From Micromonospora kangleipakensis (GTDB lineage Bacteria > Actinomycetota > Actinomycetes > Mycobacteriales > Micromonosporaceae), in the NCBI RefSeq assembly GCF_004217615.1, contig NZ_SHLD01000001.1:1-64000 (forward strand): a DNA stretch of 64,000 bases, read 5' to 3'. The stretch's first letter is position 1; each line of letters opens with the position of its first letter. Below, in pieces: positions 1 through 64,000 of this stretch. The notes below the pieces were generated by a model that saw only the letters and a list, made by a program, of their open reading frames with translations, did no database searches and had not been told where the DNA came from. A program made the translations under genes and the position numbers.

Positions 1-3
1 GCT

Positions 4-225
4 TTACTTGTAGCGGTAGACGATGCGCCCGCGGGTCAGGTCGTACGGCGAGAGTTCGACGACGACCCGGTCCTCCGGCAGGATGCGGATGTAGTGCTGC
101 CGCATCTTGCCGCTGATGTGAGCCAGCACCTTGTGACCGTTCGCGAGCTCACCCGGAACATGGCGTTCGGGCAGGGGCTCGATGACCCGACCCTCTGATC
201 TCATGGCTCCGTCTTTTTTCGGCAT
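4..225 (-). CDS. infA: translation initiation factor IF-1
   Basis: Single S1/OB-fold factor that binds the 30S A site during initiation. The 73-residue product has the usual IF-1 length and ends with the invariant block [23 protein letters not shown] 225 is chosen because GGAGGAC lies just upstream and MPKKDGA is the normal start. Residues 8-11 (MRSE) and about 20-25 (ERHVPG) differ from the expected IEIE and NAMFRV. The DNA shows why: one base is lost and one gained around codons 8-11, and one gained and one lost around codons 19-26, so the frame is kept overall. The OB-fold core after residue 27 is intact. It is downstream of map and the DUF1707 gene. Identity is certain; whether the altered segments are real or assembly error is open. 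Confidence 0.93.
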
Positions 226-272
226 GTCCTCCGCTGTCCTGACGTCGGTTACTCCGGACGGCCCACAACGTC

Positions 273-1052
273 TTACACGGGCTCCGACGAGAATCGCCGG
301 GCCCGAGCCAGCCGCGGCTCCGACTCCCACCGAAGCGCAGGGTGGGCATGCCGGAGTGGACGCTGTGCGCCGATCTGAAAGTGTACGCCCGCCTGCGGGC
401 CGTCGCCAAACCGGCCGGCCCGCACGTCACCCGCCCGGGGAAAACGGACACCCCGGGCGCATCCCGCGCCGGGACGGGCGATGACGCTACCGCTCCCCCG
501 CCCGCCGGGCCTGTCGGCGGCCCCGGCGGCGCTCCCGCGGTCGTCCCGGTGGCGAGGCTCACCACCCGCCAGCCCGCCCGCAGTCCGCATCAGCAGCACC
601 GCGCCCCACGGTCCGAGCACCCAGAGCGGCCAGTAGAAGATCAGCTCCCCGGCGCCGACGGCGGAGAGCAGCCAGATCGCGTTCAGGATCACCGCGACCC
701 GCAGCCAGGGCATCCACACCTCGAGCAGCCAGTTGCCCCGGACGCCGGACGGCACCGGACCGGACGCCGGCGCCGGGGCGGCCGCCGGCGGCACGGGCGC
801 GGCGACGTCGGCCGGGCCCGGCTGGCGCGGAGCCAGCCCCGAGCGCTCCAGCGGCGCCGGTCCGGGGAGGTCGGCCAGGACTTGGCCCAGTTCCCCGTAC
901 GTCTTCGCGCCGTAGGTCCGTTGCAGCCGCTCGTCGTACTCGTAGAGGTCGATCCGGCCCTCTTCGAGCGCGACCCGGAGCCGCTCCGCCGCCTCCTGCC
1001 GGTCCGCGTCGGCCGCCCGCATGCCGTCCCGCCCGTCCATGCCGGCAAGCAT
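273..1052 (-). CDS. DUF1707 SHOCT-like / 2TM domain membrane protein
   Basis: Residues about 11-62 match the DUF1707 N-terminal domain common in actinobacteria ([14 protein letters not shown], then [13 protein letters not shown]). A proline/alanine linker follows, then two hydrophobic segments around residues 110-155 ([14 protein letters not shown] and [16 protein letters not shown]), as in 2TM proteins. ATG 1052 has GGAG seven bases upstream; ATG 1022 is an alternative. The last hundred residues are arginine/glycine-rich and look like no domain, so the gene may originally have ended soon after the second membrane segment and been extended by a frameshift. It sits between map and infA, in the same direction. 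Function unknown. Confidence 0.7.
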
Positions 1053-1181
1053 GCCACCGCTCCGCCACCAACCCCAGCGGGCCGCAGCGGCCGCAGCCGG
1101 ATCCGGACAGCGCGGACGAAGCGGCCGGGAGCCTGTCGCCCCAGCCGCCGGCAGCAGCAGGGGCCCGAAGGGGATCGGCCG

Positions 1182-2033
1182 TCAGCGGGCCGGGGAGTCG
1201 GCCGACTGGCGGGCGGTCACCAGGTCACCGAGGCGAGCGCGACCGCCGTCCTCGGCGGTCAGCACCCAGACGCCGTCGTCCAGCAGCGCCATCGAGTGCT
1301 CGACGTGCGCCGCCATCGACCGGTCCCGGGTCACCACGGTCCAGCCGTCGGTCAGCTCCACCGTGCGCGGCGAGCCCATGGTGATCATCGGCTCGATCGC
1401 CAGCGCCAGCCCGGGGACCAGGCGCGGGCCCTTGCCCGGCCGCCCGTGGTTGAGCACGTGCGGATCCTGGTGCATCTCGGTGCCGATGCCGTGCCCGCCG
1501 TACCCGTCGACGATGCCGTACCGGCCGCCCTTGCGGACCGCGGTCTCCACCGCGTGGGAGATGTCGGTGAGCCGCCCCTTGCCGCTCGCCGCACCCCGGG
1601 CGGCGGCGGCGATCCCGGCCCACATCGCGTCCTCGGCGACCGCGGCCATCTTCAGCAGGGCCGGGTCGACCTCGCCGACCCCGACGGTGATGGCGGCGTC
1701 CCCGTGCCAGCCGTTCAGCACGGCGCCGCAGTCGATCGAGATCAGGTCCCCCTCGCGGAGCACCTGCTGGGACGACGGGATCGCGTGCACGACCTGCTCG
1801 TTGACCGAGGAGCAGATGGACGCCGGGAAGCCGTGGTAGCCCTTGAACGACGGGATCGCACCGGCCTCGCGGATGGTCGACTCGGCGATCGCGTCGAGGT
1901 CGGCGGTGCTGACCCCGGGCGCCACCGCCTCCCGCATCAGACGCAGCGCACGGGCGACCACCAGACCGGCGGCCCGCATCTTCTCGATCTGGTCGGGAGT
2001 CTTCAGCTGGATGTCCAGCTGGGGACGACGCAT
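1182..2033 (-). CDS. map: methionine aminopeptidase, type I
   Basis: Removes N-terminal methionine from nascent cytosolic proteins using two divalent metal ions. The 283-residue chain shows the five metal ligands in their usual contexts: SIDCGA, HGDAAITVG, GGHGIG, AIEPMIT and VEHSMALL, plus the substrate histidine in VVHAIP. The start is taken at ATG 2033 (MRRPQLDIQL), with AAGG about 11 bases upstream; a longer in-frame start at 2072 would add 13 residues of no family likeness. The gene follows adk and secY in the classic spc-end order. There is no N-terminal SH3-binding extension of the kind seen in some actinobacterial paralogues. Confidence 0.95.
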   Translation of the reverse strand: MRRPQLDIQLKTPDQIEKMRAAGLVVARALRLMREAVAPGVSTADLDAIAESTIREAGAIPSFKGYHGFPASICSSVNEQVVHAIPSSQQVLREGDLISIDCGAVLNGWHGDAAITVGVGEVDPALLKMAAVAEDAMWAGIAAAARGAASGKGRLTDISHAVETAVRKGGRYGIVDGYGGHGIGTEMHQDPHVLNHGRPGKGPRLVPGLALAIEPMITMGSPRTVELTDGWTVVTRDRSMAAHVEHSMALLDDGVWVLTAEDGGRARLGDLVTARQSADSPAR

Positions 2034-2124
2034 CGGAGCCGTTACCTTTCGTCGCGCGGAACAGCGGGGCACGTCGGACGTACCCCGCTGTTCGCACTCT
2101 ATCCGCCGGAGACCCGGCGGGACG

Positions 2125-2778
2125 TCAGCCGCCGTACGAGCGCAGGGCGTCTATGGCGCGGACGGTGACGTCCTCCACCGGCCCGGTCGCGTCGATGCCG
2201 ACGAGCTTGCCCTGTGCGCCGTAGTAGTCGACCAGCGGCGCGGTCTTCTCCGCGTACTCCCGGAGGCGGGCGGCGATCGTCTCCGGCTTGTCGTCGTCGC
2301 GCTGGAACAGCTCGGCGCCGCAGCGGTCGCAGACGCCTTCGCGGGTGGTCGCATCGAACTCGACGTGCCAGATCTTGCCGCAGCCCCGGCAGGTCCGCCG
2401 GCCGGAGAGCCGCCGGATCACCTCGTCGTCGTCGACGACCAGCTCGAGCACCAGGTCCAGCGCGGTGCCGAGGTCGGCGAGGAGCTTGTCCAGCGCGGCG
2501 GCCTGCGGCGTGGTCCGCGGGAAGCCGTCGAGCAGGAAGCCCTCGGCGGCGTCCGGCTCGGCGAGCCGGTCCCGCACCATGTTGATGGTGACCTCGTCCG
2601 GGACCAGCTTGCCGGCATCCATGTACCGCTTGGCCTCGACTCCCAGGGGCGTGCCCTGCGAGACGTTGGCCCGGAAGATGTCACCGGTCGAGATCTTCGG
2701 CACCGAGAGGTGGGCGGCGATGAACTCCGCCTGTGTGCCCTTGCCCGCGCCCGGCGGGCCAACCAGAACGAGTCGCAT
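2125..2778 (-). CDS. adk: adenylate kinase
   Basis: Interconverts ATP+AMP and 2 ADP in the cytosol. The 217-residue long-form enzyme has the P-loop [10 protein letters not shown] at residues 7-16, the AMP-binding DGFPRT segment near 84, and a LID domain carrying four cysteines (CRGCGK and CDRCG), so a structural zinc is expected. Its ATG directly follows the secY stop (TAG then ATG), implying translational coupling. The 91-base gap to map contains no clear promoter, so it is probably in the same transcript. Confidence 0.96.
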
Positions 2779-4107
2779 CTACCGCAGGAACCCTTCGTAG
2801 TTCCGCTGCATGAGTTGGCTCTCGATCTGCTTCACGGTCTCCAGACCGACGCCGACCATGATGAGCACAGCGGTGCCGCCGAACGGGAAGTTCTGGAACT
2901 GCTGGCTGTCCAGCCAGATGAAGAAGAAGTTCGGCAGGATCGCGATGACGCCCAGGTAGAGCGCGCCCGGCAGGGTGATCCGGCTGAGGATGAAGTCGAG
3001 GTACTCGGCGGTCGGCTTGCCGGGGCGGATGCCCGGCACGAAGCCGCCGTACTTCTTCATGTTGTCCGCGACCTCGGTCGGGTTGAACGTGATGGACACG
3101 TAGAAGTACGTGAAGAAGATGATCAGCAGGAAGTAGATCGCGATGTGCTCCGGCGCGCTCGCCTTCACGATGTGGTTCTGGAACCAGGCCTGGGTCTTGC
3201 CCGGGTTGGTCTGGTCGAAGAACTGGAGCGCGAGCTGCGGCAGGTAGAGCAGCGACGAGGCGAAGATGACCGGGATGACACCGGCCTGGTTCACCTTGAG
3301 CGGGATGTAGGTGGAGGTGCCGCCGTACATCCGCCGGCCGATCATGCGCTTGGCGTACTGCACCGGGATTCGGCGCTGCGCCTGCTCGATGAAGGTGACC
3401 GCGGTGATGACCAGCAGGACCAGCACGATCACCAGGGCGAACATCCCCCAGCCCTTGGTGGTCTTGATCTTCCAGCCCTCGCTGGGCAGCCGGGCCGCGA
3501 TCGAGGTGAAGATCAGGACGGACATGCCGTTGCCGACGCCCCGGTCGGTGATCAGCTCACCGAGCCACATCACCACGCCGGTGCCGGCGGTCATCGTCAT
3601 GACCAGGATGGTCAGGGTCAGCCAGTCCGGGATCCCGGTGCCCTTGGGGACGATCGGGAACTGGTCGCAGCGGTTCTGGAACAGCTGCCCGGAGCGCGCC
3701 AGCGCCACGAACGCCGAGGACTGGAGGATGCCCAGGCCCAGCGTCAGGTAGCGGGTGTACTGGGTGATCTTCGCCTGGCCGGCCTGGCCCTCCTTGCGGA
3801 GCTGCTCCAGCCGCGGGATGACCACCGTCAGCAGCTGCAGGATGATCGACGCGGTGATGTACGGCATGATGCCCAGCGCGAAGACCGAGAGCTGCAGCAG
3901 CGCGCCACCGGAGAACAGGTCCAGCAGGTTCAGCACGCCGGTGCCACTGCCCTGGATGGTGTCGAGACACTTCTGCACGTTGCCGTACGAGACACCTGGG
4001 CTGGGCAGCGTTGCGCCGAGCCGGTAGACCGCGATGATGCCTACTGTGAACAGCAGCTTCTTGCGCAGGTCAGGCGTACGGAACGCACTGAGAAAGGCGG
4101 ACAGCAA
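2779..4107 (-). CDS. secY: protein translocase subunit SecY
   Basis: Forms the channel of the SecYEG translocon in the cytoplasmic membrane. The 442 residues give ten hydrophobic helices, with the plug/TM2a region around GSGTGVLNLLDLFSGGAL and the arginine-rich cytosolic loops (RRIPVQYAKR) typical of SecY. The start is TTG at 4107, preceded by AGGAGG six bases upstream; no ATG fits the N-terminus LSAFLSAFRTPDL. A terminator-like hairpin lies between rplO and secY, so secY-adk-map may have its own promoter in 4108-4290. A weak TAGAGT -10 is visible there on the minus strand. Confidence 0.96.
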   Translation of the reverse strand: MLSAFLSAFRTPDLRKKLLFTVGIIAVYRLGATLPSPGVSYGNVQKCLDTIQGSGTGVLNLLDLFSGGALLQLSVFALGIMPYITASIILQLLTVVIPRLEQLRKEGQAGQAKITQYTRYLTLGLGILQSSAFVALARSGQLFQNRCDQFPIVPKGTGIPDWLTLTILVMTMTAGTGVVMWLGELITDRGVGNGMSVLIFTSIAARLPSEGWKIKTTKGWGMFALVIVLVLLVITAVTFIEQAQRRIPVQYAKRMIGRRMYGGTSTYIPLKVNQAGVIPVIFASSLLYLPQLALQFFDQTNPGKTQAWFQNHIVKASAPEHIAIYFLLIIFFTYFYVSITFNPTEVADNMKKYGGFVPGIRPGKPTAEYLDFILSRITLPGALYLGVIAILPNFFFIWLDSQQFQNFPFGGTAVLIMVGVGLETVKQIESQLMQRNYEGFLR

Positions 4108-4290
4108 CTTCTTCCTCCTGCGCGAGGCGGGCCGCCGGTGATCCCTGGCGGGGCGGGGTGGGTGCCGGGCGAGCGCCCGATATCCATAGCTGGGATGGGA
4201 CTCTAACAGCCCGCTCCCGGTCCGGGCAGATGTGCCCGGCTACATAAACCGAATCCGATGTTACCCGGCGCACACTGGCCGGGTAGACCA

Positions 4291-4328
4291 TGGCGCCCGC
4301 CCAGTCTTGGACAACTGAGCGGGCGCCA
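4291..4328 (-). terminator. rplO–secY intercistronic hairpin
   Basis: Ten-base perfect inverted repeat (TGGCGCCCGC / GCGGGCGCCA) with four further pairs (CAGT/ACTG) inside the loop, 14 bases after the rplO stop. There is no U-tract, so it is either a GC-only terminator or an mRNA-end stabiliser. It separates the ribosomal genes from secY-adk-map. Confidence 0.55.
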
Positions 4329-4342
4329 CGGGTACCTCTGCC

Positions 4343-4786
4343 TTACAGCTCGGTGACCGAGCCACCGGCGGCGGTGATCTTCTCCTTGGCCGACGCGCTG
4401 AACGCGTGCGCCGACACCTGGAGGGCCACCCCACCGAGGTCGCCGGTGCCGAGGACCTTGACCGGCTGGCCCTTGCGGACCGCGCCGGCCTCGACCAGCT
4501 CGACCGGGCCGATCTCGCCGCCGTTCGGGAAGAGCTCGGCGAGCCGGTCCAGGTTGACCACCTGGAAGACGACCTTGAACTTGTTCTTGAAGCCCTTCAG
4601 CTTCGGCAGGCGCATGTGGATAGGCATCTGCCCACCCTCGAACGCCGCCGAGATGTTCTTCCGGGCCTTCGAACCCTTGGTACCGCGACCGGCGGTCTTG
4701 CCCTTGGAGCCCTCACCGCGACCCACGCGGGTCTTCGCGGTCTTGGCACCCGGGGCCGGGCGCAGGTGGTGAACCTTGATCGTCAT
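4343..4786 (-). CDS. rplO: 50S ribosomal protein L15
   Basis: Large-subunit assembly protein, 147 residues. The N-terminus [15 protein letters not shown] and the glycine/lysine-rich stretch [19 protein letters not shown] (residues about 23-41) are hallmarks of L15. Its ATG shares one base with the rpmD stop (TAATG), so translation is coupled. It is the last ribosomal-protein gene before the hairpin ahead of secY, as in other spc operons. Confidence 0.97.
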
Positions 4787-4968
4787 TACTCGACCTCCTC
4801 GACCTTCACGAGGTGGTTGACCGTGAAGATCATGCCGCGGATCTCGGGCCGGTCCTCCTTGACCACCACGTCGTTGATCCGCTTGAGACCGAGCGACCGC
4901 AGCGACTCACGCTGGTTGCGCTTGGTCCCGATCTCGGACCGGAGCTGGGTGACCTTGAGACGTGCCAT
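4786..4968 (-). CDS. rpmD: 50S ribosomal protein L30
   Basis: Sixty-residue L30, the usual bacterial length. It shows [14 protein letters not shown], the central [15 protein letters not shown], and the C-terminal [11 protein letters not shown]. Although an open frame runs upstream to 5157, the start at ATG 4968 is fixed by homology and by the TGATG overlap with the rpsE stop. The stop codon overlaps the rplO start (TAATG). It is one of a tightly coupled rpsE-rpmD-rplO trio. Confidence 0.96.
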
Positions 4969-5582
4969 CAGCGCGCCACCCCCGCCCGCGACGCCAGCAT
5001 GGCGGCCGGCGCGACGTCCTCGACCGGCAGACCACGACGGGCCGCGACCTGCTCCGGGGACTCGAGCCCCTTCAGGGCCGCCACCGTGGCGTGCACGATG
5101 TTGATCGGGTTGGACGAGCCGAGGCTCTTGGAGAGCACGTCGTGGATGCCCGCGCACTCCAGCACGGCACGCACCGGACCACCGGCGATGACGCCCGTAC
5201 CGGCCGAGGCCGGCTTGAGCAGCACCACACCGGCCGCGTCCTCGCCCTGCACCGGGTGCGGGATCGACTGGCCGATCCGCGGCACCTTGAAGAAGTGCTT
5301 CTTGGCCTCCTCGACACCCTTGGCGATCGCCGCGGGCACCTCCTTGGCCTTTCCGTAGCCCACACCGACGGTGCCGTCGCCGTCGCCCACGATCACCAGG
5401 GCGGTGAAGCTGAAGCGACGACCACCCTTCACGACCTTGGCGACGCGGTTGATCGCGACGACCCGCTCGAGGTGCGGGGTCTTCTCGACGGGCGCGTTTC
5501 CGCGGCCGCCCTCACGGCGGTTGTCGCGGCGACCACCCTCGTTGCCACCGGACCCGCCGCCACGGCGCTGTTGACCTGGCAT
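4968..5582 (-). CDS. rpsE: 30S ribosomal protein S5
   Basis: S5 supports decoding fidelity on the solvent side of the 30S. The 204-residue protein has a glycine/arginine-rich N-terminal tail of about 30 residues typical of actinobacteria, then the double-stranded-RNA-binding domain ([19 protein letters not shown]) and the C-terminal S5 domain ([14 protein letters not shown]). The loop VVKGGRR, where spectinomycin-resistance changes occur in other bacteria, is of the common form. The stop overlaps the rpmD start. Confidence 0.97.
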
Positions 5583-5615
5583 CAGCAGCCTTCCTTCTCT
5601 CTCGTGACGGGGTTT

Positions 5616-6005
5616 CTAGAACTCGAGCCCGGCTTCGCGGGCGGCGTCGGCAAGCGCGGCGACCCGCCCCGCGTACCGGTTGCCACCGCGGTCGAAGACG
5701 ACCTTCGAGATGCCGGCGGCCTTGGCCCGCTCGGCGAGCAGGGCGCCGACCTTGCCGGCCAGGGCGCTCTTGTCGCCCTCGGCGCCGCGCAGCGAGGCGT
5801 CCAGGGTCGAGGCCGACGCCAGGGTGTGACCCTTGGTGTCGTCCACGATCTGGGCGACGATGTGCCGCAGGGAGCGGGTGACGACCAGGCGGGGACGCTC
5901 GGTGGTGCCGCTGACGTTCTTGCGGACCCGGAAGTGCCGGCGCGCACGCCCGACGGCGCGCTTGGCGGCGACGCCGCGGCGGCGCTTGAGCAGCGTGGCG
6001 CTCAC
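5616..6005 (-). CDS. rplR: 50S ribosomal protein L18
   Basis: 5S-rRNA-binding protein of the central protuberance, 129 residues. Recognisable parts are [19 protein letters not shown] and the C-terminal [24 protein letters not shown] 6005 is the start: it overlaps the rplF stop as GTGA and gives the expected N-terminus SATLLKRR. A gap of 33 bases separates it from rpsE. Confidence 0.96.
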
Positions 6006-6544
6006 TTCTTACCTGCCTTTCCAGCCTTGCGGCGGATGACCTCGCCCTGGTACTTCACGCCCTTGCCCTTGTAGGGCTCCGGCGGGCGGATCTTCCGGAT
6101 GTTGGCGGCGACCTCGCCGACCTGCTGCTTGTCGATGCCGGCCACGTGGAACAGGGTCGGCCTCTCCACCGTGAAGGTGATGCCGTCCGGGGCGGGCACC
6201 AGCACCGGGTGCGAGAACCCGAGCGCGAACTCCAGGTCCTTGCCCTTGGCGGTGACGCGGTAACCGGTGCCGGCGATCTCGAGGCTCTTGCGGTAGCCCT
6301 CGGTCACTCCGACGATCATGTTGGCGACCAGCGTCCGGCTCAGGCCGTGCAGTTCCTTGGCCTTGCGCTCGTCGTTGGGCCGGTTGACGTGCAGCACGCC
6401 GTCCTCGCCCCGCTCCGCCTTGATCGGCTCGGCGAGGACGTGGCTCAGCTCGCCCTTCGGGCCCTTGACCTTCACGGTCTGCCCGTCGATCGTGATCTCG
6501 ACGCCGGCTGGCACCGGGATCGACTTACGTCCAATACGCGACAT
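6002..6544 (-). CDS. rplF: 50S ribosomal protein L6
   Basis: L6 lies near the sarcin-ricin loop and factor-binding site. The 180-residue protein starts [17 protein letters not shown] at ATG 6544; a longer in-frame start at 6592 would run back into rpsH and has no homology. The C-terminal signature [16 protein letters not shown] is intact. The stop overlaps the rplR start. Confidence 0.97.
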
Positions 6545-6560
6545 TTCTACCTGTCTCCCG

Positions 6561-6968
6561 TTACCAGACGAAGGCGAGGACTTCCCCGCCAACGCTCCGC
6601 TTGCGGGCCTGCCGGTCGGTGAGCAGCCCCTGGGACGTCGAAATGATCGCCACGCCCAGCCCGCCGAGCACCCGCGGGAGCCCGTCCGACTTGGCGTAAA
6701 CCCGCAGACCGGGCTTGGACACGCGCTTGATGCCGGCCAGGCTCCGCTCCCGGTTCTGGCCGTACTTCAGCTCGACGACCAGTCGCTTGCCGACGGCGCC
6801 CTCCTCGGGCTCCTCGACCGACCAGGTGGCGATGTAACCCTCGGTCTTGAGGACCTCGGCGATGTTCGCCTTGATCTTCGAGTAGGGCATCGTCACCTGG
6901 TCGTGGTACGCCTGGTTGGCGTTACGCAGACGCGTGAGCATGTCTGCGATCGGGTCGGTCATCGTCAT
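6561..6968 (-). CDS. rpsH: 30S ribosomal protein S8
   Basis: S8 binds helix 21 of 16S rRNA early in 30S assembly and, in Escherichia coli, represses the spc operon. The 135-residue product begins [18 protein letters not shown]. It ends with the RNA-binding block [30 protein letters not shown] 6968 is preceded by AAAGG 11 bases upstream. A 96-base gap containing a hairpin separates it from rpsN. Confidence 0.97.
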
Positions 6969-6996
6969 GAATTCGTCAACCTTTCTCGCCGGGGTT

Positions 6997-7015
6997 CCCC
7001 GGGCACTGCCCGGGG
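6997..7015 (-). other. hairpin in the rpsN–rpsH gap
   Basis: CCCCGGGC and GCCCGGGG pair over a three-base loop in the 96-base gap between rpsN and rpsH. In E. coli this neighbourhood holds the S8 target site, but this small stem shows no clear likeness to that site. It may be a processing or pausing element. Confidence 0.35.
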
Positions 7016-7064
7016 CCTACGGCGAAGAGACAGTTCAGCTGACGCGCCGGAGCGCGCCGGGCTA

Positions 7065-7250
7065 TTACCAGGAAGCCTTGGACACGCCGGGCAGCTCACC
7101 GCGGTGGGCCATCTCCCGGATGCACACCCGGCAGAGACCGAACTTGCGGTAGACCGCCTTCGGACGCCCGCACCGCTGGCAGCGGGTGTACGCGCGAACC
7201 GAGAACTTCGGCTTCGCGGCCGCCTTGATGATCAGCGCCTTCTTGGCCAT
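7065..7250 (-). CDS. rpsN: 30S ribosomal protein S14, type Z
   Basis: Short zinc-binding S14 of 61 residues. Two CxxC pairs (CQRC and CRVC) 12 residues apart define the C+ form, in contrast to the zinc-free 101-residue paralogue that many actinobacteria induce under zinc starvation. It begins [16 protein letters not shown] and ends [13 protein letters not shown] 7250 lies one base after the rplE stop, implying coupling. Confidence 0.97.
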
Positions 7251-7251
7251 C

Positions 7252-7821
7252 TCAGTTCTCCTTGAACGGGAAGCCCAGGAGCTTGAGCAGCGCCCGGCCC
7301 TCGTCGTCAGTCGTGGCGGTCGTGACCACCGTGATGTCCATGCCCCGCGGGCGATCGATCTTGTCCTGGTCGATCTCGTGGAACACCGACTGCTCGGTCA
7401 GACCGAACGTGTAGTTGCCGTGCCCGTCGAGCTTGCGCCCGTCCAGGCCGCGGAAGTCGCGGATACGCGGCAGCGCGATGGAGAGCAGCCGGTCCAGGAA
7501 CTCCCACATCCGGTCGCCGCGCAGGGTCACCTTCGCGCCGATCGGCATGCCCTCACGCAGCTTGAACTGCGCGATGGACTTGGTCGCCCGCCGCACCTGC
7601 GGCTTCTGGCCGGTGATCGTGGCCAGGTCGCGGACCGCGCCGTCGATCAGCTTGGCGTCCCGGGCAGCCTCGCCGACACCCATGTTGACGACGATCTTGA
7701 CCAGCCGCGGCACCTGCATGGGGTTGCCGTAGGCGTGCTGCTTCTGCAGCTCGGCCACGATCTCGTTGCGGTACCGCTCCTTGAGGCGCGGCATGGTCTT
7801 GGTTTCGGTAGCCGTGGTCAT
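7252..7821 (-). CDS. rplE: 50S ribosomal protein L5
   Basis: Contacts 5S rRNA and P-site tRNA in the central protuberance. The product is 189 residues when started at ATG 7821. GTG 7824, immediately upstream in frame, is equally possible (GTGATG). Family blocks seen are [33 protein letters not shown] and [17 protein letters not shown]. The start overlaps the rplX stop (TGATG). Confidence 0.97.
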
Positions 7822-8141
7822 CACAGGTCCTTACCGGTGCTACGCGCGATGCGGACCTTCTGGCCGTTGTCGTCGATCCGGTAACCGACGCGGGTCGGCT
7901 TCCCGTCGGAGTCCAGGACCTGCACGTTCGAGACGTGGATCGGGGCCTCCTGGGTGACGATGCCACCGGTCTTGGCGCCACGCTGAGTGGTGCTGATGCG
8001 AGTGTGCTTCTTGACCCGGTTCACGCCCTCGACCAGGACCTTGTCCTGCCGCGGGTAGGCCGCGATGACCTTGCCCTTGGCACCCTTGTCCTTGCCGGCG
8101 ATGACGACGACCGTGTCGCCCTTCTTGACCTTCACGGTCAC
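7821..8141 (-). CDS. rplX: 50S ribosomal protein L24
   Basis: Assembly-initiating L24 of 106 residues with an N-terminal KOW motif ([20 protein letters not shown]). The start is GTG 8141, which overlaps the rplN stop as GTGA; the longer open frame to 8447 is antisense-like and has no homology. The C-terminus shows [17 protein letters not shown], as in actinobacterial L24. The stop overlaps the rplE start. Confidence 0.96.
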
Positions 8142-8506
8142 AACACCTCCGGCGCGAGAGAGATGATCTTCATGAACCGCTTGTCCCGCAGCTCCCGACC
8201 CACCGGGCCGAAGATGCGGGTACCGCGCGGGTCCCCACCGTCCTTGATGATGACGGCGGCGTTCTCGTCGAAGCGGATGTACGAGCCGTCCGGCCGCCGC
8301 CTCTCCTTGGCGGTGCGAACGACGACGGCCTTGACGACGTCGCCCTTCTTCACACCGGCACCGGGGATCGCGTCCTTGACCGTGGCCACGATGACGTCGC
8401 CGATGCTCGCGTAGCGCCGACCGGAGCCACCGAGAACCCGGATGCACAGGATCTCCCGGGCACCCGTGTTGTCGGCGACGCGCAGTCGCGACTCCTGCTG
8501 AATCAC
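8138..8506 (-). CDS. rplN: 50S ribosomal protein L14
   Basis: Intersubunit bridge protein, 122 residues, beginning [17 protein letters not shown]. The L14 signature around [16 protein letters not shown] and the end [17 protein letters not shown] block (here [13 protein letters not shown]) are clear. It is the first gene of the spc group; a 97-base gap with a strong hairpin separates it from rpsQ, the last S10-group gene. Confidence 0.97.
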
Positions 8507-8530
8507 GTCTATCTCCTATGTCTGCCGGTT

Positions 8531-8556
8531 CTCCGGCCGCCCGAAGGCGGCCGGAG
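8531..8556 (-). terminator. hairpin at the S10/spc operon junction
   Basis: Eleven perfect base pairs (CTCCGGCCGCC / GGCGGCCGGAG) close a CGAA tetraloop between rpsQ and rplN. This is the position at which E. coli ends the S10 operon. No U-tract follows and no obvious promoter separates it from rplN, so it may attenuate rather than stop transcription. Confidence 0.5.
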
Positions 8557-8603
8557 CCTGGCGGAACCTGCGCCCGACCTTGCCGGCCGAGCTCGAGCCT
8601 TCG

Positions 8604-8879
8604 CTACTTGGCCTTCTCGAGGATCTCCACGAGCCGCCAACGCTTGGTGGCGGAGAGCGGCCGGGTCTCCATGATCACAACCCGGTCGCCGATCCCGGCG
8701 GAGTTCTGCTCGTCGTGCACCTTCAGCTTGCGTGTCCGGCGCATGATCTTGCCGTACAGCGCGTGCTTGACCCGGTCCTCGACCTCGACCACGACGGTCT
8801 TTTCCATCTTGTCGCTGACCACGAGGCCCTCACGCACCTTACGGCGGGCCCGCGCGGCGGCGGTGGTGTTCTCGCTCAT
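8604..8879 (-). CDS. rpsQ: 30S ribosomal protein S17
   Basis: OB-fold primary 16S-rRNA-binding protein of 91 residues. The N-terminal tail [18 protein letters not shown] precedes the core [20 protein letters not shown] and the end [18 protein letters not shown]. Its ATG overlaps the rpmC stop by four bases (ATGA). It is the last gene of the S10 group. Confidence 0.97.
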
Positions 8880-9112
8880 GATGCAGTCACCTCAGTCGGC
8901 GCGGCCGAGAGACCCAGCTCGCGCTCACGCATGATCGTGTAGATCCGGGCGATCTCCCGACGGATGACCTGCAGCCGCCGGTTGTTGTCCAGCTGCCCGG
9001 TTGCGGCCTGCACGCGGAGGTTGAACAGCTCCGCCTTGGCCTCCCGAAGCTTCGTGACCAGCTCCTCCTCGGAGAGCTCACGCAGCTCGGTCGCCTTAAC
9101 GCCCGCTGCCAT
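8876..9112 (-). CDS. rpmC: 50S ribosomal protein L29
   Basis: Docking-site protein at the exit tunnel, contacted by trigger factor and SRP in other bacteria. The 78-residue product is a helical hairpin: [20 protein letters not shown], then [20 protein letters not shown]. The start ATG 9112 shares one base with the rplP stop (TGATG). Confidence 0.96.
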
Positions 9113-9537
9113 CAGGATTCACCCACTTCGCGCGTAACAATCCGGCACTTCATCGGGAGCTTGTGGATCGCGCGACGCATCGCCTCTCGCGCGATCTGCT
9201 CGTTGGGGAAGGACATCTCGAAGAGAACCCGCCCCGGCTTGACGTTGGCGACCCACCACTCGGGCGAACCCTTACCGGAACCCATCCGGGTTTCGGCCGG
9301 CTTCTTGGTCAGCGCCTGGTCCGGGAAGATCGTGATCCAGACCTTGCCGCCACGCTTGATGTGACGGGTCATCGCGATACGCGCCGACTCGATCTGCCGG
9401 TTGGTCACGTACGCCGGCTCGAGAGCCTGGATCCCGAACTCGCCGAACACCACCCGGTTACCACCCTTGGACGCGCCGTGGCGGTCCGGGTGGTGCGGCT
9501 TGCGGAAGCCCTTCGGGGGCTTGCGCGGCATCAGCAT
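9112..9537 (-). CDS. rplP: 50S ribosomal protein L16
   Basis: L16 organises the A-site finger and peptidyl-transferase surroundings. The 141-residue product begins [21 protein letters not shown], a usual actinobacterial start, and carries the signature [20 protein letters not shown]. The next ATG (9531) would give MPRKPP, the more universal start. Three bases separate it from rpsC. Confidence 0.96.
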
Positions 9538-9540
9538 CTG

Positions 9541-10425
9541 TCAGCCCTCCTGCTGCGTTTCTGCCGGCTGAGTGGCGGCCGGAGCGGACGCGGTCGCGGC
9601 GACAGCGCCGGCGTCAACCGGCTCGCCGCTCGGCGTCTCGGCCTGCTGCGCGATGGTGGTCGCGGCAGCCCGGCCGGCCTCGGTGCCACCGGCGGTCGTG
9701 CCGGACGAACCCGACCGGCCACGGCGCGGCCGCTCGGGGCGCTCACCGCGGTCACGGCGCGGGCGGGACGGACCGGCCTCGGCCGGAGCCTCCCGGCCCG
9801 GGACGGCGTCGCCCTTGTAGATCCAGACCTTCACGCCGATCCGGCCGAAGGTGGTACGGGCCTCGAAGAAGCCGTACTCGATGTTGGCCCGCAGCGTGTG
9901 CAGCGGAACCCGACCCTCGCGGTAGAACTCGGTCCGGCTCATCTCGGCGCCGCCGAGGCGACCCGAGACCTGCACCCGGATGCCCTTGCAGACCGGGTTC
10001 TTCATGGCCGACTGCATCGCCTTGCGCATCGCCCGACGGAAGCTGACCCGGCTGGACAGCTGCTCGGCAACGCCCTGGGCAACCAGCTGCGCGTCCGACT
10101 CGGGGTTCTTCACCTCGATGATGTTCAGCTGCACCTGCTTGCCGGTGAGCTTCTCCAGCTCGCCGCGGATCCGGTCGGCCTCCGCACCCTTACGGCCGAT
10201 GACGATGCCCGGCCGGGCGGTGTGGATGTCGACGCGGACCCGGTCCCGGGTGCGCTCGATGTCGACCTTGGAGATGCCGGCGCGCTCGAGGCCCTTGGAC
10301 ATCATCCGGCGAATCTTGACGTCCTCGCCGATGTAGTCCTTGTAGAGCTTGTCCGCGAACCAGCGGGACTTCCAGTCGGTCGAGATGCCGAGCCGGAATC
10401 CAGTGGGGTGAACCTTCTGACCCAT
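9541..10425 (-). CDS. rpsC: 30S ribosomal protein S3 with long C-terminal tail
   Basis: mRNA-entry-site protein. Residues 1-210 hold the N-terminal domain ([14 protein letters not shown]), the KH domain with [16 protein letters not shown], and the C-terminal S3 domain ([19 protein letters not shown]). After [10 protein letters not shown] about 80 residues of proline, arginine, glutamate and alanine follow, low in complexity and likely disordered; this makes the protein 294 residues, longer than the roughly 230 of E. coli. Such tails are usual in actinobacteria. Its ATG overlaps the rplV stop (TAATG). Confidence 0.96.
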
Positions 10426-10883
10426 TACTCGGCGCCCTCCGTCTTGCTCTCCGCCTCAGCGGCCTCGGCCTGCTTCGCCGGGGCGGCCTTCTTCGCCGCG
10501 GACTTCTTCGGTCCGGCCGGCGCGACCGCCTCGACCGCCACGGTGATGTGGCAGGTGCGCTTGCGGATCCGGTACGCCCGGCCCTGCGCCCGCGGCCGGA
10601 ACCGCTTCATGGTCGGGCCCTCGTCGACGAACGCCTCGCTGACGAGCAGCGCGTCGGGGTCCAGCCGCTCGTTGTTCTCCGCGTTGGCGATCGCGCTCGC
10701 GAGCACCTTGTACACCTGCTCGCTCGCAGCCTGCGGCGCGAACTGCAGCACCGTGAGCGCCTCCTTCGCGGGCAGGCCGCGGACGAGGTTGACCACCCGG
10801 CGCGCCTTCATCGGCGAGATGCGCACGTGCCGCGCAACCGCCCGCGCGCCCGGAAGCACCGGAGCGTCGCCCTTTCCTGGCAT
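10425..10883 (-). CDS. rplV: 50S ribosomal protein L22
   Basis: Lines the peptide exit tunnel. The 152-residue product shows [19 protein letters not shown] and the beta-hairpin region [19 protein letters not shown] where macrolide-resistance changes map in other species. An alanine/lysine/glutamate tail of about 30 residues extends the C-terminus. A 40-base spacer lies before rpsS's stop side; no terminator is seen there. Confidence 0.96.
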
Positions 10884-10923
10884 CGCTGTAACCCCTTGTT
10901 CCTCTATCCGTATGCCCGCGGCG

Positions 10924-11205
10924 TCAGCGCCGACGGCTCTTCCGGTCGTCCTTCTCGTGACCCTTGAACGTGCGGGTCAGCGCGAACTCGCCGAGCTTGT
11001 GCCCGACCATCGCCTCGGTCACGAACACCGGGACGTGCTTGCGTCCGTCGTGCACGGCGATCGTGTGACCCAGCATCTCCGGGATGATCGTCGAGCGCCG
11101 CGACCAGGTCTTGATGACGTTCTTCGAGCCCTTCTCGTTCTGCGTCTCCACCTTCTTGAGCAGGTGGTCGTCGATGAACGGGCCCTTCTTCAGGCTGCGA
11201 GGCAT
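10924..11205 (-). CDS. rpsS: 30S ribosomal protein S19
   Basis: Head protein that contacts the 50S in bridge B1a. Exactly 93 residues, beginning [19 protein letters not shown] and holding the block [20 protein letters not shown]. The C-terminus [14 protein letters not shown] is basic, as in actinobacteria. It is 12 bases from rplB. Confidence 0.97.
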
Positions 11206-11217
11206 GTCTTATCTCCC

Positions 11218-12057
11218 TCAGCCGCGCTTACGCGTGGCGTAGCGGCGGCGGACGATCAGCCGGTCACTCGGCTGGCCCTTACGACGGGTGCGGCCCTCGG
11301 GCTTACCCTGCGGGTTGACCGGGTGGCGACCGCCGGAGGTCTTACCCTCACCACCACCGTGCGGGTGGTCGACCGGGTTCATGGCGACACCACGGACGGT
11401 CGGGCGCTTGCCCTTCCACCGCATCCGGCCGGCCTTACCCCAGTTGATGTTCGACTGGTCGGCGTTGCCGATCTCGCCGATGCTGGCGCGGCAACGGACG
11501 TCGACGCGCCGGATCTCACCGGACGGCATCCGGAGGGTCGCGTACGCGCCCTCCCGGCCGAGCAGCTGGATGCCGACGCCGGCCGAGCGGGCCAGCTTGG
11601 CGCCACCGCCGGGACGCAGCTCCACCGCGTGGATGGTGCTACCGACCGGGATGTTGCGCAGCGGCAGGTTGTTGCCCGGCTTGATGTCGGCGCCCGGACC
11701 GGACTCGACGGCGTCGCCCTGCTTCAGGTCCTTCGGCGCGATGATGTAACGCTTCTCGCCGTCGGCGTAGTGCAGCAGCGCGATCCGCGCGGTGCGGTTC
11801 GGGTCGTACTCGATGTGGGCGACCTTCGCCGGCACGCCGTCCTTGTCGACCCGCTTGAAGTCGATCAGACGGTACTGGCGCTTGTGGCCGCCACCGTGGT
11901 GCCGCGTGGTGATCCGGCCGTGGGCGTTACGCCCGCCCTTCTTCGGCAGCGGAGCCAGCAGCGACTTCTCGGGCGTCGACCGGGTGATCTCGGCGAAGTC
12001 GGCGACGCTCGAGCCACGCCGGCCCGGCGTCGTCGGCTTGTACTTACGGATAGCCAT
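11218..12057 (-). CDS. rplB: 50S ribosomal protein L2
   Basis: Largest conserved protein of the 50S core, needed for subunit joining and peptidyl transfer. The 279 residues start [15 protein letters not shown] and contain the near-catalytic loop [18 protein letters not shown] with the conserved histidine. Length and domain order are normal. It sits 12 bases after rplW in the S10 order. Confidence 0.98.
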
Positions 12058-12069
12058 TGTCTACACCCC

Positions 12070-12372
12070 TCAGCTGACCGGGCCGCCGAAGGCCTCGATA
12101 CGGTCTCCGTCAGCCAGCTTCACGATCGCCCGCTTGGTGGCCTTGCGCTGACCGAAGCCGGTCTTGGTGCGCTTGCGCTTGCCCTGGCGGTTGAGCGTGT
12201 TGACCGTCAGGACGCGGACGTTGAAGATCTGCTGGATAGCGATCTTGATCTCGGTCTTGTGCGCGTCCGGGTGCACCAGGAAGGTGTACCAGTTCCGGTT
12301 CAGCTCGCTGTAGCTCTTCTCCGAGACGACCGGCGCGATGATGATGTCCCGCGGATCGGCGATCGTGCTCAC
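12070..12372 (-). CDS. rplW: 50S ribosomal protein L23
   Basis: Exit-tunnel rim protein that docks trigger factor and SRP in other bacteria. One hundred residues with [20 protein letters not shown] and a lysine/arginine-rich loop [19 protein letters not shown] 12372 is the start; it overlaps the rplD stop as GTGA. Confidence 0.96.
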
Positions 12373-13019
12373 TTGCCACCCTCCTCGGTGGTCTCGGCGG
12401 GAACACCCAGGAACTCGTCCAGGGCGTCCTTGGTGAAGACCACGTCGTCGGCCACCAGCACGTCGTACGTGTTGAGCTGGCCGGCCTCGATCAGGTGCAC
12501 CCGCGGCTCGTTGCGCAGCGACACCCAGTTCAGCTCGTCGGTGCTGCTCAGCACGACCAGGACCCGACGGGCCTCGGTCAGCTTGGTCAGCGTGGCCAGC
12601 GCGGCCTTGGTCGACGGCTTCTCGCCCGAGACGAACGCCTCGACGACGTGCACCTGCCCGGCGCGGGCCCGGTCGGAGAGGGCGCCACGCAGGGCGGCGG
12701 CCTTCATCTTCTTCGGGGTCCGCTGGCTGTAGTCGCGCGGCACCGGGCCGTGGACCACGCCACCGCCGGCGAACTGCGGCGCGCGGATCGAGCCCTGGCG
12801 GGCACGACCGGTGCCCTTCTGCTTGTACGGCTTCTTGCCGCCACCGGCGACCTCGCCGCGGGTCTTGACCTTGTGCGTGCCCTGCCGGGCCGCCGCGAGC
12901 TGGGCCACCACGACCTGGTGCATCAGCGCGAGGTTGGCCTGGACGTCGAAGATGTCGGCCGGCAGCTCGACGGAGCCGCTCTTGGCGCCCTCGACGTTGC
13001 GGACGTCAACGGTGGTCAC
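12369..13019 (-). CDS. rplD: 50S ribosomal protein L4
   Basis: Tunnel-constriction protein, also the S10-operon regulator in E. coli. The 216-residue protein has the internal loop [20 protein letters not shown] that reaches the tunnel and the block [20 protein letters not shown]. The start is GTG 13019, overlapping the rplC stop (GTGA). The stop overlaps rplW in the same way. Confidence 0.97.
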
Positions 13020-13681
13020 TTGGCCGCACCGCCCTTCTTCACCTTGGTCTTGGCCGCGGTACGGACCAGGACCAGCGCACCCTTGGGGCCGGGGATGGCG
13101 CCACGGACGAGCAGGAGGTTGTTCTCGGTGTCGACCGCCTGGACGGTCAGGTTCTGGACGGTGTAGCGCACGCCACCCATCCGGCCGGCCATCCGGGTGC
13201 CCTTGAAGACACGACCCGGGGTGGCGCAGGCGCCGATGGAGCCGGGCGAGCGGTGCTTGCGCTCGACACCGTGGCTGGCCTTCAGACCGTGGAAGCCGTG
13301 CCGCTTCATCGGGCCGGCGTAGCCCTTGCCCTTGGTCTTGCCGGTGACGTCGATGGTGACGCCGGCCGGGAACTCCTCGACCGTGACCTCCTGGCCCAGC
13401 GAGTAGTCCGTGGCGTCCGCGGTGCGCAGCTCGACGATGTGCCGGCGCGGCGCCACGTCCGCCTTCGCGTAGTGCCCGCTGATCGGCTTCTTGACCTTGC
13501 GCGGGTCGATCGTGCCGTACGCCAGCTGGACCGCGGAGTAACCGTCCTTCTCGGCGCTACGAACCTGGCTGATGACGCACGGGCCGGCCTGAACCACGGT
13601 CACGGGGACAACGCGGTTGTTGTCCCAGACCTGGGTCATGCCGAGCTTTGCGCCCAGGATCCCCTTGACTTGCCTGTCCAT
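13016..13681 (-). CDS. rplC: 50S ribosomal protein L3
   Basis: Near the peptidyl-transferase centre. The 221-residue product begins [19 protein letters not shown] and carries [19 protein letters not shown] and [19 protein letters not shown], the finger that approaches the catalytic site. Eleven bases separate it from rpsJ; the stop overlaps rplD. Confidence 0.97.
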
Positions 13682-13692
13682 TTGTCCGGTCC

Positions 13693-14001
13693 CTACAGCT
13701 TGATCTCGATGTCGACGCCAGCCGGCAGGTCGAGGCGCATGAGCGAGTCGACCGTCTTCGGGGTCGGGTCGATGATGTCGATCAGACGCTTGTGCGTGCG
13801 CATCTCGAAGTGCTCGCGCGAGTCCTTGTACTTGTGCGGCGAGCGGATGACGCAGAAACGGTTGATCTCCGTGGGCAGCGGCACCGGGCCAGCGACCTGC
13901 GCCCCGGTACGCGTCACCGTCTCGACGATCTTCCGAGCCGAGGAGTCGACGACCTCGTGGTCATAGGCCTTGAGCCGGATGCGGATCTTCTGTCCCGCCA
14001 T
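13693..14001 (-). CDS. rpsJ: 30S ribosomal protein S10
   Basis: S10 of 102 residues, also the NusB partner in antitermination. It begins [19 protein letters not shown] and has the loop [23 protein letters not shown] 14001 is fixed by family length; the open frame continues upstream without likeness. It is the first gene of the S10 group; the 355-base region between it and tuf presumably holds the promoter. Confidence 0.97.
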
Positions 14002-14198
14002 GGTGGCTTCTGTTCCTTCTCTCGATGCCGCTGTGTTGCGGGCGCCTGTACCGGCTGGTACAGCCCCACTTCGCCGACCCCCGCGGTCGGGCGTGTCGCG
14101 CCCTCGGGCCAGGCTCCGCCCCGGGACTCCGGAGCGATCCTCTGACCACGCGGTGGGTCTTGGCGCCGATCGCGTCAACGCGACCTGGGCGCCGTGCG

Positions 14199-14233
14199 AG
14201 GGTGGTTGACCGCACTGGGCAGTCAACCACCCT
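14199..14233 (-). terminator. 12-bp hairpin between tuf and rpsJ
   Basis: AGGGTGGTTGAC and GTCAACCACCCT pair perfectly over an 11-base loop, 123 bases after the tuf stop. No U-tract follows. Each arm contains GTTGAC, a -35-like string, but no good -10 is spaced from it. It is either the tuf terminator or a control element of the S10 operon. The rest of 14002-14356 holds no gene. Confidence 0.5.
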
Positions 14234-14356
14234 ACGCGCGACTGCTCTCCGTCCCGGAGGTCCAGCCTGAGCCGGACGCGGGTCGACGAACTGTCGTTAC
14301 GCAACCTGACTAGTATGCCGCACGACCGGCGGCGACGCTAATCGGGGTTACCTAGC

Positions 14357-15550
14357 TCACTTAATGATCTTGGTGACGCGACCCGCGCCGACCGTCCGGC
14401 CACCCTCCCGGATCGCGAACTTGAGGTTTTCCTCCATCGCGATGGGCTGGATCAGCTTGACGGTCATGGTGGTGTTGTCACCCGGCATGACCATCTCGGT
14501 GCCCTCGGGCAGCGTGACGACGCCGGTGACGTCCGTGGTCCGGAAGTAGAACTGCGGACGGTAGTTCTGGAAGAACGGGGTGTGCCGGCCACCCTCCTCC
14601 TTGGAGAGGATGTAGACGGTCGCCTCGAACTCCGTGTGCGGGGTGCTGGTGCCCGGCTTGACGACCACCATGCCGCGCTCGACGTCCTCGCGCTTGATGC
14701 CACGCAGCAGCAGACCGACGTTCTCGCCCGCGCGGGCCTCGTCGAGCAGCTTGCGGAACATCTCGATGCCGGTGCAGACCGTCTTCTGCGACTTCTCGCG
14801 GATCCCGACGATCTCCACCTCCTCGTTCGGCTTGAGGATGCCGCGCTCCGCGCGACCGGTGACGACCGTGCCACGACCGGTGATCGTGAAGACGTCCTCG
14901 ATCGGCATCAGGAACGGCTTCTCGGTCTCGCGCTCCGGCTGCGGGATCGCGGTGTCGACCGCGTTCATCAGCTCCATGAGCCGATCGGTCCACTCCTGCT
15001 CGCCCTCGAGCGCCTTCAGCGCCGAGACGCGCACGACCGGCAGGTCGTCGCCCGGGTACTCCTGCGCCGACAGCAGCTCGCGGACCTCGAGCTCGACGAG
15101 CTCGAGCAGCTCCTCGTCATCGACCATGTCGCTCTTGTTCAGCGCCACGACGATGTACGGCACACCGACCTGGCGGGCCAGCAGCACGTGCTCGCGGGTC
15201 TGCGGCATCGGGCCGTCGGTCGCCGCCACCACCAGGATCGCGCCGTCCATCTGCGCGGCACCGGTGATCATGTTCTTGATGTAGTCGGCGTGACCGGGGC
15301 AGTCGACGTGTGCGTAGTGCCGCGCCTCGGTCTGGTACTCGACGTGTGCGATCGAGATCGTGATACCGCGGGCCTTCTCCTCCGGCGCCTTGTCGATCTC
15401 GTCGAAAGGCGTGTAGGGGTTGACATCCGGGTACCTGTCGTGCAGGACCTTGGTGATGGCCGCCGTCAGCGTCGTCTTACCGTGGTCGATGTGACCAATG
15501 GTGCCGATGTTGACGTGCGGCTTAGTCCGCTCGAACTTCGCCTTCGCCAC
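14357..15550 (-). CDS. tuf: elongation factor Tu
   Basis: GTPase that delivers aminoacyl-tRNA to the ribosome. The 397 residues include the P-loop GHIDHGKTT, switch I ([16 protein letters not shown]), [16 protein letters not shown] and SALKALEG, followed by the two beta-barrel domains. GTG 15550 is the start, with GGAGG six bases upstream; it encodes the normal [15 protein letters not shown]. It is the only tuf in the window. A 222-base gap with a small hairpin separates it from fusA. Confidence 0.98.
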
Positions 15551-15623
15551 TGGTGTCCTCCTGTGGACTTCTTGGTTCGTTCGCCCCGGCGCGCCGGTCG
15601 GCGCTTAGGACTCTGTCGACAGC

Positions 15624-15647
15624 CTTTCCGGCCTGGCGGCCGGAGAG
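15624..15647 (-). other. hairpin in the fusA–tuf gap
   Basis: Ten-pair stem (CTTTCCGGCC / GGCCGGAGAG, one G-U pair) with a TGGC loop in the 222-base gap. It may slow or trim the fusA-tuf transcript. No clear tuf promoter was recognised in the remaining sequence. Confidence 0.4.
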
Positions 15648-15772
15648 CCTTGGTGGGTTCTGCGGCGGTGAAGCCTACAGGCCCGGTCTCACACAACCCG
15701 ACCGAGGTGGCCGCGGGCGGGGAGCACCCTCCCGCGACCAGCCTCGGACCATCGGATCAACTCAGGTGAGCG

Positions 15773-17869
15773 TCACTCACCCGTAGCCTTGGCGATGATC
15801 TCCTTCGCGACGCTCTGCGGAACCTCGGCGTAGGAGTCGAACTGCATGCTGTAGCTAGCCCGGCCCTGGGTCTTCGACCGCAGGTCGCCGACGTAGCCGA
15901 ACATCTCCGACAACGGCACCAGAGCCTTCACGATGCGGGCGCCGCTGCGCTCCTCCATCGCCTGGATGATGCCACGGCGGGAGTTGAGGTCGCCGATGAC
16001 GTCACCCATGTTCTCCTCAGGAGTGGTGACCTCAACGGCCATCATCGGCTCGAGCAGCGCGGGGTCGGCCTTGCGGGCCGCCTCCTTCATCACCATCGAG
16101 CCGGCGATCTTGAATGCCATTTCGGACGAGTCGACCTCGTGGTACTGGCCGTCCAGCAGCGTCAGCTTGACACCCACCAGCGGGAAGCCGGCGAGGATGC
16201 CGTACTGCATGGCGTCCTGGGCGCCCGCGTCCACCGAAGGGATGAACTCCCGGGGGATGCGGCCACCGGTGACGGCGTTCGCGAACTCGTAGGTCGGCGA
16301 GTCGTTGTCCAGCGGCAGCGGCTCGATGCTCACGATCACGCGGGCGTACTGGCCGGAACCACCGGTCTGCTTCTTGTGGGTGTACTCGATCTTCTCCACC
16401 TTGCGGCGGATCGTCTCGCGGTACGCCACCTGCGGCTTACCGATGTTCGCCTCGACGTTGAACTCGCGGCGCATCCGGTCGACAAGGATGTCCAGGTGCA
16501 GCTCGCCCATGCCGGAGATGACCGTCTGACCGGTCTCCTCGTCCAGCTTGACGCGGAAGGTCGGGTCCTCCTCGGCCAGCCGCTGGATGGCGGTGCTGAG
16601 CTTCTCCTGGTCGGCCTTGGTCTTGGGCTCGATCGCGACCTCGATGACCGGCTCCGGGAAGGTCATCGACTCCAGGATGACCGGGTTCGCCGGGTCGCAG
16701 AGCGTGTCGCCGGTGGTGGTCTGCTTCAGACCCTGCACCGCGATGATGTCGCCAGCCTGGGCCGAGCCGCGCTCTTCCCGCTTGTTGGCGTGCATCTGGT
16801 AGATCTTGCCGATCCGCTCCTTGCGGTCCTTGGTGGAGTTGACCACCTGGGTGCCGGTCTCGACCACGCCCGAGTAGACCCGGACGTAGGTGAGCTTGCC
16901 GAGGTGCTTGTCGGTCTGGATCTTGAAGGCCAGGCCGGAGAACGGCTCGGACTTCGACGGCTTCCGCTGCAGCGGCGTCTCGCCGTCGGTGGCGGTGCCC
17001 TCGATCGCCGGGACGTCCAGCGGCGACGGCAGGAAGTCGACGACGGCGTCGAGCATGGGCTGGACGCCCTTGTTCTTGAACGCCGAGCCGCAGAGCACCG
17101 GGTTGGCCTTGCTGGCGATGGTGGCGCGCCGGATGGCGGCCTTGATCTCCTCGGCGGAGATCTCCTCGCCCTCCAGGTACTTCTCCATCACCGAGTCATC
17201 GACGTCGGCCAGGGTCTCCACCAGCTTCTCGCGCCACTCCGCCGCGGAGTCGGCCAGCTCGGCCGGGATCTCCTCGATGGCGTAGTCCTCACCCTTCTGG
17301 GTCTCCCCGCGCCAGGTGAGCGCGCGCATGCCGATCAGGTCGACGACGCCGATGTGGTCGCCCTCGAGCCCGATCGGGATCTGGAGGACCAGCGGGGTGG
17401 CGTTGAGCCGGTCGATCATCATCTGCACGCAGCGGAAGAAGTCGGCGCCGGTCCGGTCCAGCTTGTTGACGAAGCACATCCGGGGGACGTGGTACTTGTC
17501 GGCCTGACGCCAGACGTTCTCCGTCTGCGGCTCCACGCCGGCGACACCGTCGTAGACCGCGACCGCACCATCCAACACCCGCAGCGACCGCTCGACCTCG
17601 ACCGTGAAGTCGACGTGACCGGGCGTGTCGATGATCTGGATCGTGTGGCCCTTCCACTCACACTTGGTAGCAGCGGAGGTGATGGTGATACCACGCTCCT
17701 GCTCCTGCTCCATCCAGTCCATGACGGCAGCGCCCTCGTGGACCTCACCGATCTTGTACGTGATACCGGTGTAGAACAGGATCCGCTCGGTGGTCGTGGT
17801 CTTACCGGCATCGATGTGCGCCATGATGCCGATGTTGCGTACGTTGGCGAGCGCGTCTGCGGCGGCCAC
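15773..17869 (-). CDS. fusA: elongation factor G
   Basis: Translocase GTPase of 698 residues, the usual length. The G domain shows [33 protein letters not shown] and [10 protein letters not shown]; domain IV carries [20 protein letters not shown]. The region near [14 protein letters not shown] is of common type. The start is GTG 17869 with AGGGA about six bases upstream, giving [17 protein letters not shown]. It lies between rpsG and tuf in the str operon. Confidence 0.98.
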
Positions 17870-17944
17870 TTCAATCCCTACTTATCGTCGTCTCGACACA
17901 ACTGGTGGCGGTTCCGGCGCCGGTCAAGCGCCGGAACCAGGGTG

Positions 17945-18415
17945 TTACCAGCGGTAGTGCGCGAAGGCCTTGTTCGACTCGGCCATCTTGTGCGTGTCCT
18001 CGCGCCGCTTGACGGCGGCACCCAGGCCGTTGCTCGCGTCCAGCAGCTCGTTCATCAGCCGCTCGACCATGGTCTTCTCACGACGCGCCTTGGAGTACGT
18101 CACCAGCCAGCGCAGCCCGAGGGTGGTCGCCCGGGCGGGACGGACCTCGACCGGAACCTGGTAGGTCGCGCCACCGACGCGGCGGCTGCGGACCTCGAGG
18201 GTCGGCTTGACGTTGTCCATCGCCCGCTTGAGGGTGACGACCGGGTCGGTGCCGCTCTTCTCGCGGCAGCCCTCCAGGGCGGCGTACACGATGCGCTCGG
18301 CGAGCTGACGCTTGCCGCGCATCAGGATCTTGTTCACCAGCTGGGTGACCAGGGGCGAGTTGTACACCGGGTCAGCGACCAGCGGCTTCCGCGGAGCGGG
18401 TCCCTTACGCGGCAT
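17945..18415 (-). CDS. rpsG: 30S ribosomal protein S7
   Basis: Primary binder of the 3' major domain of 16S rRNA. The 156-residue protein starts [19 protein letters not shown]; an open frame upstream to 18475 is only rpsL in another frame. Blocks [16 protein letters not shown] and [19 protein letters not shown] are intact. The start lies one base beyond the rpsL stop. Confidence 0.97.
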
Positions 18416-18416
18416 G

Positions 18417-18791
18417 TCAGCTCTTCTCCTTCTTCGCGCCGTAACGGCTGCGCGCCTGCTTGCGGTTGCGGACACCCTGGGTGTCCAGCGAGCCGCGGAC
18501 GATCTTGTACCGCACGCCGGGGAGGTCCTTCACCCGGCCGCCGCGAACGAGCACGATCGAGTGCTCCTGCAGGTTGTGACCCACGCCCGGGATGTAGGCG
18601 GTCACCTCGATCTGGCTGCTGAGCTTGACACGAGCGACCTTGCGGAGCGCCGAGTTCGGCTTCTTGGGGGTGGTGGTGTACACGCGGGTGCACACACCGC
18701 GCCGCTGAGGGGAACCCTTCAGCGCCGGGGTCTTGGTCTTGGTCGTCTTGGCCTGGCGGCCCTTTCGGACCAACTGCTGGATCGTGGGCAC
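18417..18791 (-). CDS. rpsL: 30S ribosomal protein S12
   Basis: Decoding-centre protein of 124 residues. The lysines whose change gives streptomycin resistance are present in [13 protein letters not shown] and [12 protein letters not shown], so the allele looks sensitive. GTG 18791 is the start ([12 protein letters not shown]), with GGAG seven bases upstream. A small hairpin (18811-18828) lies just before the ribosome-binding site. Confidence 0.98.
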
Positions 18792-18810
18792 CGGGTTTCT
18801 CCGCTCCCTT

Positions 18811-18828
18811 CGGCCGCTTTCGCGGCCG
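18811..18828 (-). promoter_or_regulatory. hairpin upstream of the rpsL ribosome-binding site
   Basis: CGGCCGC and GCGGCCG pair over a four-base loop, ending about 20 bases before the rpsL start codon. It could affect access to the ribosome-binding site; in E. coli the str mRNA is controlled by S7 elsewhere, so the role is open. Confidence 0.3.
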
Positions 18829-19092
18829 CACCGTCTGCTCGTAGCCGGCCTGATGGACGGCTCTCTTACCTTCCAACCAGGGCCACCTGACGGTGGTCCC
18901 AGCACCCGCGGTCGGGCGTGTCGCCCGGATCACGGTCCCGGTGGCGGCGCTCGCGCGTCGTACCGGGTGTGTCACCGGCACGCGGATCACCGAGCGCCGG
19001 ATCTTTGGCTTTGATCGTGCTCCGCGCGATCACCGGTGGACCGGCTCCAGCGCACGCACGCATTGCCCGGGCTGGCCCGGGCACAAGGGGAA

Positions 19093-19121
19093 AGAGTACC
19101 TACCACAGCCGCGCAGGTCAA
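19093..19121 (-). promoter_or_regulatory. promoter of the rpsL-rpsG-fusA-tuf operon
   Basis: Reading the minus strand, TTGACC (19121-19116) and TACTCT (19098-19093) are separated by exactly 17 bases, a good match to the vegetative actinobacterial promoter. It predicts a 5' leader of about 295 bases. The leader holds two adjacent GCCCGGGC palindromes (19065-19072 and 19075-19082). No gene is seen in 18792-19322. Confidence 0.7.
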
Positions 19122-19322
19122 AACGGAGCGGTCGGGGGAACTGCGTCGCAGCCCGCCGGCCGGGCCCGTCATGCCTGCCCACCCGCGATGGGCACCTACG
19201 GTTACAAGTGTACCGGCTTCCCCGCGGTGCGGCCCGGCGGCCCCGGTTCCGCCCGGAGGCCGGACTCCCGGGTCCGCCCGGCCGGCGAGGTCACGGACAC
19301 TCCGGCTGGAAGGTGACTCCGA

Positions 19323-20174
19323 TCACCACGTCAGTTGGACAACCAGCGCCAGGCCGAGCCCGAGCAGGCTGAGCAGCAGCCCCGCCCCGCCGCAGCTCAG
19401 GCCGGCGACGGCGAGCCCGTTGCCGGTGAAGCGGACTGCGGGTGGCGGCGCCGGCCGGCGGATCTGCCGGCGCGCCAGCAGACCGGCGACGATCGCCGCC
19501 GTCCCGGCCAGCGCGCCGAGCACGGTGAACGCCCCGGCGGCCCAGGCACCGCCGTAGTCCGGGCCGGCGAGCCCGAAGCAGAGCACCAGGAGCGAGACCA
19601 GGATGGCGGCGATCCCGGTCACCAGCGACCCGATGGCCAGCCCCGAGGTCACCGGCGGCACGTCCAGGTGGACCACGCCGAAGGGCGTGCCGGGGACCGG
19701 GTCGACCCGCTTCGGCGGGCGGGCCGGCTCCCGCGGAGGCGGCGGCACCGGCCCGGGCCGGGGACCTGCCGCCGGCGGCATCGGCCCCCAACCGACGCCG
19801 GGCGGCGCGGCGCCGGGGAAACCGGGCGCCACCTGGGGGTACGCCGACCCTCCCGGCCAACCGGCCGGGGGCTGCGGATGCCCCGGGACCGGCCCGTACG
19901 ACGGACCGACCGGCGGCGCGGACCAGGGCTGCTCCCCCGGCGCGGGCCAGCCTCCGGGGTGCGGCCCCTGCTGGCCGGCGGACGGCGCGGACGGGCGGAC
20001 CGGCGGCGGCGCGTACCCGACGGCGGCGACCTCCGGCGGCGCGCTCGGCCCCTCGTCGATCCCGGCGCCCGGCGCGGCCCACGGACTGGTCGGGCCCGCG
20101 TCCGGAGCGGAGTCGACCGGGTCCGACCCGGGCCGGATCGGCTCACCGCCCGACGGTGCGGCCGGTTCCGTCAC
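19323..20174 (-). CDS. proline-rich DUF4190-like membrane protein
   Basis: About 160 residues of proline, glycine and alanine, likely disordered and cytosolic, precede a conserved-looking C-terminal domain. That domain has hydrophobic segments GLAIGSLVTGIAAILVSLLV, AAGAFTVLGALAGTAAIVAG and GLSCGGAGLLLSLLGLGLAL, the pattern of DUF4190-type membrane proteins. GTG 20174 is preferred over ATG 20204 because AGGAGG lies five bases upstream of it. Function unknown. It stands just upstream of the str-operon promoter, in the same direction. Confidence 0.7.
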   Translation of the reverse strand: MTEPAAPSGGEPIRPGSDPVDSAPDAGPTSPWAAPGAGIDEGPSAPPEVAAVGYAPPPVRPSAPSAGQQGPHPGGWPAPGEQPWSAPPVGPSYGPVPGHPQPPAGWPGGSAYPQVAPGFPGAAPPGVGWGPMPPAAGPRPGPVPPPPREPARPPKRVDPVPGTPFGVVHLDVPPVTSGLAIGSLVTGIAAILVSLLVLCFGLAGPDYGGAWAAGAFTVLGALAGTAAIVAGLLARRQIRRPAPPPAVRFTGNGLAVAGLSCGGAGLLLSLLGLGLALVVQLTW

Positions 20175-20283
20175 GAGGTCCTCCTGTCGACGCGCCTCGC
20201 CCACCGCGATGCGGCGGACACCGGCCAGGCTACCGTCGCCGGTCCCGTCGGCGGGGCCGGGCGCGGACGCCTCCCCCCGGCGG

Positions 20284-20652
20284 TCAGTCGACGTTCGGGG
20301 CGTAGTCGCGCCCGAAGGGGGCGTCGGCGAGCCGGACCACCCCGATCACCACGGTCGCCACCACCGCCACCGCCGCCAGCACCAGGCCGGTCCAGGCCAG
20401 CCGCTCCCCGCGCCGCAGCCAGTCCCCACCGGTCAGGAAGCCGCCCGAGGCGTACGCCTCCCGGCGGGCCTGCCGGGCGAGCAGGAGGGCGATCGTCGAC
20501 GGCACCACCCCGCCGACGAAGATCCCGGTCAACGCCCCGATCAGGCCCAGGGCGAAGACCGCGCGGGCCTTCGTCGACGTCGTCGGCTCAGGGTCGAGCG
20601 GATGGCGCGGCCCCTGCTGGGCGACGGGCACCGGCCCGGGTGCGGTCGTCAT
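20284..20652 (-). CDS. small DUF4190-like membrane protein
   Basis: A 122-residue product with two membrane segments: KARAVFALGLIGALTGIFVG with its continuation, and LAWTGLVLAAVAVVATVVIG near the C-terminus. Between them lies a polar loop ending LARQARREAYASGG. This resembles the second gene of a small membrane-protein pair with 19323-20174. ATG 20652 is chosen; ATGs at 20664 and 20667 are alternatives and none has a good ribosome-binding site. Its 5' end abuts a decayed MFS gene. No function can be assigned. Confidence 0.6.
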   Translation of the reverse strand: MTTAPGPVPVAQQGPRHPLDPEPTTSTKARAVFALGLIGALTGIFVGGVVPSTIALLLARQARREAYASGGFLTGGDWLRRGERLAWTGLVLAAVAVVATVVIGVVRLADAPFGRDYAPNVD

Positions 20653-20660
20653 GCCCACCA

Positions 20661-21128
20661 TCATGCCGCGCTGGCGGCTTCGACGAGGCCGACCGGCCGC
20701 GGTCTCCCCCGCCGGAACCGGCGTCCGGGTGATCGGCACCGCCGTCTCCCCCGCCGCCAGCGGCGCGGCGCGGAGCAGGAGCAGCGCGGCCAGACCACCG
20801 CAGCCGCCTCGGTGAGCAGCACCGCGCGGTTGTCGAGCACCCCGACCAGGTACGCCCCGAGCCCGATCGATGCGGTCTGCGGGACGGTAGCGGCCACCTC
20901 GAAGCCGGCGTACACCCGGCCCTGGAGCCGTTCCGGTGCCCTGCGCTGGAGGAGGGTGATCAGGGCGATCGCCTCGACGGTCAGCCCGACCGCGCCGTTG
21001 CTGCCGGTCAGCTCCTTCACCCAGATCCCGCAGGCCAGCCACATGGAGCTGTCGCCGACGAGGGAGAGGGTCTGCCCGGTCAGGTACCGCCCGGCCCGGC
21101 GGTCAGCCAGCAGGCGTCGGGTCGACAT
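20661..21128 (-). pseudogene. MFS transporter remnant with internal deletion
   Basis: The N-terminus RRLLADRRAGRYLTGQTLSL continues through one membrane segment of an MFS carrier to VGLTVEA. It then jumps directly to IALITLLQRRAPERLQGRV, a segment normally found near the C-terminal third of such proteins. After LLTEAAA the frame shifts: the other frame reads AALLLLRAAPLAAGE, a plausible last helix. Only about 155 of an expected 400 residues remain, so it cannot be a working carrier. It pairs with the decayed ArsR-type regulator just upstream. Confidence 0.7.
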
Positions 21129-21608
21129 CCGCCACCTCCGGGTGGCCGAAACGGGCGGTGAACCCGGCCACCAGCTCCCGGTAAGCCGCCCCGAACTCGG
21201 CCAGCTCCGCCGCCGTGAGGTGGAAGAGGTGCTGCTGGCCCGTGGCTGCCTGCTACCACTCGCCGGGGTAGGTGGGGGCGTCGTCGACGAAGCGGCGCAG
21301 CCGCTGGACGTACCCGGTCGAGCAGCACCCGGTCGAGAGCCTGCGAGGCGCGGGTCCAGTCCGGGTCCTCGGGCCGGGCCGGCGCGGACCGCCTCCGCCG
21401 GGTCAGCCGCCAGGGCCGGGCGCGCCCGCGACCGCCGCCCGCCTCCTCGACGAAGCCGTAGCGGGCCAGCTGCCGCAGGTGGAAGGAGCAGGTCGTCGGG
21501 ATCTCCCCGATCAGCTCGCCGGCCTGGGTGGCGGTCAGCGGGCCCTCGCCGAGGGCCTCCATCAGGGCCAGCCGTACGGGATGACTGAGCGCCCGCAGTG
21601 CACCCCGA
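21103..21608 (-). pseudogene. ArsR-type winged-helix regulator, decayed
   Basis: ALRALSHPVRLALMEALGEG and the recognition helix region EIPTTCSFHLRQLARYGFVEE are typical ArsR-type winged helix. No start codon precedes ALRALSHP: upstream sequence is the rpoC terminator hairpin. Further on the coherent reading moves to another frame (RLRRFVDDAPTYPGEW), meets a TAG stop, and resumes as QAATGQQHLFHLTAAELAEF to DVDPTPAG, overlapping the MFS start. Frameshift, stop codon and missing start together mark a pseudogene that once regulated the adjacent MFS carrier. Confidence 0.7.
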
Positions 21609-21613
21609 GACGC

Positions 21614-21647
21614 GACGAGGCCCCCGGCAGACGCCGGGGGCCTCGTC
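21614..21647 (-). terminator. rpoC transcription terminator
   Basis: Fifteen perfect base pairs (GACGAGGCCCCCGGC / GCCGGGGGCCTCGTC) with an AGAC loop, 12 bases after the rpoC stop. It is GC-only with no U-tract, as common in actinobacteria. Confidence 0.8.
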
Positions 21648-21659
21648 GTTTCCTACTGC

Positions 21660-24600
21660 TTAGCGGTACGACCCGAAGTCGAAGTCGTCCAGCGGCACCG
21701 CCTGGCCGCTGGCCGGCCCGAAGCCGTAGTCCGTCTCCGGGTAGCCGGTCATCGAGTAGACCTTGGCCTTCGCCTCCTCGGTCGGCTCGACCCGGACGTT
21801 GCGGTACTTGCTGATGCCCGTACCGGCCGGGATGAGCTTACCGATGATCACGTTCTCCTTGAGGCCGACGAGCGAGTCGCTGCGCGAGTTGATCGCCGCG
21901 TCGGTCAGCACCCGGGTGGTCTCCTGGAAGGAGGCCGCCGAGAGCCAGGAGTCGGTGGCCAGCGAGGCCTTGGTGATACCCATCAGCACCGGGCGACCGG
22001 CGGCGGGCTCGCCGCCCTCGCCGACGAGCCGGCGGTTCTCCGACTCGAAGAGCGCCCGGTCGACCAGCACGCCCGGCAGGAACTCGGTCGAGCCGGAGTC
22101 GATGACCGTCACCCGCTTGAGCATCTGGCGGATGATGATCTCGATGTGCTTGTCGTGGATGAGCACACCCTGCGAGCGGTAGACCTCCTGGACCTCCTGG
22201 GTCAGGTGGACCTGGACCGCGCGCGGGCCGAGGATGCGGAGCAGCTCGTGCGGGTCGATGGTGCCCTCGGTGAGCTTCTCGCCGACCTCGACGTGACCGC
22301 CGTCGTGGGTCCGCAGCTTGACCCGCTTGGAGATCTTGTCGTAGACGATCTCGTCGCTGCCGTCGTCCGGCACCACGATGATCTTCCGGGACCGCTCGCC
22401 GTCCTCGATCCGGATCCGACCCGGGGTGTCGGCGATGGGCGCCTTACCCTTCGGGACCCGGGCCTCGAAGATCTCCTGCACACGCGGCAGACCCTGGGTG
22501 ATGTCCTCACCCGCGACACCACCGGTGTGGAAGGTACGCATCGTCAGCTGGGTACCCGGCTCACCGATGGACTGGGCGGCGATGATGCCGACCGCCTCGC
22601 CGATGTCGACCGACTTGCCGGTCGGCAGCGAACGGCCGTAGCAAGCCGCGCAGACGCCGAGCTTCGACTCACAGGTGAGCACGCTGCGCACCCGCACCGT
22701 CTCCACCCCGGCCGCGACGATCTTGTCGACCAGGATCGAGTTGAGGTCCTGACCCCGCTCGGCGACGACGTTGCCGTCCGGCCCCTTGATGTCGTCGGCC
22801 AGGGTCCGGGCGTGCACGCTGGTCTCGGCGTGGGTGTGGACGACCAGCTTGCTGTCGAGCCGCTCGCCGATCTGCATCGGGATGGCCCGGTCGGTGCCGC
22901 AGTCCTCCTCGCGGATGATGACGTCCTGCGAGACGTCCACCAGACGACGGGTCAGGTAACCCGAGTCGGCGGTACGCAGGGCGGTGTCCGCGAGACCCTT
23001 ACGGGCACCGTGCGTGGAGATGAAGTACTCCAGCACGGACAGACCCTCCCGGTACGAGGCCTTGATGGGCCGCGGGATGATCTCACCCTTGGGGTTGGCC
23101 ACCAGACCACGGATCGCCGCGATCTGCCGGAGCTGGAGCAGGTTACCGCGAGCACCCGAGTTGATCATCTTCCACAGCGGGTTCTCCTGCGGCAGCGCGG
23201 TGTCCATCTCCTTGGCGACCTCGTTGGTCGCCTTGGTCCAGATCTCGATGAGCTCGCCGCGGCGCTCCTCGGCGGTCATCAGACCACGCTGGTACTGCTT
23301 GTCGATCCGGTCGGCTTCCTTCTCGTACCGCTCCAGGATCTCCCGCTTGCGCGGCGGAGCGATGACGTCCTCCATGCCGATCGTCACGCCGGACCAGGTG
23401 GCCCAGTGGAAACCGGCCTCCTTGAGCCCGTCGAGGGTGGCCGCGAGCGCCACCTTCGGGAAGCGCTCGGCGAGGTCGTTGACGATCGCGGAGAGCTGAC
23501 CCTTGCGGATCTCGTAGTTCACGAAGCGGTAGCCCTGCGGCAGCGTCTCGTTGAACAGCACGCGGCCGAGGGTGGTCTCCACCGTCAGCGCCTCGCCCTC
23601 AACCCAGCCCTCCGGCGCGGTCCACGGCTCGGCGCCGGCGCCGTTGTCGACACCGGTGACGCCGCGCAGCCGGATCCTGACCGGGGCCTGCAGGTGCAGC
23701 TCACCGTTGTCGAACGCCATCCGGGCCTCGGCGTCCGAGCTGAACGACCGGCCCTCGCCCTTCTCACCGGGGGTGAGGTGGGTGAGGTGGTACAGGCCGA
23801 TGACCATGTCCTGGGTGGGCATGGTGACCGGCTTGCCGTCCGCCGGCTTGAGGATGTTGTTCGACGACAGCATCAGGATCCGCGCCTCGGCCTGGGCCTC
23901 GGCGGAGAGCGGCACGTGCACCGCCATCTGGTCACCGTCGAAGTCGGCGTTGAACGCGGTGCAGACCAGCGGGTGGATCTGAATCGCCTTGCCCTCGACC
24001 AGCTGCGGCTCGAAGGCCTGGATGCCCAGCCGGTGCAGGGTCGGCGCGCGGTTCAGCAGCACGGGGTGCTCGCCGATGACCTCTTCCAGCACGTCCCACA
24101 CGACCGGCCGCTGCCGCTCGACCATCCGCTTGGCGGACTTGATGTTCTGCGCGTGGTTGAGGTCGACCAGCCGCTTCATCACGAACGGCTTGAACAGCTC
24201 CAGCGCCATCTGCTTGGGCAGGCCGCACTGGTGCAGCTTGAGCTTCGGGCCGACCACGATGACCGAACGGCCGGAGTAGTCGACGCGCTTGCCCAGCAGG
24301 TTCTGGCGGAACCGGCCCTGCTTGCCCTTGAGCATGTCGGAGAGAGACTTCAGCGGGCGGTTGCCCGGACCGGTGACCGGCCGGCCGCGACGGCCGTTGT
24401 CGAACAGCGCGTCGACGGCCTCCTGGAGCATCCGCTTCTCGTTGTTGACGATGATCTCGGGCGCGCCGAGGTCGATCAGCCGCTTGAGGCGGTTGTTCCG
24501 GTTGATCACCCGGCGGTACAGGTCGTTCAGGTCGGAGGTCGCGAAGCGGCCACCGTCCAGCTGCACCATCGGACGCAGGTCCGGCGGGATGACCGGAACG

Positions 24601-25547
24601 CAGTCCAGCACCATGCCGAGCGGCGAGTTGCGGGTGTTCTGGAACGCCGCGACGACCTTCAGCCGCTTGAGCGCCCGGATCTTCCGCTGGCCCTTGCCGG
24701 AGCGGATGGTCTCGCGCAGGCTCTCGGCCTCGGCCCCGAGGTCCATGTTCTGGACCAGGGCCTTGATGGCCTCGGCGCCCATGCCGCCGGTGAAGTACTC
24801 GCCGAACCGGTCGCGCAGCTCGCGGTAGAGCAGCTCGTCCGTGACCAGCTGCTTCGGCTCGAGCTTGCGGAAGGTGTCGAGGACCTCGTCGAGGCGGTCG
24901 ATCTCGCGCTGGGCCCGGTCGCGGATCTGGCGCATCTCGCGCTCTCCGCCCTCCTTGACCTTGCGCCGGACGTCCGCCTTGGCGCCCTCGGCCTCCAGCT
25001 CGGCCAGGTCGGCCTCGAGCTTGGCGGCCCGCTTCTCGATCTCCGAGTCGCGGCTGTTCTCGGCCTGCCGCTTCTCGGCCAGGATCTCGTTCTCGATGGT
25101 CGAGAGGTCACGGTGACGCGACTCGGCGTCCACGCTCGTCACGACGTACGAGGCGAAGTAGATGATCTTCTCGAGGTCCTTGGGGGCGAGGTCCAGCAGG
25201 TAGCCCAGCCGGCTCGGCACGCCCTTGAAGTACCAGATGTGGGTCACCGGAGCGGCCAGCTCGATGTGCCCCATCCGCTCACGACGGACCTTGGAACGGG
25301 TCACCTCGACGCCGCAGCGCTCGCAGATGATGCCCTTGAAGCGGACCCGCTTGTACTTACCGCAGTAGCACTCCCAGTCCCGCTGCGGACCGAAGATCTT
25401 CTCGCAGAAGAGCCCGTCCTTTTCCGGCTTGAGCGTGCGGTAGTTGATCGTCTCGGGCTTCTTGACCTCACCGTGCGACCACTGACGGATGTCGTCAGCG
25501 GTGGCAAGGCCGATGCGCAGCTCGTCGAAGAAGTTGACGTCGAGCAC
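21660..25547 (-). CDS. rpoC: DNA-directed RNA polymerase subunit beta'
   Basis: Catalytic subunit of RNA polymerase, 1295 residues. The N-terminal zinc site is seen in [20 protein letters not shown], the magnesium-binding active site in [16 protein letters not shown], and the second zinc site in CGTDRAIP plus [15 protein letters not shown]. The start is GTG 25547 ([12 protein letters not shown]) with GGGG five bases upstream. It follows rpoB after an 80-base gap that contains a strong hairpin. No insertion or truncation is seen. Confidence 0.98.
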
Positions 25548-25591
25548 TATGTCCCCTATGTCGTCGTCTGTACTGCTTAGCTAGTGGGTGG

Positions 25592-25621
25592 GGTCGGGAG
25601 CCGGCGAGCCGGCTCCCGACC
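25592..25621 (-). other. 13-bp hairpin between rpoB and rpoC
   Basis: GGTCGGGAGCCGG and CCGGCTCCCGACC pair perfectly over a CGAG tetraloop, six bases after the rpoB stop and 44 bases before the rpoC start. It looks like a terminator, yet rpoC must be transcribed through it. Confidence 0.6.
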
Positions 25622-25627
25622 GCTCAC

Positions 25628-29059
<3,432 letters not shown>

Positions 29060-29186
29060 GATGCGTCCTTCCGAGGACCGGTGCTGCAGAACGGCTGGTA
29101 CGCGTGCACTCCAATGACCCCACCAGAATTATCCGTAAACGGACATTTCCGAGCAGGGGTCAAGTCGGAAGGCAGCGCAAACTAGC

Positions 29187-29215
29187 AGTGTAGCCGAGAG
29201 GCTAACCGCTGTCCA
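29187..29215 (-). promoter_or_regulatory. rpoB-rpoC promoter
   Basis: On the minus strand TGGACA (29215-29210) and TACACT (29192-29187) are 17 bases apart, a strong match to -35/-10. The predicted leader is about 120 bases. A second string, TTGACC near 29160 followed by GGATAAT, is less well spaced. The 570-base rplL-rpoB gap holds no gene. Confidence 0.65.
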
Positions 29216-29539
29216 GCCCACCCCGCAGGTCATCGCGGAACTCGCCTCGGGACCCTGGAAAACGGGTCTCACGGGCCGCTCGGAACGCGACGTTCCTGCC
29301 GGGCCGCTCGGGTATGGCGGCGGTGGTGCTGCCGCTGCCATTACCCAAGTGGCGGCCGTTGCAAGCGCGGAAGGTCTTGCTGGTGTCAGCGTGCCTGCCA
29401 GCCCGGTCTCGCGTCAAGGGCCGGTTACCGGTCGGGGTGTCTTTCCCACCGACGGACTACCGACCGGCCCCGCTGTACAGGGTACGCCGGACGCCGGACG
29501 CCCTGCTCACGCCGCTGCCACCGGAACCCACCAACCAGA

Positions 29540-29573
29540 GCGGGCGGCGATCCGTTCCCGGATCACCGCCCGC
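29540..29573 (-). terminator. terminator after rplL
   Basis: GCGGGCGGCGATCCG and CGGATCACCGCCCGC form a 15-pair stem with one mismatch and a TTCC loop, about 60 bases after rplL. No U-tract is present. Confidence 0.65.
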
Positions 29574-29589
29574 CGCGACGCGGTGTGCC

Positions 29590-29607
29590 CCGGCTCACGT
29601 GAGCCGG
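29590..29607 (-). other. 18-base palindrome after rplL
   Basis: CCGGCTCAC followed directly by GTGAGCCGG, 24 bases beyond the rplL stop. It could form a seven-pair hairpin, or act as a protein-binding site, just ahead of the larger terminator. Confidence 0.45.
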
Positions 29608-29631
29608 ACGCGCGTCAGGTCGAACTCAAGG

Positions 29632-30015
29632 TCACTTGAGGGTGACCTTGGCGCCCTCGCCCTCGAGCTTGGCCTTGGCCTTCTCGGCGGTCTCCTTGTT
29701 GGCCTTCTCCAGGACGGCCTTCGGAGCAGCCTCGACCAGGTCCTTGGCCTCCTTGAGGCCCAGGCCGGTCAGCTCACGCACGACCTTGATGACCTGGATC
29801 TTCTTGCCACCGTCGGCGTCGAGGATGACGTCGAACTCGTCCTTCTCCGGCTCGGCCTCGGCCGGGGCGGCACCCGGGGCGGCAACGCCCATCGCGACCG
29901 GGGCCGCGGCGGTGACCTCGAAGGTCGTCTCGAACTGCTTCACGAACTCGGAGAGCTCGATCAGCGTCATCTCCTTGAACGCGTCGAGCAGCTCGTCGGT
30001 GCTGAGCTTCGCCAT
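29632..30015 (-). CDS. rplL: 50S ribosomal protein L7/L12
   Basis: Stalk protein that recruits translation GTPases. The 127-residue product has the dimerisation domain [20 protein letters not shown], an alanine-rich hinge and the C-terminal factor-binding domain [31 protein letters not shown]. It is 54 bases after rplJ and followed by two hairpins. Normal length, no oddities. Confidence 0.98.
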
Positions 30016-30069
30016 GTCTGGCGTCCTTTCTAAAAGTGAAAACTAAGAACGTGGGTGCGCCGGGAGGCC

Positions 30070-30615
30070 TCAGGCCGCCTCGGCGCCCTCCTTCTCGCGC
30101 TTGTCCTGCAGGGCAGCCGCCAGACGGGCGGTCTTGGAGAGCGGAGCCTGGAACAGGGCCGCGGCCTTGCTCAGGTTGCCCTTCATCGCGCCGGCCAGCT
30201 TGGCCAGCAGCACCTCGCGGGACTCCAGGTCGGCGAGCTTCGTGACCTCGGCCGCGGAAATGGCCTTGCCCTCGAAGACACCGCCCTTGATGACGAGCTT
30301 CGGGTTGGCCTTCGCGAAGTCGCGAAGCCCCTTCGCCGCCTCGACGACGTCGCCCGAAACGAAAGTCAGCGCGGTAGGACCGGTGAACAGCTCGTCGAGG
30401 CCGGAGATGCCCGCCTCGGTCGCCGCACGCTTGGCCAGCGTGTTCTTCGCGACCGTGTAGGTGGTCTCCTTGCCGAGCGAGCGCCGCAGCTGGGTGAGCT
30501 GGGAAACCGTCAGACCACGGTACTCGGTGAGCACTGCAGCGCCCGCGTTGCGGAAGCTGTCGGTCAGCTCAGCGACGGCCGTGGCCTTGTCGGCCCGGAT
30601 CGGCTTGTCCGCCAT
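30070..30615 (-). CDS. rplJ: 50S ribosomal protein L10
   Basis: Base of the L7/L12 stalk; also the autogenous repressor of this operon in studied bacteria. The 181-residue protein begins [19 protein letters not shown] at ATG 30615, with GAGAGGAGG close upstream. The open frame extends further but runs into the leader. Blocks [19 protein letters not shown] and [13 protein letters not shown] are typical. The upstream leader has the layout expected of an L10 leader. Confidence 0.97.
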
Positions 30616-30699
30616 GTCCCTCCTCTCTCGTTGCTCGAGGCTGGTCGCCGTCGACGAGCGGAGGCTCTGCGACGGCGCCGGAGGCATCACGACAACGAG

Positions 30700-30800
30700 A
30701 AAAGCCCCGGCGCAGGGCGCGCGGGGCGAGGGCCGGCCTGATCACCATGGTCGGCGGACCACGGTAAGAACCGATTTTCGCTTGCCGCCCTGCGCGGGTC
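30700..30800 (-). promoter_or_regulatory. L10 leader (rplJL attenuator)
   Basis: On the minus strand a stem (30704-30727: GCCCCG, bulge, GCGC / GCGC, CGGGGC) is followed by TTTTCTCGTT, a U-tract terminator, 85 bases before rplJ. Upstream, GCGCAGGGC (complement of 30787-30795) can pair perfectly with GCCCTGCGC (complement of 30710-30718) inside that stem, so the two structures exclude each other. This matches the logic of the known L10 leader family, in which L10 binding sets the choice. Confidence 0.65.
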
Positions 30801-30872
30801 GCCCGTCATCGCGGAACCTTCGACCGTGCCGGAGCACGGTGACCAGCGGTCTCTGGGTGGAACTACCTCCCC

Positions 30873-30902
30873 AGGCTACGCGACGTGTCCGCGTACCGCC
30901 AA
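30873..30902 (-). promoter_or_regulatory. candidate rplJ-rplL promoter
   Basis: TTGGCG (30902-30897) and TAGCCT (30878-30873) are 18 bases apart on the minus strand. The -10 is of common actinobacterial form, the -35 is moderate. It lies directly upstream of the L10 leader. Confidence 0.45.
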
Positions 30903-30924
30903 ATCGCCCCCCGCGTGCGCCCGG

Positions 30925-31104
30925 TCACGCCGTCAGGCCCGGGAGCGGCGTCGCCAGGCGTAACCGGCGAGGGCCACCGCGGCCCAGGCCGCCGCCCAGC
31001 GCAACGCCCACCGTGGCGAGGGCGAGCAGGCCGGCGAGGACCGGTGCCAGCGCCCGTCCGGTACGCAGAAAGGCGGCCAGCCGCAGCCGGACCAGCGCGG
31101 TCAC
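30925..31104 (-). pseudogene. ABC permease remnant
   Basis: GTG 31104 overlaps the stop of the adjacent ATPase remnant (GTGA). The reading TALVRLRLAAFLRTGRALAP looks like the N-terminus of an ABC permease partner and runs into one hydrophobic segment. The rest of a membrane protein is absent. From about codon 36 the natural-looking C-terminus, RWAAAWAAVALAGYAWRRR, is found in another frame and ends at 30933. Large internal deletion plus a frameshift make this a non-functional gene. Confidence 0.6.
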
Positions 31105-31523
31105 CGGGCCGCCTCCCGGGCCGGACCGCCCGCGCCCGGCTCACCCGGCGCGGCGCCGCCACCGGCGCGTACCCGGAGGATCTGGTGGCCGTCGGCGCGC
31201 AGGCGGGCCACGGTGCCGGCGACCCGCGCGGTCGGGGCGGCGAGCCCGGCCATCCCGCCCATCGCGGCGAGGTAGTGCGCCACGGTGAACGGCTGGTCGG
31301 CCGGGAAGCGCTCCGGGACCCAGCCGACGGCGGCGGGCCGGTCGACCACCCGGCCACGGGTCGGCCGGAGCACGCCGGCGGCGACCTGGAGCAGCGTGGA
31401 CTTGCCCACCCCGTTGCGGCCGAGCACGACCGCGACCTCACCCGGACCGATCCGCACGTCCGTCTCCCGCAGCACCCACGGGCCGCGCCGGTGGTACCGC
31501 AACCAGACGTTCTCCAGCCGCAT
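31101..31523 (-). pseudogene. ABC transporter ATPase with internal deletion
   Basis: The start MRLENVWLRYHRRGPWVLRE, Walker A GRNGVGKST and Q-loop region VGWVPERFP are intact, so residues 1-110 look like a normal ABC ATPase. The chain then passes from VARLRADG straight to HQILRVRAGGG and a tail ending PAREAAR. The signature LSGGQ, Walker B and switch histidine are missing, so ATP hydrolysis is not expected. At 140 residues it is about half the usual size. The frame is kept across the deletion. It follows the rplA terminator and precedes the permease remnant. Confidence 0.7.
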
Positions 31524-31551
31524 GCCGCGAGCCTGCCACAGCGGACAAACG

Positions 31552-31587
31552 AACGGGCCCCGCCACGGTGTCGTGGCGGGGCCCGTT
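31552..31587 (-). terminator. rplK-rplA terminator
   Basis: Fifteen perfect base pairs (AACGGGCCCCGCCAC / GTGGCGGGGCCCGTT) with a six-base loop, 13 bases after the rplA stop. On the minus strand CGTTTG follows, a weak U-rich run. Confidence 0.8.
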
Positions 31588-31600
31588 ACGGGAGCCGTGC

Positions 31601-32317
31601 TCAGGCCTCGGCCGAGCCCTCCTGCAGGTTCTTCACCAGCTTCGGGTCGACCGGAACGCCCGGGCCCATGGTGGTGGTCAGGACCACCTTCTTGAGGTAC
31701 GTGCCCTTGGCCGCGGACGGCTTGGCGCGGAGCACCTCGTCGAGGACGGCGGCGTAGTTGTCGATCAGCTGGGTCTCGGAGAACGAGGCCTTGCCGATGA
31801 TCAGGTGGAGGTTGGAGTGCTTGTCCACCCGGAAGGTGATCTTACCGCCCTTGATGTCCGAGACGGCCTTGGTGACGTCCATGGTCACCGTGCCGGTCTT
31901 CGGGTTCGGCATCAGGCCGCGCGGGCCCAGGATCCGCGCGATCCGGCCGATCTTGGCCATCTGGTCCGGGGTGGCGATCGCCGCGTCGAAGTCCAGCCAA
32001 CCACCCTGGATGCGAGCGACCAGCTCGTCGGTGCCCACCTCGTCCGCACCCGCCGCGGCGGCCTCCTCGGCCTTCGCGCCGGCGGCGAAGACGATCACGC
32101 GGGCGGTCTTACCGGTGCCGTGCGGCAGGTTGACCGTGCCGCGGACCATCTGGTCCGCCTTGCGGGGGTCGACGCCGAGGCGCATCGCGACCTCGACCGT
32201 GGCGTCGAACTTGACGTTGGTGGTGTCCTTGGCCAGCTTGACGGCCTCGGCGGGGGTGTAGAGCTTCGACCGGTCGATGACCTCGGCGGCCTTGCGGTAG
32301 CTCTTGCTGCGCTGCAT
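31601..32317 (-). CDS. rplA: 50S ribosomal protein L1
   Basis: L1-stalk protein that helps release E-site tRNA, and repressor of rplKA in studied bacteria. The 238 residues start [20 protein letters not shown] and contain [18 protein letters not shown], the L1 signature. It lies 82 bases after rplK with no hairpin between, so the two are one operon. Confidence 0.97.
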
Positions 32318-32399
32318 TTCTGGTTACTCCTGTGGTCTATGGCGGGCCGCGGTCACCGCGCGCCCTCCCACGAACTGAGCGGGAAAGTGCTGACCGACG

Positions 32400-32831
32400 T
32401 CAGTCGTTGACGATGATGCCCATCGACCGGGCGGTGCCGGCGATGATCTTCGCAGCCTGGTCGACGTCGTTGGCGTTGAGGTCGACCATCTTCTTCTCGG
32501 CGATCTCACGCACCTGGGCCTGGGTCACGGAGCCGACCTTCTGGCTCTGCGGGACGCCCGAGCCCTTCTCCACGCCGGCGGCCTTGAGCAGCAGCCGGGC
32601 GGCGGGCGGGGTCTTCAGGACGAAGGTGAAGGTCCGGTCCTCGTACACGCTGATCTCGGCGGGGACGATGTCGCCCCGCTGGGACTCGGTCTGCGCGTTG
32701 TAGGACTTGCAGAACTCCATGATGTTCACGCCGTGCTGACCGAGCGCCGGGCCGACGGGCGGAGCCGGCGTGGCCTGGCCCGCCTTCAGCTGAAGCGTGA
32801 ACGTCTTGACGAGCTTCTTCTTCGGAGGCAT
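32400..32831 (-). CDS. rplK: 50S ribosomal protein L11
   Basis: GTPase-centre protein and target, with 23S rRNA, of thiostrepton; also needed for the stringent response. The 143-residue product starts [20 protein letters not shown] and has the proline-rich [17 protein letters not shown] 32831 is chosen by family length; the open frame extends 17 codons further. A weak TACCCT -10 lies at 32914-32919. Confidence 0.97.
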
Positions 32832-32972
32832 GTCTCTTCCTGGGGCTTGGAACTGGGAAAGCGCCGGGTCGCGGGCACGCACGGTCAGCGCGATGCGACA
32901 ACGACGACGTTCTAGGGTAGCGCAGACTTCCGCCGCCCTCCGCGCCGAGGTCCGACGGGAGGGCGAAACGAC

Positions 32973-33006
32973 GCACCGGCGGCAGGCCGAAGCCCGCCGC
33001 CGGTGC
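32973..33006 (-). terminator. nusG terminator
   Basis: GCACCGGCGGC and GCCGCCGGTGC pair over a 12-base loop, nine bases after the nusG stop. It separates secE-nusG from rplK-rplA. Confidence 0.65.
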
Positions 33007-33015
33007 GACCGTACG

Positions 33016-33738
33016 TCAGATCTTGGCGACCTGGTTGAAGTTCAGCTCGACCGGCGTCTCCCGGCCGAAGATCGACACCAGCACCTTGAGCTTCTGCTGG
33101 TCGGCGTTGATCTCACTGATCGTGGCCGGCAGCGAGGCGAAGGCGCCGTCGGTGACGGTGACCGAGTCGCCGACCTCGAAGTCGAGGACCCTGACCTCGG
33201 GCTTCGCCTTCTTCTCCACGGCCTCCACCGCCGGGGCCAGCCACTTCAGCACCTCGTCGAGGCTCAGCGGCGCCGGGCGGTCGGCCCGGTCGGTGGCCCC
33301 GACGAAGCCGGTGACCCCCGGGGTGTTCCGGACGCAGGAGTAGGACTCGGCGGTCAGCTCCATCCGGACCAGGATGTAGCCCGGGAAGACCTTCGCCTGG
33401 ACCTGGGACCGCTTGCCGTTCTTGACCTCGACCTCTTCCCGGGTCGGCACCTCGACCTGGTAGATGAAGTCCTCCATGTCGAGGGAGGTGATCCGGGTCT
33501 CGAGGTTGGTCTTGACCTTGTTCTCGTAGCCGGCGTAGGAGTGCACCACGTACCAGTCGCCGGGCGCGTAGCGCAGCTTCTGGCGCAGCTCGGCGACCGG
33601 GTCGTACTCCTCGTCCGGCGCGGGCTCGGTGGTCGGGAATTCCGGCTCGCTGGCGGCCTCGACCGACTCATCGTTGGCCGCCGTCGCCACCGTGGACTGC
33701 TCGTCCGTGGTCTCGGCGGTCTCGTCGTACTCAGGCAC
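33016..33738 (-). CDS. nusG: transcription termination/antitermination protein NusG
   Basis: Couples RNA polymerase with the ribosome and Rho. An acidic N-terminal tail of about 50 residues ([20 protein letters not shown]) precedes the NGN domain ([39 protein letters not shown]) and the C-terminal KOW domain ([19 protein letters not shown]). GTG 33738 is the start. The acidic tail is usual in actinobacteria. It follows secE by 38 bases. Confidence 0.97.
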
Positions 33739-33776
33739 GCTCGCTCACTTCCGTCACTATCGGCACAGTCAGCCGG

Positions 33777-34169
33777 TCAGCTGGGGTTGCCGAAGACCCA
33801 CAGCACGCCCTTCGCGAACGCGAAGTCGAGAAGGCCCACGATCGTCAGCATCACGGCGACGAAGGTGACCACCACGGCGGTGTAGGTCAGCAGCTCCTTG
33901 CGCGTCGGCCAGATGACCTTACGCAGCTCGGCCACGACCTCGCGGAAAAACCGCGCGATGCGGGCGAAGAGGCCCACCCGGTCGGTGTCCTTGCGGGTCT
34001 TCCGACCGTCGGCCGACTCAGCCCGGGCCCGCGCGCGGGTCGCGGTGCCACCCCGGGAGACCGGCTCGTCCGCGTCGGTGGCGTCGTCGTCGGCCACGTC
34101 GTCGACGACCGCGTCTTCGCGCTCACGCTCGTCGCCGGCGTCCTCGCCGCGCCGCTTGCTCTCGGCCAC
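33777..34169 (-). CDS. secE: preprotein translocase subunit SecE
   Basis: Clamp subunit of SecYEG. The 130-residue product has an acidic and arginine-rich N-terminal part, then the amphipathic helix ARFFREVVAELRKVIWPTRK and one membrane span (TAVVVTFVAVMLTIVGLLDF). GTG 34169 is preferred because GGAGGG lies four bases upstream; the open frame continues to 34325 without family likeness. It lies between tRNA-Trp and nusG, as in other actinobacteria. Confidence 0.94.
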   Translation of the reverse strand: MAESKRRGEDAGDEREREDAVVDDVADDDATDADEPVSRGGTATRARARAESADGRKTRKDTDRVGLFARIARFFREVVAELRKVIWPTRKELLTYTAVVVTFVAVMLTIVGLLDFAFAKGVLWVFGNPS

Positions 34170-34381
34170 TTCGCCCTCCGTGCGGGGTATCGGGTCGCAC
34201 GCCGATGGGCGTGCGCGGCGTTTGGTCACGCCGGCCGGACCAACCGTCCCGCGACGGGCCGCGGCCGGCGGACCGACCGGGAGGGCCCGATTGCCTCGGA
34301 ACCACCCCGCCGATGCCACCACCACGGGCCGAACGCCGCCGTTCGGCGGCGCGACCCACGGGAACGGTCAGGCCTGAGGCG

Positions 34382-34454
<73 letters not shown>

Positions 34455-34521
34455 GTGCGGCAACTCGCACCCCACTCGACCACGCACGGCCGAGCAGGGG
34501 TCACTTGCCCCACGGCGGACC

Positions 34522-34551
34522 AGTGTACGGGTAGTCGTACGACTTTCCCAA
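34522..34551 (-). promoter_or_regulatory. tRNA-Trp–secE–nusG promoter with palindrome in the spacer
   Basis: TTGGGA (34551-34546) and TACACT (34527-34522) are 18 bases apart on the minus strand, about 70 bases before the tRNA. The spacer holds the perfect 12-base palindrome AGTCGTACGACT (34533-34544), which may be an operator. Confidence 0.5.
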
Positions 34552-34582
34552 CCGGTCTGCCACCAGCGCGTCAGAACACCCC

Positions 34583-34975
34583 TCAGCGGGGCGTCCGGAT
34601 GGTCGCCCGGGCCTGCGAGAGCACCTTCTCCCCCAGGCAGGTCGCGGTCACGTCGAGCCTGGTCAGACCGTCTTCGGTGACCTCCTTGACCACCGCGGCG
34701 ACCTCGATCTCGGTGCCCTGGTCGTCGTCCGGGACCACCACCGGGCGGGTGAACCGGACGCCGAAGTCGACCACCGCGTCCGGCGCGCCGGCCCAGGCGG
34801 TGACCGCCCGGCCGACCAGCGCCATGGTGAACATGCCGTGGGCGATCACCCCCGGCAGTCCCACCTTGGTGGCGAACCGGTCGCTCCAGTGGATGGGGTT
34901 GAAGTCGCCGGAGGCGCCCGCGTAGCGGACCAGGTCCGCGCGGGTCACCCGGAACGTCTGGGTGGGCAGTTCCAT
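34583..34975 (-). CDS. hadB: MaoC-like (3R)-hydroxyacyl dehydratase subunit, HadB type
   Basis: Hot-dog-fold dehydratase of 130 residues. The hydratase motif is visible as YAGASGDFNPIHWSD with the catalytic Asp and His, followed by GLPGVIAHGMFTMALVG. In mycobacteria the same gene pair beside tRNA-Trp-secE-nusG encodes the HadAB dehydratase of fatty-acid elongation; mycolate-free actinobacteria keep it with less certain substrate. Its ATG lies one base after the hadA stop, so the two subunits are coupled. Confidence 0.85.
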   Translation of the reverse strand: MELPTQTFRVTRADLVRYAGASGDFNPIHWSDRFATKVGLPGVIAHGMFTMALVGRAVTAWAGAPDAVVDFGVRFTRPVVVPDDDQGTEIEVAAVVKEVTEDGLTRLDVTATCLGEKVLSQARATIRTPR

Positions 34976-34976
34976 G

Positions 34977-35423
34977 TCAGGCCTCCCCGCGTACGACGAT
35001 CTTGGACCAGACGGCGACCACCGGCTCGCCGGCGGCGGTGCGCACGTCGGTGCGGGTGGTCAGGAAGCCGTGCCCGCCCCGGCTGGTGATGTCCTCGATG
35101 GTGTTCACGCAGACCAGCTCGTCACCGGCGATCACCGGACGGGTGTACGCGAACCGCTGGTCGCCGTGGACCACCCGGCTGTAGTCCACGCCGAGGGCCG
35201 GATCCTCGATGATCTGCCGGTTGGCGGCCATGGTGACCACCACGGGGAAGGTCGGCGGCGCGACCACGTCGGGGTGCCCGAGCGCGCGGGCCGCCTCCGG
35301 GTCGTGGTGGGCCGGGTCGGTGGCGCCGATGGCCGTGGCGAACTCACGGATCTTTTCTCGGCCCACCTGGTAGGGGGCGGTCGGCGGGTAGGTCCGGCCG
35401 ACGAAGGACGGGTCCAGGGACAT
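34977..35423 (-). CDS. hadA: MaoC-like dehydratase partner subunit, HadA type (UPF0336)
   Basis: Hot-dog-fold protein of 148 residues with the FAS1-like dehydratase N-terminal pattern: MSLDPSFVGRTYPPTAPYQV, PPTFPVVVTMAANRQIIED and HGDQRFAYTRPVIAGDEL. It lacks the Asp/His hydratase motif carried by hadB, which fits the non-catalytic, substrate-binding partner of HadAB. ATG 35423 is only six bases after a TAGGTT string, so the mRNA may be leaderless. It follows the rpmG terminator. Confidence 0.83.
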   Translation of the reverse strand: MSLDPSFVGRTYPPTAPYQVGREKIREFATAIGATDPAHHDPEAARALGHPDVVAPPTFPVVVTMAANRQIIEDPALGVDYSRVVHGDQRFAYTRPVIAGDELVCVNTIEDITSRGGHGFLTTRTDVRTAAGEPVVAVWSKIVVRGEA

Positions 35424-35446
35424 GCCGCGAACCTACACGGAAAACA

Positions 35447-35506
35447 CGAACGCCGATCCGTACGGGGCGGCGGCTCGGGGCCGTCGTCCGTGTGGATCGG
35501 CGTTCG
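35447..35506 (-). terminator. rpmG terminator
   Basis: CGAACGCCGATCC and GGATCGGCGTTCG form 13 perfect pairs; the long interior can form a second imperfect stem (ACGG/CCGT outward). The minus strand continues TGTTTTCC. It separates rpmG from hadA. Confidence 0.7.
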
Positions 35507-35545
35507 GAATTGCTGCGGGACCGGGCCGGCCGAGCCGGCCGCGGG

Positions 35546-35713
35546 TCAGCGGGTCTCGCGGTGGATGGTGTGCTTGCCGTCCCGGGGGCAGAACTTCTTC
35601 AGCTCGATGCGGTCCGGGTCGTTACGACGGTTCTTGCGCGTGATGTAGTTGCGCTCCTTGCACTCCACACACGCCAAAGTGATCTTCGGCCGGACATCGG
35701 TCGCCTTCGCCAC
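35546..35713 (-). CDS. rpmG: 50S ribosomal protein L33
   Basis: A 55-residue L33: [20 protein letters not shown], then [20 protein letters not shown] and IHRETR at the end. GTG 35713 is the start, with GAGGAAGG upstream. The first zinc pair is present (CVEC), but the second is incomplete: CPRD where the zinc-binding form has CPxC. It therefore looks intermediate between C+ and C- forms, or zinc is held with an aspartate. Its own promoter lies at 35758-35787 and a terminator follows. Confidence 0.93.
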
Positions 35714-35757
35714 GGCGGAGTGCCTTCCTCGCTAACGGATAACAACTACGGCGCATC

Positions 35758-35787
35758 AGCCTACGCACTGACGGCGCGGACATGCAA
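35758..35787 (-). promoter_or_regulatory. candidate rpmG promoter
   Basis: TTGCAT (35787-35782) and TAGGCT (35763-35758) are 18 bases apart on the minus strand, 45 bases before the rpmG start. The -10 is a good actinobacterial match. Confidence 0.45.
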
Positions 35788-35789
35788 AG

Positions 35790-35836
35790 TGGGCGCCTGT
35801 GGCGCCCATCCCACCGACCGCCGGGAAGCCCGGCGG
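35790..35836 (-). terminator. twin terminators after tRNA-Met
   Basis: Two short hairpins lie in tandem: 35818-35836 (CCGCCGGG, AAG, CCCGGCGG) and 35790-35808 (TGGGCGCC, TGT, GGCGCCCA). The second is followed by CTTTGC on the minus strand. Together they probably end the tRNA-Thr/tRNA-Met transcript. Confidence 0.55.
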
Positions 35837-35843
35837 ACGAGAG

Positions 35844-35916
35844 TAGCGGTGGCCGGACTTGAACCGGCGACACAGCGATTATGAGCCGCTTGCTCTGCCA
35901 TCTGAGCTACACCGCC
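35844..35916 (-). tRNA. trnM: tRNA-Met (CAU), elongator type
   Basis: Seventy-three bases with D arm GCTCAGATGGCAGAGC, anticodon loop CTCATAA (anticodon CAU) and T arm GCCGGTTCAAGTCCGGC. The acceptor stem GGCGGTG/CACCGCT closes with a G-U pair at 1-72. A paired 1-72 end and lack of three G-C pairs in the anticodon stem argue for the elongator rather than initiator tRNA. CCA is not encoded. Confidence 0.92.
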
Positions 35917-35941
35917 GTGGCGGGTCCAGCCGGACCCTGTG

Positions 35942-36014
35942 AGCCCCCTTACGGAATCGAACCGTAGACCTTCTCCTTACCATGGAGACGCTCTGCCGAC
36001 TGAGCTAAGGGGGC
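35942..36014 (-). tRNA. trnT: tRNA-Thr (GGU)
   Basis: Seventy-three bases with acceptor stem GCCCCCT/AGGGGGC, D arm GCTCAGTCGGCAGAGC, anticodon stem-loop TCTCCATGGTAAGGAGA (anticodon GGU) and a T arm with GGTTCGATTCC. It is 25 bases upstream of tRNA-Met and likely cotranscribed with it. Confidence 0.95.
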
Positions 36015-36121
36015 CTACCCGATCACCCCGAAGGGCGTCGCGCAGAGGAAACAGTACACGACCCCGCCGCCGAGGTGAAATCGGATCCCCCCATACCCGG
36101 GGTGATCCGCGTCCTCCCAGC

Positions 36122-38662
36122 TCAGAGCAGGGTCACCGAACGGTCCGGGACCACCCGCAGCCGGGGCGCCTCGGCGGCGGCCTCCGGCTCCACCTGGGCG
36201 CCGAACCACGCCTCCAGCCGCTCGTACGGCAGCGGCCGGCTGAACAGGAAGCCCTGGCCGATCTCGCAGCCGATGTCCTGGAGCAGTTCGAGGGTGAGCT
36301 CGCTCTCCACCCCCTCGGCGACCACCGCGAGGCCGAACTGCTGGGAGAGCGTCACCACCGCGTTGACGATCGCCAGGTCGCCCGGGTCGGTCGCCATGCC
36401 CTGCACGAACGAGCGGTCCACCTTCACCTCGTGGACCGGCAGCCGGCGCAGGTAGGCCAGGGACGAGGAGCCCGTCCCGAAGTCGTCCACCGAGAGCCGT
36501 ACGCCGAGGTCACGCAGCCGGTGCAGGGTCGGTATCGGCCGGTCCGTGCCGTCCAGCACCCCGGCCTCGCGGATCTCGAAGGTGAGCCGCTGCGGCGGCA
36601 CGCCGTACTCGTCGAGCAGCTCGCGTACCTGGTCCGGGAAGTGCGGGTCGGTGAGCGTACGCGCGGAGAGGTTGACGGCGACGGCGAGCGGCTGCTCGGC
36701 GTGGGCCCAGTCCCGACTGCGCCGCAGCCCCTCCCGGAGCACCACCTCGGTGAGCCGGCCGAGCTGGCCGGTGTGCTCGGCCACCGCGACGAAGTCCTCC
36801 GGGGCGACCGTGCCGTGCGTCGGATGCTCCCAGCGGGCCAGGCACTCGACGCCGAGCAGCCGCCGGTCCCGCAACGTCACCTTCGGCTGGAAGTAGACCT
36901 CCAGCGCACCCTCGTCGAGGGCGCGCCGCAGGTCGCCGGCGAGGCCGAGGCGGCGCAGCGACCGAGACTCCAGCGCCGGGTTGAACAGCTGCACGCTGCC
37001 GGGCACCGCCTTGGCCGCCGTCGCGGCCAGGTCGACCCGTTGCAGCAGGGTCGCGGCGTCGCTGCCGTGATCCGGGTATACGGCCACCCCGACGGCGGTG
37101 TCCACGTCGAGGGTGAGCGAGTCGAAGACCATCTCGTCGCGGATCTGCTCGCGCAGCTCGGCGGCGAGCTCCAGGGCCGCCTCGGCGTTCTCCAGCCGCA
37201 GGGTGACCAGGAACTCGTCGCCGCCCGCCCGGCCCACCAGGGCGGACGACGGGGCGCAAGCGCGCAGGCGCTCGGCCACCTCGACGAGGACCTTGTCGCC
37301 CGCGGCGTGTCCCAGCGACTCGTTGACCTGGCGCAGCCCGTCCACGTCGAAGAGCAGCACGGCGACCACCTCGCCGGGCGCCCGGATCTTCACCGCCTCG
37401 TCCAGCGCGCCGGTGATCCGCCGCCGGTTGGGCAGCTTGGTCAGCGCGTCGTGGTACGCGTCGTGGCGCAGCCGGTCGACCAGCCGGGAATTCTCCAGGG
37501 CGACCGCGACGTGCGCCGCCACCGTCTCGAAGACGGGGATGTCGGCCGAGGTGAGGTGGTTGGTGTCGCCCAGCCGGTTGACGATCTCCAGCGTGCCGAT
37601 CACGGCCTGGCCGGACCGCAGCGGCACGACCAGGACGTCCTTGGCGGGGCCGGAGGCGGACCTGACCAGATCCGGGTCGTCGCCCAGCTTCCGCCCGGCC
37701 GCCACCCGCTGACCCGACTGAAGTACCCGTTGCCGGATCGCCGGCGGGCCGGGCGCAAAGTCGAGCAGGCCGGGGTCGTCGACCCGGGCGGTGAGCAGGA
37801 CCTCCGGATGCCGCCCCTGCGGCGGCAGCCAGAGAGTGGCGTACTCGGCCTGCATGAGGCTGCGGATCCGGCCGAGCAGCGCGTCGACGAGCGTGCCGTC
37901 CTGGCCGCTCTGGGTCACTGCCTTGGTCAGGTCGTACAGGTCGGCGAGCGTGCGGTGCTGCCGGAAGAACCGCGAGTAGGACCGGTAGACGAAGGCCACC
38001 GCCACCGCCACCGCTGCGAGCAGGAGGATCGCCCAGCCGCTGCTGCTGAGCACGATGAGGATGACCAGACCGATGGTGACGTTGACCGCCGCGGCCAGCA
38101 GCGTGGGTGCCGCCGTCCGGACCACCTGCCAGCCCGCCTGCAAGCCCTGCAGCAGGCTGATCACGCCACCCACGGCGCCGAGCGTGACCAGCGTGTACGT
38201 GCTCACCGCGAGGAAGAGCACGCCCCAGGTCGGCGGCCCGACGCCCTCGACCGGCGGCATGGCGAGCAGCACCAGGCTGGCGACGGTCGCCGCCGCCCCG
38301 GCCTTCGCCACGTTGAACCACACCTTGGTCGGCGTCAGGCGGCGTCTCATCTGACCGATCAGCGCGGCGAGCGCGGCGACCAGGACGACGGTGACCGGCT
38401 GCAGATAGTGGAAAGCGAGCACGAGCGGGATCTCCGTCAACGTGACGGAGAGCCCCTGCCGGAGGACGATGAACTGGAGGACCTGAGTGCCCGCAGCCAC
38501 CAGGACGAACAGCAGCACCGGTGCGGCCAGGGCGTCCCGCGCGGTCGGCGGGGTGGCCAGGCTGAGGATGACCAGGCCGACGACGGTGATCAGTGCGAGC
38601 GGACCGGTGATCAGCCAGGCTGAATCCGTCGTCCTCCGCGCCGACGGTCGACTCGTTGCCAT
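36122..38662 (-). CDS. membrane-bound GGDEF/EAL cyclic-di-GMP protein
   Basis: An 846-residue protein: about eight membrane helices (residues 20-240), a GAF-like region (to about 410), a GGDEF domain and an EAL domain. The diguanylate cyclase motif AGGDEF and the metal aspartate in LLFDVDGLRQVN are intact. In the EAL domain the first motif reads ECLARW instead of EAL, but VNLSART, DDFGTGSSSL, KVDRSF, EGVE and GQGFLFSRPLP are present, so hydrolysis remains possible. ATG 38662 is chosen because GAGGAG lies four bases upstream; GTG 38674 is an alternative. It may make and degrade c-di-GMP in response to a membrane signal. It sits alone. Confidence 0.9.
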   Translation of the reverse strand: MATSRPSARRTTDSAWLITGPLALITVVGLVILSLATPPTARDALAAPVLLFVLVAAGTQVLQFIVLRQGLSVTLTEIPLVLAFHYLQPVTVVLVAALAALIGQMRRRLTPTKVWFNVAKAGAAATVASLVLLAMPPVEGVGPPTWGVLFLAVSTYTLVTLGAVGGVISLLQGLQAGWQVVRTAAPTLLAAAVNVTIGLVILIVLSSSGWAILLLAAVAVAVAFVYRSYSRFFRQHRTLADLYDLTKAVTQSGQDGTLVDALLGRIRSLMQAEYATLWLPPQGRHPEVLLTARVDDPGLLDFAPGPPAIRQRVLQSGQRVAAGRKLGDDPDLVRSASGPAKDVLVVPLRSGQAVIGTLEIVNRLGDTNHLTSADIPVFETVAAHVAVALENSRLVDRLRHDAYHDALTKLPNRRRITGALDEAVKIRAPGEVVAVLLFDVDGLRQVNESLGHAAGDKVLVEVAERLRACAPSSALVGRAGGDEFLVTLRLENAEAALELAAELREQIRDEMVFDSLTLDVDTAVGVAVYPDHGSDAATLLQRVDLAATAAKAVPGSVQLFNPALESRSLRRLGLAGDLRRALDEGALEVYFQPKVTLRDRRLLGVECLARWEHPTHGTVAPEDFVAVAEHTGQLGRLTEVVLREGLRRSRDWAHAEQPLAVAVNLSARTLTDPHFPDQVRELLDEYGVPPQRLTFEIREAGVLDGTDRPIPTLHRLRDLGVRLSVDDFGTGSSSLAYLRRLPVHEVKVDRSFVQGMATDPGDLAIVNAVVTLSQQFGLAVVAEGVESELTLELLQDIGCEIGQGFLFSRPLPYERLEAWFGAQVEPEAAAEAPRLRVVPDRSVTLL

Positions 38663-38722
38663 CCCGCTCCTCACAGAGTGACGCCTGGCCGAAGCCGCCA
38701 GGACGCGAGTGTCCCGGGGAGG

Positions 38723-38872
38723 TTACGGAACGAGCGTGGCCACGATCGCGGCGGACCAGTCGTATTCCATCTGGTGCAGGTCGGGTTCACCGATGACACC
38801 GCCAGCCAGGGCGGCAAGGGCAACGAGCGCCAGCGTCACGCCGAGCAGCCGGCCGGACCTACGACCAGACAT
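38723..38872 (-). CDS. small membrane-anchored or secreted protein
   Basis: Forty-nine residues: MSGRRSGRLLG, a hydrophobic stretch VTLALVALAALAGGVIG, then EPDLHQMEYDWSAAIVATLV. AGGAG lies seven bases before ATG 38872, which supports translation. The layout (two arginines, a membrane segment, a short polar tail) fits a small membrane protein or an uncleaved signal anchor. It is 60 bases upstream of the GGDEF/EAL gene in the same direction and could be its partner. No family recognised. Confidence 0.5.
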   Translation of the reverse strand: MSGRRSGRLLGVTLALVALAALAGGVIGEPDLHQMEYDWSAAIVATLVP

Positions 38873-39231
38873 GACTGTGCTCCTGTCGGCAGGGGGTGCA
38901 GAAAACAATGGAGATTCCATGATGGTGCCACAGCACGCTCGGCCTGGAAAGTTGCAGCAGCGCCCGCGAGACGCTCGCAGGAGCTGCTCGAGCCGTCTGG
39001 TTGGGCGGGTCAGTCATGTGGCCAGAATCTTTGTCGTTTCCCCCGTCGTGCCATAGTCCCAAAAACCGACCTAGCGCCAGAATTGGCACCTAGATCCTCT
39101 ACCACCCGTAGCGGACACGCAACCGGTCGTCCACCGGCACGTTGACCGATCCCCGACATCGGTCCGGCGGTCGTCCGCCGCCCGGAACGAACGCGACTCG
39201 GGAGCCTGGCCGGATTGCGACAATTATGACG
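38873..39231. other. no gene recognised
   Basis: About 360 bases between the small membrane gene and the first island trace. Open frames here show no family likeness and no good ribosome-binding site. It is the left flank of the island. Confidence 0.4.
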
Positions 39232-39285
39232 AAGGCCCCGGATCCGCAGTCGCAGATCAGGGCCTTGCCGTTGCCTGGTGGCGGG
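39232..39285. repeat. left-most trace of the tRNA-Tyr att/terminator unit
   Basis: A hairpin (AAGGCCC ... GATC / GATC ... GGGCCTT, 39232-39266) is followed by CCGTTGCCTGGTGGCGGG. The run from GGCCTTGCCG to GGTGGCGGG (39261-39285) equals the sequence left of the att copy at 47093. The tRNA likeness stops after GGTGGCGGG. It is probably the far border of an older insertion. Confidence 0.5.
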
Positions 39286-39351
39286 CGCAGCCTGTGGTTG
39301 TCGGTCGCGGTGTCCCACCACATGCTTGACGGGATGGCAGGAGACATCTCG

Positions 39352-40443
39352 CTAGTGTGCTGCGCTAGAAATCCGCCTACAAAATCGTGCGAGTGATTCG
39401 AGAATCTCCTCGGCGGTCTTGGTCCAGGTGAAGGGCCTGGGGTTGGTGTTCCAGTCTGCGATCCAGGTGCGGATGTCGGCTTCCAGGCTGTGAACGCTCT
39501 TGTGGGCGCCGCGGCGGATCTTCTGCTCTGTGAGGTAGCCGAACCAGCGTTCGACCTGGTTGATCCAGGAGGAACCGGTCGGTGTGAAGTGCATGTGGAA
39601 GCGGGGATGGCGGGCCAGCCACGCCCGCACGGCGGGGGTCTTGTGGGTGCCGTAGTTGTCGCAGACCAGGTGCACGTCCAGATCGGCTGGCACGGCTTTG
39701 TCGATCGTGGCCAGGAACTTCTTGAACTCGGTCGCGCGGTGCTGGCGGTGCAGTTCGCCGATGACGGTGCCGTCGGCGATGTTGAACGCGGCGAACAGGC
39801 TGGTGATGCCGTTGCGGGCGTAGTCGTGGGTGCGGCGTTCGGGCATGCCGGGCATCATCGGCAGCACCGGCTGGGACCGGTCCAGGGCCTGGATCTGCGA
39901 CTTCTCATCCACGCAGAGCACCACGGCCCGTTCGGGCGGGTTGTGGTAGAGCCCGACCACGTCGACGACCTTCTCGATGAACTGCGGATCCGTGGAGAGC
40001 TTGAACGTGTCGGCCAGATGCGGCTTGAGGCCGAAGTCCCGCCAGATCCGTCCGACGGTGGACTTCGACAGTCCGGACTTCTCCGCCATGGAGGTACGCG
40101 ACCAGTGGGTGGCGTTACGTGGCGTCTGCTCCAAGGTGGCGACGACGACCTCTTCGACCCGGTCCAAACCGATGGACGGAGGACGACCCGGCCGCGGCTC
40201 GTCGATCAGTCCGTCCAGCCGCAGCTTCAAAAATCGGCGACGCCATTTCCCCACCGTGGACAGATGAACACCCAGTGCCGTTGCCACATCAGTGTTCGAG
40301 CCGCCATCGGCGCAGGCCAGAATGATCCGGGAGCGCATCGCGAGGACCTGCGCCGTCTTCGCCCGCCGCGACCATCGGGTCAATGTCGCACGTTCTTCAT
40401 CGGTCAACGTCAGCGGCGGGGTGGGACGCCCAGTCCTCGGCAT
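39352..40443 (-). CDS. IS630 family transposase
   Basis: A 363-residue DDE transposase. An N-terminal helix-turn-helix (SNTDVATALGVHLSTVGKWR) and a winged segment (LSKSTVGRIWRDFGLKP) bind DNA. The catalytic residues are in VDEKSQ, VCDNYGTHK and WINQVERWFGYL. The frame is intact, so the element may be active. The TAG stop is made by the terminal TA duplication plus the first flanking base, so the coding region runs to the very end of the element. ATG 40443 lies 46 bases inside the right end. Confidence 0.92.
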   Translation of the reverse strand: MPRTGRPTPPLTLTDEERATLTRWSRRAKTAQVLAMRSRIILACADGGSNTDVATALGVHLSTVGKWRRRFLKLRLDGLIDEPRPGRPPSIGLDRVEEVVVATLEQTPRNATHWSRTSMAEKSGLSKSTVGRIWRDFGLKPHLADTFKLSTDPQFIEKVVDVVGLYHNPPERAVVLCVDEKSQIQALDRSQPVLPMMPGMPERRTHDYARNGITSLFAAFNIADGTVIGELHRQHRATEFKKFLATIDKAVPADLDVHLVCDNYGTHKTPAVRAWLARHPRFHMHFTPTGSSWINQVERWFGYLTEQKIRRGAHKSVHSLEADIRTWIADWNTNPRPFTWTKTAEEILESLARFCRRISSAAH

Positions 40444-40491
40444 CCCACCACCATACCCACTTATCAGGCGAATTTCTGGCGCACCGCACTA
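39353..40491 (-). mobile_element. IS630-type insertion sequence
   Basis: Imperfect terminal inverted repeats start GTGTGCTGCGCTAGAAAT at the left (from 39355) and GTGCGGTGCGCCAGAAAT at the right (inward from 40489); 20 of 24 bases match. Each end is flanked by TA, the target duplicated by this family. The element is 1135 bases and contains one transposase gene. No gene is visibly interrupted. Confidence 0.85.
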
Positions 40492-40643
40492 GTGCCGTGA
40501 CCACGAACGTTCACGGTGTTGCTGACACGCCGTAAACCTTGCCTGGCCTACGGCGTTGTTGCGGTCAGGCTGCGACGGTGGCAGATCCCGTACGCGTGCG
40601 GCGGCTCACTGACCAGGAGGATCACGCGCGAACCGGAGCGGGC

Positions 40644-41840
40644 TCAGGATTTCCGCAGCGGCCGGAACGCGGCCCGCACCTCGGCAGAGAAGAGCTCCGG
40701 TTCCTCCCAGGCGGCGAAGTGGCCACCCTTGTCGACCTCGTTGAAGTACGCGAGGTCGGGGTAGACCGTCTCGACCCAGCTCCGCGGGGCAGCCCAGAGC
40801 TCGCCGGGGAACGTCGTGAAGCCGACCGGAACCGAGACCGGCGGAGGAGCCTGGCCGGCCGCACCGGCTGCGGCCAGGAACCGTCCAAATTCCCAGTACC
40901 ACCGGGCGGCCGAGGCGCCGGTGCCCGTCAGCCAGTACAGCGTGATGTTGTCGACGATGGTGTCCCGGGTGAGGCCGCCCACGGGCTTGCCGTCGACGAA
41001 CGCGCGGGAGATCTTGTAGTAGCTGTCCGTGTCGTGGTCGAGCATCCAGGCCGCCAGCCCGACGGGTGAATCCAGCAGGGAGTAGCCGATCGTCTGCGGC
41101 CGGGTGGACTGCTCCAGGAAGTAGCCGAAGCCGTCCGTCGTGAATGTGTTGAGCGCGTCGTGCGCCGCGCGTTCCTGCTCGGACTCCGCCGGCAGTTGGT
41201 CCTTGAGACCGATCGCCCCGGCGAGCAAGTTGACGTGGATGCCGAGCAACCCCTCGGGTCCTTGGCGGCCCATTGCGTCCGTGACGGCGGCGCCCACGTC
41301 GCCCCCCTGGGCGACGTAGCGCGGGTAGCCGAGGCGGTCCATCAGCTCCGCCCACGCGCGGGCGATGCGGCCGTTCTCCCAGCCGAGCTCGGTCGGCTCG
41401 CCCGAGAAGCCGTAGCCGGGCAAGGACGGCAGCACCAGGTGGAAGGCGTCCTCGGGGGTGCCGCCGTGCGCGGTCGGGTCGGTGAGCGGGCCGACGACCC
41501 CGAGCAGCTCGACGACCGAGCCTGGCCAGCCGTGCGTCATGATCAGCGGCAGGGCGTTCTCGTGCTGCGACCGCACGTGGATGAAGTGGATCTCCACGCC
41601 GTCGATGTCGGTCGTGTACTGCGGCAGGGCGTTCAGCTTCGCCTCGAACGCGCGCCAGTCGTGCTCGGTCGTCCAGTAGCGGGCCAGCTCCTGGACCGTC
41701 GCCACCTGCACGCCCTGGGAGCGATCGGTGACCAGCTCTCGGTTGGGCCAGCGCGTGGCCGCGATCCGGCGACGCATGTCGGCGATCGCTTCTTCCGGCG
41801 TGTCGAGCCGGAAGGGGCGGATTTCGTTGTCGTTCGACAT
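40644..41840 (-). CDS. epoxide hydrolase family alpha/beta hydrolase
   Basis: About 398 residues. The N-terminal epoxide-hydrolase domain (EIRPFRLDTPEEAIADMRRR, ELARYWTTEHDWR) precedes an alpha/beta hydrolase fold with oxyanion motif HGWPGS, nucleophile region QGGDVGAAV and the C-terminal histidine in DKGGHFAAWEEP. This is the microsomal-type epoxide hydrolase family; natural substrate unknown. ATG 41840 is preferred to GTG 41846, with AGG five bases upstream. It stands between the IS and an att copy, with no partner genes. Confidence 0.85.
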   Translation of the reverse strand: MSNDNEIRPFRLDTPEEAIADMRRRIAATRWPNRELVTDRSQGVQVATVQELARYWTTEHDWRAFEAKLNALPQYTTDIDGVEIHFIHVRSQHENALPLIMTHGWPGSVVELLGVVGPLTDPTAHGGTPEDAFHLVLPSLPGYGFSGEPTELGWENGRIARAWAELMDRLGYPRYVAQGGDVGAAVTDAMGRQGPEGLLGIHVNLLAGAIGLKDQLPAESEQERAAHDALNTFTTDGFGYFLEQSTRPQTIGYSLLDSPVGLAAWMLDHDTDSYYKISRAFVDGKPVGGLTRDTIVDNITLYWLTGTGASAARWYWEFGRFLAAAGAAGQAPPPVSVPVGFTTFPGELWAAPRSWVETVYPDLAYFNEVDKGGHFAAWEEPELFSAEVRAAFRPLRKS

Positions 41841-42268
41841 CTCCACCTGCCGGGTCGGGTCGACCGGCGCCGGGGCGCCGGCGGGGCTGGCGCGCGCCCA
41901 GTCTCGCAGCGGCCCGGCGACCGGCGGACCGAAACGCGATTTCGCGCTTGGTCCGGCCCGGACCGGCTTACTGCCTTCTGTCGTGGGCGCCGGTCACGGT
42001 GGCGGTCGTCCCAGCCGCACTGAGGCGGAACTGGCCGTCGGCCTGTTGCACAGCCACGGCCTGCGCGCGACGCGACGTACATCGCGGACGACGTCGGCGC
42101 GCAGGAGCCGCAGCTGCAGCTGGGATGGCGGCTCGACGCGGACCTGACCGGCGAGCCCGGCTTCCGGGTCGTGCAGCGCCGTCAGGCCGAGGGTCAACGG
42201 CACCCATCACGAGCTGGCGGCAGGAGCCGGTCCGAGGCCAGCGGACGGGCAACGCTCGCAGGATCCCC
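41841..42268. other. no intact gene; possible gene debris
   Basis: About 430 bases. A plus-strand reading near 42090-42190 (IADDVGAQEPQLQLGWRL, then ADLTGEPGFRVVQRRQAEGQ) looks protein-like but has no start and no family could be named. Nothing else is supported. Confidence 0.35.
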
Positions 42269-42438
42269 GTTCCCGCCATGTTCCCGTAGAGGGCCATGCA
42301 GCGCCGGATCGGGCTGGACTCCCGTGGACTCCACGAGAAAGACCCCCGGAGCGCGTTTCCGCAGCTCACGGGGCCATCTCTGCACCTGGTGGCGGGGAGA
42401 GGATTCGAACCTCTGTAGCTTTCGCGACGGATTTACAG
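42269..42438. repeat. att copy C: arm repeats, degenerate hairpin and tRNA-Tyr 3' half
   Basis: Three parts in the same order as beside the real tRNA-Tyr: GTTCCCGCC/ATGTTCCCG direct repeats (42269-42286), a degenerate stem with GCGTTTCCGCAGCTCACGGG, and a 54-base copy of the tRNA-Tyr 3' half (42385-42438) with one mismatch to the gene. Right of TTTACAG the sequence diverges. It is best read as an attachment site left by an integrative element. Confidence 0.7.
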
Positions 42439-42529
42439 AGCGCTAACGCCAGGGCGCTGACCAGGTCGTTTGTTGCTGCGCGACGGGGCGACGACACAAG
42501 CCCGACACAGAATCAGTCGTCAGACCGAT

Positions 42530-42781
42530 TCAGACCGGCCGAAGCCTGTCCACTCGGCCGAGTATCGAACTTGGGGGGACACCAAGGTCCGCCCGGTCGA
42601 AGTCGACCACTTTGTCGCTGAACGCCGCCCTGAGGAAGGACGTCTCCGCACCGCTGAACGTCGCCCGGACGAAGGACACTCTCCCTCCACTGAACGTCGC
42701 CCGGTGGAGCACACGGTCACGATCGAGGGGAAGGAGGTCGGGATCTTCGACCCGATGGGCAAGGACACGATCCTGTTCCAT
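42530..42781 (-). pseudogene. pentapeptide-repeat protein fragment
   Basis: The minus-strand reading contains RATFSGGRVSFVRATFSG, AETSFLRAAFSDKVVDF and DRADLG: seven or so five-residue A(x)F/L steps typical of pentapeptide-repeat proteins. A full protein would have tens of repeats; here only about 40 residues are left, with no credible start upstream. It lies just right of att copy C, so it is probably debris of island cargo. The region from 42782 to 43061 shows nothing recognisable. Confidence 0.5.
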
Positions 42782-43061
42782 CGGGCCGTCAGCGACGACG
42801 AGGCGCCGTAAGACCTCTGAAGCGGCCAGGCAGGCGACAGCAACGCTGACACCAACAGGCCAAGACGAAGAGATCCACGGCCAGCGTCACACGGGCGGTC
42901 GGCCGAGGCGGGAGACACCCCGGGACGCAGGCCGACGAGGCGCGCAGTTCTTACAAGCGAGGGGTCAGGGACGGCCCTCGTAGGCTCGCCGGGCGAGCTG
43001 GCCGGGGCATGGACTCCCGTCTAGCCCCCGAGAGCGGTGCGCGGCGTGGACGCAGTCCGGG

Positions 43062-43685
43062 TCAGGTGTGGTCAGGGCGCTTGGTGGCCCTGCGCTGACG
43101 GATTTTGAAGCGGGCCACGGCGATCAGCGCGATCTTGAGAGCAACGAGCGCCACGACGACGTTCGCGGCTAGGCCGGTCCACCGCGACTCCGCCACGATC
43201 GAGCCCGCCAGCCCCACATGCAGAGCGACGACCAGGACCACGGCCAACGCGAGGACAGCGGTCTGGAGGTGGGATCGCGGGAAGCCCCGCCGTTGTCCAG
43301 ATGGCACGCCGACGGCGTCTCGGAGGGGGGCCGAATCGGGGGATTCGAGCCGCTGCCAGGCTACGGCCAGAGGGTCGCGGCGGCTGAACCGCTCGAAATC
43401 GCGGGTGATGATGTCGCGGATCTGAGTCAGGCGGTCTCCGTCCGCAGCCTCGATGCGCACAGTAAGGGAGTTGCCGTCGGCGGTGAGCCTGGCCCGGCCC
43501 CACGGGCCGAAGGTGACACTTCCGCTGGTGTCGGTCCACTCCGCGGCCACCTGCACCTCCCGGCGCATGTGCAAGTGCATGCGGGCAGAGTGGCCACCGC
43601 TGCCCATGGCGGCGGCGTGCTTGCAGAACTGGACGAGGTAGCGAGTGGCTCTGTCGGTCTGGATCTGGGCTTGCAGGACTGGCAC
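43062..43685 (-). CDS. DUF2218 domain protein with C-terminal membrane anchor
   Basis: Residues 1-95 match the DUF2218 pattern: MPVLQAQIQTDRATRYLVQF, CKHAAAMG, and a middle block on TFGPWGRARLTADGNSL. A linker follows, then two hydrophobic segments (LQTAVLALAVVLVVALHVGL and AANVVVALVALKIALIAVAR) and a basic tail. The membrane part is not usual for this family. It is divergent from a TetR regulator with 196 bases between, so the regulator probably controls it. Confidence 0.75.
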   Translation of the reverse strand: MPVLQAQIQTDRATRYLVQFCKHAAAMGSGGHSARMHLHMRREVQVAAEWTDTSGSVTFGPWGRARLTADGNSLTVRIEAADGDRLTQIRDIITRDFERFSRRDPLAVAWQRLESPDSAPLRDAVGVPSGQRRGFPRSHLQTAVLALAVVLVVALHVGLAGSIVAESRWTGLAANVVVALVALKIALIAVARFKIRQRRATKRPDHT

Positions 43686-43819
43686 GGTGTTCCTTCTCGG
43701 TCATGGGCTGCCGAGAGCCTGCCTCGGCGGTTCGCGGGCTGGCTCCCGGCGCAGTCGAGCGTCAGGCTGGAAAGGTGGCGGGTCACCCGGCAGGTCATGG
43801 CCCGTCCCCAAAATTATAG

Positions 43820-43832
43820 AGACAATCTGTCT
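43820..43832. promoter_or_regulatory. candidate TetR operator
   Basis: AGACA-ATC-TGTCT, a perfect five-base inverted repeat with a three-base centre, in the gap between the divergent DUF2218 and TetR genes. The local sequence is AT-richer than the surroundings. Its place suits control of both genes. Confidence 0.45.
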
Positions 43833-43869
43833 GCGTCAACCGCAACCTGTTCTTCTTGTGAACGACGTG

Positions 43870-43875
43870 TAGGAT
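43870..43875 (+). promoter_or_regulatory. -10 element of a probable leaderless tetR transcript
   Basis: TAGGAT lies six bases before GTG 43882. A start of transcription at the usual distance would fall on the start codon itself, and no ribosome-binding site is seen. Confidence 0.45.
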
Positions 43876-43881
43876 ACGGGT

Positions 43882-44463
43882 GTGCCCAAACTGTGGACCG
43901 AGACGATCGACGCACACCGCGCAGCGGTTCGGGACGCCGCCATGGACGCCATGGCCGCCCTGGTGGCCACGCACGGGCTGGTCGCGGTGACGATGTCGCA
44001 AATCGCCCAACAGGCCGGCATCGGACGCGCCACGCTGTACAAGTACTTCCCGGACGCGCAGGCCGTTCTCACCGCCTGGCACGAACGCCAGATCACCACA
44101 CACCTCGACCAGCTCACCGCCGCCGTCGACCCCGCCGCCCCAGCCATCGCGCGCCTGGAAGCTGTCCTGCACACCTACGCGCACATCCAGCACCACTCGG
44201 CGCGCCACCATGGCGGCGAACTCGCCGCGCTGCTGCATCGCAGCGAACACGTCGACCGCGCCCAGCAACGACTACGCGGCTTCGTCCAAGACCTGATCGC
44301 CGAGGCTGTGCGAGACGGCGATCTCCGCGACGACGTGGCCACCGACGAATTGGCCACCTACTGCCTGCATGCCCTCACAGCAGCCGGCACCGTCCCCCGT
44401 CCAGAGGCCGTCCAGCGCCTGGTCACCGTCACCCTGGCCGGGCTGACCGCCCGTCGCCGGTAA
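43882..44463 (+). CDS. TetR/AcrR family transcriptional regulator
   Basis: A 193-residue repressor. The helix-turn-helix spans about residues 20-60: LVATHGLVAVTMSQIAQQAG then IGRATLYKYFPDAQAVLTAW. The C-terminal ligand-binding part is helical with EAVLHTYAHIQHHSARHHGG. GTG 43882 gives PKLWTETIDAHRAAV, a common start of this subfamily. It faces the DUF2218 gene, and a 13-base palindrome lies between them. The ligand is unknown. Confidence 0.88.
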   Translation: MPKLWTETIDAHRAAVRDAAMDAMAALVATHGLVAVTMSQIAQQAGIGRATLYKYFPDAQAVLTAWHERQITTHLDQLTAAVDPAAPAIARLEAVLHTYAHIQHHSARHHGGELAALLHRSEHVDRAQQRLRGFVQDLIAEAVRDGDLRDDVATDELATYCLHALTAAGTVPRPEAVQRLVTVTLAGLTARRR

Positions 44464-44788
44464 CCAGCAGTGCCAGCTCGCCGGACACGAGCACCGGCCA
44501 AGCTCTCCACAGCCGCCGGCGGGTGCCCGGTTCCGCCACGCCAGCTGCGGTGGCGAACACGAGGGGCGCCACTACGGGCGATCACGTAGAAGGCCGCGAA
44601 CACGACCGGCCCGGAGAGCCCGCCGAGACGGTCGACGAAAGCCTCCCGGGCCGTCAGGCCCATCACGAAAAGCGTGGCGCTGAGCCGCGACCGGCGCATG
44701 TACGAGTGGTCCGTCGTGGCCCGACTACCGCTCGGCAAGGCGCGGCCTGAACTCTCGACGCCTCGGCTCGCCTGATGGAGAGACACAC
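44464..44788. other. no intact gene; possible membrane-protein debris
   Basis: A minus-strand stretch reads SATLFVMGLTAREAFVDRLG then GLSGPVVFAAFYVIARSG, which looks like part of a membrane protein. It has no start or family-size frame and was not named. No promoter or hairpin stands out. Confidence 0.35.
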
Positions 44789-45190
44789 ATGGATGTGGCT
44801 TGGATCGCGACCGATCCCGGAAGTGGCGATCCCGCCTCCACGGAAACCCGGTCTGACGCCGACGGCTTCATGTCCCGGCTTCAGCACCTTCTGGGAGCCG
44901 GAGAGGGGTATGCGGAGGTACGCCGCGTCGAGGCGGACTACCCCCTCTTGACGTTCTCGTTCAGAGGGGACTACGCAGTCATGCATCTGTTCGAGTCCCC
45001 AGATGATTGCCGCCTTCTTCCGGGGGATGGCCGGCTGTCCGCGACGAAAACCGTCGAAGTCCCAGTGCTCTCCGACGACTGCACATTTTCGGGTGACTTC
45101 GTCCTGAGCGTGGCCAAGGCAACGGCGGTGATCGCAGCCTTCATCGACGGCGCACCAGCGGCACGACTCGGAGAGTGGGTTCGGCTCTAA
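44789..45190 (+). CDS. Imm1-like small protein
   Basis: A 133-residue soluble protein. The order of a hydrophobic pair of strands (YPLLTFSFRGDYAVMHLF), a short loop with SATKTVEVPVLSD and a C-terminal helix (FVLSVAKATAVIAAFIDG) followed by a tryptophan ending resembles immunity proteins of the Imm1 group that accompany polymorphic toxins. No toxin gene is adjacent, so it would be an orphan. ATG 44789 has GGAG eight bases upstream. The family call is tentative; it could be an unrelated hypothetical. Confidence 0.45.
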   Translation: MDVAWIATDPGSGDPASTETRSDADGFMSRLQHLLGAGEGYAEVRRVEADYPLLTFSFRGDYAVMHLFESPDDCRLLPGDGRLSATKTVEVPVLSDDCTFSGDFVLSVAKATAVIAAFIDGAPAARLGEWVRL

Positions 45191-45298
45191 CTGGTCGTTT
45201 CAGAATGAGGGCACCGCAGCCTTTACCGCCGTCACCGCCGGTCGATGAAACGGGCGAAATCGGTGCGCGCAAGGCGATCCTCCCGTGACCATGGGCGG

Positions 45299-46516
45299 AT
45301 GGGGCGACCATCGGAGCCGGCGCAGACCGGGGGCATCATGCGCGGCGAGGAGGAGGCCCAGCAGGCCAGCTTCCTGGAGCTGTTCTTCGACCTGGTGCTG
45401 GTCTTCGCCCTGGTCGGGGTCGTCAGCCGGATCGTGCCGGACCTGCTCTCCGACAACGTGCGCCTGCGCTGGCTGTCGCTGCTGTACACGGTCGTTCTTG
45501 CCCTGCCGTTGCTGTGGCTCTGGACCACCACCGCGTACCTCACCAGCCGCTTCGACTACCGCAACCGCTGGATTCAGCTGCTGGTCCTGGTCAGCGCGTT
45601 CGGCCTGCTGATCATGGCGACGTCCCTGTACCAGTTCGAGCAACGCGGCGCCACCTTCGCCATTGTGTACGTGGTGCTGCACATCGGACGCCCCTTGGTG
45701 CTCCGGCCGTTGTTACGGGAGCACGAGAACGTACGGGCGCTCTACACCCGCCTGGCCATCTGGGCCAGCATCTCCGGCGTCATCTGGCTCGCCGGGGCGG
45801 CGATGCGCGGAAACTACCGGCTGGCCCTGTGGTTGATCGCCATCACCGTGGACCTGGTCGTAGCGCGGTTCAGATGGCCGGTACCCGGCATGGGCCGACC
45901 ACCGACCAGCGCGTGGGCGATGTCCAGCAGCCGATACCTCCCCGAGCGCTACCAGCAACTGTTGTTGATCGCGCTCGGCGAGACGGTGCTGTCCATCGGC
46001 CTCACCTACGCCACCCACCCCACCACGCTCGCCGCAAAGGCGGCCCTGGTGGTCACATTCCTGTCGTCCGTGCTGATGTGGCGGATCTACTTCTATCGCG
46101 CTGGCCAGGTGCTGGCCGAGGCCGTCGAGATGTCGACGAACCGGGCAGCTGCCGGCGGGATCGTCGGCGTGGCCCATCTGCTCATGGTGCTCGGCATCAC
46201 CTTGGCCGCGGCCGGCTCGGAAATCGTGTTGGCGAATCCCCAGGGGCCCTCCGTGCCGGCCTGGCTCTTCGTCATCCTCGGCGGGCCGGCGGTCTTCCTG
46301 TTCGGCCGCAGTCGGCTGGAACGGGTCGTCTTCAACCGGCTCGCCGTGCGCCGGCTCGTCGGCATCGGCGTTCTGGTCCTGCTGGCGCCGCCGCTGTTCT
46401 TCGGCCCGCCGCTGCTCGCCGCCATCGCCGCTGCGGTCGTGCTGCTCGGGGTCGCCGTCGCGGACGCTCGACGCGCCGCCGGCCGCCCACCGGAGGCCCC
46501 GTCCCCGTCCGCCTAG
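45299..46516 (+). CDS. low-temperature-requirement A (LtrA) family membrane protein
   Basis: The hallmark QQASFLELFFDLVLVFALVG opens the conserved region, and the protein has about ten hydrophobic helices, with LPERYQQLLLIALGETVLSI as a second LtrA block. The product is about 405 residues from ATG 45299; starts at 45245 and 45338 are also open and none has a good ribosome-binding site. The family takes its name from a Listeria gene needed at low temperature, but its biochemical function is unknown. It is probably island cargo. Confidence 0.8.
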   Translation: MGRPSEPAQTGGIMRGEEEAQQASFLELFFDLVLVFALVGVVSRIVPDLLSDNVRLRWLSLLYTVVLALPLLWLWTTTAYLTSRFDYRNRWIQLLVLVSAFGLLIMATSLYQFEQRGATFAIVYVVLHIGRPLVLRPLLREHENVRALYTRLAIWASISGVIWLAGAAMRGNYRLALWLIAITVDLVVARFRWPVPGMGRPPTSAWAMSSSRYLPERYQQLLLIALGETVLSIGLTYATHPTTLAAKAALVVTFLSSVLMWRIYFYRAGQVLAEAVEMSTNRAAAGGIVGVAHLLMVLGITLAAAGSEIVLANPQGPSVPAWLFVILGGPAVFLFGRSRLERVVFNRLAVRRLVGIGVLVLLAPPLFFGPPLLAAIAAAVVLLGVAVADARRAAGRPPEAPSPSA

Positions 46517-47047
46517 CAGAGGCGGTCCGCATCCAGTCCGCAAGAGGTCCACAGACGATGGGGAGGCGTTGAGGGATGTCGGAAGGATTTACGCTGCCAG
46601 ACCCCCATGCGCCCAGGTCGGCGGCACGGGCAGTTTGATCTCGTAATGCGTAGGTCGTCCGTCAGGCGGCTCTGTTGGAAGGGCCAGGTCACCGGTCCGC
46701 GAATCGGAAGTGCGTCGGCCAGCCGGCCGGAGACCCGGTGCGAGGCCCGGCACGAGGGCCGCCTGCTGATTGTCAGAGAAGGCACGTACGGTGTCCTACT
46801 GACCGGCCGGTCTCAGCCACCCTTCGTGGGACAGCGCGGCCACGGGGGGTGGGCATGGAAGGTCCCCGGAGCGATCCCGGGACTGGATGGAGAAAGTCCA
46901 TCGCGACCCACCCCCCGCCACGCGCGAGACCGAGGACCAGGGCGTGACCCACGATTGTCGGGAACCCAAGATCCAACGTGCCCGTTGCGTGCCCGATCGG
47001 CCGGTCGGGCAGGGGACAACAACGGTCAACCGCGGCGGGAGACGACA
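46517..47047. other. no gene recognised
   Basis: About 530 bases between the LtrA gene and att copy B. Long frames exist on both strands because of GC content, but none shows a domain, membrane pattern or ribosome-binding site. Confidence 0.4.
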
Positions 47048-47239
47048 AAGGCCCCTGACTTGCGTTTCCGCAGGTCAGAGGCCTTGCCGTTGCCTGGTGG
47101 CGGGTAGAGGATTCGAACCTCTGTAGCTTTCGCGACGGATTTACAGAGAGCGCGGGATCTTGGGTGCCGCACCGCGCGTGACCAGGCGTTTCCTAGCGTA
47201 TGAGCCGGGCCTAAAGCTCATGTTCCCGTAATGTTCCCG
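47048..47239. repeat. att copy B: hairpin, tRNA-Tyr 3' half and arm repeats
   Basis: A 12-pair stem with one mismatch (47048-47085: AAGGCC.CTGAC / GTCAG.GGCCTT) is followed by a 54-base exact copy of the tRNA-Tyr 3' half (47093-47146). The direct repeats GTTCCCGTA/ATGTTCCCG (47222-47239) lie to its right, whereas at copy C and at the gene they lie to the left. Right of TTTACAG the tRNA likeness ends. This is an attachment-site copy. Confidence 0.75.
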
Positions 47240-47273
47240 CAGCGGGAAGGCCGGTCCAGCTTAGACTGCGGCC

Positions 47274-47699
47274 ATGGCCTACCTGCCCGACACGCACCGC
47301 GTTCCAGTGATCCGTGCGGATTTCAGCGACGATGCGCTCTGGGCCCAGCTTCAAGAGGAGATCTCCAAGGAGACGGAAAAGGGCTTCGGAGCAAACGTCG
47401 AGTTTGTCGAGGATCCGAGGCTGGCCGGCCTCGATGTGCCGGCGCTGGTCCGCGCCTTCCCCCGCGCCTACCCCCACGAGTACAACCATCCGGTGGTGTT
47501 CGTCGTCGACGCGGTGACCGTCTCATCGCCGGAACATCCCATCCTCGCCATTGGCCTCAACGAGCGGGACGCCGCAGAGCCGTTCCGGGTCGTGCCCGGA
47601 GAGCTGGACTCCATCGAGACCAACCTGTTGATTTCCAACGTGGACTTCTCCGAGTTCGCAAGGGCAGCGCACCGCAGCGGCGGTGTCTACCGGGGCTGA
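47274..47699 (+). CDS. DUF6924-like hypothetical protein
   Basis: A 141-residue soluble protein with VPVIRADFSDDALWAQLQEE at the N-terminus and VVPGELDSIETNLLISNVDF, then FARAAHRSGGVYRG at the C-terminus. This order (short strand, Asp-Phe, then a segment on ET/EN-N-L and a closing F-x-R-G) resembles the DUF6924 family. TAGACT lies six bases before ATG 47274 with no ribosome-binding site, so the transcript may be leaderless. It lies between att copy B and the integrase remnant. Confidence 0.6.
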   Translation: MAYLPDTHRVPVIRADFSDDALWAQLQEEISKETEKGFGANVEFVEDPRLAGLDVPALVRAFPRAYPHEYNHPVVFVVDAVTVSSPEHPILAIGLNERDAAEPFRVVPGELDSIETNLLISNVDFSEFARAAHRSGGVYRG

Positions 47700-47746
47700 G
47701 CCGCATACAGCACGGCAGGGGTTCTTCGCGCTCCGCGAGGCACGCC

Positions 47747-48010
47747 TCACCGCCACCGGTCACCCAGCGCGTCGCCGATGCGGTCGTTCACCCCGTCCTC
47801 TCCCCCGTCGATGCAGTTCGCGTACACCCGCAGCAGAACGGCGACGCTGTGCCCCAGGCGGCGGGCTACCTCAGTCGCCGGGACACCTGCGTTGAGCCAG
47901 AGCGAGGCGGCAGCGTGGCGCAGGTCGTACGACCGGCGGGCGAGCGGTGAGGCGACCTGGGCCGGGGTGAGCGCCTTCTCGCGGGCAGAAGCGGGCGCGG
48001 TCCGGGCGAT
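47747..48010 (-). pseudogene. tyrosine integrase C-terminal fragment
   Basis: The reading SPLARRSYDLRHAAASLWLN, GVPATEVARRLGHSVAVLLR and VYANCIDGGED holds the C-terminal catalytic HxxR box, the second histidine (LGH) and the tyrosine nucleophile of site-specific recombinases. The first catalytic arginine and the N-terminal DNA-binding domains are missing; the frame upstream is the att region and antisense tRNA. It is the remains of the integrase that used the tRNA-Tyr site. Confidence 0.8.
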
Positions 48011-48035
48011 TCGCCGCCGCAACGCAAGATCGTCT

Positions 48036-48053
48036 GTTCCCGCTATGTTCCCG
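48036..48053. repeat. direct repeats next to tRNA-Tyr att site
   Basis: GTTCCCGCT followed by ATGTTCCCG. The same pair occurs at 42269-42286 and 47222-47239, each within about 130 bases of an att copy. Integrase arm-binding sites are likely. Confidence 0.5.
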
Positions 48054-48100
48054 TGGACAGCCACAGAGCGCCGGACCGGGCTGGACTCCGCTGGACTGAA

Positions 48101-48148
48101 CGAGAACGGCCCCGGAGTGCGTTTCCGCAGCTCACGGGGCCGTTCTCG
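48101..48148 (-). terminator. tRNA-Tyr terminator
   Basis: CGAGAACGGCCCC and GGGGCCGTTCTCG form 13 perfect pairs, with a further small stem inside the loop. It lies four bases after the encoded CCA end of the tRNA. Confidence 0.7.
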
Positions 48149-48152
48149 CACC

Positions 48153-48236
48153 TGGTGGCGGGTAGAGGATTCGAACCTCTGTAGCTTTCGCGACGGATTT
48201 ACAGTCCGCTCCCATTGGCCGCTCGGGCAACCCGCC
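48153..48236 (-). tRNA. trnY: tRNA-Tyr (GUA), encoded CCA
   Basis: Type II tRNA with acceptor stem GGCGGGT/ACCCGCC, anticodon loop CTGTAAA (anticodon GUA), a long variable arm and T arm with GGTTCGAATCC. Discriminator A and CCA are encoded. The 3' half from the anticodon loop to the end equals the att copies at 42385 and 47093, so this gene is the integration target and was rebuilt on insertion. Confidence 0.95.
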
Positions 48237-48385
48237 AGGGCGTCGCCACCTCGCCGTGCGCGGCAGCGGTAGCAAGGATAGCGGCTGCCCCCGGGGCGGC
48301 CGCAACCGGGTACCGTCAGGGGGTCGTGCCGCTGGTCAGCGGGCGACGGAAGACCTTCAGACCGCCGGACAGCAGGAGCATGAGC

Positions 48386-48880
48386 ATGGCAGCGAACCCG
48401 TCGTTCGACATCGTGAGCAAGGTCGACCGCCAGGAGGTCGACAACGCCCTCCATCAGGCGGAAAAGGAGCTCGCGCAGCGGTTCGACTTCCGCGGCACCG
48501 GCGCCGAGATCTCCTGGTCGGGCGAGGAGGCGATCAGCCTCCAGGCGGAGACCGAGGAGCGGGTCCGGGCGGCGCTGGACGTCTTCAAGGAGAAGCTGGT
48601 CAAGCGGAACATCTCGCTCAAGTCGCTGGACGCCGGCGACCCCCGCGCCTCGGGCAAGGTCTTCAAGATCGACGCCAAGGTGATCCAGGGCATCGAGACG
48701 GACAAGGCGAAGGCGATCAGCAAGAAGATCCGTGACGAGGGCCCGAAGGGCGTGCAGGCGCAGATCCAGGGCGACCAGCTCCGGGTCACCGGCAAGAAGA
48801 AGGACGACCTCCAGGCGGTCATCGCGCTACTCAAGGGCGAGGACTTCGGCGTCGCGCTGCAGTTCACCAACTACAGGTAA
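48386..48880 (+). CDS. YajQ family nucleotide-binding protein
   Basis: A 164-residue protein of two RNP-like domains. It begins [20 protein letters not shown] and has the family blocks [10 protein letters not shown] and [20 protein letters not shown], and it ends [10 protein letters not shown]. Members bind nucleotides, and one in Xanthomonas binds cyclic di-GMP. ATG 48386 is preferred to ATG 48380 because AGGAG is then at a normal distance. The open frame reaches back into tRNA-Tyr without meaning. A hairpin follows at 48901. Confidence 0.92.
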
Positions 48881-48900
48881 GGGCCGTCGCCCGGTGCGCC

Positions 48901-48921
48901 GCGTCACGCGGACCGTGACGC
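48901..48921 (+). terminator. hairpin after yajQ
   Basis: GCGTCACG and CGTGACGC pair over a five-base loop, 20 bases after the stop. No U-tract. The rest of 48922-49192 shows no gene. Confidence 0.45.
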
Positions 48922-49192
48922 AGGTTCGGACGCTGGCGCGCCGGGCGAGGCTCTGCTCGGCTTGCCCGGGTCGATGACAGGCGGGAATGGTTCCCCGCCG
49001 CCACCCGCCGTCGATCTGTTCGCCGGACTCGGCGCCCTGCTCGGAAGCGTCACCTACGCCGCTGTAACCCAGACCGGACAAGACACCGCAAGCCCGGCCC
49101 TTGGTGTGTGACGCCGCATGACGGCGGTGGTGGCGCCCTGCAGGGTCCGAAATCGCTGGACAACGGGTAGATCCATCGCGATCGTTGGCGGC

Positions 49193-49936
49193 ATGCAGCA
49201 GGAGGACGTCTGGGACGTCAACGCCGCCCAGCGCTATGACACGCCAGGCACCGGTATGTTCGCGCCCGAGGTTCTGGGGCCGACCGTGGAGCGCCTCGCC
49301 GAACTCGCAGGCGACGGAGAGGCGCTCGAGTTCGCCGTCGGAACCGGTCGGGTGGCCGTCCCACTCGCCGAGCGAGGGGTGCCCGTCACCGGCATCGAGC
49401 TGTCACCTCCCATGATCGACCAGCTGCGAACGAAGGCGGACGAAGCGACGATCCCCGTGATCGTCGGCGATATGGCGACTGCCGTCGCCCCGGGGAAGTA
49501 CTCGCTCGTCTACCTCGTCTACAACACGATTTCCAACCTGCTCACCCAGGCCGAGCAGGTCGCGTGCTTCCGCAACGCTGCCCGACACCTCACGCCCGGC
49601 GGCCGGTTCGTGATCGAGCTCTGGGTACCTGAGCTGCGCAAGCTCCCGCCGGGCCAGCAAGCCACGGTCTGGCATTCCGAGCCCGGCTACATCGGCCTGG
49701 ACACCTACGACGTCCTGCGCCAGCACGTCGTGTCCCACCATTTCACGTTCGGTGAGGGCACACAGGCTCAGGTGTTCCGCAGTCCGCACCGCTACATCTG
49801 GCCGGCCGAGCTCGACCTCATGGCGCAACTGACCGGGTTCGAGCTGGAGACCAGGCATGCGGACTGGGCCGGAGCCGACTTCACGGCCGAGTCGCGTTCC
49901 CACGTGTCCGTCTATCGCATCCCGCCACGCCAGTAG
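49193..49936 (+). CDS. class I SAM-dependent methyltransferase
   Basis: A 247-residue enzyme. The SAM-binding motif I reads ALEFAVGTGRVAVPLAERG, followed by PVTGIELSPPMIDQLR (acidic residue of motif II) and, later, YSLVYLVYNTISNLLTQAEQ with HLTPGGRFVIELW. ATG 49193 (QQEDVWDVNAAQRYD) is chosen since the 25 residues before it are not family-like. The substrate is unknown. It precedes a small PH-like membrane gene in the same direction. Confidence 0.85.
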   Translation: MQQEDVWDVNAAQRYDTPGTGMFAPEVLGPTVERLAELAGDGEALEFAVGTGRVAVPLAERGVPVTGIELSPPMIDQLRTKADEATIPVIVGDMATAVAPGKYSLVYLVYNTISNLLTQAEQVACFRNAARHLTPGGRFVIELWVPELRKLPPGQQATVWHSEPGYIGLDTYDVLRQHVVSHHFTFGEGTQAQVFRSPHRYIWPAELDLMAQLTGFELETRHADWAGADFTAESRSHVSVYRIPPRQ

Positions 49937-50018
49937 CTCCGCCCGAGGACCGAAGTCCTACGTCCCTCGGCAACCGAGCCCGGTCGGCTGCCAGGCAGGT
50001 GACTGGGAGGTCCGTACG

Positions 50019-50492
50019 ATGCGGCCCATGCCGAACTGGGTCCGGCCATACGAAGGCGACCAGGACGATCTCCACACCCTGCGCTACGTCGTCGCCGCCG
50101 GGATGTCCGTGGCCGGCCTCTTCCCGCTCTGCGGCGCCGCTTCGAGGGGGCTGTCTGGGGCCGCACTGCCGGCCGTCGTCCTCTTCGTGGTGACGTGGGA
50201 GGTCGTGCTGTGGCGGGTGGTGCTGGTCGGCGTCTACGTCAGCGACCACGGCATCAAGATTCGCACGGTGCTCCGTACGCGCGTCATTCCCTGGTCGCAG
50301 GTGACCCGCGCCTGGGCAGGCCAGGCCGCCAACTACGACGCCTGGCAGATCTGGGTCTCGGCCCGCGATCCCGAGCGGGAGCTCGAGACACCGATCTGGC
50401 GCCGAGGCTCCCGGGCACGCCACCGTAACCGGGTCGTCCTCCCACCCGAGGAGTTCGCCGCAGCCCTGGCCGCCCTCAATTCGCGCCGCTGA
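50019..50492 (+). CDS. PH-like domain membrane protein
   Basis: A 157-residue protein. Two membrane segments (VVAAGMSVAGLFPLCGAASR and AVVLFVVTWEVVLWRVVLVG) are followed by GVYVSDHGIKIRTVLRTRV and IPWSQVTRAWAG, the pattern of bacterial PH-like domains. ATG 50019 has GGGAGG eight bases upstream. Function unknown. Confidence 0.7.
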   Translation: MRPMPNWVRPYEGDQDDLHTLRYVVAAGMSVAGLFPLCGAASRGLSGAALPAVVLFVVTWEVVLWRVVLVGVYVSDHGIKIRTVLRTRVIPWSQVTRAWAGQAANYDAWQIWVSARDPERELETPIWRRGSRARHRNRVVLPPEEFAAALAALNSRR

Positions 50493-50537
50493 TCGCGCCA
50501 GTCCTACCGAGGCCGGCACCAACCGCGCATTCTTCCT

Positions 50538-50741
50538 GTGCAGTACGTTGATCGAGTGTCCGGGAAGTTGTACGGCGACATTGCGGTACAACTGTTCCAG
50601 ACCCACCAGGACGGCGTCGCCTTCGGCCTGATCGATGAGTCCGGCGATCGGGCAGGCGACGATAGCCACGTCGACTGGGTCGCGCTGTATCCGGATCGTC
50701 TCGGCTTTCAGGAGCCGTGGGACGGGCTCTACGACACCTGA
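50538..50741 (+). CDS. small hypothetical protein
   Basis: Sixty-seven residues, acidic: VSGKLYGDIAVQLFQTHQDG then AFGLIDESGDRAGDDSHVDW. There is no membrane segment and no family recognised. GTG 50538 has no clear ribosome-binding site. Composition (few rare codons, GC-rich third positions) is compatible with coding, but it may be chance. Confidence 0.35.
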   Translation: MQYVDRVSGKLYGDIAVQLFQTHQDGVAFGLIDESGDRAGDDSHVDWVALYPDRLGFQEPWDGLYDT

Positions 50742-50772
50742 CGTGAGTGGACGGCCCGGCCGGCGAGCCCGG

Positions 50773-50868
50773 TCAGCGCGAGAAGATCAACAGCAGGATC
50801 ACCGTGAGGATGGCGCTGATCAGGATCGACCCCAGGCAGCCGATCCGGTTCGAGAAGAAGACGAACAC
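50773..50868 (-). CDS. tiny membrane protein
   Basis: Thirty-one residues from GTG 50868: FVFFSNRIGCLGSILIS then AILTVILLLIFSR, a single hydrophobic helix with a short polar head. Similar tiny proteins with an NRIGCLGS-like head are seen in actinobacteria. The start is uncertain because the ribosome-binding site is poor. It lies upstream of nothing obvious on the minus strand. Confidence 0.4.
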   Translation of the reverse strand: MFVFFSNRIGCLGSILISAILTVILLLIFSR

Positions 50869-50981
50869 TCCCGTGCTGTACCCACCCGGGACGCGTTGAG
50901 ACCCGCCAGCCGAGCCACCGCGGCGCTCGGGACGCTGGCCGGGGTGGACGAGGTGGTGGCGGTCGTCCGGGTGAGCCGCGC

Positions 50982-52241
50982 TCAGGCGGCGACCGGGTGC
51001 TCGGCGCGTACCGCGGTGGCCTCGGCGCGGGCGATGGGGCCGGCGGGGAGCGCGGCGACCGCGGCGCCGACGGCGACCGCCGACCCGGCGAAGAGGAACG
51101 CCCAGGGCACGCCGCCGGCGTGGTCGACGATCAGGCCGGCCACCGCGCCGCCGGCGGCGCTCGCCGCCACCGACATGGTGACCACCCAGGTGTACGCCTC
51201 GTTCAGCATGCCGGCCGGGGCGATCCGCCCGACCAGGGTGTTCTCCAGGGTCAGCGCGGGCGCGATGGTGGCGCCGCCGAGGACCAGCGCGACGCCCAGC
51301 GCCGCCGGGCCCGGCATCACCGCGAAGACGGCGAAGCTGGCGGCCACCGCGCCGAGCAGCCAGGCGAACTGGCGGGTCATGTTGGCCGCCGGCCGGCGTA
51401 CGCCGAACCAGAAGCCGCCCGCGGCGCTGCCGATGCCCCAGACGGCCAGCAGCACGCCGGCGAGGCTCTCCGGGTCGTCGGCGGTGGCGTCGCCGGCGAA
51501 GGCCGGCACGATCACCCCGGCCGCGCCGAACGCGATGCCGAGGCTGGCGACGCAGAGCAGCAGCGCGGGGAAGCCGCCCACCCGCAGCGGACCGAGGCCC
51601 TTGGCGTGGTGCTCGCGCGGGTGCGGCCGCCAGCCGCGCATCACCCGGCCGAGGGCCACCGCGGCGGTGCCGACCAGGGTGACCACGGCGGCGCCGACGA
51701 GCGCGGCGGCAGCGTCGGCGGCCAGCACGAACGCGGCCACCAGCAGCGGGCCGAGCACGAAGACGATCTCGAAGAGCGAGGTCTCCGCGGCGAGCGCGGT
51801 GTTGCGCAGGTGGTACCGGCCGGAGGTGGGGCCGGTGAGGTCGTTCCAGGCGCCGCGGATGGCGGCGGTCAGCGGCGGGTAGGTGGCGCCGGCGACCCCG
51901 GCGGCCAGGTAGATCAGGCCCAGGTTGCCGGCCTCGGAGCGGCTGGCCCCGAGCAGCCCGAAGAGCGCGAGCGGGTGGGCGACGGCGGTGGCCAGCAGCA
52001 CGGGGGTCGGGCCGACCCGGTCGGCGACCCGCCCGGCGACCGGGCTGAGCGCGGCGCCGGAGAGCGCGTAGATGCCGCCGGCGACCGCGGCGAGCGAGTA
52101 CCGCCCGGTCACCTGCTCGACGACGAGCAGCAGCGCCAGCGGGGTCATGCCGATCCCGAGCCGACCGATGATGCCGAGGATCAGCAGCATCGGCGCGCCG
52201 GGGATCCGCCAGACGCCCAGGTACTGGCGCAGTGCGGCCAC
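50982..52241 (-). CDS. MFS transporter
   Basis: A 419-residue carrier with twelve hydrophobic helices. The loop between helices 2 and 3 reads [20 protein letters not shown], the MFS signature region. GTG 52241 has GGAGG six bases upstream. The substrate is unknown; overall the sequence is of the drug-efflux type without diagnostic residues. The gene lies after htpX but is separated from it by a strong terminator. Confidence 0.85.
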
Positions 52242-52322
52242 GGTCGACCTCCGAGGATGTAATGGGTGAGAGACGTTTCGACCCTAACGCCGGGCACGAC
52301 GGGAGGGAACCGATTAGTGCCC

Positions 52323-52371
52323 CGACACACGACTCCGCCCGCGACCGGACCGGACGCGGGCGGAGGTGTCG
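52323..52371 (-). terminator. htpX terminator
   Basis: CTCCGCCCGCG and CGCGGGCGGAG pair over an 11-base loop; CGACAC/GTGTCG adds an outer stem with a four-base bulge. It begins seven bases after the htpX stop. Confidence 0.7.
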
Positions 52372-52378
52372 GCGTGGG

Positions 52379-53257
52379 TCAGCGCTGGAACTGCACCGGA
52401 CCGCTGTTGGCGGCCATCTGCTCCAGCCGGGCGACCCGCTCCTCCATCCGCGGGTGGGTGGAGAAGAGCGCGGCGATGCCGCCGCCCCGCTTGAACGGGT
52501 TGTCGATCATCAGGTGGGCGGTGCTGGTCAGCTGCCCCTGTGCCGGCAGCGGCCGCGCCTGGGTGCCCATGTGGATCTTCCGGAGCGCACTCGCCAGGGC
52601 CAGCGGGTCCCGGCTCAGCGCCGCACCCGACTGGTCGGCCTGGAACTCCCGGCTCCGGCTGATGGCCAGCTGGATGATGGTCGCCGCGATCGGGCCGAGG
52701 ATCAGGGTGAGCAGCAGCACGGCCGGGTTCGGGGCGTCCTCGTCGTCGGAGGAGCCCAGCGGGATGAACCAGGCGATGTTCGCCAGGAAGGTGATGATGC
52801 CGGCCAGCCCGGCCGCCACGCTGGAGATCAGGATGTCCCGGTTGTAGACGTGCGACAGCTCGTGTCCGATCACCCCGCGCAGCTCGCGGTAGTCGAGGAT
52901 CTCGGTGATGCCCTGGGTGACGCAGACCGCCGCGTGCTGCGGGTTGCGCCCCGTGGCGAACGCGTTCGGCTGCGACGTCGGGCTGACGTACAGGCGGGGC
53001 ATCGGCTGCCGCGCCTCGGTGGCCAGCTCACGCACCATCCGGTACAGGTCGGGGAACTCCGCCTCGCTGACCGGTTGCGCCCGCATCGAGCGCAGCGCGA
53101 GCTTGTCGGACCAGAAGTAGGTGACGCCGTTCATCACCAACGAGGCGACGACGGCGATGACGAGGCCACCGCTCCCGCCGAACCAGTAGCCGACCGCGAG
53201 GATCAGCGAGGTCAACAGGCCGAGCAGCGCTGCGGTCTTCAGACGGTTGTGATGCAC
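52379..53257 (-). CDS. htpX: M48 family membrane metalloprotease HtpX
   Basis: Membrane protein quality-control protease of 292 residues. The zinc motif is IGHELSHVYNRDIL, and the third ligand lies in SREFQADQSGAALS. Four hydrophobic segments flank it. GTG 53257 is chosen since AAGGAG lies five bases upstream; the open frame reaches 53326. Family members degrade misfolded membrane proteins and are often stress induced. Confidence 0.93.
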   Translation of the reverse strand: MHHNRLKTAALLGLLTSLILAVGYWFGGSGGLVIAVVASLVMNGVTYFWSDKLALRSMRAQPVSEAEFPDLYRMVRELATEARQPMPRLYVSPTSQPNAFATGRNPQHAAVCVTQGITEILDYRELRGVIGHELSHVYNRDILISSVAAGLAGIITFLANIAWFIPLGSSDDEDAPNPAVLLLTLILGPIAATIIQLAISRSREFQADQSGAALSRDPLALASALRKIHMGTQARPLPAQGQLTSTAHLMIDNPFKRGGGIAALFSTHPRMEERVARLEQMAANSGPVQFQR

Positions 53258-53367
53258 GATCGCTCCTTCGGTGCGCGGACCCGCACGGGAATCCGCTGAC
53301 CGGTTCAACAACCCGGTACCCGTCAACCATCCTGCTCATGGCTGAAAGTTGGCTGAAAAAGGCTGCG

Positions 53368-53384
53368 GGCCGGCTGCGCCGGCC
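53368..53384 (-). terminator. nuo operon terminator
   Basis: GGCCGGC and GCCGGCC pair over a TGC loop, three bases after the nuoN stop. The minus strand then reads CGCAGCCTTTTTC, a U-tract, rare in this window. Confidence 0.7.
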
Positions 53385-53387
53385 GGA

Positions 53388-54881
53388 TCAGCGGGCCACC
53401 AGGTCGAGCAGGAGTTGCGGGGCGAAACCGACCACCACGGCCACCACGGTCGCAACCGCCAGGGCCAGCCCGACGCTCGCGGCCGGGCGGGCCCCGGCCG
53501 GTCCCTCCGCCGGGGCGGGCCGGGCGGCGGCGTCCGGGGCGGCCCAGAGGGTGGCCGCGACGCGCAGGTAGTAGGCGAGGCCGAGCACCGCGTTGACCGC
53601 CACCACCAGGGCGAGCCACCCGGCGTGGCCGTCCAGCAGCGACCGGACCACGGTCACCTTGGCGAAGAGCCCGGCCAGCCCGGGCGGCAGCCCGGCGAGC
53701 CCGATCAGCGCGAGCGCGAGCGCGCCGCCGACCCACGGGTGCCGGCGGGCCGCCCCGCGCAGGTCGTCCAGGGTGCCGCCGTCGGCGTCCGCCGGGCGCA
53801 GGGCCACCACCGCCGCGAAGGCGGCCAGCTCCAGCACCACGAAGAAGATCGCGTACGCGACCGCGGCCGCGTAAGCGCCGGCGCGGGCGTCGGCGGTGCG
53901 GCCGACCGCCAGCGCGAGCGCGCCGAGCGGGGCGAGGATGTAGCCGGCCTGGGCCACCGAGGACCAGGCGAGCAGCCGGACGGTACGCCGCTGGCGCAGC
54001 GCCACCAGGTTGCCGACGGTCATGGTGAGCACGGCGAGCAGGGCCAGCACCGGACCGGTGACGGTGGCCGGCAGCGCCCGCTGGACCACGGCGAGCAGGG
54101 CGACCACCCCACCCAGCTTCGACGCGGTCGACAGGTACGCGGCCACCGGCAGCGGCGCGCCGTCGTACGTGGCCGGGGCCCAGGCGTGGAACGGCACCGC
54201 CGCCACCTTGAACGCCAGGCCGAGCACCACCAGCGCCACCGCGACCGTGGTCAGCGGCAGGTCCAGCAGCTCCGGCCGCCCGGTGAGGGTGGCGCCGAGC
54301 CGATCGAGGTGCAGCCCGCCGGTCACCGCGTAGAGCAGGGCCGCGCCGAGCAGGGTCAGCGTGGTCGCCACCACGCTGACCACGAAGAAGGTCACCGCCG
54401 CCTCGGCGCTGGCCAGGCTGCCCCGGCGCAGCCCGACCAGGACGTAGAGCGGCAGGGTGAGCGTCTCCAGCGCCACGATCAGGGTGATCAGGTCGCCGGC
54501 CGCGCCGAGCACCACGCCACCGGTCATCGCGCAGGCGAGGAGGAAGCAGTACTCCCCCACCGGCGTGCGGCCGGCCCGCAGCAGCGGCCCCGACAACGCC
54601 AGCACCCCGAGGGTGAGCAGCGCGAAGACCGCCGCGACCAGGGCAGCGCGGCCGTTGAAGACCCAGGAGCAGTCACCGCCGACGCAGAAGGTGCGCCGCT
54701 CGCCGCCCGCCCCGACCACCGCCGCACCCGCCGCGGTGGCGACGGAGCCCGCGGCGGCCGCGGCCACCGTCGCGCCGGCCCGGGCCAGCAACAGGTCGGC
54801 CAGGAGCACGAGTACGGCGGTGCCGGCGGCCAGGTACGCCGGCAGCAGCGCCACGTTGTCCACGCTCTGCACCAGGCTCAC
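53388..54881 (-). CDS. nuoN: NADH-quinone oxidoreductase subunit N
   Basis: Antiporter-like membrane subunit of complex I, 497 residues, about 14 helices. The key charged residues of proton channels appear in LIVALETLTLPLYVLVG (glutamate) and VLGLAFKVAAVPFHAWAP (lysine), with LAWSSVAQAGYILAPLG further on. GTG 54881 is the start. It overlaps the stop of a 48-codon ORF (GTGA), and a palindrome lies in the gap to nuoM. It is the last gene of the cluster. Confidence 0.94.
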   Translation of the reverse strand: MSLVQSVDNVALLPAYLAAGTAVLVLLADLLLARAGATVAAAAAGSVATAAGAAVVGAGGERRTFCVGGDCSWVFNGRAALVAAVFALLTLGVLALSGPLLRAGRTPVGEYCFLLACAMTGGVVLGAAGDLITLIVALETLTLPLYVLVGLRRGSLASAEAAVTFFVVSVVATTLTLLGAALLYAVTGGLHLDRLGATLTGRPELLDLPLTTVAVALVVLGLAFKVAAVPFHAWAPATYDGAPLPVAAYLSTASKLGGVVALLAVVQRALPATVTGPVLALLAVLTMTVGNLVALRQRRTVRLLAWSSVAQAGYILAPLGALALAVGRTADARAGAYAAAVAYAIFFVVLELAAFAAVVALRPADADGGTLDDLRGAARRHPWVGGALALALIGLAGLPPGLAGLFAKVTVVRSLLDGHAGWLALVVAVNAVLGLAYYLRVAATLWAAPDAAARPAPAEGPAGARPAASVGLALAVATVVAVVVGFAPQLLLDLVAR

Positions 54882-55024
54882 GCCGCCACCCCGCTCCGGT
54901 CGATGCCCCGGCCCCTGCCCGTCGTCGTCGCCCCCACGCCAGCCCCCCGGACGGCCGCAGACCGCAGGCCGGCGCCGTCGCGGGTGGAACGCCATGGGTG
55001 CGTCCGGGCAACGGAGACACCCAT
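54878..55024 (-). CDS. 48-codon ORF bridging nuoM and nuoN
   Basis: ATG 55024 lies 26 bases after the nuoM stop and the frame ends with TGA overlapping the nuoN GTG (GTGA). The peptide MGVSVARTHPWRSTRDGAGL, RSAAVRGAGVGATTTGRGRG, IDRSGVAA shows no family. Its first codons lie in the large palindrome at 54983-55035. Translation would bring ribosomes straight to the nuoN start; whether it is translated is unknown. Confidence 0.35.
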   Translation of the reverse strand: MGVSVARTHPWRSTRDGAGLRSAAVRGAGVGATTTGRGRGIDRSGVAA

Positions 55025-55035
55025 GGTGTTCCACC
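54983..55035. repeat. large palindrome between nuoM and nuoN
   Basis: GGTGGAAC-G-CCATGGGTG pairs with CACCCATGG-T-GTTCCACC: 17 pairs, one mismatch and a 17-base loop. It starts about 15 bases after the nuoM stop. It may be a mobile palindromic repeat, a pause or an RNA-stability element. Confidence 0.6.
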
Positions 55036-55050
55036 GAACCCGCGCGGCGG

Positions 55051-56553
55051 TCACCGGAGCACCGCCACCAGGGCGTCCACCGGGCCGGTCGCGTAGCCGA
55101 GCACCAGCGCGGGAGCCAGGCCCACGGCGAGCGCGAGGAGCACCAGCGGGGCCCACGCGGTCAGCTCGGCCCCGGCCAGCCCGGGCGCCAGCCGGCCCAC
55201 CGCCGGGCTGGGCCGACCGTGGGTGACCTGCCGCAGCAGCCGCAGGAAGTACGCGGCGGTCAGCGCCCCGCCGATCGCCGCCAGCACCGCCAGGGTGGTC
55301 CAGAGCCCGCCGCCCCGCCGGACGGCGGCCACCACGGCGAACGCCTCGCCCCAGAAGCCGGCCAGCCCGGGCAGCCCGAGCGAGGCGACCGCGGCGAACC
55401 CGAGCAGCCCGGCCAGCCGGGGCGCCGTCTCCCGCAGCCCGGAGAGCTCGGCGAGCGCGCCGGTGTGGGCACGGTCCTTGACCGCCCCGGCCAGGAAGAA
55501 GAGCAGGCCGGTGATCACCCCGTGCGCGATGTTGCCGATCAACGCCGCCTGGATGCCGGTGGCGGTCAGCGTGGCCACCCCGAGCAGCACGAAACCCATG
55601 TGCCCGACGCTGGAGTACGCGATCAGCCGCTTCAGCTCGTCCTGAGCGAGGCAGACCAGGGAACCGATCAGGATCGCGGCGACGGCGAGCACCCCGAGCA
55701 CCGGGGCGGCCCAGCGGGCGCCCTCCGGGGCCACCCCGACCGCCACCCGGATCAGGCCGTACGTGCCCATCTTGAGCAGCACCCCGGCGAGGATGACGCT
55801 GCCGACGGTGGGCGCCTGGGTGTGCGCGTCGGGCAGCCAGGAGTGCAGCGGCCAGAGCGGGCTCTTCACCGCGAACGCCAGCGCCAACAGGGTGAACGCG
55901 GCGAGCTGGGTGCCCCGGGACAGGCCGGCCCCGCCGGTCAGCGTCACCAGGTCGGCGGTGCCGGCGGCGGCGACCACCACGTAGACGCCGACCAGCAGCA
56001 GCACCGAGCCGAAGAGTGTGTAGAGGGCGAACTTCCGGGCCGCCCGCCGCCGGTCGTCGCCGCCCCAGCCGGCGATGATCGCGTACATCGGAAGCAGGAC
56101 AACCTCGAAGAAGAGGAAGAAGAGCACCAGGTCGAGGGCGAGGAAGGTGCCGAGGATGCCCACCTCGACGACCAGCAGCAACGCGACCAGGACCCGACCG
56201 CTGCCGCCGCCGGGCACCCGCCACAGCGTGTACCCGCAGCAGAGCAGGGTGAGCAGGGCGGTGAGCACCACCAGCGGCCAGGAGATCCCGTCCACCCCGA
56301 GGTGGAAGCGCAGGTCGAGGCCGGGCACCCAGGGCAGGTCGAGCTGATGCCAGGGCTGCACGGCGGGACGCGGCCCGTAGCCGAACCAGCCGTGGTCGCC
56401 GCCGACCAGCGGCAGGGTGGCGAGCAGGGTCAGCGCGGCGGCGACCGCGCCGGTCAACCGGGCTGCCCGGTCGTGCGGGATGGCCGCCACCGCGACCGCG
56501 CCGAGCGCCGGCACGGCGATCACCGCGACCAGCAGGACCTGTCCCAGACTCAC
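55051..56553 (-). CDS. nuoM: NADH-quinone oxidoreductase subunit M
   Basis: Antiporter-like complex I subunit, 500 residues, about 14 helices. The channel lysine lies in FTLLALAFAVKSPLWPLHSW, and AYSSVGHMGFVLLGV and the glutamate in FFLFFEVVLLPMYAIIAGWG are typical. The start GTG 56553 overlaps the stop of the fourth mini-ORF upstream. The ribosome-binding site GAGGT is supplied by the end of the tandem repeat. The gap to nuoN holds a palindrome and a bridging ORF. Confidence 0.94.
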   Translation of the reverse strand: MSLGQVLLVAVIAVPALGAVAVAAIPHDRAARLTGAVAAALTLLATLPLVGGDHGWFGYGPRPAVQPWHQLDLPWVPGLDLRFHLGVDGISWPLVVLTALLTLLCCGYTLWRVPGGGSGRVLVALLLVVEVGILGTFLALDLVLFFLFFEVVLLPMYAIIAGWGGDDRRRAARKFALYTLFGSVLLLVGVYVVVAAAGTADLVTLTGGAGLSRGTQLAAFTLLALAFAVKSPLWPLHSWLPDAHTQAPTVGSVILAGVLLKMGTYGLIRVAVGVAPEGARWAAPVLGVLAVAAILIGSLVCLAQDELKRLIAYSSVGHMGFVLLGVATLTATGIQAALIGNIAHGVITGLLFFLAGAVKDRAHTGALAELSGLRETAPRLAGLLGFAAVASLGLPGLAGFWGEAFAVVAAVRRGGGLWTTLAVLAAIGGALTAAYFLRLLRQVTHGRPSPAVGRLAPGLAGAELTAWAPLVLLALAVGLAPALVLGYATGPVDALVAVLR

Positions 56554-56612
56554 GTCATTACCTCAGTTCGCGACTGCGGGGCTCGCAACCCCGGCTCACT
56601 CCTCGCGCTCAC
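56550..56612 (-). CDS. mini-ORF 4 of the nuoL–nuoM chain
   Basis: GTG 56612, 20 codons (MSARSEPGLRAPQSRTEVMT). It differs from the other three at the last two residues. Its TGA overlaps the nuoM GTG at 56553. Confidence 0.4.
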   Translation of the reverse strand: MSARSEPGLRAPQSRTEVMT

Positions 56613-56671
56613 GCCGCCACCTCAGTTCGCGACTGCGGGGCTCGCAACCCCGGCTCACTCCTCGCGCTCAC
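56609..56671 (-). CDS. mini-ORF 3 of the nuoL–nuoM chain
   Basis: GTG 56671, 20 codons (MSARSEPGLRAPQSRTEVAA). GAGG seven bases upstream. The stop overlaps the start of mini-ORF 4 as GTGA. Confidence 0.4.
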   Translation of the reverse strand: MSARSEPGLRAPQSRTEVAA

Positions 56672-56730
56672 GCCGCCACCTCAGTTCGCGACTGCGGGGC
56701 TCGCAACCCCGGCTCACTCCTCGCGCTCAC
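56668..56730 (-). CDS. mini-ORF 2 of the nuoL–nuoM chain
   Basis: GTG 56730, identical peptide to mini-ORF 3, with the same GAGG spacing and a GTGA overlap with mini-ORF 3. Confidence 0.4.
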   Translation of the reverse strand: MSARSEPGLRAPQSRTEVAA

Positions 56731-56789
56731 GCCGCCACCTCAGTTCGCGACTGCGGGGCTCGCAACCCCGGCTCACTCCTCGCGCTCAC
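56727..56789 (-). CDS. mini-ORF 1 of the nuoL–nuoM chain
   Basis: GTG 56789 overlaps the nuoL stop (GTGA). The ribosome-binding site is GGAGG six bases upstream, inside the end of nuoL. The peptide is identical to mini-ORFs 2 and 3, and its stop overlaps mini-ORF 2. Confidence 0.4.
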   Translation of the reverse strand: MSARSEPGLRAPQSRTEVAA

Positions 56790-58738
56790 GGTGCCCCTCC
56801 GATCAGCGCGACGGCGAGACCGATCAGCAGCGCGCCGGCGAGTACGCCGGCCGCCGCGCGGGGCAGGGCCGCGCGGTGCAGCGCGGCGAGCCCGCCGCCC
56901 AGGCCCGTCGCGGCGCGGCCGCTCCCCTCCACCAGGCCGTCCACCCCCAGCTCGTCGCCGGTCCGGACGGCCCTCGCGAGCGCGTTCGTCGGGCGTACGA
57001 CGAGGGCCTGCTGAACGTCGTCGAGCCGGAACGCCCGGGCGAACACCGGCCGCAGCGGACCCAGGAAGCGGGCCGGGTCGGCGGCCGGGTCCCGGCGCCA
57101 GCCCGCCCAGGCGACGCCCGCGCCCACCAGCAGCAGGACCAGCGGCAGCAGCACCGCCGGAGCGAGGTGGGTCAGCGAGTCGCCGAAGTCGGTCAGCTCC
57201 GCCTCGGTGGCCGGCGCGAAGATCCGCCCGATGAACGGCCCCCAGAAGGCGGCCAGGCCGAGCAGCGCGGCCGGGACCGCGAGCAGCAGCACCGGCCAGC
57301 GCATCAGCGCGGGCGGGTCGTGCGGGTGCGCCAGCGGGATCCGGGTCGCGCCGAAGAAGGTGCGCAGCAGCAGGCGGGTGGCGTACCAGGCGGTGACGGC
57401 GACGCCGAGCAGCCCGGCCAGCCAGACCAGCCAGCCGACCCACTGCGGCGTCGGACCGGCGCCGTCCAGCGCGGCGGCCTCGGCGACCGCGAGCACGCCG
57501 TCCTTGCTCCAGAAGCCCGACAACGGCGGCACCCCGGCGAGCGCGCCGAGACCGACCAGCGTGCACCAGAAGGTGACCGGCATGGCGGTGCGCAGGCCGC
57601 CCATCCTGGACATCAGCGTGGTGCCCACGGCGTGGATGACCGCACCCGCCGCGAGGAAGAGCAGCGCCTTGAACGCGGCGTGGGTGAGCAGGTGGAACAG
57701 CGCCGCGGTGGGCGCGCCGACGGCGAGGGCGCCGGTCATGTAGCCGATCTGGGAGACCGTCGACCAGGCCAGCACCCGCTTGATGTCGTCCTGCGCGGTG
57801 GCCGCGAACGCGCCCAGCAGCAGGGTGACCGCGCCCATCACGCCGAGCACGGCGAGCGCGACCGGGGCGCGCTCGAAGAGCGGGAAGAGCCGGGCCACCG
57901 CGTACACGCCGGCGGCGACCATGGTGGCGGCGTGGATCAGCGCGGAGATCGGGGTCGGGCCGGCCATCGCGTCCGGCAGCCAGGTGTGCAGCGGGAACTG
58001 GGCGCTCTTGCCGGCCACCCCGGCGAGCAGCAGCAGGCAGGCGGCGGTGAGCGTACCGGTGGAGTAGGGATGGGCGAGCACGTTGGCGATCTTGAAGCTG
58101 CCGGCGGAGACGCCGAGCAGCGCGATGCCGAGCAGGAAGCCCACGTCACCGACCCGGGTGACCAGGAACGCCTTCACCGCGGCGCCGGGCGCCTCGGGCA
58201 GCCGCCGGTCGTGGGCGATGAGGAGGTACGAGCAGATGCCCATCACCTCCCAGCCGACCAGCAGCATGATCAGGTCGCCGGAGACCACCACCACCAGCAT
58301 CGCGGCGGTGAAGAGGCTGATCTGCGCCGCGTACGGCGGGTAGCGGTGGTCCACCTCGACGTCGTCGTGCGGCCCGCGCTTCAGGTAGGCGATCGAGTAG
58401 ACCTGCACGGCCAGGGCGACCGCGGCCACGGCCGTGGCGACCAGCACGGCCACCCCGTCGAGCCGGTAGCCGAGGGTCACCCGCAGCCCGCCCAGGTCTA
58501 CCCAGGTGGTCGAGGCCTCGACCAGGTGGTCCACCCGGCTCAGCAGGGCCAGCGCGACGAGCAGCGCCCCGGCCGCGCCGGCCACCCCGAGCGCGATCGC
58601 CGCCCGCCGGGCCCGGTCCTCGCCGGTCGCCGCGCCGCGCGGCGACGGCGGCAGGAGCAGCCCCACCAGACCGGCGGCCAACGGCAGGCCGGGCAGCAGC
58701 GGTACGAGCGACGCCAGCCGCCCGATGCCCTCGCTCAT
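56786..58738 (-). CDS. nuoL: NADH-quinone oxidoreductase subunit L
   Basis: Largest antiporter-like subunit, 650 residues with about 16 helices and the long C-terminal part that runs along the complex. It shows LIMLLVGWEVMGICSYLLIA (channel glutamate), AGVAGKSAQFPLHTWLPDAM (lysine) and LAWSTVSQIGYMTGAL. ATG 58738 overlaps the nuoK stop (ATGA); the open frame to 59437 is nuoK/nuoJ in another frame. Its stop overlaps the first mini-ORF. Confidence 0.95.
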   Translation of the reverse strand: MSEGIGRLASLVPLLPGLPLAAGLVGLLLPPSPRGAATGEDRARRAAIALGVAGAAGALLVALALLSRVDHLVEASTTWVDLGGLRVTLGYRLDGVAVLVATAVAAVALAVQVYSIAYLKRGPHDDVEVDHRYPPYAAQISLFTAAMLVVVVSGDLIMLLVGWEVMGICSYLLIAHDRRLPEAPGAAVKAFLVTRVGDVGFLLGIALLGVSAGSFKIANVLAHPYSTGTLTAACLLLLAGVAGKSAQFPLHTWLPDAMAGPTPISALIHAATMVAAGVYAVARLFPLFERAPVALAVLGVMGAVTLLLGAFAATAQDDIKRVLAWSTVSQIGYMTGALAVGAPTAALFHLLTHAAFKALLFLAAGAVIHAVGTTLMSRMGGLRTAMPVTFWCTLVGLGALAGVPPLSGFWSKDGVLAVAEAAALDGAGPTPQWVGWLVWLAGLLGVAVTAWYATRLLLRTFFGATRIPLAHPHDPPALMRWPVLLLAVPAALLGLAAFWGPFIGRIFAPATEAELTDFGDSLTHLAPAVLLPLVLLLVGAGVAWAGWRRDPAADPARFLGPLRPVFARAFRLDDVQQALVVRPTNALARAVRTGDELGVDGLVEGSGRAATGLGGGLAALHRAALPRAAAGVLAGALLIGLAVALIGGAP

Positions 58739-59136
58739 CCGCGCACCTCCGGCCCGTCGACGCCGCCCACGGTCCCCGCGCCCGACCGGTCGGCGGGCAC
58801 CCCGGTCACACCGGCCGGTACCGGCGTCGGAGCCTCGGTCAGCGGCACCTCGTCCACGGCGACGCTGGCCCGCAGCCGGTAGAGCTGGAGGACGATGGCC
58901 AGCCCGACGCCGATCTCGGCGGCGGCGAGCACGATCACGAAGAGCGCGAAGACCTGCCCGGCGTGCGGCAGCTGGGCCCGGACCGTGGTGTCCGCGGTGA
59001 CCAGGATCAGATTGACCGCGTTCAGCATCAGCTCGACGGCCATCAGCACCAGCACGGCGTTGCGGCGGCGCAGCACGCCGAAGACGCCCAGGCCGAACAG
59101 GAGCGCGGCGGTGACGTACGGGACGACCGGCCTCAC
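58735..59136 (-). CDS. nuoK: NADH-quinone oxidoreductase subunit K
   Basis: Three-helix membrane subunit. The two conserved glutamates are in LVLMAVELMLNAVNL and LAAAEIGVGLAIVLQ. At 133 residues it is about 30 longer than usual: a polar proline/valine tail (EAPTPVPAGVTGVPADRSG) follows the last helix. GTG 59136 overlaps the nuoJ stop (GTGA). Confidence 0.93.
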   Translation of the reverse strand: MRPVVPYVTAALLFGLGVFGVLRRRNAVLVLMAVELMLNAVNLILVTADTTVRAQLPHAGQVFALFVIVLAAAEIGVGLAIVLQLYRLRASVAVDEVPLTEAPTPVPAGVTGVPADRSGAGTVGGVDGPEVRG

Positions 59137-59738
59137 CCGCGACCACCCTCCTCGGCGGCGGTCCCGGCGACCGCACCGGCCCGGGTCGTCGCGACCGGTG
59201 TCGGGCGACCCGGCCCGCCGGGCGCGGGGGTGGTCCCCGGGCGGCGGCCGATGTCGGGGCGGGAGAGCACGATCGCGCCGACCAGGGCGGCGAGCAACAG
59301 CACCGAGAGCACCTCGAAGGGCAGCACCCAGGAGCGGAAGACCTGCTCGCCGAGGCGGTCGGCGGTGCCCGCGGCGGGCAGCTCCACCCGGGACCAGCGG
59401 AACGCGTCCACCAGCAGCACGGCCAGGCCCAGCCCACTGCCGCCGCCGATCAGCGCGGCCGGCCAGCCCGGCCGGTCCAGGTCGTCGGAGGCGCCGATCG
59501 GCGCTCGGGTCAGCATCACCGCGAAGAGCAGCAGCACCACCACCGCGCCGACGTAGATCAGCACCTGCACCCAGGCCACCAGCTCGGCGGTGAGCACCAG
59601 GTAGTCACCGGCCAGCGCGCCCAGGCAGACCACCAGGTAGAGCCCGGCCCGGACCAGATGCTTCGTGCTCACCACCAGCACGCCCGCGCCGACCGCCACC
59701 GCGCCGAGGGCGAGCAGCAGCAGGTCCGCACCCGTCAT
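59133..59738 (-). CDS. nuoJ: NADH-quinone oxidoreductase subunit J
   Basis: Membrane subunit of 201 residues with five helices; the third, around [20 protein letters not shown], holds the pi-bulge segment important in coupling. A glycine/proline-rich tail follows the last helix. ATG 59738 overlaps the nuoI stop (ATGA). Confidence 0.93.
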
Positions 59739-60316
59739 GGGGCCGTACCTCCGTCGGCGGCGGGGCCGGGCTCGGGGCGTACGGCGGCGGGGCGGGCCGG
59801 GGCCGCGGCCTTCCGCGCGGCGGTGGTCTCCTCCTTGGAGGGATCACCGTGCGGGTCGTGCGCGGGCGGCGGCGGGACGGTGGCCATCCACTCGCCGAGG
59901 TGGTCCTTGTCGTGCAGCAGGTCCTTGATGTCGTGCTCGGCGTACTCGAACTCCGGGGACCAGTAGAGCGCGTCGAAGGGGCAGACCTCCACGCAGATGC
60001 CGCAGTACATGCAGAGCGAGAAGTCGATGTCGAACTTGTCGAGCACGTTGCGCTGCCGGGGGCGGGCGGCGCCGGGCACCGTCACCTCCTCCTTGTGCGA
60101 GTCGATGTAGATGCACCAGTCCGGGCACTCCCGGGCGCAGAGCATGCAGACGGTGCAGTTCTCCTCGAGCAGCGCGATCACGCCGCGGGACCGGGGTGGC
60201 AGCTCGGGGGCGACGTCCGGGTACTGCTGGGTGGTCGAGGGGCGGGTCATCGTCTTCAACGTGACCGCGAGCCCCTTCACGAGCCCTTCGCCGGGCATCC
60301 CGCTGCGCTCGCTCAT
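59735..60316 (-). CDS. nuoI: NADH-quinone oxidoreductase subunit I
   Basis: Peripheral-arm subunit carrying two 4Fe-4S clusters (N6a/N6b): [12 protein letters not shown] and [12 protein letters not shown]. The 193-residue product has a helix [13 protein letters not shown] at the front and an alanine/proline-rich C-terminal tail of about 45 residues. ATG 60316 is chosen ([11 protein letters not shown]); ATG 60325 is also possible. Unusually, it is not directly after nuoH: two unrelated genes lie between. Confidence 0.94.
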
Positions 60317-60465
60317 GCCGCCCATCCTGCCCTGTGCCCCCGGCGCGCGCGACCACCACCCGGCTCTTACCGGCCCGGCGAACGAGGTCTACCCGGAGAC
60401 CGGGCGGTGGACGAAGTTCGTCGACACCGGAGTGCCGTTTTCGGTGAACCTGCCGCCCGAGCGGA

Positions 60466-60897
60466 TCACGCCCCCGGGTCGGTGACGCCGGGGAGCGGGG
60501 GCAGCATCTCGACGCCGAGCTGCTGGAGGACCTGGAACAGCTCGTTGACGCTCCACACGTCGATGATCCGGCCGGTCTCGTCGAACCGCAGGAACGTCGC
60601 CCCGGAGTAGCTGACCACCCGCCCGGTCGGCGGCACCGGGCCGAACTGGCCCGCCTGGGTGCCGGCGGCCCGCCAGTGCACGGCCACCCGGTCCCCGGCC
60701 GCCACCAGCTCGACTATCTTGTAGCGCAGGTCCGGGAAGGCCGCCCGCCGGTCGTGGTGCCAGGCCAGCGTCGCCGCCGGCCCGGTCCCGCCCAGCCCCG
60801 GGCAGTCCTCGGCGATCAGCTCGTACGCCGTCTCCTCGCGCCCGCCGTTCCACACGTCGACGATGAAGCGTCGGGCCGCCGTCTCCAGATCGGTCAC
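60466..60897 (-). CDS. SnoaL-like / ester cyclase family protein
   Basis: A 143-residue alpha+beta barrel protein. It shows the SnoaL-like order: FIVDVWNGGREETAYELIAE, DRVAVHWRAAGTQAGQFG, and YSGATFLRFDETGRIIDVWS. Enzymes of this family include polyketide cyclases, but many small members have unknown roles. It lies inside the nuo cluster, divergent from the next gene, so it may be transcribed with nuoI. Confidence 0.7.
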   Translation of the reverse strand: MTDLETAARRFIVDVWNGGREETAYELIAEDCPGLGGTGPAATLAWHHDRRAAFPDLRYKIVELVAAGDRVAVHWRAAGTQAGQFGPVPPTGRVVSYSGATFLRFDETGRIIDVWSVNELFQVLQQLGVEMLPPLPGVTDPGA

Positions 60898-61006
60898 CGC
60901 GGCAGCCTAGCCCCGCTTCTCACGCCGGGGCTGCTCCGGGACCCCCGAGCGACCATGATGGGAACGTCGGCGTGGCCGGCGCGGTGGACGACGGCGAGGA
61001 GGCGGC

Positions 61007-62053
61007 GTGAGCGAGGACGGCGACGGGATCCTGGCCCGGACCGGCGGGAAGTACGTCGAGCCGGGCGGCGAGTTCACCCGGGACCAGCGCTACATCGCCA
61101 CCCGGGTCACCGCCGACGGGCGGGACGGCTGGCCGGTGGAGCCCGACCGGTACCGGCTGGCCGTCAGCCGCGCCTGCCCCTGGGCGAACCGGCTGATCAT
61201 CGTCCGCCGGCTGCTCGGGCTGGAGGACGCCATCTCGATGGCGGTGGCCGGGCCGACGCACGACAAGCGGAGCTGGACCTTCGACCTGGACCCGGGCGGG
61301 CGGGACCCGGTGCTCGGCATCGAGCGGCTGGCCGAGGCGTACTTCAAGCGGTTCCCCGGGTACGAGCGGGGGATCACCGTGCCGGCGATCGTGGACGTGC
61401 CGACCGGGCAGGTGGTCACCAACGACTACGCGCGGATGAGCCTGGACCTGTCGACCGAGTGGACCGCGTACCACCGCGAGGGGGCACCGGAGCTCTACCC
61501 GGAGCGGCTGCGGGACGAGATCGACGAGGTCAACGCGGTGGTCTTCGCCGACGTGAACAACGGCGTCTACCGGTGCGGCTTCGCCGGCAGTCAGGCGGCG
61601 TACGAGAGGGCGTACCACCGGCTCTTCGACCGGCTGGACTGGCTGAGCGAGCGGCTGGCCGGGCAGCGGTACCTGGTCGGGGAGACGATCACCGAGGCGG
61701 ACGTGCGGCTCTTCACCACCCTGGTCCGCTTCGACCCGGTCTACCACGGCCACTTCAAGTGCAATCGGCAGAAGCTCACCGAGATGCCGGTGCTCTGGGC
61801 GTACGCGCGGGACCTGTTCCAGACTCCCGGCTTCGGCGACACCATCGACTTCGACCAGATCAAGCGGCACTACTACGAGGTGCACCGGGACATCAACCCG
61901 ACCGGCGTCGTCCCGCTCGGCCCCGACCTGTCGGGCTGGCTCACCCCACACGGCCGGGAGGCCCTCGGCGGCCGCCCCTTCGGCGACGGCACCCCGCCGC
62001 CGCCGCCCCCGCCGGCCGAACGCGTCGACCCCGCCCACACGCCGCTGCGCTGA
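61007..62053 (+). CDS. glutathionyl-hydroquinone-reductase-like GST-family protein
   Basis: A 348-residue protein of the ECM4/YqjG type. The catalytic cysteine motif SRACPWANRLIIVRRLLGL and the later TVPAIVDVPTGQVVTNDYAR and YLVGETITEADVRLFTTLVR are clear. The family reduces glutathionyl-hydroquinones; actinobacteria lack glutathione, so mycothiol or another thiol may be used. GTG 61007 has GAGGAGG five bases upstream. It is oriented against the nuo genes and lies between nuoH and nuoI; a quinone link is possible but unproved. Confidence 0.85.
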   Translation: MSEDGDGILARTGGKYVEPGGEFTRDQRYIATRVTADGRDGWPVEPDRYRLAVSRACPWANRLIIVRRLLGLEDAISMAVAGPTHDKRSWTFDLDPGGRDPVLGIERLAEAYFKRFPGYERGITVPAIVDVPTGQVVTNDYARMSLDLSTEWTAYHREGAPELYPERLRDEIDEVNAVVFADVNNGVYRCGFAGSQAAYERAYHRLFDRLDWLSERLAGQRYLVGETITEADVRLFTTLVRFDPVYHGHFKCNRQKLTEMPVLWAYARDLFQTPGFGDTIDFDQIKRHYYEVHRDINPTGVVPLGPDLSGWLTPHGREALGGRPFGDGTPPPPPPPAERVDPAHTPLR

Positions 62054-62071
62054 GCGTCGGCCGCTGCCCGG

Positions 62072-63034
62072 TCAGAGCGCGAGGCGGACAGCGGCCGTCA
62101 GGACGAGCTGGGCCAGGGAGAGCGGGACGAGGACCAGCCAGCAGAGGCGTTGGAGCTGGTCCTCGCGGAGGCGGGGGTACGACACCCGGAGCCAGATGAT
62201 CACGAAGGCGACGGCGAAGACCTTCAGCAGCGTCCAGAGCCAGCCCAGCCACTCGTCGCCGAACGGGCCCTGCCAGCCGCCGAGGAAGAGCACGGTGGTC
62301 AGCGCGGCGATCACCACGATGCCGACGTACTCGGCGAGCAGGAAGAAGGCGAAGCGCAGGCCGGTGTACTCGGTCATGTAGCCGAAGACCAGCTCCGAGT
62401 CGGCGATCGGCATGTCGAACGGGGGCCGCCGGATCTCCGCCAGCCCGGCGACGAAGAAGACCACCATCGCCGGCGCCTGCCAGAGCAGCCACCACGGCCG
62501 CCACGCCTCGACGATGCCGGAGAGGCTGAGCGTGCCCGCCGCCATCGCCACCGACGCCCCGGCCAGCACCAGCGGCAGCTCGTAACCGAGCAGCTGGGCG
62601 GCGCCGCGCAGCCCGCCGAGCAGGCTGTACTTGTTGGCCGACGCCCACGCCGACATCAGCACCGCCACCACGCCGACGCCCACCACGGCGAGGACGAAGA
62701 AGAGGCCGATGTCCAGCGGCTGCCCGACCAGGTCGCCCGGGCCGAGCGGGATCACCAGCAGCGCGAGCAGGTACGGCACCAGCGCCACCGCCGGCGCCAG
62801 CCGGAAGACCGCCCGGTCCGCGTCGCGCGGCGTGACGTCCTCCTTCTGCACGAACTTGATCCCGTCGGCGATCAACTGCGCCCAGCCGTGGAAGCCGCCC
62901 GCGTACATCGGGCCGAGCCGGCCCTGCATGTGCGCCATCACCTTGTGCTCGACCTGCCCGACGACCAGCGGCAGGGTGAGGAACGCGACCAGCACGCCCG
63001 CCACCCGGAGGACCAGCTCCAACCAGGTGGGCAT
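62072..63034 (-). CDS. nuoH: NADH-quinone oxidoreductase subunit H
   Basis: Quinone-chamber membrane subunit of 320 residues, eight helices. Blocks QGRLGPMYAGGFHGWAQLIA, EDVTPRDADRAVFRLAP, AEIRRPPFDMPIADSELVFG and YMTEYTGLRFAFFLLAEYVG are the NuoH hallmarks, with the charged quinone-site loop intact. ATG 63034 shares one base with the nuoC stop (TGATG). Confidence 0.95.
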   Translation of the reverse strand: MPTWLELVLRVAGVLVAFLTLPLVVGQVEHKVMAHMQGRLGPMYAGGFHGWAQLIADGIKFVQKEDVTPRDADRAVFRLAPAVALVPYLLALLVIPLGPGDLVGQPLDIGLFFVLAVVGVGVVAVLMSAWASANKYSLLGGLRGAAQLLGYELPLVLAGASVAMAAGTLSLSGIVEAWRPWWLLWQAPAMVVFFVAGLAEIRRPPFDMPIADSELVFGYMTEYTGLRFAFFLLAEYVGIVVIAALTTVLFLGGWQGPFGDEWLGWLWTLLKVFAVAFVIIWLRVSYPRLREDQLQRLCWLVLVPLSLAQLVLTAAVRLAL

Positions 63035-63855
63035 CAGGCCTTTCCTTCCTCGGCCGTGGGCTCGTCGCCGGCCGCCGGCTCGGCGCGGGTGGGCCCGGTC
63101 GGGCGCTCGCCGGGTACGGGCCGGGCGGGACCGTCGGCCGCCGCGCGGGTCGGGCGCTCGCCGGGGGCGGGGCGGGCCGAGCGGTCGCCGGGGGCGGGCC
63201 GCGCGGGGCGTTCCCGGGCCGGGCGGGCGGGCGTACCACCGCGCGGGCCCTCGCCGGCGCCGGCCGCGCCGGCGGGGGTCGGCGTGGTGCCCCACTCCCC
63301 CGGCGCCGGCACGCCCGGCGGGCGGATCGGCCGCCGGCCGCCGCCGGCCTCGGACTCGCCGGGCTCCTTGGCGCCCGGCCAGGGCTTGGCCACCCGGGAG
63401 GCGAGGACGAACTCCTTGCGCAGCGGGTGCCCCTCGAACTCCGGCGGCAGCAGCAGCGGCTTCAGCTCGCCGTGCCCGTCGAACGAGATGCCGAACATCT
63501 CGTACGTCTCCCGCTCGTGCCAGGCCGCGCCCGGGTAGAGGTCGACCACCGACGCCACGGTCGCCGCCTCCCGGGGCAGCCGGGTACGCAGCAGCAGCCC
63601 GTGCCGCCCGCCGGTCGACCAGAGGTGGACCACCACGTCGAAGCCGTCGGCCAGCTCGTCGACCGCCGACAGCCAGTCGAAGAAGTCGAAGGCCAGCTCG
63701 GCGTCGTCGCGGGCCGCACGCACCGCGTCCCGCCAGCTCGCCGGGGGTACGTCGACGGTGGCGCGGGCATACCCCTGACCGCCGGAGACCGACGCGGTGG
63801 CATCGACGGACGCGAGCAGCGCGACCAGCCGCTGGCCGACCTCTTCCGGAGTCAT
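63034..63855 (-). CDS. nuoC: NADH-quinone oxidoreductase subunit C with low-complexity tail
   Basis: Peripheral-arm subunit. The signature lies in WHERETYEMFGISFDGH and LLPPEFEGHPLRKEF (residues about 120-155). About 100 residues of repeated arginine-proline-alanine-glycine then follow, with PARPAPGERP-like steps, likely disordered. ATG 63855 (MTPEEVGQRLVALLA) is chosen over 63885. It is the first nuo gene seen; no nuoA or nuoB lies upstream and a plus-strand gene appears to start 114 bases away. Confidence 0.9.
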   Translation of the reverse strand: MTPEEVGQRLVALLASVDATASVSGGQGYARATVDVPPASWRDAVRAARDDAELAFDFFDWLSAVDELADGFDVVVHLWSTGGRHGLLLRTRLPREAATVASVVDLYPGAAWHERETYEMFGISFDGHGELKPLLLPPEFEGHPLRKEFVLASRVAKPWPGAKEPGESEAGGGRRPIRPPGVPAPGEWGTTPTPAGAAGAGEGPRGGTPARPARERPARPAPGDRSARPAPGERPTRAAADGPARPVPGERPTGPTRAEPAAGDEPTAEEGKA

Positions 63856-63968
63856 GCCGCTGATCCTATGGCCGGCGGCCCGCACCCGTGTCGGGCCGCC
63901 CGCGCTCCCGGCCCGGGCAACTGGCCGCTTTGCCCGCGGGCGGGCTCCGGGCGGGGAAAGATGAACCC

Positions 63969-64000
63969 GTGCGCGCTGTGACTGTGTCTCCCAAGGTCCC
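63969..64000 (+). CDS. start of a divergent gene, cut by the window end
   Basis: GTG 63969 opens a frame reading RAVTVSPKVP to the end of the window. Similar starts (MRAVTV-P) occur in zinc-type alcohol/glucose dehydrogenases, but eleven residues cannot decide. A GGGGAAAG string lies nine bases upstream. Confidence 0.35.
   Translation, partial: MRAVTVSPKV

Follow-up and report, generated by a model that had tools for sequence, protein, structure and literature searches.

A MIRU-like repeat of Micromonospora that probably inserts at stop/start overlaps between genes

Mycobacterial interspersed repetitive units (MIRUs), reportedly described by Supply et al. in 1997, insert into DTGA sites. Other small interspersed repeats, such as REP/REPIN, ERIC, BOX/RUP and MITEs, are typically palindromic. 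According to a review (PMC12548453), the start codon is where a MIRU inserts, with -4 coupling; MIRUs are also described as apparently mobile, with a small effect expected from such an insertion (PMC12548453, PMC4213456). For the MIRUs of senX3-regX3, lengths of 77 and 53 bp are given, both 2 mod 3 (PMC12548453 / PMC4213456). Here we describe a tandem array from Micromonospora kangleipakensis that, with a probability we put at roughly 85%, represents one location of a MIRU-like mobile repeat, short and non-autonomous, that targets DTGA stop/start overlaps and carries its own cistron and ribosome-binding site.

The array lies between nuoL and nuoM, on the minus strand of the window, the whole stretch of 64,000 nt that was analyzed. 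The original prediction described a 59-bp unit repeated four times, whose mini-ORFs overlap by stop and start and join nuoL to nuoM. Both the sequence and Tandem Repeats Finder (56560-56790, period 59, 3.9 copies, 100% matches) bear this out, although the predicted limits of 56550..56790 were slightly off; the array proper covers 56554-56789, 236 bp or 4 x 59. Upstream, nuoL (56786..58738) starts at ATG 58738 and has 650 codons plus a stop; it scored above the cut-off of NCBIfam TIGR01974 (NADH-quinone oxidoreductase subunit L) in a scan of the ORF from 58744, its start region being read separately. The NuoL stop, TGA 56788-56786, falls within the first GTGA of the array. Four 59-bp units follow at 56731..56789, 56672..56730, 56613..56671 and 56554..56612, with GTG codons at 56789, 56730, 56671 and 56612, each unit a mini-ORF of 20 codons. 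Units 1 to 3 are identical, unit 1 reading V/MSARSEPGLRAPQSRTEVAA and then a stop, while unit 4 has a different tail (GAGGTAATGAC) and ends VMT before its stop. The TGA of each mini-ORF shares a GTGA with the GTG that follows, the last of these GTG codons being the start of nuoM (55051..56553, GTG 56553), which scored above the cut-off of TIGR01972 (subunit M). GAGG stands 7 nt 5' of the second to fifth GTG, in unit 4 ahead of nuoM as in the others; the end of nuoL supplies GGAGG to the first. NuoK also exceeds its NCBIfam cut-off, and NuoI, NuoJ and NuoN are the top matches of their ORFs with scores under the curated cut-offs. The sequence also shows a 5-nt pair, CGCGA...TCGCG.

The unit is dispersed. 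A search that allowed the 41-base core up to 3 mismatches gave 53 copies in the M. kangleipakensis genome, against 0 for the reversed-pattern control, which excludes a chance origin; search patterns of 16-17 bases gave one control match apiece. The repeat was found in this genome and in 24/24 relatives of the genus, in 0/16 genomes from other families, and in a 298-genome sample of the order with only 3 marginal matches outside the family. It is concentrated in Micromonospora, the genus to which the nearest relatives of NuoM assign the window, and in its family, the Micromonosporaceae. Across several genomes we collected 161 arrays of 1-6 copies each, at many unlike gene pairs; these form 114 clusters by downstream gene, the sites of related genomes not being independent, and the count does not take in every copy, since a few of the places listed for genomes G012 (one, for example), G018 and G022 fall outside it, as do loci L264 and L265. 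Among plasmids, one record carries the repeat (Micromonospora terminaliae, 24.9 kb). Phages gave no match (50,697 records, E 1e-5), and the exact core was absent from the viral contigs searched. The literature matches listed hold no earlier description of the repeat in Micromonospora, an absence that is weak because short parts of the matches were covered and subscription papers lay mostly outside their scope.

Orthologous junctions exist with and without the element. At three unlinked junctions (the nuoM, mnhC and hydrolase sites), we sampled 90 loci, setting the upstream frame by alignment of the upstream protein; 2 were unparsed, and 87 of the other 88 keep the -4 overlap. These 87 comprise 59 loci without the element, 22 with it and 6 with short inserts or remnants; the 59 include L328, which is ambiguous, one parse giving a 50-bp insert and the alignment none. 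Closure at -4 holds at 22/22 element sites and 6/6 short inserts, with 1 exception overall. Where the element is missing, the gene begins at the overlap itself in 36/36 sites of mnhC and nuoM; the 23 hydrolase genes begin within 12 nt of it, in frame. The nuoL/nuoM junction itself is a plain -4 overlap in 17/28 parsed genomes (counting the ambiguous L328), as it is in 11/25 of a set made up of the window and 24 loci. Copy number varies at each of the three junctions, and at nuoL/nuoM it takes the values 0, 1, 2, 3 and 4 (0, 1 or 2 in named species). Degraded or unrelated inserts at these sites measure 17, 26, 32, 38, 41 and 47 bp in the 90-locus comparison and 44, 53, 80 and 116 bp in the 25-locus set; all are 2 mod 3.

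The geometry seen at nuoL/nuoM recurs in most arrays. A coding frame in the same direction follows 155/161 arrays (6 unassigned), and the upstream stop lies exactly in the first GTGA of the element in 110 of the 126 arrays where it could be assigned. With in-frame fusions counted and -1 overlaps accepted as well as -4, the chain of mini-ORFs enters the frame of the downstream gene in 147/155 arrays and fails in 8; simulated insertion of 1 nt lowers this to 121/155 and of 2 nt to 34/155, in support of the relay geometry first proposed from the single array. In a non-redundant set of 126, the downstream frame is closing (-4 geometry) in 93, in-frame in 26 and breaking in 7, against 42 breaking expected at equal frames (binomial 5e-14 against 1/3). 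The frame class that breaks coupling is depleted, as anticipated by the suggestion that such copies are selected against. Against the original prediction would have stood a common dispersed repeat inserted in any frame; common and dispersed it is, but not in any frame. Length 59 accounts for 64/116 terminal lengths. Of the non-modal lengths, 40 have a clear start, and among these the three classes number 21, 17 and 2 (p 2e-5); adding 16 entries without a clear start (3/8/5) brings the breaking class to 7/56 (p 3e-4). Core variants of 45, 43, 40 and 49 nt most commonly give totals of 59, 59, 56 and 65/68, 2-nt changes in the core being compensated in the tail; these variants alter the C-terminal reading and mostly keep the closing overlap. 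In one pair of copies, ahead of genes that we take to be nuoH-like and nuoK-like, the first closes at -4, unlike the second, whose unit is 67 and whose stop lies 8 nt inside. Spacing within arrays is weak evidence because it is inherited through tandem duplication. The counts of frame classes suggest that ribosomes really do pass through the units and that selection acts on the -4 coupling.

The 3 nt that precede the overlap tend to recur on both sides of the element, in the manner of a target-site duplication. Across 95 clusters, the flanks match at positions -3, -2 and -1 with frequencies of 0.48, 0.63 and 0.59, compared to 0.31, 0.48 and 0.28 expected, and the match is similar among 62 single-copy sites. 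A duplication of about 3 nt is statistically supported in this way, rather than from individual insertions with a known ancestor, for which nuoL/nuoM pairs are suggestive. The element head usually opens with G, even before genes starting ATGA, so that the DTGA is not clearly part of the duplicated stretch. No autonomous partner or transposase was encountered, the check covering exact heads that lack a matching tail: the three of these (G000 1199076, 1201906 and 3367068) proved to be core variants, and about ten one-mismatch heads without a listed tail lay outside it.

We propose a model wherein a copy enters just 5' of a DTGA (ATGA or GTGA) at which an upstream stop overlaps a downstream start. 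The copy, presumably mobilized by an enzyme acting in trans, would insert with the same orientation as the genes, duplicating about 3 nt of target. Its GTGA head would then serve as the stop of the upstream gene and the start of its own mini-ORF of about 20 codons, its tail would bring a new ribosome-binding site, and the mini-ORF would terminate at the DTGA where the downstream gene begins. Because it brings its own cistron and ribosome-binding site along, the element would spare the coupling. At each overlap ribosomes would terminate, then reinitiate, and arrive at the downstream gene all the same, so that insertion would be nearly silent and close to neutral for the host. Some sites may later grow into tandem arrays, and selection would remove copies whose length delivers ribosomes out of frame.

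Other readings would have the array act through a peptide or an RNA. If it served to encode a functional peptide of 20 residues many times over, an ORF chain that is open in nearly all copies would be in keeping with that. The mean entropies by codon position over 74 cores are 0.178, 0.135 and 0.173, with no third-position bias of substitutions, and on this ground we rejected a conserved peptide; core variants, moreover, put the C-terminal half into another frame. Because the entropies are similar and the core-length variants change the C-terminal reading, the peptide itself does not seem to be what is conserved, and we consider this reading very improbable. Just as implausible is a structured RNA between the genes, be it a terminator, an attenuator or a processing hairpin. 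The window unit does fold into a CGGGGUU/AGCCCCG hairpin, but the folds of three variants are no better than those of shuffled sequences (z 0.61, 0.57 and -0.61), for which we rejected it, and the central part differs among core variants.

Regulation and passive spread fare somewhat better, and we regard both as unlikely. A domesticated relay, kept because copy number sets the expression ratio of downstream to upstream gene (NuoM:NuoL, for instance), is permitted by the geometry, and copy number at nuoL/nuoM does differ among genomes. Against it, 59/88 parsed orthologous junctions (one, L328, ambiguous) have a direct -4 overlap and no element, copy number is conserved at none of the three junctions, and the genes flanking dispersed copies, going by the names we presume for them, look functionally unlike. 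The same dispersal at unlike gene pairs, together with the 17/28 element-free nuoL/nuoM junctions, leaves unsupported both the earlier view of a relay specific to nuoL/nuoM and the accompanying idea that array length tunes NuoM:NuoL. Alternatively, closure could come from passive copying of master units of 2 mod 3 length, without selection on coupling. Much of the closing class is in fact a founder effect, given the dominance of length 59. This reading is no more probable than regulation, as the non-modal lengths avoid the breaking class (2/40, or 7/56 with unclear starts), the inserts at these sites, whether degraded or unrelated, all have 2 mod 3 lengths, and 2-nt core changes are offset by the tail.

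A MIRU-like mobile repeat in Micromonospora would extend such behavior beyond mycobacteria. It also offers a large natural experiment: each genome carries dozens of copies, orthologous junctions occur both with the element and without it, copy number runs from 0 to 6, and there are decayed forms as well. For annotation it is a warning that MSARSE-type N-termini and tiny junction ORFs may derive from the repeat. A broader idea, which we find possible though rather doubtful, is that "cistron inserts", mobile DNA spreading via -4 overlaps by carrying a complete translated relay, arose independently from several unrelated repeat families of the Micromonosporaceae; MIRU would then exemplify a general class. 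Were this true, selection on ribosome hand-over would hold lengths at 2 mod 3 while inserts decay, and tandem copy number would let expression of the second gene evolve in steps.

Among known systems, the repeat most resembles MIRUs. Like them it is a short interspersed unit, single or tandem, at many loci (53 core copies, 1-6 per array), and its internal ORF overlaps the upstream stop (110/126) and the downstream start (chain 147/155). Its DTGA insertion is matched by relatives' loci that are element-free with a -4 overlap (59/88), and most Micromonospora units share the 2 mod 3 length of the senX3-regX3 MIRUs. MIRUs belong to mycobacteria, whereas this repeat belongs to the Micromonosporaceae, and the two are likened by geometry, not by sequence. 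The Micromonospora repeat has three common core lengths, a flank duplication of about 3 nt, a class of in-frame fusions, and junctions that also bear unrelated inserts. With REP/REPIN, ERIC, BOX/RUP and MITEs it shares a short, dispersed form and, presumably, mobilization in trans; unlike REP elements and MITEs, it has no fold stability above shuffles and no stable hairpin (z 0.61, 0.57 and -0.61), and it sits on the stop/start overlap, oriented with the genes. Finally, its element-free junction is a -4 termination-reinitiation pair of the kind described in PMC12548453, but in Micromonospora a dispersed cistron is interposed between the two genes.

In the window, the nuo cluster is encoded by the minus strand. 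Its NuoL, NuoM and NuoK score above the NCBIfam cut-off, and NuoI, NuoJ and NuoN are the best NCBIfam matches of their ORFs, yet fall below it. Four 59-bp units stand in tandem between nuoL and nuoM (56554-56789, minus strand), units 1-3 being identical and unit 4 distinct in its tail only. In each unit a mini-ORF opens with GTG and closes with a TGA that shares bases with the following GTG. The first GTGA of the array contains the nuoL stop, the last contains the nuoM start, and GAGG is found 7 nt upstream of the second to fifth GTG. The original prediction's description of this chain of overlapping ORFs is accurate. The window also carries a 36-bp tandem repeat (2.5 copies, 42616-42704; Tandem Repeats Finder).

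The genome search suggested alongside that description revealed a dispersed family: allowing up to 3 mismatches, a 41-base core of the unit occurs 53 times in the 7.27-Mb genome, and the reversed pattern 0 times. The repeat is common within its genus, being present in its own genome and in 24/24 sampled same-genus relatives, and was absent from 16/16 sampled genomes of other families. In a family-wide sample, we found it in 165 of 300 genomes and 27 of 44 genera. An order-wide sample yielded 49 of 298 genomes, comprising 44 own or congeneric genomes, 2 others of the family and 3 marginal matches elsewhere (E 3e-6 to 5e-4).

We assembled 161 distinct arrays of one or more copies from the window's own genome (G000), three other sampled genomes (G012, G018, G022) and further loci, leaving out copies without a recognizable head and arrays near locus ends. 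A single copy is present in 97 arrays and two to six copies in 64. A coding frame in the same direction follows 155 of the 161, the other 6 being unassigned, and in 110 of 126 assignable arrays an upstream coding frame ends exactly at the TGA of the element head. The genes flanking multi-copy arrays look unlike each other; they include MnhC (above the NCBIfam cut-off) and what we take to be Mrp antiporter subunits, two-component genes, bioF-like and bioD-like genes, ketosynthases and a hisH-like gene. Longer core variants occur near 1.199 and 1.202 Mb of the window's genome, one of 65 bp closing at -4 (L264:1577-1641) and one of 67 bp with a larger overlap and its stop 8 nt inside the gene (L264:4407-4473). 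The genes that follow, presumably nuoH-like and nuoK-like, respectively, seem to belong to a second nuo operon.

The nuoL/nuoM junction was read in 25 loci, the window plus 24 loci of NuoM relatives, the nearest being Micromonospora with identity up to 92-93%. In eleven, the two genes meet at a bare DTGA (ATGA or GTGA) overlap free of any insert, as in M. mirobrigensis, M. avicenniae, M. marina and M. inaquosa. One copy is present in five (M. noduli, M. saelicesensis, M. chokoriensis, M. wenchangensis and Micromonospora sp. PLK6-60), two in three (M. acroterricola, M. arborensis and M. alfalfae) and four in the window; copies are also visible in M. halophytica (L167), outside the parsed set. 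Other inserts, of 44, 53, 80 and 116 bp, occur in M. sonchi, Micromonospora sp. CP22, Verrucosispora sediminis and strain KJ-029. In all nine single-insert loci the ORF closes on nuoM at -4; at two-copy loci the parse followed the first ORF only, and the second was judged by eye. The 80-, 116-, 44- and 53-bp inserts (L107, L111, L115 and L120) sit at the same ATGA, at most 116 bases before position 3001, and are unlike the 59-bp unit; each is an ORF with a -4 overlap at either end, starting MSER... or MRHG.... A Catellatospora relative (L142) has a different repeated sequence before nuoM, ATGAGCGAGCGGAGCGAGC..., 150 bases upstream of position 3001, perhaps another family.

Closure at -4 also prevails across three unlinked junctions surveyed in 30 genomes each: alanine racemase-like/hydrolase, mnhB/mnhC and nuoL/nuoM, where racemase and mnhB are our presumed names for the upstream genes. 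The 88 of 90 loci that could be parsed are not 88 independent events, as some genomes share lineage. Among them, 59 are element-free with a -4 overlap (including the ambiguous L328), 22 bear elements and close at -4 in 22/22, and 6 hold short inserts or remnants (17, 26, 32, 38, 41 and 47 bp) that close in 6/6; L308 is the sole exception. The remnant-like 32-bp nuoL/nuoM insert of L343 falls short of 59 by 27 bp, which is divisible by 3, and keeps -4 closure.

Taking the last ORF of the element as reference, the gene behind it occupies the -4 closing frame in 122 of 155 arrays, is in frame in 26 and occupies the breaking frame in 7. Counting each combination of cluster, core and distance once gives 93, 26 and 7 (n=126), a depletion of the breaking class against equal classes (p 5e-14, clusters taken as independent). 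Because length 59 dominates, other lengths were analyzed separately; of the 40 with a clear start, 21 close, 17 are in frame and 2 break (p 2e-5, same assumption). The 16 entries without a clear start split 3, 8 and 5, and adding them brings the breaking class to 7/56 (p 3e-4, clusters again assumed independent). The commonest total lengths are 59 (then 62) for the 45-nt core, 59 for 43, 56 for 40 and 65/68 for 49. Spacings inside arrays (54, 56, 57, 59, 60, 61 and 62 bp) break frame in 4/119 cases, although tandem duplication makes these less informative. Accepting -4 or -1 overlaps, the ORF chain from the head reaches the gene frame in 147/155 arrays; of the rest, 5 chains stop with no overlap to follow and 3 run out of frame. 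Simulated insertion of 1 nt leaves 121/155 chains reaching the gene, presumably mostly as in-frame fusions, and insertion of 2 nt only 34/155. From the frame classes and simulated shifts, therefore, 60-bp units join up in frame instead of acting as a relay, and the misdelivering class is rare. Sixty bp is the second commonest unit spacing, and such units (L061, L083, L084 and other arrays) fuse with the next unit or gene. Proteins downstream of them may carry MSARSE-type N-terminal extensions, and annotated starts could be wrong.

We matched the sequence ahead of the first element, base by base, against that ahead of the gene start, using one array per cluster (95 clusters; 19 of 114 dropped for want of a clear start or frame) and shuffled pairing as expectation. 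Matches at -3, -2 and -1 were 0.48, 0.63 and 0.59 versus 0.31, 0.48 and 0.28 expected (p <=5e-4), and at position 0, 0.80 versus 0.73 (p 5e-4). From -4 to -12, -8 alone was borderline (p 0.04; others p >=0.066). Single-copy sites alone (n=62) gave the same match at -3 to 0. We read this as a putative target duplication of about 3 nt directly before DTGA.

In gene pairs that lack the element, a -4 overlap provides the coupling. The element supplies a stop/start head, mini-ORF and ribosome-binding site, with the target's own DTGA coming after. Ribosomes arriving from the upstream gene would terminate at the head and reinitiate there, read some 20 codons in each unit and then start once more at the downstream gene. 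The stop/start geometry of such a relay is plain in the arrays; from frame conservation, we infer that the mini-ORFs are probably translated. The proposal that the array works as a nuoL-nuoM translational relay is upheld in part: the geometry and the rarity of breaking frames favor a relay, and dispersal of the repeat at unlike gene pairs counts against one specific to nuoL and nuoM. RNA structure and a conserved peptide, each considered as the element's basis, were unsupported.

No paper on this Micromonospora repeat family was among the matches listed in the literature searched, which excludes most subscription journals; as far as these searches reach, it is a clear, well-replicated and unreported MIRU-like system. 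A 2025 review (PMC12548453), citing Supply et al. 1997, describes the mycobacterial interspersed repetitive units (MIRUs) as apparently mobile repeats that enter at start codons and contain an ORF with -4 coupling, an arrangement that it suggests keeps their effect on the gene small. We keep the two apart because their host ranges differ and the comparison made here is one of organization. The MIRU lengths of 77 and 53 bp given in PMC4213456 are, like most of the Micromonospora units, 2 mod 3. The Micromonospora family probably works as MIRUs do.
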